The position numbers and the translations under genes were made by a program. Of a stretch of 64,000 nucleotides of DNA, positions 1 through 64,000 are shown one piece after another. The notes beneath the pieces are model-generated. The model saw only the letters and a program-made list of their open reading frames with translations, made no database searches and had not been told where the DNA came from. Within the stretch, counting starts at the first letter, position 1. Every line of letters begins with the position of its first letter. This stretch comes from Enterobacter sp. Lineage in GTDB: Bacteria; Pseudomonadota; Gammaproteobacteria; Enterobacterales; Enterobacteriaceae. The stretch lies in contig JALCNW010000002.1 in assembly GCA_022649305.1 (NCBI GenBank), positions 84,932-148,931 of the forward strand. Direction: 5' to 3'.

Positions 1-2
1 GC

Positions 3-908
3 TGGCGTATACCGTTCTTTATGGCCTTGCCGTTAGGCGTGATTGGCCTGTATCTGCGTCATGCATTAGAAGAGACCCCGGCGTTCCAGCAGCACGTTGA
101 GAAACTGGAGCAGGGCGATCGTGAAGGCTTGCAGGAAGGCCCGAAAGTCTCCTTCATCGAGATTGCGACCAAGCACTGGCGTAGCCTGTTGACCTGTATT
201 GGTCTGGTGATTTCGACCAACGTCACCTACTACATGTTGCTGACGTACATGCCGAGCTACCTGTCGCATAACCTGCACTACTCCGAAGATCACGGTGTGC
301 TGATTATTATCGCCATCATGGTGGGTATGCTGTTTGTGCAGCCGATTATGGGCCTGCTGAGCGACCGCTTTGGTCGTCGCCCGTTCATTATACTGGGCAG
401 CGTGGCGCTGTTTGCTCTGGCCATCCCGGCCTTTATTCTGATTAACAGCAATGTGCTGGGGCTGATATTTGCGGGTCTGCTGATGCTGGCGGTGATCCTG
501 AACTGCTTCATCGGGGTGATGGCGTCTACGCTGCCAGCGATGTTCCCAACGCATATTCGTTACAGTGCGTTGGCGGCGGCGTTTAATATCTCCGTACTGG
601 TTGCCGGTTTGACGCCAACCATTGCCGCATCTCTGGTCGAAAGTACGCAGAACCTGATGATGCCAGCCTATTATCTGATGGTGGTGGCGGTAATTGGTCT
701 GCTTACTGGCCTGACCATGAAAGAGACCGCCAATCGTCCGCTTAAAGGCGCGACGCCTGCGGCATCGGATATCCAGGAAGCGAAAGAGATCCTGCGCGAG
801 CACTACGACAATGTTGAGCAGAAGATTGATAACATTGACGTGGAGATTGAGGAGCTGCAGAAGAAACGTTCTCGGCTGGTGGATCAGCATCCACGCATTA
901 ACGAGTAA
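3..908 (+). CDS. proP: Proline/betaine transporter ProP, 5'-truncated by window edge
   Basis: MFS motif SDRFGRRP; C-terminal coiled coil IQEAKEILREHYDNVEQKIDNIDVEIEELQKKRSRLVDQ typical of ProP; frame open to the window start. Confidence 0.9.
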   Translation, partial: WRIPFFMALPLGVIGLYLRHALEETPAFQQHVEKLEQGDREGLQEGPKVSFIEIATKHWRSLLTCIGLVISTNVTYYMLLTYMPSYLSHNLHYSEDHGVLIIIAIMVGMLFVQPIMGLLSDRFGRRPFIILGSVALFALAIPAFILINSNVLGLIFAGLLMLAVILNCFIGVMASTLPAMFPTHIRYSALAAAFNISVLVAGLTPTIAASLVESTQNLMMPAYYLMVVAVIGLLTGLTMKETANRPLKGATPAASDIQEAKEILREHYDNVEQKIDNIDVEIEELQKKRSRLVDQHPRINE

Positions 909-917
909 GACGAAGAA

Positions 918-941
918 CCCGCCGCCACGGCGGGTTTTTTT
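918..941 (+). terminator. Rho-independent terminator after proP
   Basis: CCCGCC-GCCAC-GGCGGG followed by T7. Confidence 0.85.
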
Positions 942-1148
942 ATACCCCGCGTTGGTTTGGCCCTGTCATAAAACAGTAAAAAAATGCCATTTTGGGTGGT
1001 GTCTAAATTGACAGCCTGAAACGTTCCGACTAATTTTATATTCGAGCACCTACTATTTTAAGTAGGTTGACAGACATAAACTATTTTAAAAATAAAATCT
1101 CAAATATTGAGAATAACTTTTTCATTATCTCTATCCTTGGGTGAGTCA

Positions 1149-1778
1149 ATGAAATATTCACAGCAAAACTCGACGTTATTCGTCGTGACCAAGCCATCGT
1201 TGCAGGCGAAGGCATTGGTTAAGTTATTATCATCTTCATTACCGGTCACAGCAGTATTACATAATATTACGCACCCCTTCGTTGTACCGCCTGATAATGC
1301 GCTGATCTTGTATGACAGGACGGCAACCAACGAAAAGTTTGATTTAAGATGGCAGTGCTACCTGAAAAAAATCCCTACCTCCTTCAAGCTGTTGCTCATT
1401 GATCATGTTAAGGACGAGCAATCAGATCATATCTTTGACTGGCCTTCCGTTCGCGGGCTTTTTTGCATGGCGGACGATCATCACAGCCTTATTCATGGCA
1501 TCAATAAAGTGCTGCAAGATGAATCCTGCTTATCCGATAATTTAAATAAACGCTTCCAGGACAGGAAAACATGGCCGTATGCTTATACGTTATTAACCGA
1601 GCGTGAAAAGGTGGTATTACTGGCGTTGCGTGATGGAGCGACTAACGATCAGATTGCTGACACTTTGTTTATTAGTAAGCTAACGGTAAAGGCGCATCTT
1701 TATAATATCTTTAAAAAAATCGCGGTTAAAAATAGAGTCCAGGCCATGCTCTGGGTAAATGAAAATCTGAATCATTAA
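1149..1778 (+). CDS. LuxR/GerE-type HTH transcriptional regulator
   Basis: C-terminal LTEREKVVLLALRDGATNDQIADTLFISKLTVKAHLYNIFKKIAVKNRVQA is a GerE HTH; start chosen at internal Met. Confidence 0.85.
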   Translation: MKYSQQNSTLFVVTKPSLQAKALVKLLSSSLPVTAVLHNITHPFVVPPDNALILYDRTATNEKFDLRWQCYLKKIPTSFKLLLIDHVKDEQSDHIFDWPSVRGLFCMADDHHSLIHGINKVLQDESCLSDNLNKRFQDRKTWPYAYTLLTEREKVVLLALRDGATNDQIADTLFISKLTVKAHLYNIFKKIAVKNRVQAMLWVNENLNH

Positions 1779-1805
1779 TTTTAACGCTGCCGAATTTTCG
1801 CATTG

Positions 1806-3197
1806 TTAATCTTCCGTTAATCCTTCGCCGCTTTTCCCTTTTTCCCAGGCGACGCGGCGATGGAACATTTTTTTCATCGCCCGTCCAAGCGTGTTGAACC
1901 AGCCGGTTGGACGCGGGTCGGCAAGCATGCTTAGGGCGCGGGCGTAATCCAGTACCAGACCTGGCGTCCAGGCCATCGTTTCTGCACGTTTGCGCAGCTG
2001 TAGCGCCACCCAGAGTTCGGGCGTGGACATCAGTTTTCCCATTGCCAGCCAGAAACCGCGCGATTGCCATAATCTTCCGACCGAGCCTTCAAGCGCGGCT
2101 TCCAACGCGCGTGCCACGCTGCTGGAACAGTTACGGTGCGTCAGGTTATAGGATTCGTTTTTACGGTAATTTTCCCAGAAAGCCTGTAGACGCGCTTCGC
2201 TGTAGTTTCGGATGCGCACTTTTCGCGTTGAGGGACACCATTTTACCGACTCGGTGGCGTAATCGGGTTGAAACTCACCCGGCACGTTATTCTCGGGCGT
2301 GGCACGTAAAAGGCGGGCGAAGGCATCAGGGGAACGATCGATCAGAACGGCGGGGTATAAGCTGATGTAGATCCCGCCAGGCGATTCCAGTGCGGCGTGC
2401 CCCGTCGAAATCACGCCGTTAACATCGACGGCTGCAATATAACGGCTGATGACTGGCCGGGGAATGGCTTCTCCCGGCGCTGAACCAACGGGTGTCCAGA
2501 CGTGGATGGTGAGCGCTTTTTCATCATCTTCGGGCGGCCCATCCCATTCGACCACGGCGGGCGGATGGGTGTCAGCTTCTTCCATATACTCCTCACCCTT
2601 CAGGCCTGGATTGGCAGCGGCCAGCCTGACACGGTTGGCGAGGATAAACATATTCCAGCCTGCAAAGGCCAGGCCTAACCCCAGACAATAAGGTACGGTT
2701 CCGGAATAGTGGGAGGGCCAGGGCTGGAAAAAGAAGATGGCTAACGCAATCTCCACAATCCCACCCCACATTGCGGGTCGCCAACGCCGGTAGCGCACCA
2801 CGATTGCTGAAGCAATTTGCAGCGTGCCATCGAGCAAGAACAGCGTGCCAAAAATCATCGCCAGAATGAAGTTTCCGTCATGGTTACCGACAAGAATCAG
2901 GATGGCAGCCAGCGAAAATGTCGCGCCTTTCACGTAGCGTAACAGGCGTTGTCCGCCCATGCCGCTGTGCGCCACCATCAGCGTGGCGAAGCCTTCAAAG
3001 AGCAGCAAACAGGCAAAGGGCTCGATGGGGAAAAACAGTACGCCATCCATCGCGTCGATAAAAATGACGACGCCAGCGATGAGTGTTAGCCAGCCGAAAC
3101 GACGAAGCCCGCGCCAATGCGAACGCAAAAAATCCACGCCAAGCAGAATCAGGGTCAGTCGCATCATGAGTGTATTTCCAGAATCAACCTCCCACAT
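1806..3197 (-). CDS. HdeD/DUF308-like membrane protein with C-terminal cysteine-peptidase-like region
   Basis: Repeated hydrophobic helices of HdeD type in N-terminal half; C-terminal GHAALES...YNLTHRNCSSSVARALEAAL resembles permuted papain-like (His first, then Asn-Cys) domains. Confidence 0.6.
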   Translation of the reverse strand: MWEVDSGNTLMMRLTLILLGVDFLRSHWRGLRRFGWLTLIAGVVIFIDAMDGVLFFPIEPFACLLLFEGFATLMVAHSGMGGQRLLRYVKGATFSLAAILILVGNHDGNFILAMIFGTLFLLDGTLQIASAIVVRYRRWRPAMWGGIVEIALAIFFFQPWPSHYSGTVPYCLGLGLAFAGWNMFILANRVRLAAANPGLKGEEYMEEADTHPPAVVEWDGPPEDDEKALTIHVWTPVGSAPGEAIPRPVISRYIAAVDVNGVISTGHAALESPGGIYISLYPAVLIDRSPDAFARLLRATPENNVPGEFQPDYATESVKWCPSTRKVRIRNYSEARLQAFWENYRKNESYNLTHRNCSSSVARALEAALEGSVGRLWQSRGFWLAMGKLMSTPELWVALQLRKRAETMAWTPGLVLDYARALSMLADPRPTGWFNTLGRAMKKMFHRRVAWEKGKSGEGLTED

Positions 3198-3262
3198 TTA
3201 TAGTTCACACGCTGAATGAGTGCGTTATGAATTGTGTGTGGGAGGTGGCGATTCCAGGTCAG

Positions 3263-3880
3263 TTATAGCAGGCGGGCGAGTTGGCGTTGATGGTAGCGCC
3301 CAAGGATCAGCACCGTTGTCAGCGCACCGAGCAGAGCGCAGAACATGTCCGACTGGGTATCCCACGGATCGCCCTGCGTGCCCAGAAAATCATCTGCGCC
3401 TTGCCCCATCGCCAGTGCCGCCCACCATTCGATCAACTCGTAAGTCGCGCTAATGGCAAGGGCAATACAGCACACCAGAAAACCTGTCATTTTGCGCCCG
3501 TTAACGTAACCGCCACGCAGTAGTATTTCCCGAGCGGCCAGCGCAGGGACGAGGCCCTGGAAAAAGTGCCCCAGCTTGTCGTACGGATTGCGGCTGAGAT
3601 TGAACATTTCCTGAACGTCAAATCCAATCGGCACTTTGGCGTAGGTGTACATACCCCCCACCATCAGTACGATCGCGTGAAGGAAAATCAGGGTGTAAAG
3701 CAGAGGCGTGAGCGGATAACGCTTATGGGTGGCGAGCAGCAGCGGAACAATAATGACAACTGGCGTGACTTCCATAAGCCAGGTAATGCGATCGCGGGTC
3801 AACAGGCCGGTATAAATTAGAATCAGCAGCAAAAGTAACGCGCCGCCTTTTAACACAGAGGAGAGGGCAAATTGGGTCAT
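3263..3880 (-). CDS. yjdF: YjdF/DUF2238 family inner membrane protein
   Basis: Sequence NPYDKLGHFFQGLVPALAAREILLR and DDFLGTQGDPWDTQSDMFCALLGA are hallmarks of this family. Confidence 0.85.
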   Translation of the reverse strand: MTQFALSSVLKGGALLLLLILIYTGLLTRDRITWLMEVTPVVIIVPLLLATHKRYPLTPLLYTLIFLHAIVLMVGGMYTYAKVPIGFDVQEMFNLSRNPYDKLGHFFQGLVPALAAREILLRGGYVNGRKMTGFLVCCIALAISATYELIEWWAALAMGQGADDFLGTQGDPWDTQSDMFCALLGALTTVLILGRYHQRQLARLL

Positions 3881-3952
3881 AGCATTTTACTTATCGGCAA
3901 AATGACTACTATCGACTCGCGTTGAGGAAAACTCAATATTTTGCGCGGTACG

Positions 3953-3980
3953 AAAAAAAACGGGGCCATGCATGGCCCCG
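3953..3980 (-). terminator. Terminator of the autotransporter gene
   Basis: CGGGGCCATGCATGGCCCCG palindrome with T-run on the minus strand. Confidence 0.8.
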
Positions 3981-3997
3981 TTTCACATTGACAACTA

Positions 3998-6900
3998 TTA
4001 GAACATTTTGCGTAAGCGCAGGCTGAAGGTGTGCGCCTGATAGCGCTCGCCCGCTTGCAGGTCGTAGCGCGCGTCAAAGCTCAGTTCATTCGCATCATAC
4101 AATGTGCTACCGATAGCCAGGCCGGCCATGTCTGCCACAGGCGATGCCCCTTTGGTGATAAAGCTGGTTTCACCAATGGTATCGGCAGCGTAGCTTGCCC
4201 TGCTGCTGACCTGACGATCGTCATACTGGTGGATCCACGAGACCTGCGCGAATGGCGTCAGGTTGCCAAGGCCAGTTGCGAAGGTTTTCTCGAGGCGAGC
4301 ACCGATATCGCTCACTACGGACTGGGAGTGAATGCTTTCAACATCCAGAGCCATGCCGTTGCCGCCCGTTTCTTTATAACCATCAACGTGCTGATAACCA
4401 TAAGTCAGGCTCGCCAGCGGCGTCAGGACGATGTTTGCTGGCAGGGTGAACGGATAACCGAATTCCGTTTGCAACGTGATTGACTGACCGTTGAACTTAC
4501 CCTTTGCTGCGCCGGAGAAGCCGGTGAAGTCAGCACGACGAACAGAGCTGTAGTTCTGACGGTTTACGCCAGCGGAAAGGTTCAGGTACCACGGATCGCC
4601 GGTGTAGCCTGCGTAACCGATCACGCCATAGTTGTCGGCGGTCGAGGTATTGCCGCTTAGGTTGTCTTTACCGTGGACGGAGGTGTTGCTGTAGTTCACT
4701 GCCGCACCCAGACGCCAGTCGTCGCCAAGCGCGCGGTCCGCGCCGAGGATCAGACCACCAAATTTCGCGGTGTAACCACTGACATCATCCGTGCTGCCCT
4801 GACGAGCATAGCCGCCGAACGGTTGCCCCCAGACAATCCAGTTGCTGGCGTAATCGTCACCCGTTGCAACGCCACTGGTGCCTGAGGTGCCAGGCGCGCG
4901 GACGGCGTCAATGTGCGCACCTACGACGGCCTGAGCGGTAGAGGTGGCGACGGTGGCCGCTGAACTGGTGTTGATGTTCTGCCCTGGGGACAGACGTTCG
5001 CCGACTCGGTTGGCTTCACTTTTGCTATCGATCGCTAATGAGGCGTTATAAAGCTCAAGCAGTTGTGGGGAAGCGATTCCTGAATAACTCGCCAGACCGC
5101 CCAGTGCCGCTGTGGCGCTAGGGATGGTTGCCAGAACCGGTTTGGCAGGCGTAGGGTCATTCGGCGGAGTGACAACTGGTGGCGTCACAACGGGTGGGGT
5201 GACAACCGGTGGAGTGACAACTGGTGGAGTCACAACGGGTGGAGCCACAACGGGTGGAGTCACAATTGGTGGAGTGACAACGGGTGGAGTCACAACGGGT
5301 GGAGTGACAACGGGTGGAATGACAACGGGTGGAGTGACAACGGGTGGAATGACAACGGGTGGAGTCACAACCGGTGGAACCACAACCGGTGGAACCACAA
5401 CGGGCTCAGCGCCAACGGTAAGTACCAGCGCTTTGTTGGCACCATCCGCATAGACCGCACCCGTTACCGCACCGTTGTAGCCAACAGCCTGGTAGTTTAG
5501 GTTCTCTGCGTTGTAATCGGTATCCGCCCCCGCAGCGCTTATCACCACGTAACGCTGACCTTCAGCGAAACGATAGGTGCTACCCGTACGCAGCAGTTTA
5601 ACGTTGGATCCCGCGTCAACGATCGCGTTGCCGTTGACGTTCAAGCGACCATAACCGGTATCCGCAATCAGCTCATCGCCTAAGGTGGTGAGATCTGAGA
5701 CCCCCGAGATAAGCGTAGCCGCCGCTTTCTGATGGTAATCACCCGAAATCGTGATGTGATTATTCACCTGCAATGAGGTGGCATCGTTAATAACGGCACT
5801 GGCAATAACATGATCGTCCAGAAGCACTGAACCGGTGCCAAAGACGACATCCGAGCGTGAACTGGTGATAGTGCCGATACCATTGATTCCGGTTAGCGTA
5901 CCGGTTGCGGTAGTCCCGCCATTAATTTTTAGTGGCGTAGCGCTGGTGGAATAAATATCGCCTGTGACGAGCCCCGTGTTGGTTAGCGTGACGTCAGTGT
6001 TGGCAGACGCATCGCTATAAACATACAGGGCGTAGGTGTTAGCGCTCAGCTCACCGTTATTCACGATGACAGTTGATGGGTTCAGATTACTGTAGCTCGA
6101 CAGATAAATACCGCTGTAACCGCCGCTGATCAAACCGTTGTTAATGATATTTCCGATAGCCGTCCCGCTGGAACTGTTCGCAAAAATGCCATAACCGTCT
6201 GCGGTGATCTGACCATTGTTCTCAATAGTACCAATGGTGTTGTGGTTGGTGATGCCGTATGAACTGCCTTTAATAACGCCATCGTTAATAAGGGTATTGA
6301 TTGTGCCCCAGTTAAAAATTCCCGCACTGTCAAAGAAATTGAGATCGCCAGTTTGAATAGTGCCGGTATTGTGGAGTGTGCCAATAATTCCGTTATTGTA
6401 AATTGCCCCATTTTGCCCAGGGAACATGCCAAAGTCGCTGGTGTCAGAGGTGATCACACCGGCATTCAATAAGTTATCAATGGTCCCCTGATTGCTGATC
6501 CCGCGGTATCCGGTAATTGTGCCATCAACGGTATTGGTAAATTCACCCATCTTTCCCGCATTACTGATTGCGCCAACATCGTAAAGGCCAAAGTTATAAT
6601 TATCGGGGGCATTTTTAATTGTGCCGCTATTGATAAATGTCTCTACGACGCCCGAGGCGCTTAGCGAAACGATGCTGCCATAATGATAGCGATTATTACT
6701 GGCGATGGTTCCGGCGTTAGTTAATGTCTCAACCGTTCCATCAATCTGGACAATATTATTGTTCGAATTGGTGGTGTTGTCGCCTGAGTCGCTGATCACA
6801 CCCTCGTTGGTGAGAGTGCTTACGATGGCGCCCTGGTTGACATTAAGCGCTGTAGTCGGAGCGCCGGTCAGTGATCCGGTGTGGGTGATATGAACCAGCG

Positions 6901-7045
6901 GGTTTGAATTAATGACCTGAAGATTACTTGAAGCGTTGTCGATAACAATGCCAGAGATAGCAAAGGCATTATTCACTAAAAACGCCTGTGCTGCCGTTGA
7001 AGCCACCAGCAGAGAAATCAGCTGGCTGAGGTGTTTCTTTTCCAT
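3998..7045 (-). CDS. Autotransporter with Pro-rich repeat linker and C-terminal beta-barrel
   Basis: Signal peptide, repetitive passenger (GTI.N.G.I), PPVV repeats, C-terminal barrel ending in HTFSLRLRKMF. Confidence 0.88.
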   Translation of the reverse strand: MEKKHLSQLISLLVASTAAQAFLVNNAFAISGIVIDNASSNLQVINSNPLVHITHTGSLTGAPTTALNVNQGAIVSTLTNEGVISDSGDNTTNSNNNIVQIDGTVETLTNAGTIASNNRYHYGSIVSLSASGVVETFINSGTIKNAPDNYNFGLYDVGAISNAGKMGEFTNTVDGTITGYRGISNQGTIDNLLNAGVITSDTSDFGMFPGQNGAIYNNGIIGTLHNTGTIQTGDLNFFDSAGIFNWGTINTLINDGVIKGSSYGITNHNTIGTIENNGQITADGYGIFANSSSGTAIGNIINNGLISGGYSGIYLSSYSNLNPSTVIVNNGELSANTYALYVYSDASANTDVTLTNTGLVTGDIYSTSATPLKINGGTTATGTLTGINGIGTITSSRSDVVFGTGSVLLDDHVIASAVINDATSLQVNNHITISGDYHQKAAATLISGVSDLTTLGDELIADTGYGRLNVNGNAIVDAGSNVKLLRTGSTYRFAEGQRYVVISAAGADTDYNAENLNYQAVGYNGAVTGAVYADGANKALVLTVGAEPVVVPPVVVPPVVTPPVVIPPVVTPPVVIPPVVTPPVVTPPVVTPPIVTPPVVAPPVVTPPVVTPPVVTPPVVTPPVVTPPNDPTPAKPVLATIPSATAALGGLASYSGIASPQLLELYNASLAIDSKSEANRVGERLSPGQNINTSSAATVATSTAQAVVGAHIDAVRAPGTSGTSGVATGDDYASNWIVWGQPFGGYARQGSTDDVSGYTAKFGGLILGADRALGDDWRLGAAVNYSNTSVHGKDNLSGNTSTADNYGVIGYAGYTGDPWYLNLSAGVNRQNYSSVRRADFTGFSGAAKGKFNGQSITLQTEFGYPFTLPANIVLTPLASLTYGYQHVDGYKETGGNGMALDVESIHSQSVVSDIGARLEKTFATGLGNLTPFAQVSWIHQYDDRQVSSRASYAADTIGETSFITKGASPVADMAGLAIGSTLYDANELSFDARYDLQAGERYQAHTFSLRLRKMF
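5160..5405. repeat. Imperfect 15-bp tandem repeat (GGTGGAGTGACAACG-like) encoding Pro/Val/Thr repeats
   Basis: About 16 visible in-frame copies in the autotransporter linker. Confidence 0.9.
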
Positions 7046-7221
7046 GGTATACCGTCACGATGTTGCGAAAGATGTTATTGCAGATGAGTGTGTCTTCGGA
7101 TTAATCCGATATTATTCGGGCGCAGAATATCGATTCTGCAAAAGAAAACAATAAGGATTTCTTAATTATTACGCGATAAAACAATGCCACTTTTATTATG
7201 TGGATTTTAATTTAAGTTAGG

Positions 7222-8070
7222 GTGGGCGGCGATTTGTGGGTTACAAAGAATATATTCTTAGCAGTCGTATTGATTAATTTATCTTTTTTATTCGTCGGCT
7301 GTGTTTCTGAAGATCCACGAGTACGAGCAGATACCCTGGCTACGCGCGCTGGTCTGATCAGCGAAAATTTACAAACTAAAAACTTCACTATCAGATCATG
7401 GAGCCGAATAACGCCCCCGGTTCATTCATTACGTGTGTACATCGAAGGAGACGGCTTTGCATGGAAAAGCCGTACGTTACCCTCTGACAACCCTACGCCG
7501 CGTAATCCGCTAGGGTTGGCCATGGCCGCATCAGATATCCATGTAAACGTGCTTTATCTGGCGCGCCCCTGCCAGTTTGTCACTCCTTTGCCCAGCCATT
7601 GCAGCGTGAACTGGTGGACGAACGATCGTTTCTCACCTGACGTCATTGAAGCCATGAATGATGCTCTTGATCAGATTGTGAAACGCTTTCCCGGCGTGAC
7701 GCTCGAAATGGTGGGGTATTCGGGGGGTGGGAATATCGCGGCTTTACTCGCCGAACGGCGCGGTGATGTGCGCTCGTTGCGTACTGTTGCAGGCAATCTG
7801 GACGTTGCGTATGTCAACGCGCAGCATCATGTCACCGCAATGCCAGCGGCTATCAGCGCTATTGATAAGGCTTCCGCACTTCGCACGCTTGCGCAAATAC
7901 ATTACACCGGTGATAAAGACAACACCGTTTCGCCCGCTGTTGCCTGGCGCTTTCAGCAGGCGGTGGGTGGAAAATGTGCCCGGGTTGATGTTGTCAGTGG
8001 GATGTCGCATGGATCGGACTGGGCGGCGATCTGGCCACAACTGTTAGCTCAGGAAGAGCCGAAATGCTGA
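7222..8070 (+). CDS. Putative lipoprotein alpha/beta hydrolase
   Basis: Lipobox-like FVGC; nucleophile elbow GYSGG; C-terminal SGMSHG. Confidence 0.7.
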   Translation: MGGDLWVTKNIFLAVVLINLSFLFVGCVSEDPRVRADTLATRAGLISENLQTKNFTIRSWSRITPPVHSLRVYIEGDGFAWKSRTLPSDNPTPRNPLGLAMAASDIHVNVLYLARPCQFVTPLPSHCSVNWWTNDRFSPDVIEAMNDALDQIVKRFPGVTLEMVGYSGGGNIAALLAERRGDVRSLRTVAGNLDVAYVNAQHHVTAMPAAISAIDKASALRTLAQIHYTGDKDNTVSPAVAWRFQQAVGGKCARVDVVSGMSHGSDWAAIWPQLLAQEEPKC

Positions 8071-8639
8071 TAAGGGCAATCTTCACGGTAAAATTATTTA
8101 GCGCCGCTTAAGTATAAAGTTAGCCTTTTAGAGTCATGGGAAATATTTTTACTTTTTCACCTCATTTACTCACGACGGGCTTCACAATTTTCGCGCAGTG
8201 TCATAATTCGGACTTTTCAGGTAACCGGTTATTTTTTAATCCTTTTTACCCTTAAGCTAGATTGAATGTTTATCGTCCAGCCCTATCCTATAAGGTGTGT
8301 AGGGATTAAGATAAGAAATTTCTTATATATCAGTGGGATGATCTTTCTTTTGTAAATCCATCGCTGTAACATTGTGTTACATGTTTTTGTTTCCCATCGT
8401 CTTGTCAACATTTCTACACTCCTCTCAATAGGTCTTATCCTAAATTTTTAAAGTCGAATTTTAGACCTATAACATTGTGTCATGCTTGCTAGTGAATGGA
8501 ATGTGCTCGCTTTTGACCCCCGGATTTTGATTTGCGTCGGATGACGTAAGCAGGGACGTTGTTTGGGCAGGGTAAGCCTTTCTTATTAATTTCTCTCTGG
8601 CATTGACCGCTTCTATTACTCCATAGAACAGGGACAGCT

Positions 8640-9137
8640 ATGTCTAACTCCTATCAGTCCGAGATCCCCAAAGCCCGCGTCAATATTCAGTTAAACCTGC
8701 ACACGGGTGGCGCGCAGAAGAAAGTTGAATTACCCCTCAAACTGGTTGTCGTGGGGGATTACAGCAACGGCGAAGAGCAGCGTCCGGTTTCTGAGCGTGA
8801 AAAGGTCAACGTCAACAAGAATAACTTCGACAGCGTGCTGGCCGAATTTTCACCTTCCGTAAAACTCTCTGTAGAAAATACGCTTGCCAACGATGGCAGC
8901 GAAGAAGCCGTCTCTCTGACCTTCCGCGACATGAAAGACTTCACGCCGGAACAGGTCGCCCGCCAGATCCCTCAGCTTAAAGCCATGCTCGCCATGCGCA
9001 ATCTGCTGCGCGACCTGAAAGCCAATCTGCTGGATAACCAGGCATTCCGTAAAGAACTGGAAAAAATCCTGCTTGACCCAGCGCTTAGCGCTGAACTGCG
9101 CAGTGAGCTGTCTGCCCTGGCGCCGAAACAAGCATAA
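8640..9137 (+). CDS. tssB: T6SS contractile sheath small subunit TssB
   Basis: KARVNIQLNLHTGGAQKKVELPLKLVVVGDYS; DMKDFTPEQVARQIPQL. Confidence 0.93.
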   Translation: MSNSYQSEIPKARVNIQLNLHTGGAQKKVELPLKLVVVGDYSNGEEQRPVSEREKVNVNKNNFDSVLAEFSPSVKLSVENTLANDGSEEAVSLTFRDMKDFTPEQVARQIPQLKAMLAMRNLLRDLKANLLDNQAFRKELEKILLDPALSAELRSELSALAPKQA

Positions 9138-9170
9138 CGGTCGCGATATTTAACGGATTAATAAGAGAAG

Positions 9171-10718
9171 ATGCTGATGTCTGTAAAAAATGAAAATGCC
9201 GCTGGCGGCGAAAGCGTAGTGCTGGAACGTCCTGAAACAGTGGGTGTGTACGCCTCCCTTTTTGAAAAAATCAATTTAAGCCCGGTTTCTGAACTGAGCA
9301 CGCTGGATATCTGGCAGGATGCGCAGGCCATGTCTGACGCCACGGCAGATGAACGCCTGACGGCGGGTATGCAGGTGTTCCTGGAGTGCCTCAGCAAAGC
9401 TGGCGTTAAAGTCGATAAGCTGGACAAAAACCTGATTGACCATCATATCGCGGAACTCGACTACCAGATCAGTCGCCAGCTTGATGCGGTCATGCACCAT
9501 GAAGAGTTTCAGGCCGTTGAGTCGCTGTGGCGCGGTGTAAAATCGCTGGTGGATAAAACCGATTTCCGCCAGAACGTCAAAGTTGAGCTGCTCGATCTGT
9601 CGAAAGAGACCCTGCGCCAGGACTTTGAAGATGCGCCTGAAATCATTCAAAGTGGGTTATACAAGCATACTTATATCGATGAATACGACACCCCAGGCGG
9701 CGAACCTATCGGTGCGCTGATCTCCTCGTATGAGTTTGATGCCTCAGCACAAGACGTGGCACTGCTGCGTAATATTTCCAAAGTGTCTGCTGCGGCCCAC
9801 ATGCCGTTTATCGGCTCCGCTGGCCCGAAATTCTTCCTGAAGGATTCAATGGAAGAAGTGGCGGCCATCAAGGATATCGGTAACTACTTTGACCGCGCCG
9901 AGTACATCAAGTGGAAATCATTCCGCGATACCGATGATTCCCGTTATATCGGTCTGGTGATGCCGCGCGTGCTGGGCCGTCTGCCGTATGGCCCGGACAC
10001 CGTACCTGTACGCAGCTTTAACTATGTTGAAGAGGTCAAAGGGCCAGAGCACGACAAATACCTCTGGACTAACGCGTCATTCGCCTTCGCGGCAAACATG
10101 GTGCGCAGCTTTATCAATAATGGCTGGTGCGTCCAAATCCGTGGCCCGCAGGCTGGCGGGGCAGTACAAGATCTGCCGATCCACCTGTACGATCTCGGCA
10201 CCGGTAATCAGGTGAAAATCCCGTCTGAGGTGATGATCCCAGAAACCCGTGAGTTTGAATTTGCCAACCTGGGCTTTATCCCGCTGTCGTACTACAAAAA
10301 CCGCGACTACTCGTGCTTCTTCTCAGCGAACTCCACCCAGAAGCCAGCGCTGTATGAAACGGCCGATGCAACCGCAAACAGCCGCATCAACTCCCGTCTG
10401 CCATACATCTTCCTGCTGTCCCGTATCGCGCACTATCTGAAACTCATTCAGCGCGAAAACATCGGTACCACCAAAGACCGCCGCCTGCTGGAGCTGGAGC
10501 TCAATACCTGGGTGCGCAGTCTTGTCACCGAGATGACCAATCCGGGCGATGACCTGCAGGCTTCTCACCCGCTGCGTGATGCGAAAGTGGTGGTGGAAGA
10601 CATCGAAGATAACCCGGGCTTCTTCCGCGTTAAGCTCTTCGCGATCCCGCACTTCCAGGTGGAAGGCATGGACGTAAATCTGTCCCTGGTCTCGCAAATG
10701 CCGAAGGCGAAATCCTAA
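9171..10718 (+). CDS. tssC: T6SS contractile sheath large subunit TssC
   Basis: FQAVESLWRGVKSLV, PRVLGRLPYG, WVRSLVTEMTNPGDDLQASHPLRDAKV. Confidence 0.95.
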   Translation: MLMSVKNENAAGGESVVLERPETVGVYASLFEKINLSPVSELSTLDIWQDAQAMSDATADERLTAGMQVFLECLSKAGVKVDKLDKNLIDHHIAELDYQISRQLDAVMHHEEFQAVESLWRGVKSLVDKTDFRQNVKVELLDLSKETLRQDFEDAPEIIQSGLYKHTYIDEYDTPGGEPIGALISSYEFDASAQDVALLRNISKVSAAAHMPFIGSAGPKFFLKDSMEEVAAIKDIGNYFDRAEYIKWKSFRDTDDSRYIGLVMPRVLGRLPYGPDTVPVRSFNYVEEVKGPEHDKYLWTNASFAFAANMVRSFINNGWCVQIRGPQAGGAVQDLPIHLYDLGTGNQVKIPSEVMIPETREFEFANLGFIPLSYYKNRDYSCFFSANSTQKPALYETADATANSRINSRLPYIFLLSRIAHYLKLIQRENIGTTKDRRLLELELNTWVRSLVTEMTNPGDDLQASHPLRDAKVVVEDIEDNPGFFRVKLFAIPHFQVEGMDVNLSLVSQMPKAKS

Positions 10719-10734
10719 CTAAGGCAGGAAGCCA

Positions 10735-12469
10735 ATGAAAACGGAACAACCGTTATGGGGCAGAGGGATCATGGTCTCGCCCCAGCACTTCCAGCAACAG
10801 GCCGCGTATGCGGCCTGGTCTGCGGCATGTATCGCTCAGATGGGACTTAACCATCCCTGGGGAGTGATCGAGTCGACGTTTGAGCCGGAGGTGCTGAAAC
10901 TCGGACGTCTGCAGGCCCGCAGGCTGCATGTGCGTTTTCAGGATGGCACGCTGACCGATACCGACAATGCCGATGCCCTACCACCAGCATTGTTACTGGA
11001 TGGTGAATCTCGCGAAACCCTGGTGTTACTGGCACTTCCGCTGTTGCGTGCCAACGGCGGTAATTGCCTGACCCCGGATGAGGTGGCTGAGCGCCCGGTA
11101 CGTTACCGTCAGCGCTGGCATGATGTGCGCAACACCTATGGTGATGACACCCGGCAGATTGCGGTGATGCAGCCAGAATTGACGCTGCGCTTTGCCCATC
11201 AGAACAACAGTGATTATCTGACCTGTCCGGTTGCCCGTTTACTGCAGGATTCGCAGGGTGTCTGGACGCTGGATGAAACCTTCCTCCCGCCGTTGCTGAT
11301 GGTGAAGAGCAGCCGCTGGCTGAGCATCCAGCTTGAACAGCTAATGATTCAGCTCCGCGCTCGACTGATTCGTCTGATGGCTATGCGTCGTGAAAGCAAC
11401 GAAAGGATGGCTGATTTTGCCGTAGCTGACGTTTCCCTCTTTTGGCTGCTGAATGCGCTCAACAGCGCAGAGCCAGTCCTCGGTCAGTTTCAGCGAAACC
11501 CAGAAAGTCCGGTGGAGCGCCTGTATCCGGAGTTGGCCCGCCTGGCGGGTAGCCTTCTGACCTTCTCACTGGAGCATCAGGTCAGTGCCATTCCAGCGTA
11601 TCAGCATGAAGCGCTGAATGCCGTTTTCCCACCGTTATTCGATCTGTTAAGCGATTTGCTGGAAGCGAGCCTACCGTCCCGTGTTGTGTCTGTCGAACTC
11701 ACCCATGACAAGCGTCTGCGTCAGTGGTTGGCCCGGCTGCAGGACCCGCGTTTGCGTGAGGGAGCTGATTATTACCTCTCCGTGCGTTCGCTGATCCCGG
11801 TACCCAGCCACGTTCGAGGCGGGTGGCACGGACACCATTTCCCAGTCGCTGCTTGGCCTGGTGGGGCTGGGCATTCCCGGCACGGCAAATCATATTGCCA
11901 CACCTGTATCACGCTTTCTGGCTCTGCTTGGCGTACTGCGACAACCGGGTAAAACAGAGGAGGGAATGCAGGCACTGGTGAACTTATTGGCACCGAACAC
12001 CAGGGTGAAAGTCAGTCCGTACTGTCTGCGTCCAGTCGAAATCAAGCAACCTCTGGGTTTTTATGAGGATGAGGGTTTTCTTCTTGACGGCAACACACCA
12101 CTGGGTGACGAAGCGATGGATGCCAGCAGTCAACTGCTGATTGCACTCTCGACTGATGACGAACAGGAAGCGCAGGGCTGGAAGCCCGATAACCTGCTCT
12201 ATCAGGACTTTCTTGTGATGCTGCGGGTGTACCTGGGCTGGCGATTTAAAGCCCGAATAACCCTGACGGTCAGCACCCGTTTGCTGACGGCGCCCCCTCT
12301 GGGTGAGGGACCTTTCTGGCTGGGCATGAATGGTGTGCTGGGCATTGACGGTGAGGTTTTACCGGACGATATACCACAGGCCTTTACCACGGAATTGGGC
12401 CGTTATACCGGTCTGCAGCCCGCTACACCACAACAAGGAAACCAACGTGTTACGTACAAGTTTGACTAA
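10735..12469 (+). pseudogene. Chimeric remnant: tssK 5' portion fused out of frame to tssG 3' portion, junction about 11790-11815
   Basis: Frame 1 starts as TssK (LWGRGIMVSPQHFQQQ...YYLSVRS); from about 11800 the other frame reads FEAGGTDTISQSLLGLVGLG...FLALLGVLRQPGKTEEGMQALVNLLAPNTRVKVSPYCLRPV...WLGMNGVLG, resembling the TssG C-terminal half. Confidence 0.75.
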
Positions 12470-12992
12470 AACCCTACGCTGGATGCTGCCGGTGTTGGCA
12501 TGCACTCTGACTGGATGTGGCCTCACGCAGAGCGTCGCTGATGGGGGTAAATCGGCTTTTAACTCCGTTTTTTATAAAAAAATCAAAGTACTGCATCTGG
12601 ATTTCACTGCCCGTGAAACGCTTAACACCGATGCGCGTGAAAGTAATTCGCTCTCTGAGCCGGTGGTAGTGCGCATTTACCAACTGAAGGACAGAAAAGT
12701 CTTCGATAAGACGGTGTACCAACAGTTACTGAAGGAAGGCGATACCTTACTGAAAGATGATCTGTTGGCGAGTCGCGATGTGGTGGTCAAACCCGGAGGG
12801 GATGCGAGCCTTGATGTTCCACTGGAAGCTGATACGCAATTCGTCGCCGTTATCGGCTTATTCCGCCATCCGGATATGGAGAGCAATACCTGGAAGCAGG
12901 TGCTGGAGCGTGAAGCGCTGGATCCTGATAAACCGCGCGTTCTGGAAGCGGGTAATAACTATCTGACTTTGAAGCCCATTAAGGAGGATTAA
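12447..12992 (+). CDS. tssJ: T6SS outer-membrane lipoprotein TssJ
   Basis: GTG start; lipobox LTGCG; VVVRIYQLKDRKVFDK and VAVIGLFRHPD motifs. Confidence 0.85.
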   Translation: MLRTSLTKTLRWMLPVLACTLTGCGLTQSVADGGKSAFNSVFYKKIKVLHLDFTARETLNTDARESNSLSEPVVVRIYQLKDRKVFDKTVYQQLLKEGDTLLKDDLLASRDVVVKPGGDASLDVPLEADTQFVAVIGLFRHPDMESNTWKQVLEREALDPDKPRVLEAGNNYLTLKPIKED

Positions 12993-13447
12993 TGCCACTG
13001 GAGCACATTACACCATCGTTGTACGAAATGTTGGCTGGCAACTTCACTGGAGGACTTGAATTGAATCAGGTCAGTGAGCAAAACCAGGTGATTCTTTCTG
13101 TGTTGGACAATATGCAGCGAATCCTTAACGCCCGAGCGGGGACGCTGGCGCATTTGCCTGATTATGGCTTGCCTGAAATGTCCAAAATCCTGCAGGGAAT
13201 GCCGGGTACAGCGCATCAGCTCACGATCACGCTTTCCGAGATATTGCTGAAATATGAACCACGACTGAAAAATGTTGAGGTGGTGATACTGGAACAAATT
13301 CAGCCTGGAGAGCTGCGCTATGCCATTGATGCTGAACTTAAGGGTCTCGGTCTGGTGCGATACGGTAGTGAGTTTATGCCTGAGGGCCGGGTGCTTTTAC
13401 GCCATCTTAAACAGCAGCAGTATGTCGACAAACATGCGCGAATTTAG
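12992..13447 (+). CDS. tssE: T6SS baseplate subunit TssE (gp25-like)
   Basis: VLDNMQRILNARAGTLAHLPDYGLPEMSKIL; overlaps tssJ stop. Confidence 0.87.
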   Translation: MPLEHITPSLYEMLAGNFTGGLELNQVSEQNQVILSVLDNMQRILNARAGTLAHLPDYGLPEMSKILQGMPGTAHQLTITLSEILLKYEPRLKNVEVVILEQIQPGELRYAIDAELKGLGLVRYGSEFMPEGRVLLRHLKQQQYVDKHARI

Positions 13448-13485
13448 TCTTTGTTTTTTAAAGGATCTGGGGTAACACAGAGTAT

Positions 13486-13959
13486 ATGTCCGCAAAAACA
13501 CAGTTTCTCAAAAAACTACAAGCACGACAGCCTTCTCCTTGTTCTTTTGGCAGCAAGAGTGAATCAGATATTGCGATGTTTCGTCAGCAAATGAGTGAGC
13601 TTCAGGAGCGGATGGGGGGTTGGCTAGAGAACACCGGTATCAGTCTTGAATGTACGAGTGTGCCGCTCACCGACCTGTTGGTGGATAGTCGGGCTTTCGA
13701 GATTCCGGGGATACAGCTTCACTATGAGAAAAGAACGATAAAATTCACCCCGCTTTTCTTGTATGGACAAGACGTGACGGGATGTGTGGAAGTCAGCCTT
13801 TGTGCAGATGGCCGACTCATTCCGCTGAGCCGTTTATTTATGCGCTCAGGCAAAAGCACTGACTGGACTTATACCCTTTCGGGGGGCTCTTCCTGGTCCA
13901 GGTGCGACTTCGGTGAAGAGGCATTCTTCATGATGCTCGACGGTCTGCTTTCAGACTGA
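13486..13959 (+). CDS. Hypothetical protein in T6SS cluster
   Basis: ORF between tssE and tssA-like gene; no recognised domain. Confidence 0.5.
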   Translation: MSAKTQFLKKLQARQPSPCSFGSKSESDIAMFRQQMSELQERMGGWLENTGISLECTSVPLTDLLVDSRAFEIPGIQLHYEKRTIKFTPLFLYGQDVTGCVEVSLCADGRLIPLSRLFMRSGKSTDWTYTLSGGSSWSRCDFGEEAFFMMLDGLLSD

Positions 13960-14010
13960 CGGCTTCCCTCACTGTCTGCCTAATTACTTTCTAACGACGG
14001 AAATTCTGCC

Positions 14011-15336
14011 GTGAATAACGCTTTGCAACTTAAAACCGGCGGTGACCCGCGTACGCTGCCGGACTATGCCGCCTTACGCGATGAAATCGGCAAGCTGGCC
14101 CATCCGGCTCGCCCGGACGTCAACTGGCGGTATGCCGAGAAACTCTGCCTCTCACTGTTCGAACAAAACGGCGTAGAGCTTCAGACCGCGGCCTGGTACA
14201 CGCTTGCGCGTACACATCTTGCTGGGCTGTTTGGGCTGAACGAAGGGTTATCCATTCTGGAGGCGCTGATCAGCCATCAGTGGGGTGGGCTATGGCCGCA
14301 GGCGGTGCATGCCAGAATTGAGATCCTCAGCAGTCTGAGCCAGCGCATCCAGCAGATGATGCGTACGCTGTCGCTGAACTACAGCGATCTCAGCCAGCTT
14401 TATCAGGCCGAGCAGTTGCTGACGCGTCTTGAAGCGATATTTCAGCGGCTGGAGCTTAAACATCTGAGTCAGCTTGAGACGCTGCGAACTCTGATGCACA
14501 ACAGTGCTGTCCGGCTGGAAAACAGTGATAGTGAGTCGGATCGGAGTGCTGTCGTTTTGCCCGATATCTCGATCGCTGCAACAAATGAGCCAGCAGAGGC
14601 GGTGAAGTGGGTATACGTCGCGCAGCCTGAGTTCCAGCCCAACGTAGAGGTCATGTCGGTAATACCTTCCCCGACGAAACCGTGGAAACCTTTTGCGGCG
14701 GGAATGGCGGCTATGCTGGTGATAAGTGCCGCCACGGTGTGGGGCTGGAATACTTTTCATCAACCAGACCGGTTACAAACAGCGCTCGCTACTACGTTCG
14801 CGCCATTACCTGCCCGGCTTTCGTCCGCGCAACTGGAGGGGTTGCGTCAGCAAAACCTTCCGGCGCAAGCGGCTATCAAAAATACTCGACAGCAGCTCAC
14901 TCGCTTGAGCCAGTTGCCGCCGGACTGGTCCGTCGACTATAGCCGTCAACTGGTACAGCAGGCATTGATTTTATGGCCAGAGCAGGCAAAACCGCTGGCG
15001 CAGGAGTGGCAACAGCAGCGTAAAGGAGCCGCTTTGCCGATGGAAAGCCTCAACGGCTGGAATGAGGGGATGACAAAGCTCCAGCAGTTGAGCGACAAGC
15101 TGAACGGGCTGGATGAACAGAAGGGAAAATATATTACGGTCAGCGAACTGAAATCGGTGGTGTTCACAGCAATGCAGGCGTTTAACCGGACAGTACCGGC
15201 TGAAGAGCAACTGCGGACGCTGGCGCAAACCCCAGCCGGGCAGCCACTGCCTGCTGCGGCGCAATCGCAACTGGAAATGCACCTTAAGCAGCTAACGGCG
15301 CAGTATGGCGATCTGAAACACCGCGAAGTGAAGTAA
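14011..15336 (+). CDS. TssA/VasL-like protein (ImpA N-terminal domain plus TM)
   Basis: RTLPDYAALRDEIGKLAHPARPDVNWRYAEKLCLSLFEQNGVELQTAAWYTLAR ImpA_N-like; TM segment AAMLVISAATVWGW. Confidence 0.8.
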   Translation: MNNALQLKTGGDPRTLPDYAALRDEIGKLAHPARPDVNWRYAEKLCLSLFEQNGVELQTAAWYTLARTHLAGLFGLNEGLSILEALISHQWGGLWPQAVHARIEILSSLSQRIQQMMRTLSLNYSDLSQLYQAEQLLTRLEAIFQRLELKHLSQLETLRTLMHNSAVRLENSDSESDRSAVVLPDISIAATNEPAEAVKWVYVAQPEFQPNVEVMSVIPSPTKPWKPFAAGMAAMLVISAATVWGWNTFHQPDRLQTALATTFAPLPARLSSAQLEGLRQQNLPAQAAIKNTRQQLTRLSQLPPDWSVDYSRQLVQQALILWPEQAKPLAQEWQQQRKGAALPMESLNGWNEGMTKLQQLSDKLNGLDEQKGKYITVSELKSVVFTAMQAFNRTVPAEEQLRTLAQTPAGQPLPAAAQSQLEMHLKQLTAQYGDLKHREVK

Positions 15337-15368
15337 TGATGGGCGGTGACTGAGTGTACAAAAGCAAA

Positions 15369-15393
15369 AAACCAGCCCTAGGGCTGGTTTTTC
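15369..15393. terminator. Bidirectional terminator hairpin between T6SS remnant and tRNA fragment
   Basis: AAAACCAGCCC-TA-GGGCTGGTTTTT. Confidence 0.8.
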
Positions 15394-15400
15394 TAAATAG

Positions 15401-15449
15401 TGGTGCCCGGACTCGGAATCGAACCAAGGACACGGGGATTTTCAATCCC
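15401..15449 (-). other. tRNA-Phe 3'-end fragment / ICE attachment-site direct repeat
   Basis: Reverse complement reads GGGATTGAAAATCCCCGTGTCCTTGGTTCGATTCCGAGTCCGGGCACCA, i.e. anticodon GAA through CCA of bacterial tRNA-Phe; diverges at 15450, immediately before the ICE parA gene. Confidence 0.9.
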
Positions 15450-15508
15450 TGAGTCAAAGTTAATAGTTTGTAAACAGGCGTATTTGCATACTGTAAAGAG
15501 TGTGCAAA

Positions 15509-16384
15509 ATGAAAATACTTCCCGTTATCTCTCCCAAAGGTGGAGAAGGCAAATCCACGTTTGCTGCTTACCTTGCCGGTTTTCTTGCCGATGCCGGCCT
15601 GAACACCCTTCTTGTGGATGCAGACTATTCCCAGCCCACAGCCAGCAGTATCTTCGCGCTGGAGCATGAATCCCCTTTCGGTCTCTATGAATTGCTGATG
15701 CAGATGGTCAGTGACCATACGCAATGCATTTCGCAGACCGCCATAAAAAATCTCGATGTCATCTACTCTAACGACCCGGACGAACTGTTGCCGACCGCGA
15801 TGCTCCACGCTGCAGACGGCCGTCTGCGCCTGCGTAACATACTTCAGCATCCTTTCTTTAACCGTTATGACGTCATTATTGTGGATTCGAAAGGCGCAAC
15901 AGGCGTCATGACCGAGCTTTCCCTCCTTTCCTCTACCGGTAATGTGATGGGCGTTGTTAAACCCATCCTTCCGGATGTCCGTGAATTTATCCGCGGCTCC
16001 CTTCATATGCTTACCCGCCTGAAAACCTATGAAAATTACGGTATCCGCCTTCCTGATATTTCCATTCTCGTCAACTGTATCGAAAACACTCTGCTTGACC
16101 GTGAAGCAATGGACGGTCTTGCCGCCATCATTAACGAAAAACATTACGACGCCTCTGCGCTGGGCAACCGTGACGTTTATCGTTTACTCGATACCCGTAT
16201 CGAGGCGCTGGATATTTTCAAACTGGGGCACGTCAAGCAGCAGCCCGTGCATCGTCTGGAATACAAAACACGCCGCAAAGGTCCGGCCGCAGCCGTCACC
16301 ATGCACGACCTCGCGTGTGAACTGTTCTCTGAGTGGCAGAGCCATTTCAGTGACGTTCTGACCCGGGAGGTGCGTCATGTCTGA
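15509..16384 (+). CDS. parA: ParA/Soj-type ATPase, first ICE gene
   Basis: ISPKGGEGKSTFAAYLAGFLADAGLNTLLVDAD deviant Walker A. Confidence 0.9.
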   Translation: MKILPVISPKGGEGKSTFAAYLAGFLADAGLNTLLVDADYSQPTASSIFALEHESPFGLYELLMQMVSDHTQCISQTAIKNLDVIYSNDPDELLPTAMLHAADGRLRLRNILQHPFFNRYDVIIVDSKGATGVMTELSLLSSTGNVMGVVKPILPDVREFIRGSLHMLTRLKTYENYGIRLPDISILVNCIENTLLDREAMDGLAAIINEKHYDASALGNRDVYRLLDTRIEALDIFKLGHVKQQPVHRLEYKTRRKGPAAAVTMHDLACELFSEWQSHFSDVLTREVRHV

Positions 16385-17747
16385 GATGATGATGCCGTGC
16401 TCTTATGAGGCTGAGCAGGCCGTACTGGGCGGACTGATGCTTGATAACGACCGGTGGGATGAGGTGATACTGCAAATCTCCCCGGAAGATTTGTTTTCCC
16501 GGCCGCACCGTATGGTCTTTCGCGTGATGGCCGAGCTGGCCGGAGAAGGGCTACCGCTCGATCTCATCACTATTACGGAACGGCTGGAGAACAGAGGCGA
16601 CCTTGAACAGTGTGGCGGCTTTGCTTATCTGGCTGAAATGAGTAAAAACACGCCGTCTGCAGCCAATATCCTGGCATACGCCGGGGTGGTGGCGGAGAAA
16701 AGCCGCCTGCGGCAGCTGATGACTGTGGGTAACAGTCTTCTTTCCGATGTGCAGGCCCCGAAAGCCAGCTCGGCGGGCATTCTTGAGTCGGCCGAAGGTA
16801 AGTTGTTTAACATTGCCGAACAGGGAGCCATGCAGCTCAACAGTGAGACCGGTGTTAACGAGGCGCTGGATAAACTGCTAACGCAGCTGGAAAGCATGTC
16901 CGCCAGTGACGGCCTCACCGGGACACCGACAGGGTTCAGTGAACTGGACGCGATGACCTGTGGTCTCCAGCCCGGCGATCTGGCCCTGCTGGCCGCCCGT
17001 CCTTCCATGGGGAAAACGTCGCTGGCCATGGCCGCCTGTACAGCGGCCGTGAGCGCAAAACCTGACGATCACGTCTTTGTGTTCAGTCTTGAAATGCCCT
17101 CAGAGCAGCTGATGATGCGCCTGCTGGCGATGGAAGGCCGGGTGGAACTGTCCCGGCTTCGCAGCGGCAACATGGATGATGAAGACTGGGCTCGCGTGTC
17201 CGAGGCAACCGGTCGCATTATTGAGTGGAAAAACCGTCTGATCATTGATGATACCAGTTACCAGACCCCGGCCACACTGCGCGCCCGCGCCCGTCGCTAT
17301 GTCCGCAAATACGGCAGACCCTCTCTCATCATGCTGGACTATCTGCAGCTTGTCCGCTCCCCCGAGCAGGAAAACCGCACGCAGGAAATAGCGGAAATTT
17401 CCCGCTCGCTTAAGGCGCTCGGTAAAGAGCTGGGCTGTCCGGTACTGGCGCTTTCCCAGCTCAACCGCCTGGTGGAGCAGCGGGCCGATAAACGCCCCAA
17501 TAATGGTGACCTGCGTGACTCCGGTGCGCTGGAGCAGGATGCGGACCTCATCATGTTTATTTACCGGGATGAGGTTTATAACCCCGGCACCCCTGATGCC
17601 GGGGTGGCTGAGATCATTGTCGGCAAGCAGCGGCAGGGGCCAACCGGCACGGTAAAAGTCAAATTTGACGGGCGTTACACCCTCTTTTCGGAGTTTCAGG
17701 AAGGCAGCTATTACTTCGGTTACCGCAGCGGGAGGAAACAGGCATGA
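16377..17747 (+). CDS. dnaB: Replicative DNA helicase DnaB-like
   Basis: EAEQAVLGGLMLDNDRWD; ARPSMGKTSLAM; MLDYLQLV; LSQLNRLVEQR. Confidence 0.95.
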   Translation: MSEMMMPCSYEAEQAVLGGLMLDNDRWDEVILQISPEDLFSRPHRMVFRVMAELAGEGLPLDLITITERLENRGDLEQCGGFAYLAEMSKNTPSAANILAYAGVVAEKSRLRQLMTVGNSLLSDVQAPKASSAGILESAEGKLFNIAEQGAMQLNSETGVNEALDKLLTQLESMSASDGLTGTPTGFSELDAMTCGLQPGDLALLAARPSMGKTSLAMAACTAAVSAKPDDHVFVFSLEMPSEQLMMRLLAMEGRVELSRLRSGNMDDEDWARVSEATGRIIEWKNRLIIDDTSYQTPATLRARARRYVRKYGRPSLIMLDYLQLVRSPEQENRTQEIAEISRSLKALGKELGCPVLALSQLNRLVEQRADKRPNNGDLRDSGALEQDADLIMFIYRDEVYNPGTPDAGVAEIIVGKQRQGPTGTVKVKFDGRYTLFSEFQEGSYYFGYRSGRKQA

Positions 17748-19444
17748 GCCGTAAAAGTTCTAATGTGGGGGCTGCCATGCTGCAGCCCGGACGCCAGTCG
17801 CAGGCGGCCGGCAATATCAGCGTCATGCCGGCGGCTGAAATGCCCATGGTCCTGACGCTCGACCAGTTAAGCCCGAATCCTGATAATCCGCGAACATCAC
17901 GCAATCCGCGTTATGACGATATCAAGGCTTCCATCCGTTCGCGCGGGCTGGACACCGTGCCCAAAGTCACCCGTGACCCGGATGGTGAGCCCGATATGTA
18001 CATCTTCAGCGACGGGGGTAATACACGTTATCAGATCCTGTCAGAACTGTGGCAGGAAACCGGAGAAGACCGGTTTTTCCGCGTCCATGTGTTGTTCAAG
18101 CCGTGGCCGGGACGGCTGCAGTGTGTTATTGGCCATCTGGCAGAGAATGAAGTGCGCGGGGAGCTGAGTTTTATTGAAAAAGCGCAGGGGATCCACAAAG
18201 CCCGCTCTATATATGAAGAGCAGATGGGAAAGACGGTTTCGTTGCGTCAGTTGTCAGAGCTACTGACCCGTGAAGGTTTGCCAGTCCATTACTCAACAGT
18301 CAGCCGTATGGAAGATGCGCTGAAATATCTTTATCCGTGGATCCCAGACCTGCTTGAGTCCGGGCTTGGCAGGCCACAAATAACGTCACTGCTGGCGCTC
18401 CGGCATGATGCGGAACGCGTGTGGGATGAGTTTTGCCTGATTTCAGACACAGGCGACAAATCCTTCAGCGACGTTTTTGGCCAGTGTTGTGGCCGTTTCA
18501 ACTCCCCGGAACTGTGGTCTCTGGAGATGTTTCGCGATGAATTTATTGGTGATTTACTGCAGGCGTTACCCCATCCGGAACTGGACTATGACCGCTGGAT
18601 GATGGAACTCGATCCTAAAGAACGCAACCGCAGACATCACTTTGGCGAGCCGGAGACGGTTGCCTTTCCCGCCGCAAACAAGCCTGTTAATGCTGATCAC
18701 GCCCTGCATACCACAGGCTCAGATGAGAGTGAAGGCGTCCCGCTACCTGTCTCCAGTTCACGTCCTGAGGTCTCAGGAGGGGCTGTAACGCCCGTTCCGG
18801 GTAATGCGTCTTCTCCTTCTGAAACACCGATTAATGAGCCCCCTCGGCATGAGGTTCAGCCAGATATGTACGGTGCCGCGCCGGTTATTTCAGGTGAGAG
18901 CGGGGATGTTAGCGGGCTGGTTACCCTCTCCGATGGGTACGGAGAAGAGAATGGTGGAGAAGAGGACAATGGGGAGGATGGCCTGCTTTCTCTTTTAACA
19001 CCAGAACCTGAAGTTGTCCTGCAGGATGACGCGCCGGTGAGTAATGACAGCATCTGGCATGTGCCGGCCCATCAGGACGATATCGAACACCTGCAGAATA
19101 CCGCTTTTCGTCTGGCATGGGAGCTGGGTGAGGTCCTTGGCTGCGAAGATGAAATTCTTCCTCAACGCGACAAGGACATGTCTGCCGGTTACGTCGGGGC
19201 AGGTGAGGTGTGTTCTGAAGCCGCCGCATTTCTGCTGGGCCTGACCGGCGAAGCGCCTGTGCTGCATCCGGCGGCAGGGGTGTGTGGTCTGCCAGAGCTT
19301 TTCACCGGCGGCCCGGGTGAGGGGGAAGCACCTGCCCTGACAGATGAAGATGCTCTGAAACTGCTCCGCCTGATGCGCGTTATGCGCCGTCTCCGGGAGC
19401 TGCAACGCGGTCTGAAGTACGGGGAGGATAACAGTGATGAATAA
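17744..19444 (+). CDS. parB: ParB family protein (ICE partition)
   Basis: LDQLSPNPDNPRTSRNPRYDDIKASIRSRGL; GHLAENEVRGELSFIEKAQGI. Confidence 0.9.
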   Translation: MSRKSSNVGAAMLQPGRQSQAAGNISVMPAAEMPMVLTLDQLSPNPDNPRTSRNPRYDDIKASIRSRGLDTVPKVTRDPDGEPDMYIFSDGGNTRYQILSELWQETGEDRFFRVHVLFKPWPGRLQCVIGHLAENEVRGELSFIEKAQGIHKARSIYEEQMGKTVSLRQLSELLTREGLPVHYSTVSRMEDALKYLYPWIPDLLESGLGRPQITSLLALRHDAERVWDEFCLISDTGDKSFSDVFGQCCGRFNSPELWSLEMFRDEFIGDLLQALPHPELDYDRWMMELDPKERNRRHHFGEPETVAFPAANKPVNADHALHTTGSDESEGVPLPVSSSRPEVSGGAVTPVPGNASSPSETPINEPPRHEVQPDMYGAAPVISGESGDVSGLVTLSDGYGEENGGEEDNGEDGLLSLLTPEPEVVLQDDAPVSNDSIWHVPAHQDDIEHLQNTAFRLAWELGEVLGCEDEILPQRDKDMSAGYVGAGEVCSEAAAFLLGLTGEAPVLHPAAGVCGLPELFTGGPGEGEAPALTDEDALKLLRLMRVMRRLRELQRGLKYGEDNSDE

Positions 19445-20147
19445 CTCACAGCGACAGTTGCGACTGCTGAATCTTGTCAGGAAACTGCTGAAGCTGGGCC
19501 GCAGCAACAGTAATGCCCATGAGGCAGGACTGGCCCTGCAGCGTGCCCAGAAGCTGATGGCCAGATACGGTATCAGCGAGCTTGATGCCGGCCTTACATC
19601 CGTGCGCGAAGCGTCTTCCCGCACGGCCCCTTCGGATGCTGAAAAAGTTCCGGAATGGATGGTGACCCTTGTCCGGGGCGTCTGTCATGCCTTTGGCTGC
19701 CAGGCTTATTACTCATGGCGTCAGACCTCTGCCGGGTATCGCCGTTCGGTAACCTTTTACGGATTCAGTGAAAAACCTGAGATAGCAGCCTATGCCTTTG
19801 ATGTGCTGACGCGCCAGCTGAAAGATGCCACAAATTCTTATCTCAAAACCCAGAGTAAGCTGCTGAAACTGGCCACACGCCGGGCGAGAGCGGAGCAGTT
19901 CCGTGACGGCTGGGTATGTGGGGTGCGTGAGGTGATATCGGCAACTGACATCAGCAGCGAGGAGCAGCAGGTGATGAGTCACTGGCTGGAAAGCCGCAGT
20001 ATGAAAACAGTCACAACCCGTGAACTGAAAGCCTGCCGCGGGGCGGATACAGCACGTTATCAGGGGTATGAAGCCGGACAAAATGCCCGTCTTCATCAGG
20101 GTGTCAGCGGCCGGGGTCCGGCAGCCATTGGTTACCGTCAGGATTAA
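19434..20147 (+). CDS. DUF2786 domain protein
   Basis: KLLKLGRSNSNAHEAGLALQRAQKLMARYGIS matches DUF2786. Confidence 0.85.
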   Translation: MMNNSQRQLRLLNLVRKLLKLGRSNSNAHEAGLALQRAQKLMARYGISELDAGLTSVREASSRTAPSDAEKVPEWMVTLVRGVCHAFGCQAYYSWRQTSAGYRRSVTFYGFSEKPEIAAYAFDVLTRQLKDATNSYLKTQSKLLKLATRRARAEQFRDGWVCGVREVISATDISSEEQQVMSHWLESRSMKTVTTRELKACRGADTARYQGYEAGQNARLHQGVSGRGPAAIGYRQD

Positions 20148-20153
20148 GGGGGA

Positions 20154-20744
20154 ATGATGAACAGTTTATCTCAGGCTGCAAACGGATTATTGATGCAGCT
20201 GGTTATGGATCTCAGAAGTGGCTATCTCCGCCGCTGCGAATCGCTGGGACTGAACCGCGAGGAAATGCAGATGCTGCAGGGGCTCTCGCTCGAAGAGCTT
20301 CACTACCTTTCCGGCAGTGAGGTGTCGATCATCAGTGTGGGCATCAATCACGGCAATCTGGTGCGCATGCTACAGCAGGCCCGGACGGAACAGAAACGAC
20401 TCCAGCGTATCGATCGGGCGCTGGCGCTGGGCGGCTCCATTGAACTGATGGCCAATTACTTCGGGCTCTCCAGTACGGACGTGGCGGCCCGCCGTCGCAT
20501 TGCCGGTATCGATGTCCGGCCGGGGCGCGGTAACGCACTGGGTGATGAGGAAAACGCCGCCCTGTGGCGTCAGTGGCAAAAGTCCGGCGTTGAAGACGCG
20601 GAAAGTGCTGACGGGCTGGACGTAATGATGCTGGCTGCAGAACAGATGAACGTCTCGCTGACGTCGGTCTGGCATGCCGTCCGCGGCTGGCACAAGACCC
20701 GGCAGCCTTCTCCGGCCCGAACGCCGGTAAGGAAGACGGCATGA
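20154..20744 (+). CDS. DUF2857 domain protein
   Basis: Position and sequence (LGLNREEMQMLQGLSLEELHYLSGS) as in SPI-7-like ICEs. Confidence 0.75.
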   Translation: MMNSLSQAANGLLMQLVMDLRSGYLRRCESLGLNREEMQMLQGLSLEELHYLSGSEVSIISVGINHGNLVRMLQQARTEQKRLQRIDRALALGGSIELMANYFGLSSTDVAARRRIAGIDVRPGRGNALGDEENAALWRQWQKSGVEDAESADGLDVMMLAAEQMNVSLTSVWHAVRGWHKTRQPSPARTPVRKTA

Positions 20745-20989
20745 AATACAGAATGGTTGTGCCGGGCCTGCGGGCTCCCCATGGTACGCCGCCGCAATGC
20801 TGTCAAAAGGCGTTACGTCAGGTTCGCCGTTTCCGGCAGGGGGCGCGTAATTACACCCGGCTCGATGAGAAAGGCTGCGGTTACTACAAAATCGATCTCG
20901 GCCCGTTCTGGCGTCTGCTGAGTCGCAACGAAGGCCGGACATGGCTTCTTCTCAGCCACGAACGCTATAACAGCGCCATACGGAAATAG
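20741..20989 (+). CDS. Small hypothetical ICE protein
   Basis: Overlaps preceding stop; C-terminal YYKIDLGPFWRLLSRNEGRTWLLLSHERYN. Confidence 0.6.
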   Translation: MKYRMVVPGLRAPHGTPPQCCQKALRQVRRFRQGARNYTRLDEKGCGYYKIDLGPFWRLLSRNEGRTWLLLSHERYNSAIRK

Positions 20990-21010
20990 CAGCATGACAG
21001 CCTGTTTACC

Positions 21011-21032
21011 CTGCACCCGTACGCGGGTGCAG
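21011..21032. promoter_or_regulatory. Perfect hairpin upstream of STY4528-type gene
   Basis: CTGCACCCG-TACG-CGGGTGCAG. Confidence 0.6.
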
Positions 21033-21088
21033 TACTAAGCATACTGACAGTTCAGAACGGCCGTGATGGCGGCCGAAAAGGAAAAATA

Positions 21089-22327
21089 ATGAGTCTGCCT
21101 GCTGAAAGCCTGATTGCTTATACGCTGGATAAAATGAATGCCCGCCTTGCGGCCAGTCCCCGGCGGGATGATGGCAGGATACGTAACGGCCTGCTGTTTA
21201 CTGGAAATGTGCATGATTCCATTCCCCGCCGGCTGTTGCTCGACACGCGGTTGTCACCACTGGACAAGATGGGCTGGATGATGATCCGGCTGTATGCACA
21301 AAATAATGAGGGGGCGGTTTTCCCCAGCTATGACGAACTGCAGCTGCAGCTTGCCTCACCCGGAAAGGGGAAAGCCTCAAGGGAAACGGTAAGCCGCGTC
21401 CTGCTTATGCTGCGAATAACCGGCTGGCTCAGCCTCTGTAAACGCGTGCGGGATGATAAAGGGCGGGTGCGGGGGAATATCTATGCTCAGCACGATGAGC
21501 CCCTGACGTTCAGCGATGCGGAAATGCTCGACCCCCGCTTCCTTGATACGGTGGCGGATGCCTGCCTGAGTAAAAACCGGACTATCAGCCAGACCGCCCG
21601 CGAAGTGCTCGACGATATAAAAAACGACCCCACCATGCGCCATTATCGCAGCCATCTTGCGCTGATTGAATCGCGTCTGGACCGCCCACAGACGCCCAGC
21701 CAGATGGCGAAACATCATCACCGAATACCCTGTCCCGCACCGGGTTCGGAAACCGAACTCAGTCATAAACGGCCAGGAATCGCCGCTAAAAAACAGGGTT
21801 CGGATACCGAACTCAGTCCAGAAAGGCATAACAACTCACTAAGTTCGGAATCCGTACTGCCAGTAAAAACAGGCAGTTATGGCCGGGTTCGGAAACCGAA
21901 CCATTACGTACGTAGTATCACACACAGTGTGAATAAAAATACGTACGTACCGGGTAAACCTGTGCTTCCCGACAGTCTGCATGAACTTGTTCCGGCAGAA
22001 GATATTGCCATGCTGACCGCACAGCTGCAGGCGTTGCCTGAGGAGCAGGCACAACTTGTGCTGCTCAGCCTGCAAAAGGTGATGGCACGCCAGCAGCTCA
22101 GCAACCCGGTAGGCTGGTTGCTGGCCGTGATGAAGAAGGCGCGTGAGGGCAGGTTATACGCGCCCCGTCAGGGTGGCGATATATCTGACAGTGTCGGGCA
22201 AAAAACAGTTCAGCGTCCCGAACAGCAACAATGGAAACCCGAACCACGCGCCTCTGCCCGCCCGGTATCGGAGGAAAATATCAGGGATCTGGTGAAGAAA
22301 ATTCGGGAAAAAATCATAAATTCATGA
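21089..22327 (+). CDS. STY4528-type pathogenicity island/ICE replication protein
   Basis: N-terminal SIPRRLLLDTRLSPLDKMGWMMIRLYAQNNEGAVFPSYDELQ and conserved position. Confidence 0.8.
   Translation: MSLPAESLIAYTLDKMNARLAASPRRDDGRIRNGLLFTGNVHDSIPRRLLLDTRLSPLDKMGWMMIRLYAQNNEGAVFPSYDELQLQLASPGKGKASRETVSRVLLMLRITGWLSLCKRVRDDKGRVRGNIYAQHDEPLTFSDAEMLDPRFLDTVADACLSKNRTISQTAREVLDDIKNDPTMRHYRSHLALIESRLDRPQTPSQMAKHHHRIPCPAPGSETELSHKRPGIAAKKQGSDTELSPERHNNSLSSESVLPVKTGSYGRVRKPNHYVRSITHSVNKNTYVPGKPVLPDSLHELVPAEDIAMLTAQLQALPEEQAQLVLLSLQKVMARQQLSNPVGWLLAVMKKAREGRLYAPRQGGDISDSVGQKTVQRPEQQQWKPEPRASARPVSEENIRDLVKKIREKIINS
21744..21949. repeat. Cluster of palindromes inside the STY4528-type gene: four GTTCGGnnnCCG(A/T)AC, one TCACACACAGTGTGA, two TACGTACGTA
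   Basis: Copies at 21744-21758, 21798-21812, 21843-21857, 21887-21901; 21918-21932; 21905-21914 and 21940-21949. Confidence 0.9.
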
Positions 22328-22369
22328 GATTGCAGATTTTTACAGGCAGCGGCGCATGAAGTCTTGCAC

Positions 22370-22475
22370 TTTTGTCAGCAAAAATGCTGGCTAAAAAGTG
22401 AGCGCTGTTGCCAGTGGCAACACTGACTAAAAAGTAAGCACTGTTGCCAGTGGCAACAGTGGTTAAAAGCCAGGC
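22370..22475. repeat. 36-bp iteron-like tandem repeats with 17-bp palindrome TGTTGCCAGTGGCAACA
   Basis: Palindromes at 22406-22422 and 22442-22458; flanking CTRRCTAAAAAGTRAGCRC repeated. Confidence 0.88.
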
Positions 22476-22618
22476 AATATTTCTTCGCCATAAAAGAGAT
22501 GAAGGTCCTGCAAATTTGTAATGGTGACGATCTGGTTTTAAGTTGTTCATATACCCCTCTCGCCCGGACTATCTCAAGCGTGTCAAAACTCATTACCCAC
22601 TAAAGAGAGGCGTTAGAC

Positions 22619-23344
22619 ATGTCTGATGGTAAAACAAAGGGCGGAACAACCGCTTCACGAGCGGGGGCCCTACAGTCCTCTGTTAATATCCTGCTCCATA
22701 CACATTATGCAATCCGGCTTTGGGAGGGCAGGAAACGTGATGCTCCGGACGAGACAGGGGTGAAAAAAAAGAGGCCTGAAATAATCAGCATGCCGCAAGC
22801 CATTGCACGAGCTGGTAATGCTTCCCGAGACTCAGCGGCAGATAATCCCTATGCCGATATGGCTCTGGTACGGCTCGAAGAAGCCCTGCAACGAGCAACA
22901 CTTAAAATTAATGAAAACGTCAGTTCACTGGATGCCATATTGTCAGCCGTACCCAAAGGGGTAACGCTCTCGGAAGTTGAATCAGCCGATCCGTTAAATG
23001 TCAGCGTTTTCAGCCGTTCACCGTTAGGATACCGGTGCGTATGGCTTCTGGTTGGATATGATCAGTTAGCAATGAAAGCTTTCCAGGCTTTTCATTACGG
23101 GCTGATTTCGCGTTCGCAACGTGACACTATCCTGGACAATGGTGGCCATGCTGTTCGTCAGGTCTATGGCGTGATTCAGCCTTACCGAACACTTGCAGTG
23201 ACTCGCCGTGATATTGCAGAAAAAACCACGCAAGGGCTTGTTGCCATTGAGCGAAATGGCGAACCTGATCCGGATGTGTTAAGCGGTAAAAAACGCTCTT
23301 CGTTCTCACCTCCGCTTAAAAACAACATAGCAGAGGAGGAATAA
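22619..23344 (+). CDS. ICE protein, TIGR03761 (PFL_4669)-like
   Basis: GALQSSVNILLHTHYAIRLWEGRKRD; LLVGYDQLAMKAFQAFHYGLISRSQ. Confidence 0.8.
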   Translation: MSDGKTKGGTTASRAGALQSSVNILLHTHYAIRLWEGRKRDAPDETGVKKKRPEIISMPQAIARAGNASRDSAADNPYADMALVRLEEALQRATLKINENVSSLDAILSAVPKGVTLSEVESADPLNVSVFSRSPLGYRCVWLLVGYDQLAMKAFQAFHYGLISRSQRDTILDNGGHAVRQVYGVIQPYRTLAVTRRDIAEKTTQGLVAIERNGEPDPDVLSGKKRSSFSPPLKNNIAEEE

Positions 23345-23345
23345 T

Positions 23346-23900
23346 ATGATTCGCCCTGTGTTCCTCCTCACCTCCTTCTTTTTACTGAGCGGATGCGCAA
23401 CAACGGACTGGGCTGCGATTAATAAACAGGTCAGTGACACAGCCGCAAACCTGACAAAAACGTTGGGCGGCAACAGCAGCGGAGAAAGTGGCGGGATGCC
23501 GCTGATGAGTCCGGCGGGGCAACAGGCCATGAAGTCCGTCGATAAAACGTTCTCCGTGCCGGTCGATGTGGATACCGCGGCGGCCCGCCTGAAGCGCCAT
23601 TACAAATTTATCTCCACGCAGGAGCTTGAGGCACTGCGGCAGGCCGCAAATGACGCGGACTGGAAAGCGGCGGCTGAAGATGATGCGCATCCCGTCTGGG
23701 ACGCCATGCCGGGCAGCTACTACAAAATGGGCTCCGACTGGAACGAACGTGATCACCTGGATATCGAAATCGAGAAAAACGGGTCCGGCAGCAGGCTCTA
23801 TGTTGTCTATCGCTCATCATCATCACAGCGTCTGGCCGGGTCCGGCGTCACGAAGCTGATGAATGATGTCCGCGCTGTTGCGGCGGGTGAAAAACGCTGA
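23346..23900 (+). CDS. Lipoprotein A (paralogue of 59835-60452)
   Basis: Lipobox LSGCA; conserved DVDTAAARLKRHYKF...AWKAAAEDDAHPVWDAMPGSYYKMGSDWNERDHLDIEIEKNGSGS-like block. Confidence 0.8.
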   Translation: MIRPVFLLTSFFLLSGCATTDWAAINKQVSDTAANLTKTLGGNSSGESGGMPLMSPAGQQAMKSVDKTFSVPVDVDTAAARLKRHYKFISTQELEALRQAANDADWKAAAEDDAHPVWDAMPGSYYKMGSDWNERDHLDIEIEKNGSGSRLYVVYRSSSSQRLAGSGVTKLMNDVRAVAAGEKR

Positions 23901-23915
23901 TGCGGGAGGCAACAC

Positions 23916-25925
23916 ATGCAACTCTTTCTGTGTGAAAAACCATCACAGGCAAAGGATATTGCCCGCGTGCTGGGTATCAGCAAGCGTGAGCAGGGATTTA
24001 TCAGCGGCGGTAACATCGTTGTGACCTGGGCGGTCGGCCATTTACTCGAAACTGCCAGCCCTGAAGCCTATGGTGAGCAGTATGGCAGGCCATGGCGTGC
24101 CGATGTCCTGCCTGTGCTGCCTGAGACCTGGGAAATGGTCGTCAAGGAGCAGACAAAATCGCAGTTCACTGTTATCAGTAAGCTGCTCAAAAAGGCCTCT
24201 GAGGTGGTCATCGCCACCGATGCCGACCGCGAGGGCGAGGTGATCGCGCGTGAGCTGCTGGAATACTGCCGCTACAGTGGCGCGGTACGCCGGCTCTGGT
24301 TGTCAGCCCTGGATGAGGCCAGTGTGAAGGAAGCACTGGGCAATATTCTTCCCGGAGAAAAAACAGCCCTGCTGTACGATGCCGGCAAGGGCCGGAGCCA
24401 GGCTGACTGGCTCATCGGTATGAACCTGACCCGCCTTTATACTCTCAAAGCCCGTGACTCAGGGGTGTCAGAAGTGCTGTCCGTCGGGCGGGTACAGACG
24501 CCGACGCTTGCCATGGTGGTTAACCGGGATAATGAAATTACGTCCTTCGTGCCAAAGCCCTGGTGGCAGGTACATGCGCTTATTGAAAAAGAGGGCGTCC
24601 GGTTCCGGGCTGGCTGGGTGCCCGTTGAGCAGTACTGTGATGAGGAAAAGCGTTGCATCAATCCTCAGGCTGCCCGGGCGGTGGGACAGCTGTGTCAGCA
24701 GCAGGGCAGGGCTGCGGTACTGGAGGTGACACAGAAGCGGGAGAAAACGGCGGCACCCCTCTGTTTTGACCTGGGCACCCTTCAGCAGGTCTGTTCCCGA
24801 AAATTCGGCATGGGCGCAAATGATGTGCTCGCCATTGCTCAGTCACTTTACGAAACCCACAAAGCGACCACCTACCCCCGTACAGACTGCGGTTTTCTGC
24901 CAACTTCCATGCAGCAGGAAATATCCGACGTGCTGGCGGCAGTGGCGAAATCCGATCCGGCTGTGGCCCCGGTACTGAATCAGCTGGACAGGCAGTTTGT
25001 CTCGCGTGTCTGGAATGACAAAAAAATCACCGCGCACCATGCCATCATTCCCACCCGACAGGCATTTGATTTGTCACGCCTCAGTGCCGATGAGCTGAAG
25101 GTCTACCAGCTGATTCGCCAGCATTATTTCGCCCAGTTCCTTCCGCTGCAGGAATCTGACGTGACGGAGGCCTCTTTCAATATCGGTGGACAGCTGTTCC
25201 GTACACGCGGGAAAGTCGGTGTGGTGACGGGCTGGAAGTCATTGTTCCTGGCTGAAAAAGATGACGATGAAGAGGACGTCGACGGTGACAGTATGGCGCT
25301 GCCGGCGCTGGCAAAAGGGGATATTTGCGCTGTCACCGGTTCTGAGGTTAAGGATATGAAAACCAGTCCGCCCAAACCGTTCACGGAGGGGACGCTGATT
25401 GCTGCCATGAAGAACGCGGCCAGTTTCGTCAGTGACCCGAAGCTGAAGAAAGTGCTGCGTGATAACGCCGGTCTGGGCACAGAGGCGACGCGTGCGGCTG
25501 TGCTTGAAACCCTCTTCAAACGACACTATCTGGAGAAAAAAGGGAAGCACATCCACTCAACGCAGATGGCCCGGGAGCTGATTGCGGCCCTGCCGGAAAC
25601 GCTGACGAGCCCGGGCATGACCGCATTATGGGAGCAGGCACTGGATGATATTTCGCAGGGGAAAATGTCGCTTGCGGTCTTTATGCAAAAGCAGCTGCAG
25701 TGGACCCGTCACCTTGTCGAAAAAGGCCGTCAGGACAGTGTGAAAATTACTGCTCCCGTCACGCCTCCCTGCCCGTTATGCAAAGGACCCACGCGTAAAC
25801 GTAAAGGTAAAAATGGTGATTTTTGGGGGTGCATACGCTATCCGGACTGTGAGGGAATTATCAGTACAGGTAAGAAGAAAGCAGCGAAGCGTAAAAAAAC
25901 ATCGGTTAAGGCTAAAACAGAATAA
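23916..25925 (+). CDS. topB: DNA topoisomerase III
   Basis: LFLCEKPSQAKDIARVLG; ATDADREGEVIARELL; SVGRVQTPTLAMVV; C-terminal Zn finger CPLCKGPTRKRKGKNGDFWGCIRYPDC. Confidence 0.96.
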   Translation: MQLFLCEKPSQAKDIARVLGISKREQGFISGGNIVVTWAVGHLLETASPEAYGEQYGRPWRADVLPVLPETWEMVVKEQTKSQFTVISKLLKKASEVVIATDADREGEVIARELLEYCRYSGAVRRLWLSALDEASVKEALGNILPGEKTALLYDAGKGRSQADWLIGMNLTRLYTLKARDSGVSEVLSVGRVQTPTLAMVVNRDNEITSFVPKPWWQVHALIEKEGVRFRAGWVPVEQYCDEEKRCINPQAARAVGQLCQQQGRAAVLEVTQKREKTAAPLCFDLGTLQQVCSRKFGMGANDVLAIAQSLYETHKATTYPRTDCGFLPTSMQQEISDVLAAVAKSDPAVAPVLNQLDRQFVSRVWNDKKITAHHAIIPTRQAFDLSRLSADELKVYQLIRQHYFAQFLPLQESDVTEASFNIGGQLFRTRGKVGVVTGWKSLFLAEKDDDEEDVDGDSMALPALAKGDICAVTGSEVKDMKTSPPKPFTEGTLIAAMKNAASFVSDPKLKKVLRDNAGLGTEATRAAVLETLFKRHYLEKKGKHIHSTQMARELIAALPETLTSPGMTALWEQALDDISQGKMSLAVFMQKQLQWTRHLVEKGRQDSVKITAPVTPPCPLCKGPTRKRKGKNGDFWGCIRYPDCEGIISTGKKKAAKRKKTSVKAKTE

Positions 25926-26177
25926 TCCGCGCAGTATTGAACTATTTCACTGTACAACCCCGGGCCGGGTTCTGCTATTGTTGCCAGGCTTTGATGCATA
26001 GGTGCCCCGCTGGCCACGGTGCTGTAAGGTAAACTTTAACGGGATTTACCCCCAGCAGGCCTGGCAGGAAGTTATTGCACACTAACTGACCTGTAAGACG
26101 CATGCACTCCGTGAAAACCGCGTCGGGATTATTCCCCGGAGACAGATGAGACGACCGCAGGTTAAGGCACTGACCCC

Positions 26178-26207
26178 AGGGCACCGGAAACGGTGCCCTT
26201 TTATTTT
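26178..26207 (+). terminator. Rho-independent terminator downstream of topB
   Basis: GGGCACCG-GAAA-CGGTGCCC then TTTTATTTTT. Confidence 0.88.
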
Positions 26208-26234
26208 TACGGATCACGTTTTCCATTTTGACCG

Positions 26235-26263
26235 TTGACATTCAGGGAGGACGGTTTAATTAT
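26235..26263 (+). promoter_or_regulatory. Sigma70-like promoter for structured element A
   Basis: TTGACA-N17-AATTAT; inverted repeat ACGGTTTA/TAAACCGT overlaps it. Confidence 0.65.
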
Positions 26264-26277
26264 AAAAGTGCTAAACC

Positions 26278-26441
26278 GTCGTTCATACGACCACCAATGA
26301 TTCAGTAGCCTGTGAGAATCGCCTTCGGGTGGCTACAGCGAAAGCTCCTGTAACCTGAAAGGGAGCAAACTTTGGTACATCTGCGCACCTTTGAAAGCAG
26401 ATATCGCCTGTACAAGCGCATTACGACGCGGCGATGAAGGT
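26278..26441 (+). ncRNA. Candidate structured RNA, copy A (upstream of DUF3577/ssb)
   Basis: Five stems shared with 61277-61513, including a CGCC-UUCG-GGUG hairpin; compensatory changes between copies. Confidence 0.7.
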
Positions 26442-26560
26442 TCCTTCAACATACCAGACTCTCAGGATTCAACCGATCCTGACCCCCGACGGGAAACCAC
26501 TCCCGTCAGGGCAGATGGTTTCTCCGTCGTACCTATTTTTACCTCCATGGAGAAAACATC

Positions 26561-27031
26561 ATGTCTGCAAACAATACTTCTGCATCTGCAAAATCTGAGT
26601 ACTTCAACCTGACTATTAAAGGCATCGGGTATCTCAGCAACATCCGCCAGGTTAACCATCAGAATGGCTTGTTCCTCAGCTGCGTAATCAATGCACTGAG
26701 CGGTCCGACTGACAATCCGGCCTACGTCCGTTTTGACATTTCTGTCGCAGGTAAAGAGGCTACCAGCCTTATCGCCCGCTGCCAGAAAGCCGTCGATGAA
26801 GACAAAAAAGTCCTGCTGGGCTTTAACCTGAGTAATCCGTCCACGGACATATTTACGCTGAACAAGGGCGAGCATGCCGGCGAACAGCGTGTCAGTCTGA
26901 AAGCCCGCCTGATAAAGGTGGACTGGATCAAAATAGGCCAGGACATGGTCTACAAGACTGAAAAATCTGACTCCGTGCCGCCGCAGAATGGCTCTGCCGC
27001 ACAACAAAACTACGCAGAAAACTCATTCTGA
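26561..27031 (+). CDS. DUF3577 family ICE protein
   Basis: EYFNLTIKGIGYLSNIRQV; position upstream of ssb. Confidence 0.82.
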   Translation: MSANNTSASAKSEYFNLTIKGIGYLSNIRQVNHQNGLFLSCVINALSGPTDNPAYVRFDISVAGKEATSLIARCQKAVDEDKKVLLGFNLSNPSTDIFTLNKGEHAGEQRVSLKARLIKVDWIKIGQDMVYKTEKSDSVPPQNGSAAQQNYAENSF

Positions 27032-27043
27032 TGCGCACCTGAC

Positions 27044-27075
27044 ACACCCCGTTCGCGGGGTGTTTCTTTATTCTT
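27044..27075 (+). terminator. Terminator-like hairpin
   Basis: ACACCCCG-TTCG-CGGGGTGT then TTCTTTATTCTTT. Confidence 0.75.
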
Positions 27076-27091
27076 TACAGGAGAAATGATT

Positions 27092-27628
27092 ATGTCCTCA
27101 CGCGGCGTTAACAAGGTGATTCTTGTCGGTAATCTCGGCCAGGATCCTGAAGTGCGTTATATTCCCAATGGCAGTGCAGTTGCCACCCTTTCTCTGGCCA
27201 CGTCTGAGAGCTGGCGTGATAAGCAGTCCGGTGAACAGAAAGAAGTGACCGAATGGCACCGGGTGGTTATTTTCGGCAAGCTGGCAGAAATTGCGGGTGA
27301 ATATCTGCGCAAAGGCTCCCAGGTTTACATCGAGGGCCAGCTGCGCACACGCAAATGGACCGATCAGTCTGGCCTGGAGAAATACATCACAGAGGTGGTG
27401 GTAAACATTGGTGGCACCATGCAGATGCTTGGCGGTCGCCAGTCCGGCAGCGGTCAGAATACGTCTTCCCGGAATGACTGGGGCCAGCCTCAGCAACCTT
27501 CCGGACCGACTCACAGTGGCCTGGCTTCCGGCAGCAGTGCCGGTGCGCCACCGATGGACTTCGATGACGATATACCGTTCATTGGATTCGGGTATGGAGT
27601 ACCAAAATCGGCAATCCATGCACTCTGA
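27092..27628 (+). CDS. ssb: Single-stranded DNA-binding protein
   Basis: [38 protein letters not shown]; acidic C-terminal region DFDDDIPF followed by an unusual extension [15 protein letters not shown]. Confidence 0.95.
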
Positions 27629-27692
27629 ACAGCCTTTATGGCAGTTGCTCTGAACTTACACATAATCCGGTCAGCATTTAAGGATAACTGAC

Positions 27693-27935
27693 ATGCCTGT
27701 TATACTGAGGATCAACGGTTTCCGGTTCTTTTTTTATTCTAATGAAGGTAACCCGCTCGAACCTGCACACATTCACGTAATGAAAGCAGGTAGTGAAGCC
27801 AAATTCTGGTTAACGCCATCAGTGGCTCTGGCCAGTAACGATGGGTTTAATTCACGGGTATTAAAAGAACTGACGAGGATCGTTGAAGATAACCAAGCAT
27901 TGTTTCTGGAGGCCTGGAATGACTATTTCAGCTAA
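27693..27935 (+). CDS. DUF4160 family protein
   Basis: FFYSNEGNPLEPAHIHVMKAGSEAKFWL. Confidence 0.88.
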   Translation: MPVILRINGFRFFFYSNEGNPLEPAHIHVMKAGSEAKFWLTPSVALASNDGFNSRVLKELTRIVEDNQALFLEAWNDYFS

Positions 27936-28167
27936 ACGGGTCAGCTTCGATGAGGCCACGATGTGGGTTGAACTCAACGACGCCCGTACCATCGGTGTGC
28001 CGCTGGCATGGTTTCCACGCCTGTTGCATGCTTCAACTGAACAGCTTAACAGCTATGAACTGAGTCCCCGTGGTATCCACTGGGACGCGCTGGACGAAGA
28101 CATTTCTATTGCGGGTTTGCTTGAAGGCCGCGGCGATGAGACCCATCGTCCCCATAAAGTAGCCTGA
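27919..28167 (+). CDS. DUF2442 family protein
   Basis: GVPLAWFPRLLHASTEQLNSYELSPRGIHWDALDEDISIAGLL; overlaps DUF4160 gene. Confidence 0.9.
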   Translation: MTISAKRVSFDEATMWVELNDARTIGVPLAWFPRLLHASTEQLNSYELSPRGIHWDALDEDISIAGLLEGRGDETHRPHKVA

Positions 28168-28184
28168 CAGCGCGCTATTAGTGA

Positions 28185-28214
28185 AAAACGCTGGTTTTTG
28201 CCGGCGTTTTTTTT
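28185..28214 (+). terminator. Rho-independent terminator
   Basis: AACGCTGG-TTTTTG-CCGGCGTT then T-run. Confidence 0.8.
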
Positions 28215-28303
28215 CATCAACGGAAAATCAGTTGTTAATTGAGTGAAACCGGACTGATTCCGCACAGTGAGGGCTGTTTTATCACTGTACAGGAAAATTC
28301 CGG

Positions 28304-28969
28304 ATGAAACGTAACACCTCTCACAACATATTTTCACCAGGCAGGCTTGCCACTGTTCTTCCCCTGCTGCTCCTTGCGGGCTGTGTTTCCCAGCCGCAAA
28401 AGTTGCAGCAACGTGAGCCTGCGGACCCGACACCCGGCACCACCGTCACCCGCAACGTTCAGCCGGTCTCTCCGGACGAGTATGCGCGGACGCCGGAAGT
28501 GGTGCGCTACGATCGTTATCTGCTGGTCAGTACCGATCCGCAGGCGGCCCAGCGTGACCCTCTCTCGCAAATTATTGATATTCGCATCCCGTCATCCCTG
28601 CATCCTACTGTGGCGGATGCGCTGCGTTACGCCCTGCGCCAGTCCGGCTATTCCCTGTGCGCGACCGGCTCCGCCAACGGCGTGCTTTACCGCCAGGCAT
28701 TGCCGGCGGTCCAGTACCAGCTGGGCCCGATGCGCCTGCGTACTGCCCTGCAGGTCCTGGCCGGTCCGGCCTGGCAGCTTGAGGTGGATGATGTACAGCG
28801 TGTGGTCTGCCACAGCCTGCGCGACGGCTACCAGCTGCCGGTCTCCCAGCTTCCGCCGCCGGTCAGCAGCTGGTCAGCGCCTGCGCCGTCCGCCGTGTCA
28901 CAACTGGCCATCAGCGCCCCTCAGTCAGTACCCGTTAAACCTGTCAGCGGAGGGTTTCTGAGAAAATGA
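28304..28969 (+). CDS. ICE PilL-N-like lipoprotein (TIGR03748 type)
   Basis: Lipobox LLAGCV; VVRYDRYLLVSTDPQAAQRDPLSQIIDIRIP. Confidence 0.82.
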   Translation: MKRNTSHNIFSPGRLATVLPLLLLAGCVSQPQKLQQREPADPTPGTTVTRNVQPVSPDEYARTPEVVRYDRYLLVSTDPQAAQRDPLSQIIDIRIPSSLHPTVADALRYALRQSGYSLCATGSANGVLYRQALPAVQYQLGPMRLRTALQVLAGPAWQLEVDDVQRVVCHSLRDGYQLPVSQLPPPVSSWSAPAPSAVSQLAISAPQSVPVKPVSGGFLRK

Positions 28970-29724
28970 GCGAACAGCAACCATTCCATACTGACCCCGC
29001 TCCGGCCCGTAAAAGATTCAGCTGGCGTCCCCGCCGCCGCCTCATCTGGGGCGCTGCCAGCGGTGTGGCGCTGGCCGGCATTCTGGCGCTGGGCTACACC
29101 GCCTTCAGTCTGGGCATATCGAACCTTGATGAACGCCTTGCACGCCTTGAATCTCAGGGCAGTACAGCGGCCACTGTTGAGACAGTCGCGGCCCTGCAGT
29201 CAGATGTGACCACGCTCAAAACCGGCCTGCAGGATACCCGGAAAAAACTTGGCGAGATGCAGCAGGAGCTGAGCGCAGCAGCGAAACAGGCCGGCAGCGA
29301 CGACGCCGTGCGTCAGTCATTGCGAACCCTTCAGGACGCCCAGCAGGGGCTGGAAACCCGCCTGAGTGCGCTGACTGAGCAGCTGACAGCGCTGAAATCA
29401 CAGCCGGCACCCGCACCCGCCGCACCTGTCGCCTCACCGGTCAAAAAAAACGAGCCTGCTGCAAAAAAGCCCCGTCCCGCTGACACACGTCGTTCTGCTC
29501 CATCCCTTCGCGTGGCCCGCACTGCGCCTTTTGTGCTGACGGGAGTGGAGAAGCGGGGGGCAGAGTCCTGGGCTGCCATCGCGCCCCGGGGCTACAGCAA
29601 CCTGTCGCAGGTGGCCCTGGTCGGAGAGGGTGAAACCGTGGCCGGCTGGACGCTGGTCAGTGCCGGTTATGGTGAGGCGACGTTTCGGGTTAACGGCCGC
29701 CAGACCGTGCTCAGAGCAGAATAA
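28966..29724 (+). CDS. Membrane-anchored coiled-coil conjugation protein
   Basis: Single TM plus coiled coil; overlaps preceding gene in the transfer operon. Confidence 0.65.
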   Translation: MSEQQPFHTDPAPARKRFSWRPRRRLIWGAASGVALAGILALGYTAFSLGISNLDERLARLESQGSTAATVETVAALQSDVTTLKTGLQDTRKKLGEMQQELSAAAKQAGSDDAVRQSLRTLQDAQQGLETRLSALTEQLTALKSQPAPAPAAPVASPVKKNEPAAKKPRPADTRRSAPSLRVARTAPFVLTGVEKRGAESWAAIAPRGYSNLSQVALVGEGETVAGWTLVSAGYGEATFRVNGRQTVLRAE

Positions 29725-29732
29725 CGGAGCGA

Positions 29733-30458
29733 ATGATGAAACTGAAACATACCTTTTTAGCCGCCATGCTGCTGAGTCCCCTGACCCTGGCCGCGACCAC
29801 ATCAGGACAGACGGATGTCAGCCGACAGGAATCAACACAACGGGCGGACTCCGCACAGCAAAACCTGCAGCAGCAGGCCGGTCAGTGGGGACTCAGTGCC
29901 GACGATTATCAGCGTTATCAGCAGCTGATGAAGGGCCCCCGCGGTATCCAGTCCCCGGGCCTCGATCCGCTTTCCACCCTGGGTATTGAGGCGCAGACGC
30001 CGGCAGAGCGCCGTAAGTTTGCGGAAAAGTGGGTGAAGGACGAATTTGCCCGCACCCAGAAAGAGCTTGATTTCCAGCGTGAGGTGAACGCGGCCTGGCA
30101 GCGTCTGTATCCGGGCGCACTGCCGGTCAATATGGGGAACGCCTCCGGCGTGGCGCACGACAGCGGCGGCCGGCTGGCACTGTTCGTCAGGTCAGAGAAC
30201 TGCGCGACCTGCGAGGCAAAACTGTCTGCCGTGCTGGCTGACAATCGGCCGGTGGACATCTATCTGGTCGACAGCCAGGGCAGTGATGATGTGCTGCGCA
30301 GCTGGGCGCGGGACCATCACATTCCCGTGGAAAAGGTGCGTAAACGCCAGGTCACGCTGAACCACGACGGCGGACGGTGGATGCGCTTTGGTAACGGCCT
30401 GATGCCGGTATTACTGCAGCAGGCGGGAGACGGTAAATGGGCAATCGCAGCATTCTGA
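29733..30458 (+). CDS. ICE protein, TIGR03759 type
   Basis: WGLSADDYQRYQQLMKGPRGIQSPGLDPLSTLGIEA. Confidence 0.82.
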   Translation: MMKLKHTFLAAMLLSPLTLAATTSGQTDVSRQESTQRADSAQQNLQQQAGQWGLSADDYQRYQQLMKGPRGIQSPGLDPLSTLGIEAQTPAERRKFAEKWVKDEFARTQKELDFQREVNAAWQRLYPGALPVNMGNASGVAHDSGGRLALFVRSENCATCEAKLSAVLADNRPVDIYLVDSQGSDDVLRSWARDHHIPVEKVRKRQVTLNHDGGRWMRFGNGLMPVLLQQAGDGKWAIAAF

Positions 30459-31072
30459 CCGGTGCGCTGGCGCTGGGCGTACTGATGGCGGCCGTCCCTG
30501 ACGGCCATGCTGACCAGACGGTGCCGGAGGGTTACGTTCGCGTGGCCACGGCGCACGGCGTGCCCCCGGAAGCGCTTTACTCGGTCTCACTGAGCGAGTC
30601 TTCGCGCAAACTTCCCCGCGGAGTACGGCCATGGCCCTGGACCATCAATGTGGCAGGCAAAGGGTATCGCTATGAGACGCGCCTGCAGGCCTGGCAGGCG
30701 CTGCAGGTCTTTATGAAGCGTCACCCGCTTAAGCGCATCGATGTCGGTATTGCCCAGGTCAATCTGGGCTGGAACGGTCACCATTTTGCCTCGACGTGGG
30801 ATGCGTTTGACCCTTACACCAACCTGAACGCCGCCGCCACCATTCTGCGTGAGTGCTGGGCGCGTAAGCCAGGCAGCTGGCTGGATGCGGCCGGCTGCTA
30901 CCACCATCCCGCAGGTGGTCAGCCTGCTGCACGTTACCGCGCCATTGTGAGAGGGCATCTGGCAAAAATCAGCCCTGCACCCCGCATTTCTGCGCCGGCA
31001 GCTGAAGCGCCCCGTTCGGTTGCTGCGCTCACCCCCGATCCAGGCTTCGTCTGGACTGAACCCGGGAGATAA
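30437..31072 (+). CDS. Lytic transglycosylase-like protein
   Basis: GVPPEALYSVSLSESSRKLPRGVRPWPWTINVAGKGYRYETR; IDVGIAQVNLGWN. Confidence 0.85.
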   Translation: MGNRSILTGALALGVLMAAVPDGHADQTVPEGYVRVATAHGVPPEALYSVSLSESSRKLPRGVRPWPWTINVAGKGYRYETRLQAWQALQVFMKRHPLKRIDVGIAQVNLGWNGHHFASTWDAFDPYTNLNAAATILRECWARKPGSWLDAAGCYHHPAGGQPAARYRAIVRGHLAKISPAPRISAPAAEAPRSVAALTPDPGFVWTEPGR

Positions 31073-31077
31073 CCCTG

Positions 31078-31611
31078 ATGAAAACGCTGTCCTTACTGCT
31101 GTTTACCCTCCTTCCCCTGACCGGCCATGCTGAACTGAACGTCATTGCTGACCTGGGCGGTCAGGATGCTGCCCCGTATTTTGAGGCCGTCAATAAACAG
31201 CCCGGTATGCCCGGCGTCAGTGACGTACAGACTTCACACCAGCCGGGCCACGGTGTTCCGCTGGCTGACGGGATGGCGGGTATGTTACCCGTTAACACAC
31301 CTGAACTGAGCCCGGGGAATACAGCAGACCGGCCGCTGCGGTTGCCGGGCATTGGGGCGTTGTTTCTGATCGGGGATGATGCTCTGTCCCGTGACTGGCT
31401 GAAGGCCAATGCCGGTGCGCTGGCTGAACAGCATGCGGCCGGGATGATAGTCAACGTCACGGACATGGCTGCCGTGCGCGAGCTGCGCGAACTGGCATCC
31501 GGTGTCAGCCTGGCCCCGGCCTCCGGGAGCGAGCTGGCCCGTCGCCTGCAGATTGCGCATTATCCGGTACTTATCACCGATACCGGCCTGACGCAGCAGG
31601 CTAAGCCGTAA
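31078..31611 (+). CDS. ICE protein, TIGR03765 type
   Basis: LNVIADLGGQDAAPYFEAVN; LRLPGIGALFLIGDDALSRDWL. Confidence 0.82.
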   Translation: MKTLSLLLFTLLPLTGHAELNVIADLGGQDAAPYFEAVNKQPGMPGVSDVQTSHQPGHGVPLADGMAGMLPVNTPELSPGNTADRPLRLPGIGALFLIGDDALSRDWLKANAGALAEQHAAGMIVNVTDMAAVRELRELASGVSLAPASGSELARRLQIAHYPVLITDTGLTQQAKP

Positions 31612-32183
31612 TGGTAGCGACACCGCTCAACGGTCTGCTGATGGCTCACCCTTACGGGGCGGTCATACTGGTCGCTCTTTTCCTGGTGGTGATGCTCCTT
31701 CTGAACCTGCGCTGGCGGGAAAACGCCAGCGCCCGCCGTCACCGGCGATACCAGGCAACGGCGGGGCGGGTACTGGATAAACTGCCCCGCCTGCCGGGAG
31801 ACGGGCAGCGCCTGACTTATCTGCGCAAAATCAGCCCCTATGTCTTTGAAGAGCTGTTGCTCTCTGCCTTTGAACGCCAGGGGCTGACCGTGGTGCGTAA
31901 TGCTTCCTACAGCGGTGACGGCGGCCTTGATGGCCAGGTCATCATCGACGGTGAGCACTGGCTTATCCAGGCCAAACGGTACAGTCGTGCTGTTTCCCCC
32001 GCACATGTTGAGGACTTCGACCGGCTTCTCCTGCAGTCGGGCCGCCGGGGGCTGTTTATCCACACGGGCCGTACCGGAAAGATGAGCCGCACCCTTCGCA
32101 CGGCGTCACCGCGCCTGCGCATCATCAGCGGGCAACGCCTGCTGGCCATTCTCGCCGGTCAAAACGTTCGGCAATATCTCTGA
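31611..32183 (+). CDS. Mrr-like restriction endonuclease-fold protein within transfer operon
   Basis: N-terminal TM; FEELLLSAFERQGLTVVRNASYSGDGGLDGQVIIDGEHWLIQAKRYS contains the D...QxK nuclease motif. Confidence 0.82.
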   Translation: MVATPLNGLLMAHPYGAVILVALFLVVMLLLNLRWRENASARRHRRYQATAGRVLDKLPRLPGDGQRLTYLRKISPYVFEELLLSAFERQGLTVVRNASYSGDGGLDGQVIIDGEHWLIQAKRYSRAVSPAHVEDFDRLLLQSGRRGLFIHTGRTGKMSRTLRTASPRLRIISGQRLLAILAGQNVRQYL

Positions 32184-32193
32184 GGAATCCCTT

Positions 32194-32682
32194 ATGCATA
32201 TCATCGTGAACAGCCTGCGCTACGCGTTGTGGCTTGTGTTCTGTTTATTCCGTCATGCCGTGGTCCTGCCTGCCGCTTTCGGCGGTGTAATTCTGCTCGC
32301 CTGGCTCGTCTTCGGTCATCCGGTCAGTGACCTGAACGACCAGCTGCAGAAGGAGGCGACGGCATGGCGCACCGCGCCGCCCGGACACTACATGTGGGAG
32401 GATTGCCCGGTGCCTGCTAATGCGGCTCCGCCTCTGGCAAAGCAGGCAGCCTGCACCGTCACTGCCGTCACCACGGAAACCGTGGTGAATAACTACCTGC
32501 TGGCATTGCGGGCCGTATGGATTGTTTTTCTCTTTCTGTCGAATGTTCTGTATGTGCTCTCGCGCTTACTGGCGAACGCCTTGAATTACCACTCTCAGCC
32601 CTGCAGGGAAGCCGGTGCCGCGAAGGGGACGTATACCCGCAGGGCCGACGGTAAAATTATAAAGGAGGCAGACGATGAGTAA
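32194..32682 (+). CDS. Membrane conjugation protein (hypothetical)
   Basis: Two TM regions; overlaps the traD-like gene. Confidence 0.6.
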   Translation: MHIIVNSLRYALWLVFCLFRHAVVLPAAFGGVILLAWLVFGHPVSDLNDQLQKEATAWRTAPPGHYMWEDCPVPANAAPPLAKQAACTVTAVTTETVVNNYLLALRAVWIVFLFLSNVLYVLSRLLANALNYHSQPCREAGAAKGTYTRRADGKIIKEADDE

Positions 32683-34774
32683 CCGTTACGTCATTGAGGC
32701 CCTGCTGCGTCCGGCCGTTGAGCTGAATACCGCCGTGGTATCGGGCATGGCGGCGTATGTCTGTGTGCAGGCACCCTGGGCTGTCGCTCTGGCTCCGTCT
32801 GTCAGCTATGTCACCGCAGCCGGGTTTGCGGCGCTGGCCGTCACCCGCACGCATCAGGGGATGAAGATTATTCGCTACCGCCGGAATCTCCGCCGCCTGC
32901 CGCGCTATGTCATGAGTACTAAACAGATTCCCGTCAGTCATCGTCGCCTGTTTCTAGGCCGGGGGTTCCGCTGGACGCAAAAACACACCCAGCGGCTGCA
33001 GGATACGCTGCGCCCTGAAGTGGCCCGTTACCTGCAGCCAAACCGCTTTTACCTGGGGGCGCGTCAGCTCGAAATGATGACAGAGCACCGTCTGCCCTGG
33101 CTGGGTAAGCTGCTGAGTGCCGATACGCCGCTGAACCCGGTGCGGCCGTTACCACCGGTGGGCGGCAATCCGGCGCTGCACGGCATCGAGCCCGACGAAA
33201 AAGACGTCACCCTGGCTCTGGGGGAGCGCGTTGGCCATACGGTGGTGTACGGCACCACGCGCGTCGGGAAGACCCGGCTGGCAGAGCTGCTGGTCACCCA
33301 GGATATCCGGCGGGGTGAAGTCACCATCGTGTTTGATCCGAAAGGCGACGCAGACCTGATGAAACGCGTCTGGGCAGAGGCCCACCGGGCCGGACGCGGG
33401 GACGAGCTGTATATTTTTCATCTTGGCTGGCCTGAAATTTCAGCCCGTTATAATGCCGTCGGGCGTTTTGGTCGCGTGTCAGAGGTGGCGTCCCGCGTGG
33501 CCGGTCAGCTGTCGGGTGAGGGGAACAGCGCGGCATTCCGCGAATTTGCCTGGCGGTTCGTCAACATCATCGCCCGTGCGCTGGTCGCCCTGGGTGAGCG
33601 CCCTGACTACACGCTGATCATGCGCTACGTGAGCAATATCGCCGATCTCTATATCCGCTATGCGGAAAAAATCATCCAGGCGCAGCTGCCGGCTCTGCAG
33701 ACGCAGATTGAGAATAATCAGCAGGTGCTGGGAGAGGACGACGTGCCCCGTAACATGCAGGGTCAGCCGGATGCCTTACGTATCTGGGCCATTGAGGTTG
33801 CCCTGAGTTCAGAAGAGGGTAAAAAACTCTATGACCCCATCCTTGACGGGCTGCGGTCAGCGGTACGTTATGACCGTACTTACTTTGACAAAATCGTGGC
33901 GTCGCTGCTGCCGCTGCTGGAAAAACTGACCACCGGCAAGACCGCCGAGCTGCTGTCGCCGGATTATCAGGACATTGACGACACGCGGCCGATTTTTGAC
34001 TGGGAACAGATCATCCGTAAAAAAGCCGTGGTGTATGTGGGGCTCGATGCGCTCAGTGACAGTGAAGTGGCGAGCGCGGTCGGTAACTCCATGTTCGCCG
34101 ATCTGGTGAGTGTGGCCGGGCACATTTATAAACACGGTATCAATGCTGGCCTGCCGGGCGGGAAAGAAGGGAAGTCCCTGATTAACCTGCACTGCGATGA
34201 GTTTAACGAGCTGATGGGGGATGAGTTTATTCCTCTCATCAACAAAGGGGGCGGTGCCGGCATGCAGGTGACGGCCTATACCCAGACGTCTTCTGATATT
34301 GAGGCACGCATCGGGAATGCGGCCAAGACGGCCCAGGTACAGGGTAACTTTAACAACCTGATTATGCTGCGCGTCAGGGAGAACCGCACCGCCGAGTTGC
34401 TGACCACGCAGCTGCCGCAGGTGGAGATTTACACCAAAACGCTGGTCTCCGGGCACCAGGACACGGCGGATGTCAATGCAGACCAGGACTTCACCTCAAG
34501 CACCCAGGACCGCGTCGGGACGGTAAAAGTCCCGCTGCTGGAGCCGGCCGATATCGTGACGCTGCCAAAAGGGCAGGCGTTTGCCCTGCTGGAAGGCGGG
34601 CAACTGTGGAAAATCCGCATGCCGCTGCCTGCCGGGGATGCTGATGATGTGCTGATGCCGGAAAGTATTGAGAAAATAGCGGAGGAGATGCGGCGCAGCT
34701 ATCACAGCGGCGAATCCTGGTGGCGGGACGGTCCGGCCCTGAACGTGCCGGTCACAGGAGGGGCGAATGGCTGA
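32675..34774 (+). CDS. traD: Conjugative coupling factor TraD (TIGR03743 type)
   Basis: GTTRVGKTRLAELL Walker A; INLHCDEFNEL Walker B. Confidence 0.93.
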   Translation: MSNRYVIEALLRPAVELNTAVVSGMAAYVCVQAPWAVALAPSVSYVTAAGFAALAVTRTHQGMKIIRYRRNLRRLPRYVMSTKQIPVSHRRLFLGRGFRWTQKHTQRLQDTLRPEVARYLQPNRFYLGARQLEMMTEHRLPWLGKLLSADTPLNPVRPLPPVGGNPALHGIEPDEKDVTLALGERVGHTVVYGTTRVGKTRLAELLVTQDIRRGEVTIVFDPKGDADLMKRVWAEAHRAGRGDELYIFHLGWPEISARYNAVGRFGRVSEVASRVAGQLSGEGNSAAFREFAWRFVNIIARALVALGERPDYTLIMRYVSNIADLYIRYAEKIIQAQLPALQTQIENNQQVLGEDDVPRNMQGQPDALRIWAIEVALSSEEGKKLYDPILDGLRSAVRYDRTYFDKIVASLLPLLEKLTTGKTAELLSPDYQDIDDTRPIFDWEQIIRKKAVVYVGLDALSDSEVASAVGNSMFADLVSVAGHIYKHGINAGLPGGKEGKSLINLHCDEFNELMGDEFIPLINKGGGAGMQVTAYTQTSSDIEARIGNAAKTAQVQGNFNNLIMLRVRENRTAELLTTQLPQVEIYTKTLVSGHQDTADVNADQDFTSSTQDRVGTVKVPLLEPADIVTLPKGQAFALLEGGQLWKIRMPLPAGDADDVLMPESIEKIAEEMRRSYHSGESWWRDGPALNVPVTGGANG

Positions 34775-35525
34775 GGTAAAACGTCCCCCACAGCAGCAGA
34801 CGCTGCCGGAACGCAAGCACGGCATTCTGTATAATCTGCTCTGGGGCTGGCCATGGGCCCTGGTGGGCGTGGTGCTGTCCTCGCTGCTGCTGAGCCTGCT
34901 GATTGAATATATCGGCATCGCCTTCTTCTGGCCGGAAGCCGGGGCGGCGCACAGTGAAGCGGTCATGAACACCGAGCTGGGGTGGCTGTCCACAGAGTTC
35001 ACCCGCAGCCTGCTGCTGTCTGAACCATCGGTGACGGTTGTGCGCTGGGTGAGCACCGCCTATCAGTGGGCCTTTGTGGACAGTGGCTTCCTGGACTGGG
35101 TCCGGCAGCAGTATGCACACCAGATGCACAGTGACAATGCCGTCACCCGGGAAATCAACAGCTGGAGCGGCTGGCTTGCCGGCTACCTGCGTGAATACCT
35201 GCTGGCCACGGTATGGATCAGCATTATCACCCTGGTACGCGTCACCATCCTGGTGCTGTCCGTGCCGTTGTTTGTGCTGGTCGTGGTGGTGGCGCTGGTT
35301 GAGGGGCTGGGGCGGCGTGATCTGCGGCGGTACGGCGCGGGGTATGAAAGTTCGTTTGTCTATCATCATGCCAAGAAGCTGGTCAAACCGGCCGCTGTGG
35401 TGCCCGCCATGCTGTACCTTTCCTGGCCCACGGCAGTCTACCCCAATCTGCTGTTGTTGCCGGCGGCTGTTCTGCTGGGGATCGCCGTAACGGTGACCAC
35501 TGCGTCGTTCAAGAAGTATCTTTAA
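34767..35525 (+). CDS. ICE membrane protein, TIGR03747 type
   Basis: Multiple TM; LVEGLGRRDLRRYGAGYESSFVYHHAKK. Confidence 0.82.
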   Translation: MAEVKRPPQQQTLPERKHGILYNLLWGWPWALVGVVLSSLLLSLLIEYIGIAFFWPEAGAAHSEAVMNTELGWLSTEFTRSLLLSEPSVTVVRWVSTAYQWAFVDSGFLDWVRQQYAHQMHSDNAVTREINSWSGWLAGYLREYLLATVWISIITLVRVTILVLSVPLFVLVVVVALVEGLGRRDLRRYGAGYESSFVYHHAKKLVKPAAVVPAMLYLSWPTAVYPNLLLLPAAVLLGIAVTVTTASFKKYL

Positions 35526-35615
35526 ACCAGGGCTGGACGGAGGCGTGCAAAACTTGTTTTGCGCGCCTGCCGTCAGCAGACAAGCCATGAAACGACCGTT
35601 ACTGGCGCGTCAGTG

Positions 35616-35969
35616 TCAGTTATTAAATACCGTCAGTTCTGTCACTTTGAAGCTGTCTGGCTTGTTGGTTATGCTGTCGTAGGGGGCCTGTAGCTTCCAT
35701 TGCTGACCCTGCTCCAGATTTTCAGCCATCGCTGCCGTATTTCCTATTACTGCCCCATTCTGAAGCAAGTTGAATTTGACAATTACAGTCTTCACAGGCC
35801 CACCTGACACGTTTGTTCCCGTGCCTTCAATTTGCTGCAAACCATTTTCTGCTGTGGCGAAATGCAGGTCTGAAAGTTGGACTTTGCCAGTACCGTCGGC
35901 CGCAAGAACAGGGCCGGTAATCAGTGCAGTGATTAACGTGGCCTTCAGAACAGTCTTCATCATTTTCAT
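35616..35969 (-). CDS. Small secreted FxLYD-like protein, antisense inside transfer module
   Basis: Signal peptide ending VLA; NVSGGPVKTVIVKFNLLQNGAVIGNTAAMAENLEQGQQWKLQAP. Confidence 0.75.
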   Translation of the reverse strand: MKMMKTVLKATLITALITGPVLAADGTGKVQLSDLHFATAENGLQQIEGTGTNVSGGPVKTVIVKFNLLQNGAVIGNTAAMAENLEQGQQWKLQAPYDSITNKPDSFKVTELTVFNN

Positions 35970-36141
35970 TTTCCCTCTGTTTACCGTTGAGTTTTCTTAA
36001 TATCACAATGAACCTTTATTTACAGCTAAACCTGCCACCGGCACAGACCTGCAATTAATTTTGAAATTCCTGTTTAGGGTTTATCGCTGACCCGACGCTC
36101 CCTCTTCCGCATCCTGTCCGCACCCCTTAATCCTTCTGGAG

Positions 36142-36495
36142 GTGCGTATGAACTCACATCGTCCGGCCATGCGGCGCAACCGTCGTGTCCCGGGCATCAC
36201 TGGCCTGGTATTGCTGACCTTTCTGGCATCAGCTGCTGCACAGGCATCCGAGAAAGACGAGCTTGCGTCTGTTCAGCGTCAGCTGGACCAGGTTCAGGCG
36301 TCGCTTGAACGGGCCCGCGTGGCGGCTGCACAGGCCGACCCGGCTGACCGTGGCCGCTTTTTCTTTGATTACCGTCAGGCCACATCCGATCTCAACACCA
36401 TCCGCAGCGGCATTGACCGCTATCTGGAGCCCTCCCGCGCGCAACCGCGTGACTCGTCTTTTGTGGCCGGTAATTACCGGCGGGAGCGGCCCTGA
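36142..36495 (+). CDS. RAQPRD family ICE protein
   Basis: Contains literal RAQPRD signature near the C-terminus. Confidence 0.92.
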   Translation: MRMNSHRPAMRRNRRVPGITGLVLLTFLASAAAQASEKDELASVQRQLDQVQASLERARVAAAQADPADRGRFFFDYRQATSDLNTIRSGIDRYLEPSRAQPRDSSFVAGNYRRERP

Positions 36496-36737
36496 TGCCC
36501 ATGACATCCGAACAAACGAACGCGTTTAAAGCCGGCTCCGGCAGTCTTGATGTGAACATCTTTCATCTGCTCTGCATCGGGGCACTGCTGGCGTTTCTTT
36601 TTTTATGGGCCGCTTGGGCGCTGTCGGATGTCTGGACCGGCTGGAGTAACACCAAAGTGCGGGACGCGGCGCTGGGGCGTTTTGCCGTCCGCACCGTGCT
36701 GCTGTTGCTTGTTTGTATCTGGATGTTTGCCAGTTAA
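36495..36737 (+). CDS. ICE protein, TIGR03758 type
   Basis: Short two-TM protein overlapping the RAQPRD gene. Confidence 0.8.
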   Translation: MPMTSEQTNAFKAGSGSLDVNIFHLLCIGALLAFLFLWAAWALSDVWTGWSNTKVRDAALGRFAVRTVLLLLVCIWMFAS

Positions 36738-36763
36738 CCCGATTATGAACGTTAAGTCAGGAG

Positions 36764-37159
36764 ATGAATCCCATGCACCATTCTGAGTCTGTTGTTGCCC
36801 ACCTGCGCCGTCTCGCCAGTCGTACGCTGACCCGCGCCGGTACGCTTGCCCTTCTGGGCTGGCTCACCTGCAAACCGGCCTTTGCGGAATTGCCAAGCGT
36901 TGAAGCGCCTGAGTCCGGAGGCGGAAGCGGGCTGTCCGGACAAATCAAGGGCTACCTGCAGGACGGCATTGTTATCGGGGGGCTGGTCGTGGCGGCCGTT
37001 GCCTTTATCAACGTTGCCATTGCCGCCCTGCACACCTTCACCGAAGTCCGCAATGAGAAAGCCACCTGGACCAAATTCGGGGCCATTGTGGTGGTGGGTG
37101 TGGTGCTGCTGGTTGCCGTTATCTGGCTGCTCGGCAAGTCTGCCGACATTCTGTTGTAG
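36764..37159 (+). CDS. ICE protein, TIGR03745 type (pilin-like)
   Basis: VEAPESGGGSGLSGQIKGYLQDGIVIGGLV plus two TM. Confidence 0.82.
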   Translation: MNPMHHSESVVAHLRRLASRTLTRAGTLALLGWLTCKPAFAELPSVEAPESGGGSGLSGQIKGYLQDGIVIGGLVVAAVAFINVAIAALHTFTEVRNEKATWTKFGAIVVVGVVLLVAVIWLLGKSADILL

Positions 37160-37171
37160 GAGCCTGCGACG

Positions 37172-37528
37172 ATGCAGACCATTCGTTTTTTACCTGACCG
37201 TCTCAACAGTGAGCCCGTGGTGTTTCGCGGGTTTACCACCCATGAGATGGGGCTGGCAGCCCTTGCCGGCGCGGGTGCGGGTCTGCTCCTGTCACTGCCG
37301 TTTATCCCGCTTGCCGGCTGGGTTGTTGTTCCCACCGGCCTGCTGGTCATGCCGCTGCTGCTCGTCTGGTTCGGCGGCCGCTGGATGGCCAGGCTCAAGC
37401 GCGGTAAGCCTGAGAACTGGCTCTGGCAGCGACTGGAGACGAAAAAACGCCGGCTGGGGATGGGCAATCCGAAACTGATAGTGGATGCCCGGGGCTGGTC
37501 AGTGAAACGTAACAGGAGAGCCTCATGA
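37172..37528 (+). CDS. ICE protein, TIGR03750 type
   Basis: IRFLPDRLNSEPVVFRGFTTHEMGLAA. Confidence 0.85.
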   Translation: MQTIRFLPDRLNSEPVVFRGFTTHEMGLAALAGAGAGLLLSLPFIPLAGWVVVPTGLLVMPLLLVWFGGRWMARLKRGKPENWLWQRLETKKRRLGMGNPKLIVDARGWSVKRNRRAS

Positions 37529-38184
37529 GCCGTTTTCGCCATGCGGTAAAAGACCGCGACCAGCATATTCAGACGCTGCGCATCGCCTGCGCCGTGCTCG
37601 CCTTTTTCCTTTTATTCACCTGTGCCGGCTGGATGCTGGCGCCCAGCAAGCTGACCGTGCATAACCCGCCGGATTTACGTACCGGCAGCACGCGGCCCTG
37701 GTGGGAAGTGCCACCCCCGACGGTCTACTCCTTTGCGTTCTACATTTTTCAGCAGCTCAATGCCTGGCCGAAAAACGGCGAGGTGGATTATTCCGCCAAA
37801 ATCAATGCGCTGTCGCCGTATCTGACGCCGTCCTGTCAGGATTTCCTGAAAGCGGATGCAAAGAAACGCGGTGACGCCGGGGAGCTCACCGACCGCGTGC
37901 GCGTGGTGTATGAAGTGCCCGGTCGCGGTTACCAGTCACAGAGCGTGACCGTACAGGATCGCGATCACTGGATTGCCCGCCTGGACGTGGTGGCCGACGA
38001 ATATTTCCATGCCGAGCCGGTCAAACGCGCCCTGGTACGTTACCCGCTTAAAGTGGTGCGCTGGGAAGGTGATGCGGAGCGCAACCCGTTCGGTCTGGCG
38101 CTGGACTGTTATGCCGGTGTGCCCCAGCGTCTGGAGGCGGCACCGCCTGCACCTAAACCGGAGAAGTCAGGAGTGTTTCAGTGA
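37525..38184 (+). CDS. ICE protein, TIGR03746 type (TraE/VirB8-like)
   Basis: Single N-terminal TM; YSFAFYIFQQLNAWPKNGEVDYSAKINALSPYLTPSCQDFL. Confidence 0.82.
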   Translation: MSRFRHAVKDRDQHIQTLRIACAVLAFFLLFTCAGWMLAPSKLTVHNPPDLRTGSTRPWWEVPPPTVYSFAFYIFQQLNAWPKNGEVDYSAKINALSPYLTPSCQDFLKADAKKRGDAGELTDRVRVVYEVPGRGYQSQSVTVQDRDHWIARLDVVADEYFHAEPVKRALVRYPLKVVRWEGDAERNPFGLALDCYAGVPQRLEAAPPAPKPEKSGVFQ

Positions 38185-39134
38185 TGAGTAAAAACCCCCA
38201 CTACCGCGCCGGGCTGATGGCGCTGTCCTTCGCCCTGCTGCCCCTGGCAATGCTGGTATCACGTCCTGCCGGCGCAGATGAGCTGATGAAATGGGAGCGT
38301 ATTCCGCTGCAGATCCCCCTGAAGGTGGGGCAGGAGCGGGTGGTCTTTGTGGACAAAAACGTCCGCGTCGGTTTTCCGCCGGCGCTTAACGGTAAACTCC
38401 GGGTGCAGAGCACCGGGGGAGCCGTCTACCTGAAAGCCGACAGCGCCTTTCCGCAGACGCGGGTGCAGCTGCAGGATGTGGAAAGCGGCGAGGTTCTGCT
38501 GTTTGATATCGCCGCCGGTGAAAAAGGGCCGACTGAGCCGGTGCGGCTGGTCTACAGCGGTGATGTCAGCACGCTGAGTCACGCCGGCGATGCGGCCGGT
38601 CAGCCAGGTGGTGCAGACCGGGCTGCTTCCGGATCAGGCTCATCTGCTCCCACCGGCAGCGATGATGGTACTCAGGCAAAGCGTAAAAAAATCCGCTACA
38701 GCGCCCCCATCCCGGTGCTGCTGACCCGCTATGCCGCTCAGAGCCTTTATGCTCCGGCACGTACGGTCGAGGCGGTCCCGGGTATTCATCCGGTCAATCC
38801 TCATCTGCCCCGACGTGTCAGCACGCTGTATCCCTCTGAACCATTAACGGTCACGCCGCTGGCTGGCTGGGGTGTGGCAAACCGCAGCGTGGTGGCACTC
38901 AGGCTCACGAACACCGGCAGCCGTAAGGTCGTTCTGGATCCACGCTCGCTGCAGGGACAGTTTGTGTCCGCCACCTTCCAGCACCGCTGGGTCGGTCCGG
39001 CCGGCACGCCTGAAGACACCACCACGGTGTATGTGGTGACCGCCGGTCGTCCGGAGAGCGCATTTATTGCTGAGCCGTCTGCGCTGCGTAAAGCGGCCCG
39101 CACGGTAAAACAGGAGGCCCGCCATGCAGATTAA
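38181..39134 (+). CDS. ICE protein, TIGR03749 type (TraK-like)
   Basis: MKWERIPLQIPLKVGQERVVFVDKNVRVGFPPAL. Confidence 0.82.
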   Translation: MMSKNPHYRAGLMALSFALLPLAMLVSRPAGADELMKWERIPLQIPLKVGQERVVFVDKNVRVGFPPALNGKLRVQSTGGAVYLKADSAFPQTRVQLQDVESGEVLLFDIAAGEKGPTEPVRLVYSGDVSTLSHAGDAAGQPGGADRAASGSGSSAPTGSDDGTQAKRKKIRYSAPIPVLLTRYAAQSLYAPARTVEAVPGIHPVNPHLPRRVSTLYPSEPLTVTPLAGWGVANRSVVALRLTNTGSRKVVLDPRSLQGQFVSATFQHRWVGPAGTPEDTTTVYVVTAGRPESAFIAEPSALRKAARTVKQEARHAD

Positions 39135-40626
39135 ATCTAATGCCCTGGTGAAAATTATCGTGCCGGCCGTGGTGATTGCCGGGCTGGCCGTGGGGCTCAA
39201 AAGCTGCAAAAACGAACCGGCAGAACAATCTCAGGCAAAACAAAGCGGCGGCCCCCTGCATAATCTCTCGCCGGATGAACTGAAGGCGCTGGGTGTGGAA
39301 GGCGACACGCCGGAGGACACTCTGCGCACGCTTATCGGCCGGCTGAACGATGTGCGTGACCGCCAGAAAACGCTGGATAAGCAGAACGCGGATTTGGTGA
39401 AAGAAAACGAGCGGTTGCGCCGACGCAATCAGGACGTTTCAGGACAGGTGAATGAGGCCGTTAATGGTCTGCGCGAGCAGTACGACAAACGGCAGGCGCA
39501 GCTTCAGAACGAACAACTGAGCCTGACGGCGAAAATCCAGGAGCTGACCGACAAACTCAAAAAGCCTGACAGCGAGAAAAAAACGGCGGACAGCGATATC
39601 CCGCTGGGGCTGGGCCTGGACGGCATGGGCAGCAGCACCGGGGGGAGCGCTTCTCAGGGCAGCGACGGCATGATGTGGGTCGCGCCGACGGACCAGAAGG
39701 AGACGGACCCGCGGGATGCGGCCAGCGGCAAGGCATCACCTCAGTTCCCGACTTCTTTTCTGGGTGAAAATGAGCTGACCCGCCAGAAAGCCGCCTATGA
39801 GGAGAAAGTGAAGGGCCGTACGAATGAAAAAGGGGCGGAAGAGAGCGCCGAGCCGGTTTACACGCTACCGGAAAATTCCACGCTGGTCGGCAGCCGCGCC
39901 ATGACGGCACTGCTTGGCCGGGTGCCCATCAACGGCACCGTGACCGATCCTTATCCGTTCAAGGTGCTTATCGGTAAGGATAACCTGATGGCGAACGGCA
40001 TCGAGTTACCGGACGTCGAAGGGGCGATTGTTTCGGGGACGGCCAGCGGCGACTGGACGCTGTCCTGCGTGCGCGGGCAGGTTAACAGCGTCACCTTTGT
40101 TTTTTCCGACGGTACGGTGCGCACCCTCCCCAGACCCGACACCAGTAACAACGCCGGCGGGCAAAATAATAACTCTCAGGCTAAACAGGATACCGGCACC
40201 AGTGGCGGTATCGGCTGGATCTCAGATGAAAACGGGATCCCGTGCATTGGCGGCGAACGTAAGTCCAACGCCTCCACCTACCTGCCCACCATCTTTGGCC
40301 TGTCGGCTGCCGGTGCGGCGGGTGAAGCGATGAGCCAGGGGCAGTACACGACGCAGAACAACGTGAATGGCATTTCCGCCACCATGACCGGCGACGCCGG
40401 ACAGGCGGCACTGGGGAAAGCCATTTCCGGCGGCATGTCTGAAACCATCGACTGGATCAAACAGCGTTACGGGATGACGTTTGATGCCATTTATGTGCCG
40501 CCTGGTGCCCGTCTCGCCGTGCATATCACCCGTCAGCTGGCCATTGATTATGAAGATAAGGGCCGTAAGGTGCGCTACGACTTCACCCTGCCGGGTGGCG
40601 TCAGTGACAACGGCGGACTGGACTGA
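39124..40626 (+). CDS. ICE protein, TIGR03752 type (TraB/VirB10-like)
   Basis: Coiled coil then PVYTLPENSTLVGSRAMTALLGRVPINGTVTDPYPFKVLIGKDNLMANG. Confidence 0.87.
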   Translation: MQIKSNALVKIIVPAVVIAGLAVGLKSCKNEPAEQSQAKQSGGPLHNLSPDELKALGVEGDTPEDTLRTLIGRLNDVRDRQKTLDKQNADLVKENERLRRRNQDVSGQVNEAVNGLREQYDKRQAQLQNEQLSLTAKIQELTDKLKKPDSEKKTADSDIPLGLGLDGMGSSTGGSASQGSDGMMWVAPTDQKETDPRDAASGKASPQFPTSFLGENELTRQKAAYEEKVKGRTNEKGAEESAEPVYTLPENSTLVGSRAMTALLGRVPINGTVTDPYPFKVLIGKDNLMANGIELPDVEGAIVSGTASGDWTLSCVRGQVNSVTFVFSDGTVRTLPRPDTSNNAGGQNNNSQAKQDTGTSGGIGWISDENGIPCIGGERKSNASTYLPTIFGLSAAGAAGEAMSQGQYTTQNNVNGISATMTGDAGQAALGKAISGGMSETIDWIKQRYGMTFDAIYVPPGARLAVHITRQLAIDYEDKGRKVRYDFTLPGGVSDNGGLD

Positions 40627-40636
40627 GTACACGGCC

Positions 40637-41005
40637 ATGGCGGGACAGATAACGTTTTTCCCTCTTTCATCCGTGTGCTGGACGTTCAGCGACGGGGCAG
40701 GCTGGCATATTGACGTGATCCCTGCGTCTTCTGCGGTTCTGTTGCTGCGACCCGTAGCGCTGTTGCCTGCCGGCGCATCTTTACTGCGCTGGCGCGATGG
40801 CCAGCTTTTACTGGATATCGGCAGGTTCTCCCTGCCGCTCAGTGCCCGGGAGTGTGCCGTGTCGTGGCGCAGCCCGAAAATCCCGCGCCGGCTTTACTGC
40901 CCGCGTATGACATTACGGGAGCTGGGGCACCTGCTGAATGTCAGTGCGTTCGTTTTTATCTGCGGCGGTTACGATCCGGCCGCCTCACAAAGGAGATACC
41001 GGTAA
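40637..41005 (+). CDS. Hypothetical transfer-module protein
   Basis: Fits between TIGR03752 and TIGR03751 type genes. Confidence 0.5.
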   Translation: MAGQITFFPLSSVCWTFSDGAGWHIDVIPASSAVLLLRPVALLPAGASLLRWRDGQLLLDIGRFSLPLSARECAVSWRSPKIPRRLYCPRMTLRELGHLLNVSAFVFICGGYDPAASQRRYR

Positions 41006-41415
41006 TGTACAGAACGGTTTTCATTCTGGCCCTGAGCTGTGTGATGCTCAGCGGCTGCTCAACCTCCAAAGAGGAAATGCTGCCGGCGGGCGATAACACC
41101 ATGCTGGAACTGTGGAACGGGGCGGACGGTGGCGGCAGTACTTCCCGCCAATCTGCGGCGGCCCGCGACACGCTGCGACGCCCGCTGACTGGCAGCGAAA
41201 CGCAGGCGGACGCGCAGGCCGACCGCAGCTACAGCCGTACTCAGGAAAGCGAAATCACCCAGCAGTTTCCCCGGCTGCCCAACCCCGACATGGTGATGTA
41301 CCTGTATCCCCATCTGGCAGACGGTAACACGCCGGTGCCGGGTTACAGCACTGTGTTCCCGTTCTACAGCCAGACGCAGTATGCCATGCCTGGCGAGCGC
41401 ACGGAGGCCCTGTAA
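41005..41415 (+). CDS. ICE lipoprotein, TIGR03751 type
   Basis: Lipobox LSGCS; FPRLPNPDMVMYLYPHL. Confidence 0.85.
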   Translation: MYRTVFILALSCVMLSGCSTSKEEMLPAGDNTMLELWNGADGGGSTSRQSAAARDTLRRPLTGSETQADAQADRSYSRTQESEITQQFPRLPNPDMVMYLYPHLADGNTPVPGYSTVFPFYSQTQYAMPGERTEAL

Positions 41416-44273
41416 TGCTTTCACTGTTTACGCGTAATAAATCCACCGACCGGCAGACGCCGGTTGATGACGGCCAGTCCGTTCAGGCAGATGAAACCCT
41501 GACCGCGGCCGTGAAGGGCCGGCAACCTCTGAAGCGCCCCGGGAAAATGACGCGCCAGGATGAGGAGAAGGTTTATCACGCCAATCCGTCCATCATTGAC
41601 TTTTTGCCCTGGGCAGAATTTCTCGATGAAGAGCAGTGTCTCCTGCTCGATGACGGCGTGTCGGTGGGGGCCGTTTATGATGTGACACCGGTGGCGACCG
41701 AAGGGCGAACCGAAGAGCGCCTGGAACAGATCCGGGACTCGGTTGAGGATGCACTTCAGGACAGCTTTGATGAACATGACGTGAATCCCTGGGTCGTGCA
41801 GTTCTTCTGCCAGGACGAGGACGACACTGACGCGTACCTGGACAGGCTGCGCGGGTATGTCAAACCACATGCACAGCGCACGGCGTTTACCGACGCCTGG
41901 CTGGGTGAAATGGAGCGCCATATCCGCAGTATCTCCCGGCCTGAGGGACTTTTTACTGACTCGCTGATTACCGGCCAGCCGTGGCGCGGGCAGCAGCGCC
42001 GCACCCGGATGGTTGTTTATCGCTGGCTTGGTAAAAGCCGGGATCCGATGCCGCCGGTGGCGATGCTCAATCAGGTGTGCGACCGGGTCGTTAATGCCCT
42101 GGGCGGGGCGGGGATCCGCTGCACCCGGCAGAACGGCCTGCAGGTGCATGGCTGGCTGCTGCGGCTGTTCAATCCGTCACCGGACTGGGTGGAGAAAACC
42201 ACGCTCTATCGGCAGGCTGCTTACGCAGACCCGCGCGAGACACCTGAAGGCACCGTGCCGGTCAGCAATGATTTTGCCGAAACCCTGTGGTTCACGCCGC
42301 CGGTTTCAGACCCGGAAAACGGCGTGTGGTGGATTGACAACAAGCCGCACTGCGCGGTGGCGGTGGAAAAACTGCGTACACCGCCGGAGCCGGGCGCCCT
42401 GACCGGCGAGAAAAGCCGGGGTGAAAAGAAAATTAATGCCCTGATGGATATGTTTCCGGAAGGGACCATGGTGTGCATGACCGTGGTGGTACAGCCCCAG
42501 GACCGGCTTGAAGAGCAGTTTAACCGGCTGTCGAAAAATGCGGTCGGTGAGAATACCGAGTCGGGCCGCGTCCGCCAGGATGTGAAGACGGTAAAAGAGT
42601 ATCTGGGCAACCGGCACAAGCTGTACCGGGCGGGGGTCACCTTCCTGCTGCGTGGCGATGACATGACCAGCCTGAAGCGCAAGCGGCTGGAGCTGTCCAC
42701 CGTATTGCTCGGGGCCGGGCTGCAGCCGGTACGGCCGGAGTTTGAAGAAGGTCCGCTGAACAGCTGGCTGCGGGCGCTGCCGATGTGCTTTAACCCGGAC
42801 AGCGACAAAAAACACTGGTATACCCGTCTGACATGGGTTCAGCACCTGGCAGGTCTTCTGCCGGTCACAGGGCGGGAAACCGGCACGGGGCACCCCGGCT
42901 TCAGCTTTTTCAACCGCGGCGGGGATACCCTGACATTCGATCCGCTCAACAAGCTCGACCGCACCCAGAACGCGCATCTGCTGTTGTTCGGCCCGACCGG
43001 GGCGGGCAAGTCGGCCACGCTGTGTGCCGCGCTCTCCCAGCTGATGGCCGTCCACCGTCCGCGGCTGTTTATTGCGGAGGCCGGCAACTCGTTCGGCCTG
43101 CTGGCCGACTTCTTTGACAGCCTCGGGCTGACGGTGAATAAAATCAGCGTCAAACCCGGAAGCGGCGTCAGTCTGCCGCCGTTTGCTGATGCTCACAAAC
43201 TGGTGGAAGAAGGCCTGGCCGCCCAGGCCGTGGATGAGAGCGACCTGCCTGATATCGACACGGACGACGATGGCGAGGATGACAAGCGTGACGTTCTCGG
43301 TGAAATGGAAATCTCCGCGCGCATGATGATCACCGGCGGCGACCCGAAAGAAGAGGCTGACCTTAAGCGTGCCGACAGGGCGATGATACGTGAGGCGCTG
43401 CTGATGGCGGCGCATGCCACGTATAAGGAAGGGCGGCAGATGCTGCCGTCTGACCTGCAGCAGGCGCTGTATGACATTGCCTCTGACAACGATGAGGGCG
43501 TCATCAATGTCCGCAATGCCCAGCGCAAGGCGAAAGCGGCGGAAATGGCGGAATCCCTGGGCATGTTTACCCAGGCCGGGAGCTTTGAAGCGGAGCTGTT
43601 CAACCGCGAAGGGGAGCTGTGGCCGGAAGCGGACGTGACGCTGGTCGACCTGGGGCATCTGGCGCGGGAGGGCTACGAGGCGCAGATGGCCCTGACCATG
43701 GTCTCGATGACCAACATGATTAATAACATCGCGGAGCGTGACCAGTTCCTGGGCCGGGATATTGTCTTCACGGTGGATGAGGCGCATATCGTGACGGTCA
43801 ACCCGCTGCTGTCGCCCTACATGACGAAGGTGGTCAAGATGTGGCGTAAGCTCGGTGCCTGGCTGTGGCTGGCCACCCAGAACCTTAAGGACTACCCGGA
43901 TATTGCCGAAAAAATGCTGAACATGGCGGAATGGTGGATTTGTCTGACCATGCCCCCGGAGGAGGTCAAAGATATCAGCCGTTTCCGCGCGCTCACGCCG
44001 GAGCAGGAATCGGTGCTGCTTTCCGCCAGTAAACTGTCGGGGTGTTATACGGAAGGCGTGGTGCTGGCGAAACGGATCGAAGCGCTGTTTCGTGCCGTGC
44101 CGCCCAGTCTCTTCCTGGCACTGGGCATGACGGAAAAAGAAGAGAAAGCCGAACGCCGGGCGCTGATGAATGAATTTCACTGCAGCGAACTGGAGGCGGC
44201 AAAACGCGTCGCGCAGAATCTGGACCGTCTGCGCGGTCTGACGGAAAAACAACAGGAGCCTGCCACGGTATGA
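41415..44273 (+). CDS. Conjugative transfer ATPase (TraC/VirB4 family, TIGR03744 type)
   Basis: LLFGPTGAGKSATLCAAL; DIVFTVDEAHIV; LWLATQNLKDYPDIAEKMLNMAEWWI. Confidence 0.94.
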   Translation: MLSLFTRNKSTDRQTPVDDGQSVQADETLTAAVKGRQPLKRPGKMTRQDEEKVYHANPSIIDFLPWAEFLDEEQCLLLDDGVSVGAVYDVTPVATEGRTEERLEQIRDSVEDALQDSFDEHDVNPWVVQFFCQDEDDTDAYLDRLRGYVKPHAQRTAFTDAWLGEMERHIRSISRPEGLFTDSLITGQPWRGQQRRTRMVVYRWLGKSRDPMPPVAMLNQVCDRVVNALGGAGIRCTRQNGLQVHGWLLRLFNPSPDWVEKTTLYRQAAYADPRETPEGTVPVSNDFAETLWFTPPVSDPENGVWWIDNKPHCAVAVEKLRTPPEPGALTGEKSRGEKKINALMDMFPEGTMVCMTVVVQPQDRLEEQFNRLSKNAVGENTESGRVRQDVKTVKEYLGNRHKLYRAGVTFLLRGDDMTSLKRKRLELSTVLLGAGLQPVRPEFEEGPLNSWLRALPMCFNPDSDKKHWYTRLTWVQHLAGLLPVTGRETGTGHPGFSFFNRGGDTLTFDPLNKLDRTQNAHLLLFGPTGAGKSATLCAALSQLMAVHRPRLFIAEAGNSFGLLADFFDSLGLTVNKISVKPGSGVSLPPFADAHKLVEEGLAAQAVDESDLPDIDTDDDGEDDKRDVLGEMEISARMMITGGDPKEEADLKRADRAMIREALLMAAHATYKEGRQMLPSDLQQALYDIASDNDEGVINVRNAQRKAKAAEMAESLGMFTQAGSFEAELFNREGELWPEADVTLVDLGHLAREGYEAQMALTMVSMTNMINNIAERDQFLGRDIVFTVDEAHIVTVNPLLSPYMTKVVKMWRKLGAWLWLATQNLKDYPDIAEKMLNMAEWWICLTMPPEEVKDISRFRALTPEQESVLLSASKLSGCYTEGVVLAKRIEALFRAVPPSLFLALGMTEKEEKAERRALMNEFHCSELEAAKRVAQNLDRLRGLTEKQQEPATV

Positions 44274-44647
44274 TGACACTGAAGTACCCTGAACCCGCCA
44301 TTTATGAGCACAGTGGCGGTGCGCTATTCACCCTGTCGCCTCAGGGGGAGCCCGGCGTGCTCCCGGCGACACATCAGCACCTTGTGAGGCTGCGGGCGAT
44401 GCTCAGGCAGCGCCTGACCGGGCCGGTCAGAATGACGTGTCACCCGCACCGGGTGGGACTCAGCAGCAGCGTGGCCATCTATCTTGAGGGAAAGCTGAAG
44501 CAGGCGGTGAACATTCTTATCACCGTGACGGGGCAGACAAGCTGGCCGCAGGAAGAGGAGTATGCGCATCCCCGCTGGTATATCACGGTGCCGGATTCGG
44601 CCGACCTGGTGTATCTGATGCTGTGGATTAACGGGCTGGACGTTTAA
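44270..44647 (+). CDS. Hypothetical ICE protein
   Basis: Overlaps upstream stop; ends the operon before a terminator. Confidence 0.6.
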   Translation: MMTLKYPEPAIYEHSGGALFTLSPQGEPGVLPATHQHLVRLRAMLRQRLTGPVRMTCHPHRVGLSSSVAIYLEGKLKQAVNILITVTGQTSWPQEEEYAHPRWYITVPDSADLVYLMLWINGLDV

Positions 44648-44707
44648 AACGAAAACTTGCCTTCACCAGGGGCATGATAACAAAAAGAACAGAATGCTTT
44701 TTTGATG

Positions 44708-44731
44708 CCGGCCACTGGGGCCGGTTTTTTT
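44708..44731 (+). terminator. Rho-independent terminator ending the left transfer operon
   Basis: CCGGCC-ACTGG-GGCCGG then T7. Confidence 0.88.
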
Positions 44732-45082
44732 ATGACTGGCGAGTTTTAGTAAAACGGTAACGCGTGAGGTGTGGGATGAAAATAGAGTTTCACCCTAAGC
44801 CAACGTGCGCTATGTTGATGATATCAGCTAGGACGTTGGCTTTGTTATGGCTGGCACATTAAGACTCGAGATACGTCGAAAATTGGATAAATGTATTGCT
44901 AAGCAGTCAGGTTTCCCTATAGCTCGCCTTCGGAGTAGGAGAAACCATGAAGGATGCCGTCTGGTCCGCGAGTAAAAAGTGCTGCATTGTACGTAAGGTT
45001 AAGAATCGCTGTCATAGTGTATCTATTCAGTATGTGTATATATACAATAACGCAATTGCACAGACATATGCGGGGCGTTTTC

Positions 45083-45322
45083 ATGCGATTCACTGACCTC
45101 AAAAGTGAGACCTTAAATCTAAGAGTTTCCAGAAAGTTCAAACAGGCCTTAAAGGAGACAGCGGAGCATGAGCAGCGGAGCATGGTGAATATGCTTGAGG
45201 TACTCCTTTGTGACTATTGCGACCGCAAAGGCATTGTGTTGCAAAGCCCAGAAGCCAGCCAAGAACTTGGTCAGGGTCGAGCAGTAACTGGCCGTAAAAA
45301 AAACGTAGGGGGTTCTATATGA
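45083..45322 (+). CDS. Ribbon-helix-helix-like putative regulator of the R-M operon
   Basis: TLNLRVSRKFKQALKETAEHEQRSMVNMLEVLLCDYC is RHH-like; 4-bp overlap with next gene; TGTATATATACA palindrome upstream at 45035-45046. Confidence 0.65.
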   Translation: MRFTDLKSETLNLRVSRKFKQALKETAEHEQRSMVNMLEVLLCDYCDRKGIVLQSPEASQELGQGRAVTGRKKNVGGSI

Positions 45323-46413
45323 CTTTTCGCTATATTGGCTCCAAATCTAGACTCATCGACAAGATAGCATCCCACATTGGGCCGCCTAGAGAGGGCGCGT
45401 TTTTTGTGGATGCTTTTTGTGGAACTGGAGCTGTAGCTGAGGCTGCTGCGGAGCATGGTTGGAATGTGCGGATTAATGATAGCTTGCACTCAGCTGTTAT
45501 CTCTGCTGGAGCACGTCTTATCAGCCATGATCAGGTGACCTTCAAAAAACTTGGTGGGTACTCTGGTGCTGTTAGCAAGCTAAACGCAGTTAAGCCATTG
45601 CATGATTTTATGTGGCGCACTTATAGCCCCGCTTCGATCGATACGTGTGGAATTGAGCGTAGGTACTTCACCGAAGAAAATGCAGCTCAGATAGACGCTA
45701 TGCGCTGCTTGATTGCTGAGTGGAAAGGTGCCGGATATATTGACGAAATTGAGGAGAGGCTATTGATTGCCGATCTCTTCAGTGCACTGAACCGCGTTGC
45801 CAACATTGCGGGCACTTTTGGCTGCTTCCTCTCCAAATGGACAAGCCAATCTCAAAACAAGATTGCCATGCGTTGCCGTGATCTCAAAGAAACTGGCGTG
45901 TGTGTTGAGGCTACCGTGGGTGATGTGTTCGACGTTCCGAATGTTGCACACGACCTCGTGTATTTGGACCCCCCATACACCAAGCGTCAATACGCGAGCT
46001 ATTACCACATCCTTGAAACGGTGGCTCTTGGCGATGAGCCTGTGGTGGAGGGGGTTGCGGGACTTCGTCCATGGAAAGCCTTGGCTTCTGACTTTTGCTA
46101 CAAGAGCCGTGCTCTCAAAACACTCTCGCGTCTGGTGCATGGCTTGAAGGCTCAAAGGGTACTGCTCTCGTACAGTAGTGAAGGGCACATCTGCATGCAG
46201 GACATGAAGGCTGAGCTTTCTAAGATCGGCTCGTCCACAATGTACCCTTTGGGCGCTATTGGTCGATACCGGCCAAACAAGGCAGCCAGTAGCTCGGCGT
46301 CCGATGTGAATGAGTTTTTGGTGGTCGTGAAACGGTCCATGGCACAGCTTCCCCAAGCCCAGTCAAAAACAGTTAAAGCCATCAAACCCGTTCTCGTGAG
46401 GAGCTATGCATGA
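45319..46413 (+). CDS. D12-class DNA adenine N6-methyltransferase
   Basis: FRYIGSKSRLIDKI; motif I VDAFCGTGAVAE; motif IV YLDPPYTKRQYASYYHILE. Confidence 0.9.
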   Translation: MTFRYIGSKSRLIDKIASHIGPPREGAFFVDAFCGTGAVAEAAAEHGWNVRINDSLHSAVISAGARLISHDQVTFKKLGGYSGAVSKLNAVKPLHDFMWRTYSPASIDTCGIERRYFTEENAAQIDAMRCLIAEWKGAGYIDEIEERLLIADLFSALNRVANIAGTFGCFLSKWTSQSQNKIAMRCRDLKETGVCVEATVGDVFDVPNVAHDLVYLDPPYTKRQYASYYHILETVALGDEPVVEGVAGLRPWKALASDFCYKSRALKTLSRLVHGLKAQRVLLSYSSEGHICMQDMKAELSKIGSSTMYPLGAIGRYRPNKAASSSASDVNEFLVVVKRSMAQLPQAQSKTVKAIKPVLVRSYA

Positions 46414-48638
46414 GTGCTCCTCGGCCTGTTGAATCAGAGTACCTAGCCCCAGCAGAAGCGGCACTCACTAAGGCTGTGGGAGGGGACTATAGCCTAACCA
46501 GCTTTGAGCTTCGGCTTCAAGTTTTGGAGGCAGCGTCAGCGCGTTTTGGCGGGTTTGACCTAACGGCGTTTCATGAGGCTTTTGGAGTCAAGAGCAAGCG
46601 CGCAGCATCAGAGCTTTTGGAGCTTGCGGTACCTGTAGCAAGTGCCATCGAGCGTTCACCTATTCACCCTGCTTTGGCACTGAGTGTCTTGGCGCGTGAG
46701 GTCTTGCATGAGCAGGATCGAAAAAGCACGGGCGCCTACCATACGGATTTTCGCCTGGCTACACGACTGGCGAAGCTCGCAGCCCCCAAGCTCACACACA
46801 AGAGCAAGGTGATTGATCCTGCTTGCGGCGCAGGAATTTTGCTAGCAGCGCTGACTCACGCAGTGTGTGGTATGGATAGAGCCAAGACGGCGCATTGGTT
46901 GGCTCACGGTGTGTGTGCAGCGGATCTTTCTGGCAACTCTTTGCGTGCGGCACTGCTTGCGCTTGCTTCGTTCACTGATGATGTATCGACTCTTAAGGCT
47001 ATGCGTGCCCGTTGGTACTGTGGCGATAGCTTGATGGCAGATCGCAAGGTTTGGACTGCCATGGTCCCTGAGGGGTTTGATGCGGTGATCGGCAACCCAC
47101 CATGGGAAAAGGTCAAGATCTCACGGCACGAATTCTTGAAATCCTCAGGCACCAAGCGCCACTACGGGGCCCAAATTCATGGGCTTGATGAGGATCTGTT
47201 TGCCCAGCAGCGCGATGAGGTAGCGAACTACTCTCGTCGCCTGTTGGCTCGCTATCCCGATTTGGGTAATGGAGAGCCAGACCTATACATTGCTTTCACG
47301 GACCTCTTTTTTGAACTCTGCAAAAAGCAGGGTGTGGTGGTTGCACTAATTCCGGGTGGGCTCATTCGCTCGCAAGGTACCCGCGCCATGCGGCAGAAAA
47401 TCTTTGATGCGAGCCAAAGCGTGTCCATGTCGATCATCGATAACCGTGCACGGTTCTTTACGATCGACACACGCTTTAAGTTCCTAGCCGTGGCTCTCAC
47501 TAAGGCTGGCTCTGAAAAGAGCAAGCGTGAGCCCATCATTCTCATGCATGAGCGGGGCACCCCTACGGGATTGGAGATTACGGGAACTGCCACTATTGGG
47601 CGTGCAGCACTTGCGGGTGTTCGGGGCGATTTGAGCCTGCCCGAGGTTCGTAACGTGTCTGAGTGGAAGCTCTTCTCAAAGATCGGAGAAGCAGGTGTTT
47701 CGTGGGAAGAGCCTGGTTATGGCTGGACCCCGAAGTTTTGCCGTGAAGTTGATATGACCAAGGAGCGTCCTAAGTTCCTGGGGCGTGCCACGCCTGGCGC
47801 TTTGCCACTGGTGGAAGGTCGAATGGTGCAGGCGCATCGCTTTGGTGTAAAAGGGCACGTGTCAGGCACTGGTCGCCGTGCGTTGTGGGAGGCTTATGCC
47901 ATCGGAGACTCACGCCTTGCCCCCCAGTTTTGGATTCGCCCCTCCGACATGCCCAGTGCTAACCAGCACCGTGCGGACGTGCTGCGTGTGGGCTTTTGCG
48001 ACATTGCGGGTCAGACCAATGAGCGTTCGCTCATGGCCTCGTTAATTCCTGCTGGGGTGGTCTGTGGCAATAAGGTGCCCACGATCCTTTTCCCTGAGGA
48101 CCCATCGGAAGAACGGCTGCTGGTGTGGGTGTCCATCGCTAACAGTTTTGCCTTTGACTGGATGCTTCGGCGTGTGCTCACTACGACGGTGAATTACTTC
48201 CTGCTGCAAAGCGTGCCCATGCCAAAACTCGCCAAAGATGGTTTGCCATGGAAGAGGCTGGTGAGTGCTGCACGCGAATTGCGCACACTTGACAGTGCGG
48301 GGGCTACTCGTGAAACCTACGAGCGCATGGCGCAGCTTCGTGGGGAGATTGATGCGGAAGTGGCCGTGGCCTATGGGCTCGATTTAAAGGACATGGAGTT
48401 AGTGCTCCAAGACTTCCCGCTTTTGGATCGGGGCCAAGTGGGCTTGCCATGTGAGGCCAAGTCCACAATTACCCGAGATAATGTTTTGGCTGCAATGGCA
48501 AAACGCACAGGAAGTCTGTCTACAGTTTGGTCGCACCGTGCGATGCAGGCACGCGCGCTGGGGGCGATTGCTTATGTGCCCTCTGAGCTCGCCCTAGGGG
48601 GCGAAGAAATAGAAGAAGGATCCAAAATTCATGGCTAA
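46410..48638 (+). CDS. Eco57I-like N6-adenine DNA methyltransferase
   Basis: Motif I KVIDPACGAGILLAAL; motif IV FDAVIGNPPWEKVK; no obvious nuclease motif seen. Confidence 0.9.
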   Translation: MSAPRPVESEYLAPAEAALTKAVGGDYSLTSFELRLQVLEAASARFGGFDLTAFHEAFGVKSKRAASELLELAVPVASAIERSPIHPALALSVLAREVLHEQDRKSTGAYHTDFRLATRLAKLAAPKLTHKSKVIDPACGAGILLAALTHAVCGMDRAKTAHWLAHGVCAADLSGNSLRAALLALASFTDDVSTLKAMRARWYCGDSLMADRKVWTAMVPEGFDAVIGNPPWEKVKISRHEFLKSSGTKRHYGAQIHGLDEDLFAQQRDEVANYSRRLLARYPDLGNGEPDLYIAFTDLFFELCKKQGVVVALIPGGLIRSQGTRAMRQKIFDASQSVSMSIIDNRARFFTIDTRFKFLAVALTKAGSEKSKREPIILMHERGTPTGLEITGTATIGRAALAGVRGDLSLPEVRNVSEWKLFSKIGEAGVSWEEPGYGWTPKFCREVDMTKERPKFLGRATPGALPLVEGRMVQAHRFGVKGHVSGTGRRALWEAYAIGDSRLAPQFWIRPSDMPSANQHRADVLRVGFCDIAGQTNERSLMASLIPAGVVCGNKVPTILFPEDPSEERLLVWVSIANSFAFDWMLRRVLTTTVNYFLLQSVPMPKLAKDGLPWKRLVSAARELRTLDSAGATRETYERMAQLRGEIDAEVAVAYGLDLKDMELVLQDFPLLDRGQVGLPCEAKSTITRDNVLAAMAKRTGSLSTVWSHRAMQARALGAIAYVPSELALGGEEIEEGSKIHG

Positions 48639-49203
48639 TGGAGCGGGACAGGTTGCTCGAATTCTGTACAAGGAGATTGTTGAGGGAGATCGACGGAAAG
48701 CTGATGCGGAGTCTAATGACTCTGATTCTGGAGGGGGGGCAAGAGACTTTCGATTTCCCTACGAGGCGGTGTTGCCAGCTGTTGAGTTGATATTTCCCAA
48801 TAAAATTCTCCGGGGTGGAAAGGCAGTACATCAAGGTACCTTCTTTTGGAACGAGCCGGACTCAACACAGGTTGTATCAAGAGCAGCTGAGTTTATGTCA
48901 CCCACAAAGTCTCGGCCGAGAGAGGGATGGATTTCTCAGGTGCCGAAATTTTCATGTTTTGATTCGGACCGAATGCCATCAGGGGGAATTGGGAATCGCG
49001 TTTTGTTGCTTCTGATTCAGCTTCATGACCAGTCGGTTTGGCCGCACTTCGCGGAAGAAGCAACTCTTCGTGTTAAAGGCGTTTGGGATCCTTCAGTTGC
49101 TCAAGAGCTATTGAGTTGTTTGGATGCACAGCGGGCTGCTAATCGAGCCGTAATTGGCTATATCGACTTCACGAACATGCGTAGGTTCTGTAATGGTAAG
49201 TGA
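48631..49203 (+). CDS. Unknown 190-aa protein of the R-M operon (candidate restriction/specificity subunit)
   Basis: Stop/start overlaps with flanking MTase and mcrB-like genes; no recognised domain. Confidence 0.65.
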   Translation: MANGAGQVARILYKEIVEGDRRKADAESNDSDSGGGARDFRFPYEAVLPAVELIFPNKILRGGKAVHQGTFFWNEPDSTQVVSRAAEFMSPTKSRPREGWISQVPKFSCFDSDRMPSGGIGNRVLLLLIQLHDQSVWPHFAEEATLRVKGVWDPSVAQELLSCLDAQRAANRAVIGYIDFTNMRRFCNGK

Positions 49204-50332
49204 AAACTGCAAACAGGTGTTAAAGCTACTCGCACGTTCGCGCAACGTGCTGGTGTCTGGTGCACCTGGCACGGGCAAGTCCAAGCTCTTGGCCGAAGTT
49301 GCTTTGGCCTTTGAAACAGCCTTTGGTCTTGCTCCTGCAGGTGGCCCACCGCAGCTCAATCCCATGGGCGGCATCCCTATTCCCCCTGCTGCTGGGGCTG
49401 TTAAAGACATTCCTGCACCCACCAAGATGGACCGCAAAGTCTTTCGGACGGTCTTCCACCAAAACTCCAAGTACCGCGATTTCTTATCGGGCATCACGCC
49501 TGCGGTCAACAAGACAGCAGGAGACCCAGACTTCACCATCGTGAAGGGGACTCTGTACCGTGCCAGTGAGCATGCGAAGGGTGCCAATGGGGCTGCACTG
49601 TTGATCATTGATGAGATCAACAGAGGTCCTGCGGTGCAGGTGTTTGGTGGTGCCATTGTGGCCATTGAGTCCGATAAACGCTTGGCCTCTGATGGGGCCA
49701 AACTTGCTGAAACGCAGTTCTTTGAAATGCTCGATCCCGTCTCTGGTGATGTGATCGAATACGCACTGCCCCATGACCTCTATATCTTGGCTGCGATGAA
49801 TCAGGCCGATGCGTCTGTGGAGCCCTTGGATGTCGCGTTCTTGCGTCGTTGGGAACCTATGCGCCTAGAGCCCGATGAAGCGGCTTTGCGGACGTTTTAC
49901 GGTTTGGGTGCCAAGGGTGTCAATGCATTGCCTGATGTACCTGCCAGCGTGAACGATGCCTTGGAGGCTTCGGTGAGTGCCTGGATTGCTGTAAACGCGC
50001 AAATTGCTCTGGGCCGTGGTCCCGAGTTTCAGATCGGGCATGGTGTACTGATGTCGGATGTGAAGCCGCAAACATTGGGCCTTAATGAAGCTTTGGGCAC
50101 GCTGTGTGTAGGGTGGGCGAAGGTGCGGGCACACGTGGAAGAGGTATTCTTCGGGGACACACGAGGAATTGCAGCGGCTCTTAATGCGCTCGATGGGCCA
50201 GCCTTTAATCCGTTCAAGCTCACCGAGACAACTTTTGCGGATGATTTACGCTTTCGTTTTGAAGGGCCCACGAATTTTGCTGAGAACAATATCTACGCGG
50301 CTCTCAGGGCATTTGCCAATCCGAGGGGGTAG
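49193..50332 (+). CDS. McrB-like AAA+ protein lacking an N-terminal DNA-recognition domain
   Basis: VSGAPGTGKSKLLAEVA Walker A about 20 aa from the start; LLIIDEINRGPAVQVFGG Walker B; AAMNQADASVEPLDVAFLRRW McrB-type motif. Confidence 0.9.
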   Translation: MVSENCKQVLKLLARSRNVLVSGAPGTGKSKLLAEVALAFETAFGLAPAGGPPQLNPMGGIPIPPAAGAVKDIPAPTKMDRKVFRTVFHQNSKYRDFLSGITPAVNKTAGDPDFTIVKGTLYRASEHAKGANGAALLIIDEINRGPAVQVFGGAIVAIESDKRLASDGAKLAETQFFEMLDPVSGDVIEYALPHDLYILAAMNQADASVEPLDVAFLRRWEPMRLEPDEAALRTFYGLGAKGVNALPDVPASVNDALEASVSAWIAVNAQIALGRGPEFQIGHGVLMSDVKPQTLGLNEALGTLCVGWAKVRAHVEEVFFGDTRGIAAALNALDGPAFNPFKLTETTFADDLRFRFEGPTNFAENNIYAALRAFANPRG

Positions 50333-50335
50333 CAC

Positions 50336-51640
50336 GTGGTGAACCCCCGAACACGGCTGTCCCTAATTGAGTACGGTACACCCGTTGACCTGAGCCGTGC
50401 GATTGCTGAAGCGATTGGAGTGGATCGCACGAAGGCCAACAGCCTTTTATTGGAGGCTGGGAACCGGGCTGCGTCGAGCTTGAGGCTTAGCTACAACCCT
50501 ATCAGTGTGGATGCCAAGGGCACACGTGCCATCGATTTTGCGGGCCTCATTCGCCTGGCACCTTCACTGGAACTGGAAGTTGCTCCCAAGTTTTTGGGAC
50601 TCGACGACACAGATGCAGCGTGGCGCGAAGATTTCTTTTTCCTCTCCACGCTTTCACGTCATGGGCGCCTCTTGGCTTCCGAACGCTTATCGGCATCAGG
50701 TGGTACCCCAAGGGATTTGTCTACGCTGGTAGCTCGTTCCATCACGAGCATGTACGAGGCCCGTAAACGTCGGCCACTGCGCAGCTATCGTAGTGTGCGT
50801 GAAGCAGACTTTTTCATCGATGGGGATCCTGATCCGGTGGATCTCATCTTTCCTTCACCTGATGGCTTTGAGCAAGAGCTCATTCGCTTTGATCGCAAGA
50901 ACGGTTGGAACGGGGATATCGTGGCAGCGGCCAGGGAGTTACTCCCTGAAGTAAGTGACCCTTCAGCCGCAAGTTCGCTGGTGCGTTTGATTGAAGACCT
51001 TTCGCCTCAGAACGTTGCTGCTAACCGTCGAAACCCCATTCCTGCACGGCACCGAGCGTGGAAACCACTGCATGAGCTGTCTATCGATGTGCTCGGAGGC
51101 CTGGGGCTTAACTACAAGCAGGGACAGGCCCATGCACCTGGTTACTTAGTGAATACCTGGCGCGTGTGGGAAGATCTGTTAACGGTGGCCGCACGATTGG
51201 GCTTTGGTCGCAGTGCCGTAGTGCCCCAACAGGGCTATCCCTTAGGCACTAAGATCAGGATGATTACCGGTGCTGTGAGCAAGCTTTCAGTGTACCCAGA
51301 CTGTGTAATTGAGCTCGATGGAACAAGGCCCAGGATGCTGCTGGATGCCAAGTACAAGGGCCACGTGGAGAAGGGACAGCTTCGCATCAGTGAAGCTGAC
51401 ATCTACGAAGCCCTAGCCTTCTCCAAGGCTACTGGATGCAACCTAGTGGCACTAGCCTATCCTGCACAACCAAGCGATGCCCCGCAGCCCGTAGGGACGT
51501 GCACTGTCTTTGAAAAAGCTGTGGTGGATGCCGTGCAAATCGTGGGCATTCAGATTGAGAGCCGCCTGATTTCTAGGGCGGGAGCTCTCAGATTATTTGC
51601 CACAAACATGGCTGCTGGGGTTACAGCAGCCTTTATGTGA
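50336..51640 (+). CDS. McrC-like PD-(D/E)xK nuclease subunit
   Basis: YPDCVIELDGTRPRMLLDAKYKG catalytic motif; follows mcrB-like gene by 3 bp. Confidence 0.88.
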   Translation: MVNPRTRLSLIEYGTPVDLSRAIAEAIGVDRTKANSLLLEAGNRAASSLRLSYNPISVDAKGTRAIDFAGLIRLAPSLELEVAPKFLGLDDTDAAWREDFFFLSTLSRHGRLLASERLSASGGTPRDLSTLVARSITSMYEARKRRPLRSYRSVREADFFIDGDPDPVDLIFPSPDGFEQELIRFDRKNGWNGDIVAAARELLPEVSDPSAASSLVRLIEDLSPQNVAANRRNPIPARHRAWKPLHELSIDVLGGLGLNYKQGQAHAPGYLVNTWRVWEDLLTVAARLGFGRSAVVPQQGYPLGTKIRMITGAVSKLSVYPDCVIELDGTRPRMLLDAKYKGHVEKGQLRISEADIYEALAFSKATGCNLVALAYPAQPSDAPQPVGTCTVFEKAVVDAVQIVGIQIESRLISRAGALRLFATNMAAGVTAAFM

Positions 51641-51813
51641 TTGATTCAAGGGCTTCTTCCTAACAGATTTAGCGATGGTTGATTTTACATTTAGGGGCGG
51701 TATGAAAACGTTTAACATTGTCGGCAGCCAGGAGCTTGACTGCGCCATAACAGCAGGTTAAGTAGTTCCAAGTGTTGGCGTACCAGTATGCCTTTAAGGC
51801 TTTCTAATCGCTA

Positions 51814-51951
51814 AGTATGAAACTTTATTTCTACGGATCCGACCGGCAGGTGCGCCCGCCCTCTGGTTTAGGATGATAACCCCCCTTTTTTCGAACAAAA
51901 AAAACACCGATCCAGGCGGCTTTGGCCGTTAGTTAGTATTAAACTTTATTT
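51814..51951. repeat. 17-bp direct repeats AGTAT(G/T)AAACTTTATTT downstream of the R-M operon
   Basis: 51814-51830 and 51935-51951, one mismatch. Confidence 0.75.
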
Positions 51952-52603
51952 TCATCCCGCACGAGGCGCGGACATTTCATAAATGATTTAATGGGTATTA
52001 CTTCACCGGGATTACGATCCTCTATCAGGTTAAACATATTATCCCTGCCATGAACTCTGCATCAGCCATCTGGTGTATGCTGCGTAAGTCAAAAAGGATG
52101 AATCGCCACGTGTTTAACAGTCACCTGGAAGGCGTCAGTCCGGAGGCCTTCGAAAAGGCCTCACCGTGAGGACAGATACTGTCTGCGGAAGCGGGGGCAT
52201 TCCAAAGTGCCTGCTGCTGATCATCAAAACTTCAGCCACTGCCCGGTTTAGTCCGCCCCCGGATCCTCCTCAGACCGAGCCGTCAGTCCGACTGCGCTAT
52301 GGGCCCTGACCCAAAACTGAAGTTCGCGCACCTACGCAAAATCTGTAATTACTCGACTGTTTAGCTGAGCCAAATTTTACGTATGAGCGTAGTTTTCAGC
52401 CCCGTTTTTCTCAGATTAAGTGACCAAAACAGTTTTCACACGGCTTGGGCACGCAGCGGTCAGTCAGAACAGGTAAAGCAGTGGGAAAGGAAAATTCTAA
52501 ACTCGCAGATTAATTTTTGAGTTCTGAAAATGAGTTTATTGCGGCTTTTCTGAGCGACCACGGGCACGCTGTCAGGCGATTCAGTCTGACGGAGTCCCGA
52601 TTC

Positions 52604-53002
52604 ATGAAACTGACCTCTCTTGTTTTCCTGCCGGCTCTGCTGCCGGCATCCGTACTGGCCGGCACGGTCGTCTTCACCGACAGTCAGCATCTGCCGGCAA
52701 ATCTGCCGCCGGACGTGCAGGTGGTCCTTCTTGATGGTCCTGACCGACTGCAGGCCGAGATGTTCGGGGAACTGCCTGCAGACCCGCAGCAGGCCGAAGC
52801 ACAGGTCAGGCAGGTTATGGAATCATCTGCCTGGCAACAAAAACAGCTGCAGCTGAATGATTCCTATCGGCAGGTGGTCCGGGGCTGGGAACTGGGCATT
52901 AAAAAAGTGCCGGCCGTAGTGTTTGATGACCGCGATGTGGTCTACGGCACCACGGATGTTGACGTGGCCACTTCCCTGCGTAACCGGGGAGGTGGTCAGT
53001 GA
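52604..53002 (+). CDS. ICE protein, TIGR03757 type
   Basis: Signal peptide; GWELGIKKVPAVVFDDRDVVYGTTDVDVAT. Confidence 0.87.
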   Translation: MKLTSLVFLPALLPASVLAGTVVFTDSQHLPANLPPDVQVVLLDGPDRLQAEMFGELPADPQQAEAQVRQVMESSAWQQKQLQLNDSYRQVVRGWELGIKKVPAVVFDDRDVVYGTTDVDVATSLRNRGGGQ

Positions 53003-53991
53003 ATACAAAACCTTCCCGCATCAGAACCACGGTGTGCTCGCTGGCGGTTGCCACGGTACTGGGTACGGCAACCGCGCCGGCAGCTGTTGCTGCACTTAAC
53101 ACCGCGCAGATTATTGCCAGCGCCGTGTCGCAAAACTGTATCAGCTGGCGTGTTAGCGGCATCTGTTACTGGCTGTTCTGTACCCCCTTTGGCTGCAAGG
53201 TGCGCACGTCGGTCAAAGTCACCCACTTCATCCCCCAGACGGTGGTGTCAACCTATGTGGCCCCGGGCGGCAACCCGTGGCAGGAAATGGCGTTTGTCAG
53301 CCAGACCGCCGGCGGGCTGGAGAGTGCCGTGACCAGCGGGCTTTCCGGTGTTTCTGCCGGAGGAGCCAATCCGGCCGACATGAAAAATCCCGGCCAGCGC
53401 AAGTCCGCCGTTCGTTTCAAGTATGCCGATGCGATTGGCCACCCGGCCACCTCCCTGATTGGCGGCAGTATTCCGGGCTATTCCTGTGATACCGCAGCCA
53501 CCCCGTTAATGCCTTACTTCCTGAGTACGCTGGATTCGGCGGCCTGGCGCACGGGCGTGCCGGAGTCCCTGTATCCGGAAGCGCTTGTGCCCGGTCAGCG
53601 GGAAATCGGCAGTCAGGCAACGGCGAACATGTGGGGCAACGTCTATCCCCGTTCGGGGTTTATCAGCCAGACCGATGATGACAAAGCCTCTGCCGTGGTG
53701 GCACAGCGTGTGGCAGACATTATCACCCGCGCCGGCCAGCCGCATGTGTATCAGGTGCTTAAGGGCAACCGCCATGACGGGTACTGGCCACCGGGCGAGG
53801 TCAAGGAAAACACCGGCACGCGCAATCACAAATGGCAGCGGCTGGCTCCCCACATGACACAGTCATGTGCAGTCTTCCCGGACGGGAGCTATACCGCCGC
53901 GAGCGATAACAATGAAGCCTTTGCGCTCTGGCAGCCCTACAGCTGCTGCAAAAAGCGCGGGCAGAAATTTCTGGGCAGCACTGATATCTGA
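52999..53991 (+). CDS. ICE protein, TIGR03756 type (TraU-like)
   Basis: CISWRVSGICYWLFCTPFGCKVRTSVKVTHFIPQTVVSTY. Confidence 0.9.
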   Translation: MNTKPSRIRTTVCSLAVATVLGTATAPAAVAALNTAQIIASAVSQNCISWRVSGICYWLFCTPFGCKVRTSVKVTHFIPQTVVSTYVAPGGNPWQEMAFVSQTAGGLESAVTSGLSGVSAGGANPADMKNPGQRKSAVRFKYADAIGHPATSLIGGSIPGYSCDTAATPLMPYFLSTLDSAAWRTGVPESLYPEALVPGQREIGSQATANMWGNVYPRSGFISQTDDDKASAVVAQRVADIITRAGQPHVYQVLKGNRHDGYWPPGEVKENTGTRNHKWQRLAPHMTQSCAVFPDGSYTAASDNNEAFALWQPYSCCKKRGQKFLGSTDI

Positions 53992-55466
53992 TGAGGAAAA
54001 CCGTGAAAAAATCACATTCATTTTCAGCCGTTCGCGTAAGCCTGCTGCTGACCGGCTCCCTGCTGACCGTTCTCCCGGCCGCGCACGCGGCCGATGATGA
54101 CAATACCATCCTGGGCATGTCCCTGCCGCAGGTGAACAACAGCGCCATCGGTTACGGCAAATCCGTCGATGGTGCGGTGTCGGACAAGCTCTTTTACACC
54201 CTCGGAGGCGGCTCGGTCATTTCCCAGCCGGCCACGCGCGGCAATATGCAGAAGCTGGGGCTGAATACCGGCTGGAGCAGTGACCTGATGTGCGGCAATT
54301 TTGACCTGAAAACCACCGTCGGCAACCAGCTCAACGGCGTCACATCCGGCTTTAAAAACCTGATGGGCGACGTGATTCAGGGGGCCACCGGCGCGGTGGC
54401 CAGTCTGCCGGCGATGGTCATTCAGCGGGCCAACCCCGGTCTGTATGACATGCTCACCAACGGCGTTCTTCAGGCCAATGTGTCATTCGACAAGGCGCAG
54501 CTCAACTGCCAGAACATGGCGAAAAAGATGATGGACTTCAGCGACAGCAGTAACTGGACACAGCAGGCCATGATGGATGAATACAAATCCATCGTAAACA
54601 GCGGTGATGCCGACGCAGTTCGTGTTGATGACGCAGGTCGCAAGGCCAGCGGCGCTTCAGGCAGTAACTGGGTTGGCGGCCAAAAACGTGGGGGAGCGGG
54701 GCAGCCCGCGATACGTGTCACCCATGACCTTGTCGCTGCCGGCTACAACATGATGAACGGTCTGCCCGTCACGTCTGATTCGACCGTAGGCGAAAGCAGC
54801 TGTAACGGTGGCGCATGCTCTAAATTCGGCAGCGCGGAAGAGGCGGCAGCCATGACCGTGAAGGTGCTGGGCGATCGCTCGATGCGCACCTGTGCCAACG
54901 CGAGTGAGTGTACCAGCGGTGATGCGGATGACCAGCCCGGTACGACCGTTGCCGGCACCGGCTTTGCCCCACTGCTGGAAGAGGCAACCAAAGCCAACGC
55001 TGAGCAGCTGGTCAGGCTCGTCAACGGTACGGAAAAGCCCACGGCCGCGAATCTGGCGAAGCTGAAAACCGGCGGACTGCCGGTGACGGCCGGCGTGATT
55101 AAAGCCCTGCAGCGTGATCCGGATAACGCGGCCCTGACCGCCCGTCTTGCCGGCGAGCTGGCCATGTCTGACACGGTGGAAACGGCGCTGCTGATGCGTC
55201 GCATGATGGTTACCGGTATGTCGGAGCCGAATGCCGCTGCCCAGCCAAAGGCCATTGATACCGCCGGTCAGCGTATCGAGGCGCTGGATCGGGAAATCGC
55301 GGCGCTGAAAAACGAGATGGAGATGAAGCGTGAACTGTCACGTAATTCAGTGCTGACCATTATCGACAGGGAGAATCAGCGCGTCGAAACCAACCCGCAG
55401 ACCCAGTCAGATGACAATACCGACAGTCGCTTCAACCAGATGGCAGCGCCGCAGTCGGCTGAATGA
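53991..55466 (+). CDS. ICE protein, TIGR03755 type (TraH-like)
   Basis: YTLGGGSVISQPATRGNMQKLGLNTGWSSDLMCGNFDLKTTVGNQLNGVTSGF. Confidence 0.88.
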   Translation: MRKTVKKSHSFSAVRVSLLLTGSLLTVLPAAHAADDDNTILGMSLPQVNNSAIGYGKSVDGAVSDKLFYTLGGGSVISQPATRGNMQKLGLNTGWSSDLMCGNFDLKTTVGNQLNGVTSGFKNLMGDVIQGATGAVASLPAMVIQRANPGLYDMLTNGVLQANVSFDKAQLNCQNMAKKMMDFSDSSNWTQQAMMDEYKSIVNSGDADAVRVDDAGRKASGASGSNWVGGQKRGGAGQPAIRVTHDLVAAGYNMMNGLPVTSDSTVGESSCNGGACSKFGSAEEAAAMTVKVLGDRSMRTCANASECTSGDADDQPGTTVAGTGFAPLLEEATKANAEQLVRLVNGTEKPTAANLAKLKTGGLPVTAGVIKALQRDPDNAALTARLAGELAMSDTVETALLMRRMMVTGMSEPNAAAQPKAIDTAGQRIEALDREIAALKNEMEMKRELSRNSVLTIIDRENQRVETNPQTQSDDNTDSRFNQMAAPQSAE

Positions 55467-55476
55467 GGGAATAAGG

Positions 55477-55815
55477 ATGCGTAATAAAACGACTGTCAGG
55501 AAAGTCCTGACCCGTGCCGGCATCTTCCTCGCCTGCACGTCGCTGTTCATGGTGGTCTCACTGATGATGGCTGACACCGCCATGAAACATCCGACTGAAG
55601 CTGCTGCATTCCGGAGCTGGATGCAGTCGACGCGTTACGGCTGGCTGATGTGGCGACTGGCGCTATATGCGCTGGTTGCGTGGGGCCTCTGGAAAATCCG
55701 GCATGCGCCGGGCTTCCGGGAGGCATACCGGCGGCCGCTGCTGCGCATCAGTGTGGTCAGTGTGCTTTTTATCGCGTTGTGTGAGTACGCGATGTTTACC
55801 GGTCCGGGAGTCTGA
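55477..55815 (+). CDS. Small membrane protein of the transfer module
   Basis: Two to three TM segments; between TIGR03755-like and TraG-like genes. Confidence 0.65.
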   Translation: MRNKTTVRKVLTRAGIFLACTSLFMVVSLMMADTAMKHPTEAAAFRSWMQSTRYGWLMWRLALYALVAWGLWKIRHAPGFREAYRRPLLRISVVSVLFIALCEYAMFTGPGV

Positions 55816-55817
55816 AG

Positions 55818-57341
55818 ATGACGACAAATAGCTATCTTGAGTATTTTCTCACGCTGCTCGGCTGGGTGATCAATAACGGTCTGTGGAATGTCCTGCTGAG
55901 CACCGGCCTTTTTGTCCTTCCGCTGGCGTTTAAGGTGGTGGGTATCTGGCTCAGGGTCCGTGAAGAGGGGGAGGATGAAGGCAACAAGGGGATGCTGTCG
56001 CTGCCCCGTATCGAGAACGCGCTGTATGCCGGCTTCCTGGTGATGATTGCCTGCTGCGTACCGCTGATTAATGTCAGCCTCAGTACGATGCAGTACGACA
56101 CAACCCGGGCAAAGAGCTGTGGTGTGTGGACGCCCAAAGCGCCGGATGAAAGCGGCTATGCCGGCGTGGTCACCAGTCTCAACGACCAGACGGCTGCAGC
56201 ACCGGTATGGTGGGTGCTGATTCATAAACTCTCAAAAGGGGTAACCCAGGCGGCCGTGGCGACCATTCCCTGCCGCCCTGACATGCGCCAGATCCGCTTT
56301 GAAGTGCAGCATACGCGTATCGACAACAAAGCGCTGGCGCAGGAGCTGCAGGACTTCACCAACGACTGCTATTCGGTTGCGTTGTATCTGTGGAAGCAAC
56401 AGGATCAGGGCCAGACAAAGGACAAAACCACGCTGCGTGATATCGAATGGATTGGCAGCAGTACATTCCTGAGCCGGTATTATCCTTCGTTGCAGTCCAA
56501 ACTGCCCCGGGCTGCGTTCCCATGGTCTGACAGCCGGGACAGCGGCCGACCCAATACCGGAAGAGGAGGCTATCCCACCTGCAGCGAATGGTGGAGCAGT
56601 GCGGATACCGGTCTGAAAGCCCGCGTGAAGGACCAGGCTGACCCGGATATGTGGCTGCATATCTCGGCCGCCATGAAAATGTCAGGCTTTAACGACAGTG
56701 ACTATCAGGAAGCTGTCATACGGCGCCTGGTCAGCCCGGAGAGCCTGACGGTCTCACAGAGTGGCCATGTGTATGCCGGCTATGGAGGTAACGCCGATTT
56801 TACCCTGGATAATGCAGCGGCACGCGTGGCGGCTATTGGCGGGACATCTCTCGGTAGTCTGGCTGCATTCCCGGCGTTCGATGCGATGCGACAGGCGCTG
56901 CCAATGGTGCAGGCTATCCTGCTGATGGCAATATATGTCATGCTGCCGCTGATTCTGGCGTTTGCGGCTTACGAGTTCAAGACCGTTATTACGCTGACCT
57001 TTGTAATATTCGCCCTGAACTTCCTGACGTTCTGGTGGGAACTGGCGCGCTGGCTCGACAGCTGGCTGTTAACCGCGTTGTACAGTTCGGATACACACAG
57101 CCGCTTCAATATGGCGGGACTGCAGAACAGCTCAGATGACCTCATTATGAATCTAGTAATGGGAGCGATGTTTATTGTACTGCCTGCCGTTTGGCTGGGA
57201 GCTCTTTCGTGGGCAGGGGCCAGCGTGGGTGTCGCTGTTAGCGCTGCCTTTCAAAAGGGTACTGAAACTGCTCAGAATACAGGCGGGAAACTTGGAGAAG
57301 CTGCTGGTAATGCTATCGGCAGTAAAGCAACCAAAGGGTAG
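55818..57341 (+). CDS. TraG N-terminal-like conjugation protein
   Basis: YLEYFLTLLGWVINNGLWNVL; repeated TM; AFAAYEFKTVITLTFVIFALNFLTFWWELARWLD. Confidence 0.87.
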   Translation: MTTNSYLEYFLTLLGWVINNGLWNVLLSTGLFVLPLAFKVVGIWLRVREEGEDEGNKGMLSLPRIENALYAGFLVMIACCVPLINVSLSTMQYDTTRAKSCGVWTPKAPDESGYAGVVTSLNDQTAAAPVWWVLIHKLSKGVTQAAVATIPCRPDMRQIRFEVQHTRIDNKALAQELQDFTNDCYSVALYLWKQQDQGQTKDKTTLRDIEWIGSSTFLSRYYPSLQSKLPRAAFPWSDSRDSGRPNTGRGGYPTCSEWWSSADTGLKARVKDQADPDMWLHISAAMKMSGFNDSDYQEAVIRRLVSPESLTVSQSGHVYAGYGGNADFTLDNAAARVAAIGGTSLGSLAAFPAFDAMRQALPMVQAILLMAIYVMLPLILAFAAYEFKTVITLTFVIFALNFLTFWWELARWLDSWLLTALYSSDTHSRFNMAGLQNSSDDLIMNLVMGAMFIVLPAVWLGALSWAGASVGVAVSAAFQKGTETAQNTGGKLGEAAGNAIGSKATKG

Positions 57342-57365
57342 TTTTACTGGCCGAGTTAATTGGGC

Positions 57366-57767
57366 CTAATCTTCACTCGGGGATTTGTAAGGAGCGCCAT
57401 CATATTCATTATTGATGGCGCTATTCATTACAAATTCATCATGAAAATTATTTTCATCTTTCTTTTCATTAAAACTATTTATTGAAGCATCTTTAGAGCT
57501 AGATCCTATATGTGTTATGGCAGCAATAAAAGTCCATAATAAAACTGCGCTGCAGCTTATCAAGAAACCGCCTGCTATAAGTGCAACTAACGAACAAAGG
57601 ACAGCTAAAAGCAGCGGTATGTGGCCTAACCACTTCGGCAGTTTGTATTGTTTAGCCAGTATGACGCAGCGCTGATCTAAACGTGTAAAAATTTTTTTGA
57701 TACCCTTCCATATTGCAGCGAGACGAACACCACGTTCCCAGGCGCGTTTTTCTTGAGACTGATACAT
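57366..57767 (-). CDS. Small membrane protein, possibly DUF3742-like
   Basis: Antisense gene directly after traG-like gene, as in related ICEs; one long TM region. Confidence 0.55.
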   Translation of the reverse strand: MYQSQEKRAWERGVRLAAIWKGIKKIFTRLDQRCVILAKQYKLPKWLGHIPLLLAVLCSLVALIAGGFLISCSAVLLWTFIAAITHIGSSSKDASINSFNEKKDENNFHDEFVMNSAINNEYDGAPYKSPSED

Positions 57768-57930
57768 CTCCCCCTCCGAATTAGGTGAGTTCTAAAGGGA
57801 CTATAGCGGATTTTTTGAGCAATTACTAATTACTGCTTCAGTACTCAGAGTTACTAATAAATTCTCTAATATCATCGGGTTAATTTTTTTCAATGCGTTA
57901 CGACTTGTCATCATTAAAAAAGCATCATTA

Positions 57931-57950
57931 TACTGTGCTTATATACAGTA
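57931..57950 (+). promoter_or_regulatory. LexA (SOS) box upstream of umuDC
   Basis: TACTGTGCTTATATACAGTA, full CTGT-N8-ACAG. Confidence 0.92.
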
Positions 57951-57968
57951 TAATTTGAGGGGCGAGTT

Positions 57969-58484
57969 ATGCCAATTCCTTTAGAACAGACGATGTGTTG
58001 GGATAAAAGTTCGCAGAAAAATTCAGTAAACACACCGGTTTTGATGATGGCGGCTATCGCCAGACTTACAGGTAGCAATCCATCACTGGCATGCGTTCCG
58101 TTGTTTGGTGATGGGGTTTCATGTGGTTTCCCTTCTCCAGCACAGGATTATGTCGAAAAACGTCTTTCCCTCGATGACCTTTGCATCCGCTATCCGGAAA
58201 GTACCTATCTGGTGCGGGCAGAGGGGGATTCGATGCTTAATGCCGGGATTAAAGACGGTGATTTACTAATAGTGGAGTGTATTCGTGAGGCAAAGCACGG
58301 TGACATTGTCATTGCAGCCGTAGATGGGGAGTTTACCTGTAAGAGGCTTCAGCTATTGCCATCACCAGCTCTGGTCCCGGCTAATCCAGCTTATTCTTCA
58401 ATCCCCCTTACTGAGGATATAGAAACAGTGGTCTTTGGTGTGGTACGTCATCTCGTTCACTCCTTCAAATTCCGGGATGCCTGA
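57969..58484 (+). CDS. umuD: UmuD-type SOS mutagenesis protein
   Basis: CGF cleavage-like site; RAEGDSMLNAGI (Ser) and VDGEFTCKRL (Lys) catalytic dyad. Confidence 0.88.
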   Translation: MPIPLEQTMCWDKSSQKNSVNTPVLMMAAIARLTGSNPSLACVPLFGDGVSCGFPSPAQDYVEKRLSLDDLCIRYPESTYLVRAEGDSMLNAGIKDGDLLIVECIREAKHGDIVIAAVDGEFTCKRLQLLPSPALVPANPAYSSIPLTEDIETVVFGVVRHLVHSFKFRDA

Positions 58485-58486
58485 GC

Positions 58487-59758
58487 ATGTTTGCGCTGGT
58501 CGATGTGAATTCTTTTTATGCTTCATGCGAAACCGTTTTCAGGCCAGACCTCCGTGGCAAACCTGTGGTTGTACTATCCAATAATGATGGATGCATAATA
58601 GCCCGTTCAGCAGTTGCGAAGTCACTTGGGCTAAAAATGGGTGACCCTTGGTTCAAGGTTGGCCGCGAGGCGGAAAGAAGAGGCGTTGTTGCCTTTTCCA
58701 GTAATTACAGCCTTTATGCTGACATGTCTGACAGAGTGATGACTATTTTGCAGATGTTAGCTCCCCGCGTAGAAATATACAGTATTGATGAAGCCTTTTG
58801 CGATCTTACGGGAGTAAGTGGTCTTTTATCACTTGAGGTTTTTGGCCATCAGATACGTGAGCAGATCAGGCGCAGGACACACCTTACCGTGGGGGTGGGG
58901 ATAGGCCCAACGAAAACTCTGGCTAAACTGGCCCAATATGCAAGTAAACGCTGGCCAGCTACGCGAGGAGTAGTTGACCTGAGCAATATAGGGCGACAGC
59001 GAAAGTTAATGGCCTTGGTGCCAGTCGAAGAGGTCTGGGGTATTGGCCGTCGGCTCGGTAAAAAATTGCAGTTGATGGGGATTAACAATGCACTCCAGCT
59101 GTCTGAGCTGTCTCCTTCATTTATTCGTAAGCAATTTTCAGTGGTTGTTGAACGAACAGTAAGAGAACTCAACGGCACGCCCTGCCTGGGCCTTGAAGAG
59201 TTTACAGCTCCAAAGGAGCAAATCATATGCTCCCGCTCCTTTGGAGAAAAACCTACAGATGAATTCAGCATCCATCAGGCTGTCTGCGCTCATGCCGAAC
59301 GTGCAGCAGAAAAGTTACGCGCAGAGCACCAGTTTTGTAAACGAGTAGCGGTATTCATCAGTACCAGTCCCTTTGAAGAGAATGAATCGTTCTATAAAAA
59401 TCAGGCTGTAACGGAGCTTGCTGTTCCGGCCCGTGATTCCCGGGATATCATCAAGGCGGCTGTAAGAGCTCTTGAAACAATATTCATCCCGGGGCATCGT
59501 TATCAACGCGCAGGTGTAATTCTCACCGATTTTCGCAGCGCGGCAGTATCACAACTTACCCTGTTCGATGACCTTCAGCCTCATCGTAATAGCGATGAAT
59601 TAATGACACTCATAGACAGCATTAACAGTTCTGGTAAGGGTTCAGTCTGGTTTGCAGGGCAGGGCATTAAAAGTGATGCCACAGGCTGGAAGATGCGAAG
59701 AGAAAGACTTTCGCCCGCTTTTACAACCAGATTGGATGATATTGTCAGAGTAAGGTAA
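58487..59758 (+). CDS. umuC: UmuC-type Y-family DNA polymerase V subunit
   Basis: FALVDVNSFYASCETVFRPDLRGKPVVVLSNNDGCIIARS; YSIDEAFCDLTG. Confidence 0.95.
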   Translation: MFALVDVNSFYASCETVFRPDLRGKPVVVLSNNDGCIIARSAVAKSLGLKMGDPWFKVGREAERRGVVAFSSNYSLYADMSDRVMTILQMLAPRVEIYSIDEAFCDLTGVSGLLSLEVFGHQIREQIRRRTHLTVGVGIGPTKTLAKLAQYASKRWPATRGVVDLSNIGRQRKLMALVPVEEVWGIGRRLGKKLQLMGINNALQLSELSPSFIRKQFSVVVERTVRELNGTPCLGLEEFTAPKEQIICSRSFGEKPTDEFSIHQAVCAHAERAAEKLRAEHQFCKRVAVFISTSPFEENESFYKNQAVTELAVPARDSRDIIKAAVRALETIFIPGHRYQRAGVILTDFRSAAVSQLTLFDDLQPHRNSDELMTLIDSINSSGKGSVWFAGQGIKSDATGWKMRRERLSPAFTTRLDDIVRVR

Positions 59759-59834
59759 TCATCTTTTTTATATTTGCTCGAAACCGCACCATTGACATTA
59801 CAAACTCTATACGGCAGGGTTTACAGTCTGTTAC

Positions 59835-60452
59835 ATGGTGAATAAGTCAAGCGTACTTTTCATTGGCCGCTTTTTTAGTAAATATGTTTGGAGGATATGG
59901 ATCGTGAGGAGTCTTACCGCCATTTTAATAATTCCTGCTCTTGTCACAGCCTGTAGCATGCAGGAAATAGCAGATACAAATAAGAAAATCAGTGATGGTG
60001 CTTCAGGTATAATGAACTCTTTGAGGGGAAACTCTAACCCATCAACTGATGTTACAACACCAATGCATTTACCTCAGTCATTAAAAAAAGAATCCAAGTC
60101 TAAAAATTATACTGTAGCTGTTGATGTAGATACTGCTGCTGCCAGAATAAAAAGACATTACAAGTTTATGTCAAGTCAGGAGCTGGATAGTTTACGGAAT
60201 AGCTCTAATGACGGGGCATGGAAAGCGGCCGCTGAAGATGATGCACATCCAGTTTGGGAGGCAATACCTGGTAGCTATTATAAAATGGGATCTGACTGGA
60301 ATGATAACGATCATTTAGATGTAGAAATTGAAAAAAACGGGAGTGGGAGTAAACTCTATATAACATATTCTTCGGCATCTGCAGAAAGGCTATCGGGATC
60401 TGGCGTACAGAAGTTGATGAAGGAAATTCATTCCGTGGCTATAGGTGAGTGA
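59835..60452 (+). CDS. Lipoprotein B (paralogue of 23346-23900)
   Basis: VAVDVDTAAARIKRHYKFMSSQELDSLRNSSNDGAWKAAAEDDAHPVWEAIPGSYYKMGSDWNDNDHLDVEIEKNGSGSKLY. Confidence 0.82.
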   Translation: MVNKSSVLFIGRFFSKYVWRIWIVRSLTAILIIPALVTACSMQEIADTNKKISDGASGIMNSLRGNSNPSTDVTTPMHLPQSLKKESKSKNYTVAVDVDTAAARIKRHYKFMSSQELDSLRNSSNDGAWKAAAEDDAHPVWEAIPGSYYKMGSDWNDNDHLDVEIEKNGSGSKLYITYSSASAERLSGSGVQKLMKEIHSVAIGE

Positions 60453-60514
60453 TATTTTATCGGGAAAAGGTAGTTATCATTATGTGTTAATGATAACTAC
60501 CTTTTGTAGTTGGT

Positions 60515-61185
60515 TTATTTTAACTCAATATATAGGCCAAGCGCGATACAAAAAGCATGCAGTAGAATTGGTAAAAGAAGTCCTCTGCTTTGATATCTTG
60601 CTCCACAGAAAATTAATGAAAGTGAAAACATTTGGATTTTGGTGGGCAATGAATACTGTGTGTGTATAACTGCAAACAAAACAGAAACTGTCAGCCCACC
60701 GATGATATAGCCCGCCTTTTCACCAAGGGCGTTTAAAAAAGAACTCAGGATAATTCCTCGAAAACCAGTTCCTCCAGTAGAGGGAAAATAATAATTGTGG
60801 CTGCGATTTTTACAGCTGCCATTTCATGTGACAAACCTTTAGTAAATTCTGTAACGAAGGGTTCTTTCGGCGTAAGGTAGTATGAAGCAGTGTAAGCAAT
60901 AATTATGAGCAAGAAAAAAACAAATGACTGCTTGTTAGGTTTCCCCCAGGTTAATCCTTGGTAAAGTGAGGTGTTATTTAATAAGTGAGTTATGGATAAA
61001 AAAATTAAAAGCATCATCAGAGGCTTAATTATCTGCAAATGTAATATTGAGAAATCAAGCCTGGTCATTAAGAATATATTTAGATCAATAGAGGTTAATA
61101 ATAAATAAAAGAATAAAAAGTTAGATAATCCGAAAGTCAGAATCATAAGGCGTTGTTTTAAAATATCCATATCAACCACTTTCAT
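60515..61185 (-). pseudogene. CPBP-family intramembrane protease interrupted by a 1-nt frameshift
   Basis: Annotated frame ends LEELVFEELS*; adding one C at about 60760 restores LEELVFRGIILSSFLNALGEKAGYIIGGLTVSVLFAVIHTQYSLPTKIQMFSLSLIFCGARYQSRGLLLPILLHAFCIALGLYIELK*. Confidence 0.85.
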
Positions 61186-61233
61186 CGGAGAAAACTACAT
61201 ATTACTCACCCAAAAAACGATGTCTACATCCAT

Positions 61234-61262
61234 TTGACGTCGTATTTCCCTGTTGGTACTAT
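61234..61262 (+). promoter_or_regulatory. Sigma70-like promoter for structured element B
   Basis: TTGACG-N17-TACTAT; -10 end to first stem is 15 nt, as in copy A. Confidence 0.6.
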
Positions 61263-61276
61263 CAAACTGTTGTACT

Positions 61277-61513
61277 GTCGCACTGGCGACCACCAATGCT
61301 CTTGTAGCCTGTGATGAGCGCCTTCGGGTGGCTACAGTCGCACTTAAGCTGCGACCACCAATGTTCCGGCAGTCTGTGAGGAGCGCCTTCGGGTGACTGC
61401 ACAATAAAACTCTCTAAGCCTGAAAGGGAGTACATGAAAAATGTGGCAAATCTGCTCACCTTTGAAAGCAGATATCGTCTATGAAAGCGCACTATGACGC
61501 GGCGATGAAGGTT
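61277..61513 (+). ncRNA. Candidate structured RNA, copy B (5' module duplicated)
   Basis: Two tandem [GTCGY..RCGAC]-CACCAATG-[GYAGY..CGCCTTCGGGTG..RCTRC] modules at 61277-61335 and 61337-61400, then the same three downstream stems as copy A. Confidence 0.7.
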
Positions 61514-61683
61514 TACTGTGTAGCAAATCTGCCAGTTTCAATTCACTTCCGTTCTGTGAACGGCATCAGTTCAACGTCTTCTCATTTGCAGTGATACGCC
61601 CTGAGTTTCGTACGACTTTTGCATCGACGGATAAGGCCATTTGGTACATTTGGCCGCTTACGGAGTTGCATTAGGAGCACGAA

Positions 61684-61738
61684 GCTGCGCGGCGTCACTT
61701 GTGAAGTGGCGAAGACACTACCAAGTGACGCGCGCAGC
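61684..61738. repeat. Long inverted repeat (16-bp stem with one bulge)
   Basis: GCTGCGCGgCGTCACTT ... AAGTGACGCGCGCAGC. Confidence 0.85.
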
Positions 61739-62155
61739 GCATAACGTCTCAACCCACGTAAGACGTGGTTTTCAACGTTTTACTACCATCTGACCAACAT
61801 GTAGCCCGTGTCAGTGCGGTTTTAAAATCACTTTCACATCAACGTAAGCACGACGGGAGGCCGTCTGAACGTTCAACTATCAGTAAGGAGGAAATCGACT
61901 CGGTATCGATGGCGACACTACGAGCAGTAGTGTTGGAGGCAGCTTGACGTAAGTCAGCTCTGCATAAGCAGCAAACAGATCAGAGATCTGGGGTGCCTCG
62001 CAAGAACTCAACAATTCGCCGCCCCGATGCACAGATACCAGTCGAGACGCAGGAAGCGCAACAGCAACCGTGTCGTCGGGGAATGAATTGCTGGTCTACA
62101 GATCCGTCTGCTTCTTTACAAGCAGAGGGACGTGTATGCCTTTGGAGAGAGTGAA

Positions 62156-63055
62156 ATGTCCAGATTCAGTAAACAGCTGTGCAAACAACTCGTCACGCTT
62201 GCCCGTCAGGGGCGGGGAAGTTATAAAACGGTGGCTGACCGTTCAAGAATCGCAGAACGTTTTTCTGAACGACTGTCTGAACTGAATATTCAGATCAGGG
62301 ACGTAAAACATATCAAAACTTCCCATATTGAAAAGTATATTGAGAGCAGGAAGGCAGATAGTTTATCTCTCAGGACGTTACAGAATGAGATGTCTGCTAT
62401 CCGTTCTGTTTTATTATCAGCAGGAAGAAATAAACTGGCCGATCCCAGTCACATTAACCTGAGTAATCAGGCGCTCGGGATTTCTGGTGCTAACCGGGAT
62501 GGAACTAAACTTCCCATTACAGACGAAAAACTTAATGCTGTGGTCAGTTTTGCCCAAAGAAAAGACGAGGGCGTTGCTCTTGCTGTGCAACTTTCCCGAT
62601 ATCTTGGATTGAGAACAGAAGAAACCGTTCAGTCTGCAAAGTCTTTAAAGACATGGAGGCAGGCACTGATTAATAATCATGAGCGTGTCCGTGTTGTTTT
62701 CGGGACTAAAGGCGGACGTCCAAGGGAAACGACAGTTTTTAATCGCGAAAAAGTTTTATCAATTCTTGACAAGGCAATTAGTTATGTCAGTGAACATAAC
62801 GGAAAACTGATTGATAAACCCTCTCTGCATACCGCTATTGATCGCTACCGTAATATTGTAAGAGAGGCCGGAATGAATGGTAAAAATGCGCCGCACAGTT
62901 TACGTTACGCTTACTCCCGCGATGCTGTAAATCACCATATTAAAAATGGAATGAGTCGCGATGAATCCGAGGCATTAGTTTCAATGGACCTGGGCCATGG
63001 AGATGGTCGGGGGCGTTATATTAAACAAGTTTATTTTCGTAAGGAAACAGAATAG
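62156..63055 (+). CDS. Tyrosine recombinase / integrase-domain protein
   Basis: Catalytic-like RTEE, HSLRYAYSR, LGHGDGRGRYIKQVY. Confidence 0.88.
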   Translation: MSRFSKQLCKQLVTLARQGRGSYKTVADRSRIAERFSERLSELNIQIRDVKHIKTSHIEKYIESRKADSLSLRTLQNEMSAIRSVLLSAGRNKLADPSHINLSNQALGISGANRDGTKLPITDEKLNAVVSFAQRKDEGVALAVQLSRYLGLRTEETVQSAKSLKTWRQALINNHERVRVVFGTKGGRPRETTVFNREKVLSILDKAISYVSEHNGKLIDKPSLHTAIDRYRNIVREAGMNGKNAPHSLRYAYSRDAVNHHIKNGMSRDESEALVSMDLGHGDGRGRYIKQVYFRKETE

Positions 63056-63086
63056 ATTGTATCGCTACTGAATTTTCAGGATGTAC

Positions 63087-63118
63087 AGCCACAGCTCATG
63101 CAGGGCTGTGGCTTCTTT
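63087..63118 (+). terminator. Terminator-like hairpin after the recombinase gene
   Basis: AGCCACAGC-TCATGCAGG-GCTGTGGCT then TCTTT. Confidence 0.65.
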
Positions 63119-63566
63119 AAATTATCAATCAGTAAATTTACATGTTCGAATAGCTTTAATGCTTGATGCGCCAGCAAGTCTTACTGTTTCATTTATTGAC
63201 TTTCCGTTTCTGAAAGGATTGATTGTCTCTTTTTTACTTGTTGGATTTATTTTTAATCTGATAATTGTTTTGACATGCAAAAAAAATGTCGTTTCTTTAT
63301 TCCGGGTGTGTGAGTCATTCGCATTTTTCTTGACAAGATATCCGCAAGTACTGCTGCCAGTGGGGAGTCTGGAGTTGCTGTACATGATGATGGGTGAGTT
63401 TTACCCGACATGTACGGGTAACTCGCAGTTCCCCACCCATGATAGTTTATAAAGTTATTAATGAATCAAAAATAAAAACCTTCAGCATGTAATATTGATA
63501 TTAATATCTTTGACCGCGTCAATATCCATACCTGTAAAATCAGGGGGCAGTATTACCCCGAACTAT

Positions 63567-63773
63567 TTATTTCGGCAGGATTTCTGCTGTGATATGTACT
63601 TTATTTCCCATGCGGGCTTCGGTAATTTTATAATACCTGTCACCCTGCTTGTCAGCCTGCTGGCGAATTTTTTCTTCCGTCTGCTCCAGTGTATCGCCTG
63701 TTGCCGTCACGGTTTGAGCACAGACTGAAAAAGGCAGGATTATAGAGAGGAATAACGTCATGATATTTTTCAT
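63567..63773 (-). CDS. DUF1471 (YdgH/BhsA/McbA-like) small periplasmic protein
   Basis: Signal peptide; EEKIRQQADKQGDRYYKITEARMGNKVHITAEILPK. Confidence 0.85.
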   Translation of the reverse strand: MKNIMTLFLSIILPFSVCAQTVTATGDTLEQTEEKIRQQADKQGDRYYKITEARMGNKVHITAEILPK

Positions 63774-64000
63774 TGATAATCCCTTAATTAATAATTAAAT
63801 GGATGACTTAAGCCAGGCTGCGATATTCTGGGTAATGCTGTCAACCTGTTGATGACTATTTTAATCTGTAGTCATTCAATCCTTGTAACATCAGGATTGG
63901 ATTGGCCCCTATATTTCCATACACTTTTTATCACTTAACCCATGACTGGTTCGTCGCCGCAGATATTCCCGTGGCGAACGATACCCCAGTGCACTATGCG

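Follow-up and report, generated by a model that had tools for sequence, protein, structure and literature searches.

A STAXI pseudoknot RNA as a probable leader, and a repeated three-way RNA switch before operon genes of SPI-7-type ICEs

A 64,000-nucleotide (nt) stretch of DNA from Enterobacter sp. (contig JALCNW010000002.1; hereafter referred to as the window) contains most of an SPI-7-type ICE. Here we report that a structured element upstream of the DUF3577 and ssb genes of this ICE (copy A) is a member of the known RNA family STAXI (RF01728), and that it is followed by a three-way RNA switch, which is repeated before ICE operon genes and appears to be undescribed. The STAXI element itself was already known, and the new part is the leader system that surrounds it, with the three-way switch. 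Judging from the sequence, we give an even chance to the reading that copy A forms the 5′ end of the DUF3577–ssb transcript and serves as its cis leader, probably as an antiterminator of the put and canT kind. STAXI, an RNA family that has had a name but no assigned function since 2010, now has a specific and simply testable model. If the model is true, widespread Gram-negative ICEs would use an RNA antiterminator for their early genes (ssb, antirestriction and replication genes), a role in which only the host RfaH has been known so far (PMC8955417). The switch would keep its apparent novelty even without antitermination.

In the window, the ICE extends from the ParA gene and further encodes DnaB, an AcaB-family regulator, topB, DUF3577, ssb, TraD-/TraG-like proteins and an integrase. 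The 72-kb plasmid NZ_CP056253 is a close relative of this ICE. The start of the ICE adjoins a type VI secretion cluster (14011–15500), in which a VasL/ImpA-like gene ends at 15336, with ParA starting at 15500. A UmuD/UmuC-like pair (Peptidase S24 and IMS) at 57969–59758 is borne by the ICE, upstream of the second STAXI copy (copy B). An Rfam scan of the window returned three matches: STAXI at 26277–26421 and 61276–61453, and EFASI at 61895–62044. The ICE start and the region of copy A contain the following features.

From 15500: ParA, an ICE gene
26178–26209, + strand: intrinsic terminator that follows topB and precedes the STAXI promoter (stem 26178–26199)
26235–26263, + strand: sigma-70 promoter TTGACA-N17-AATTAT, the −10 ending 14 nt before the 5′ hairpin
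26278–26291, + strand: 5′ hairpin GTCGT-tcat-ACGAC, read in the sequence
From 26292: linker CACCAATG, read in the sequence
26299–26336, + strand: pseudoknot 1 (a GATTC/GAATC, b GTAGCC/GGCTAC, h GCC-UUCG-GGT), with 11 of 11 a and b pairs covarying
26344–26378, + strand: pseudoknot 2 with a degenerate h (a GCTCC/GGGAGC, b GTAaC/GGTAC), assigned from the sequence, topology as in homologues
26379–26441, + strand: terminal pseudoknot (a ATCTGC/GCAGAT, b ACCTT/AAGGT, h ATCGCC/GGCGAT)
26462–26482, + strand: linker hairpin TCAGGAT/ATCCTGA, kept in homologues as a hairpin of differing sequence (an observation without statistics)
26561–27031, + strand: DUF3577 (PF12101; STY4534-family ICE replication protein)
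27044–27063, + strand: intrinsic terminator between DUF3577 and ssb
27086–27628, + strand: ssb

Copies A and B match RF01728 with 79.8 bits (E = 4e-15) and 102.7 bits (E = 7e-21), respectively, above the gathering score of 40.5. The preliminary description of the element had implied that it was novel, while proposing a comparison with Rfam and naming an existing family that covers it as grounds for refutation; because RF01728 covers both copies, the implied novelty is refuted. All the helices listed there for copy A are present at the positions given, as read directly in the sequence: the UUCG-looped GTAGC(C)...GCTAC stem (26305–26336), GCTCCT/GGGAGC (26344–26366), ATCTGC/GCAGAT (26379–26402) and ATCGCC/GGCGAT (26403–26435). 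Copy B, from 61276 onward, and its compensatory changes relative to copy A are likewise present.

Downstream of the 5′ hairpin, which was found in 102 of 106 STAXI elements, copy A contains three crossing pseudoknots of one topology (a-b-a′-h-h′-b′), with strands a and b coming first, then a short loop ahead of a′, and the small hairpin h between a′ and b′. The comparison of units strongly supports the assignment of each STAXI repeat as an H-type pseudoknot, which had been overlooked. Helix a of pseudoknot 1 pairs 26299–26303 with 26316–26320, and helix b of the terminal pseudoknot pairs 26387–26391 with 26437–26441, so that the 3′ part of the latter lies outside the Rfam match, which stops at 26421. 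A plain MFE fold of copy A alone was not significant (RNA z = −0.63, DNA z = −1.52), because such a fold does not model pseudoknots.

A covariance model of the single unit gave 193 unit matches at 85 loci. Among 108 distinct units, 97.4% of the pair cells form standard pairs (32–66% in slid controls), and 318 cells are double-changed, compared with 82 in shuffles (0/500). The covariation among homologues that had been proposed as a check is thus significant. Double changes occur in 12 of the 14 pairs, and both-side changes in every pair of the pseudoknot helix (five) and of helix b (six). The terminal pseudoknot is present in 71 nonredundant elements, in which the b strands vary with compensation (ACCTT/AAGGT, TTCTT/AAGAA and GCCTT/AAGGC); since its helices were located by a pairing search, the evidence for it is the variety of these pairs.

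Helices a and b contain 72 G·U cells and 5 A·C cells, which identifies the + strand as the folding strand, with wobble pairs well tolerated. In 76 of 92 units, the basal pair of helix h is G·U, and in 74 of 92 its loop is C(UUCG)G. UUCG, other UNCG and GNRA tetraloops stabilize RNA. The promoter noted previously ahead of the first stem, after the topB-side terminator, is present in the sequence, as is the terminator, and the promoter position is conserved: of 88 nonredundant STAXI elements, 60 (about 10 expected) match TTGACA in five or more of its six bases between −52 and −36 relative to the hairpin, tightly clustered, and the −10 of these elements usually ends 12–17 nt upstream of the hairpin. 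STAXI therefore lies close to a predicted transcript start, which for copy A would be at about 26270. The strand-specific folding and the fixed-distance sigma-70 promoter argue that STAXI forms the 5′ end of a transcript and is not a single-stranded DNA (ssDNA) promoter. Strand-specific RNA-seq in Pectobacterium detected STAXI transcripts 3′ of topB (PMC4710047). No terminator lies directly after copy A, whose leader reaches the DUF3577 start codon at 26561, and no consensus promoter was found between DUF3577 and ssb. Around the −10 of copy A is a perfect 9-bp inverted repeat, GACGGTTTA/TAAACCGTC (26250–26258/26272–26280), which is not family-wide and is possibly an operator.

An analysis of STAXI neighbours revealed three positions, referred to as contexts A (topB–STAXI–DUF3577–ssb), B (STAXI–inverted repeat–EFASI–integrase) and C (integrase–STAXI–small genes mostly without a Pfam family, with ArdC further on). 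The context-C genes c1, c5, c10, c11 and c30 matched no family in a Pfam search. In all three contexts, the recognized ICE genes downstream of STAXI are co-directional, and, in the genomes listed, STAXI copies that neighbour each other on a contig are on the same strand. Among 296 genomes sampled across the order, STAXI was found only in the family to which the window belongs, and neither STAXI nor EFASI was found in phages. A third (context C) copy with its operon was sought in the assembly of the window and is absent; the contig end is the window end. Context B is represented in the window by the following features.

61234–61262, + strand: copy B promoter TTGACG-N17-TACTAT
61276–61453, + strand: STAXI copy B, with pseudoknot units at 61291–61335 and 61356–61400, then more
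61692–61731, + strand: conserved inverted repeat GCGTCACTT...AAGTGACGC between STAXI and EFASI
61895–62044, + strand: EFASI RNA (RF02957)
62132–63055, + strand: integrase (PF12835/PF12834), downstream of copy B and EFASI

No terminator directly follows copy B. An 850-bp cassette composed of STAXI, the invariant inverted repeat and EFASI, with no ORF annotated in it, is kept on ColE1-type and rolling-circle-like plasmids of 3–8 kb. The inverted repeat, with a spacing of N17..22, also lies about 100 nt upstream of most STAXI-less EFASI copies, its outer arms identical and its inner stem variable; it occurs at 61692–61731 and in loci L033–L039, L102, L103, L105 and L106–L135, and with EFASI it looks like a core module. 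The cassettes in L033–L038, L102 and L103 are on plasmids of 3.1–8.4 kb without annotated mobilisation genes, and the genes adjoining them are on the opposite strand. An oriT-mimic or priming role of the small-plasmid cassettes was considered and set aside. A 25.5-kb Pantoea plasmid record (L039) repeats an 8.5-kb unit bearing STAXI, EFASI and RNAI three times in near-identical form, which reflects a plasmid multimer or an assembly effect.

The interval from STAXI to the start codon holds a switch module that is common to contexts A and C and is arranged at DUF3577 as follows.

26484–26563, + strand: three-way switch, in which pairings 1:2, 1:3 and 3:4 compete
26485–26499: segment 1, CCCGACGGGAAACCA
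26500–26511: segment 2, CTCCCGTCAGGG
26512–26529: segment 3, CAGATGGTTTCTCCGTCG
26545–26563: segment 4, CCATGGAGAAAACATCATG, containing the Shine–Dalgarno sequence and ATG

The three pairings are mutually exclusive and would form an anti-terminator (1:2), a terminator/anti-sequestor (1:3) and a Shine–Dalgarno sequestor (3:4). In a swap test, segments of one locus were paired with those of another, within the same context only, using 32 loci of less than 80% identity whose start codons were picked without regard to pairing. Native pairing was stronger than swapped pairing for 1:2 (z = −5.5), 1:3 (z = −9.7) and 3:4 (z = −8.1; 0/5000 for each), and the control pairings 2:3, 2:4 and 1:4 gave no signal in the same test. 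An earlier test, for which start codons were chosen by pairing strength and 14 loci were dropped by hand, had given the same result as this pairing-blind repeat. The switch thus has the mutually exclusive, covarying helices of an attenuator/sequestor, and it has no match in Rfam 15. A U-run often comes after the 1:3 stem in context C, where strong terminators are present in 13 of 31 leaders (0.25 expected); in context A, a terminator occurs at the switch in 3 of 23 loci. The copy A switch lacks a U-tail, and at DUF3577 it would therefore act on translation. The conserved promoter, the strand-specific G·U pairs and the conserved switch at the DUF3577 start codon support the suggestion, made in the preliminary description, of a cis leader of DUF3577 and ssb; of that interpretation as a whole, the structured RNA is likewise supported, the implied novelty is refuted and a Frpo-like ssDNA promoter is not supported.

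We scanned for switches with fixed thresholds, which were chosen after examples had been seen and were identical for the controls; the scanned regions of contexts B and C overlap where both copies are close together. Downstream of STAXI in the sense direction, there were 78 switches per 99.6 kb in context C (59 with a U-tail), 31 in 96 kb in context B and 20 in 75 kb in context A, compared with 0–3 in each of the antisense and upstream controls. Terminators with a co-directional gene within 90 nt numbered 47 in context C, as opposed to 0, 1 and 0 in the controls. In the 72-kb plasmid-form ICE, convincing switches precede five context-C operon genes and DUF3577 and occur nowhere else, so that all of them lie within its two STAXI-headed operons; two further matches look like chance. 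No switch was seen before the context-B integrase.

The same switch is present in DUF3577 leaders of other Gammaproteobacteria in which neither the STAXI unit model nor Rfam detected STAXI, and STAXI is thus not required for the switch. Several of these leaders have one pseudoknot of STAXI topology about 110–150 nt upstream of the start codon, with a UUCG, UCCG, GAAA or GCAA loop. A generic pseudoknot descriptor gave clear matches in L143, L145, L150, L157 and L162, weak ones in L156 and L158, and none in L144, L152, L153, L155 and L160, among which L152 and L155 are pseudoknot-like by eye and fail the descriptor rules. In one distant ICE (L141), radC RNA (RF01754) lies directly upstream of DUF3577 (1994–2142). 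Its helices can be read in a-b-a′-h-b′ order, like the STAXI units. The leaders with pseudoknots may form one common class. In the window, RF01754 has no match in 25900–27100 at E up to 0.1.

Under the antiterminator model, pairing of segments 1 and 2 would free segment 3 to sequester the Shine–Dalgarno sequence in segment 4, turning expression off, and pairing of segments 1 and 3 would free segment 4 and, with a U-tail, form an intrinsic terminator, again turning expression off. As both folds of a U-tailed switch would be off, expression would need the polymerase to read through the 1:3 hairpin, which, once passed, would leave the Shine–Dalgarno sequence open. The nascent STAXI RNA would make RNA polymerase pass intrinsic terminators, as do the HK022 put and Tn916 canT RNAs, and the early genes (ssb, DUF3577, ArdC and others) would be silent unless transcription began at the STAXI promoter. 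Read-through by STAXI would be the simplest mechanism, given that both U-tailed folds are off and that switches precede successive genes of one STAXI-headed operon. Intra-operon intrinsic terminators are regarded as a sign of processive antitermination (PMC8955417). Such terminators and an RNA near the predicted transcript start, both expected of a processive antiterminator, were found, and we infer that STAXI suppresses termination and acts in cis on its own transcript. The argument for antitermination rests on the terminator before ssb (27044–27063) and on context-C operons outside the window. Several findings count against the cis-leader and antiterminator reading: the switch also occurs in STAXI-less ICEs, although several of their leaders have a single pseudoknot of STAXI topology; the copy A switch lacks a U-tail; the ORF-less STAXI–EFASI plasmid cassettes have no downstream gene to regulate; and no switch was seen ahead of the integrase in context B. 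More generally, we tentatively suggest that STAXI and the single pseudoknots of STAXI-less leaders may be the RNA part of processive antitermination in Gram-negative conjugative elements, with 'double-locked' switches, both folds of which would be off unless the polymerase were already terminator-resistant.

The main rival is a trans-acting factor at each switch. An ICE protein (such as DUF3577 or SSB) or a small RNA (such as EFASI) would bind STAXI and/or the switches and choose between 1:2 with 3:4 and 1:3, STAXI being a docking or sensing domain instead of an antiterminator. This explanation, which we consider possible but do not favour, is consistent with the three-way switch as an ordinary attenuator/sequestor design with covariation, with its presence without STAXI, with the action of the context-A switch on the Shine–Dalgarno sequence and not on termination, and with the closeness of EFASI to STAXI in many elements. 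However, no protein-binding motif common to all switches was found beyond the pairing segments, and each operon has a single STAXI but several switches, an arrangement more in keeping with a head element than with a local sensor.

A stand-alone trans-acting sRNA, placed upstream of ssb incidentally, seems unlikely: although Rfam classes STAXI as 'Gene; sRNA', ORF-less STAXI–EFASI cassettes are kept on 3–8 kb plasmids, and amplification of vesicle RNA yielded STAXI and EFASI signals (PMC12370729), neither copy A nor copy B is followed right away by a terminator, and through the conserved switch the transcript is linked to the gene that follows. Very improbable is an ssDNA element that folds in the transferred strand as a Frpo-like promoter, as the preliminary description had alternatively proposed, or as a priming site on entry, for although ssb and antirestriction genes are typical leading-region genes, Frpo is known upstream of ssb (PMC11541004), STAXI copies of one element share a strand, small plasmids carry STAXI without obvious genes to control and the possibility was raised when STAXI was described, the canonical sigma-70 promoter lies outside the STAXI helices, its −10 in copy A falling in an unpaired loop when the sequence is folded as DNA, G·U pairs are well tolerated, the h loops are RNA-stabilizing UUCG and other UNCG/GNRA tetraloops, and the downstream switch works on mRNA.

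The preferred reading, a cis leader with probable antiterminator activity, can be compared with several known systems. The 2010 publication on STAXI presented a tandem pseudoknot of unassigned function, possibly ssDNA but more likely RNA given its UUCG loops (Weinberg et al. 2010, PMC2864571). Both copies resemble RF01728 in scoring above its gathering threshold, in their UUCG loops, in their repeated pseudoknots (at least two in the family, three in copy A) and in their neighbours, with topB, ssb and an integrase in the window representing the ssb, topoisomerase, antirestriction or integrase genes typical of STAXI. By contrast, the Rfam match stops at 26421, places the third copy A unit wrongly and leaves out the last part of the terminal pseudoknot (to 26441), as well as the promoter at its fixed distance upstream and the switch downstream. 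The radC RNA (RF01754) occupies an equivalent place, the DUF3577 leader, in L141, but is a separate family unmatched in the window. Frpo/ssi elements are similarly located upstream of ssb in conjugative elements, but Frpo has its −35 and −10 inside a DNA hairpin (PMC11541004), whereas the STAXI promoter is outside the hairpin. The conAn1/conAn2 system of pLS20 also combines a conjugative operon, many intrinsic terminators and an RNA component at the start, but it is Gram-positive and requires the ConAn1 protein; RfaH/ops has been named as the sole known antitermination system of Gram-negative conjugation operons (PMC8955417). Like HK022 put and Tn916 canT, STAXI is a structured RNA near the 5′ end of a mobile-element operon with intrinsic terminators (PMC9378689, PMC11658703). 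STAXI is a pseudoknot array, whereas put consists of two stem-loops, and, compared with put and canT, antitermination by STAXI is a proposal from sequence, and its downstream terminators double as Shine–Dalgarno switches.
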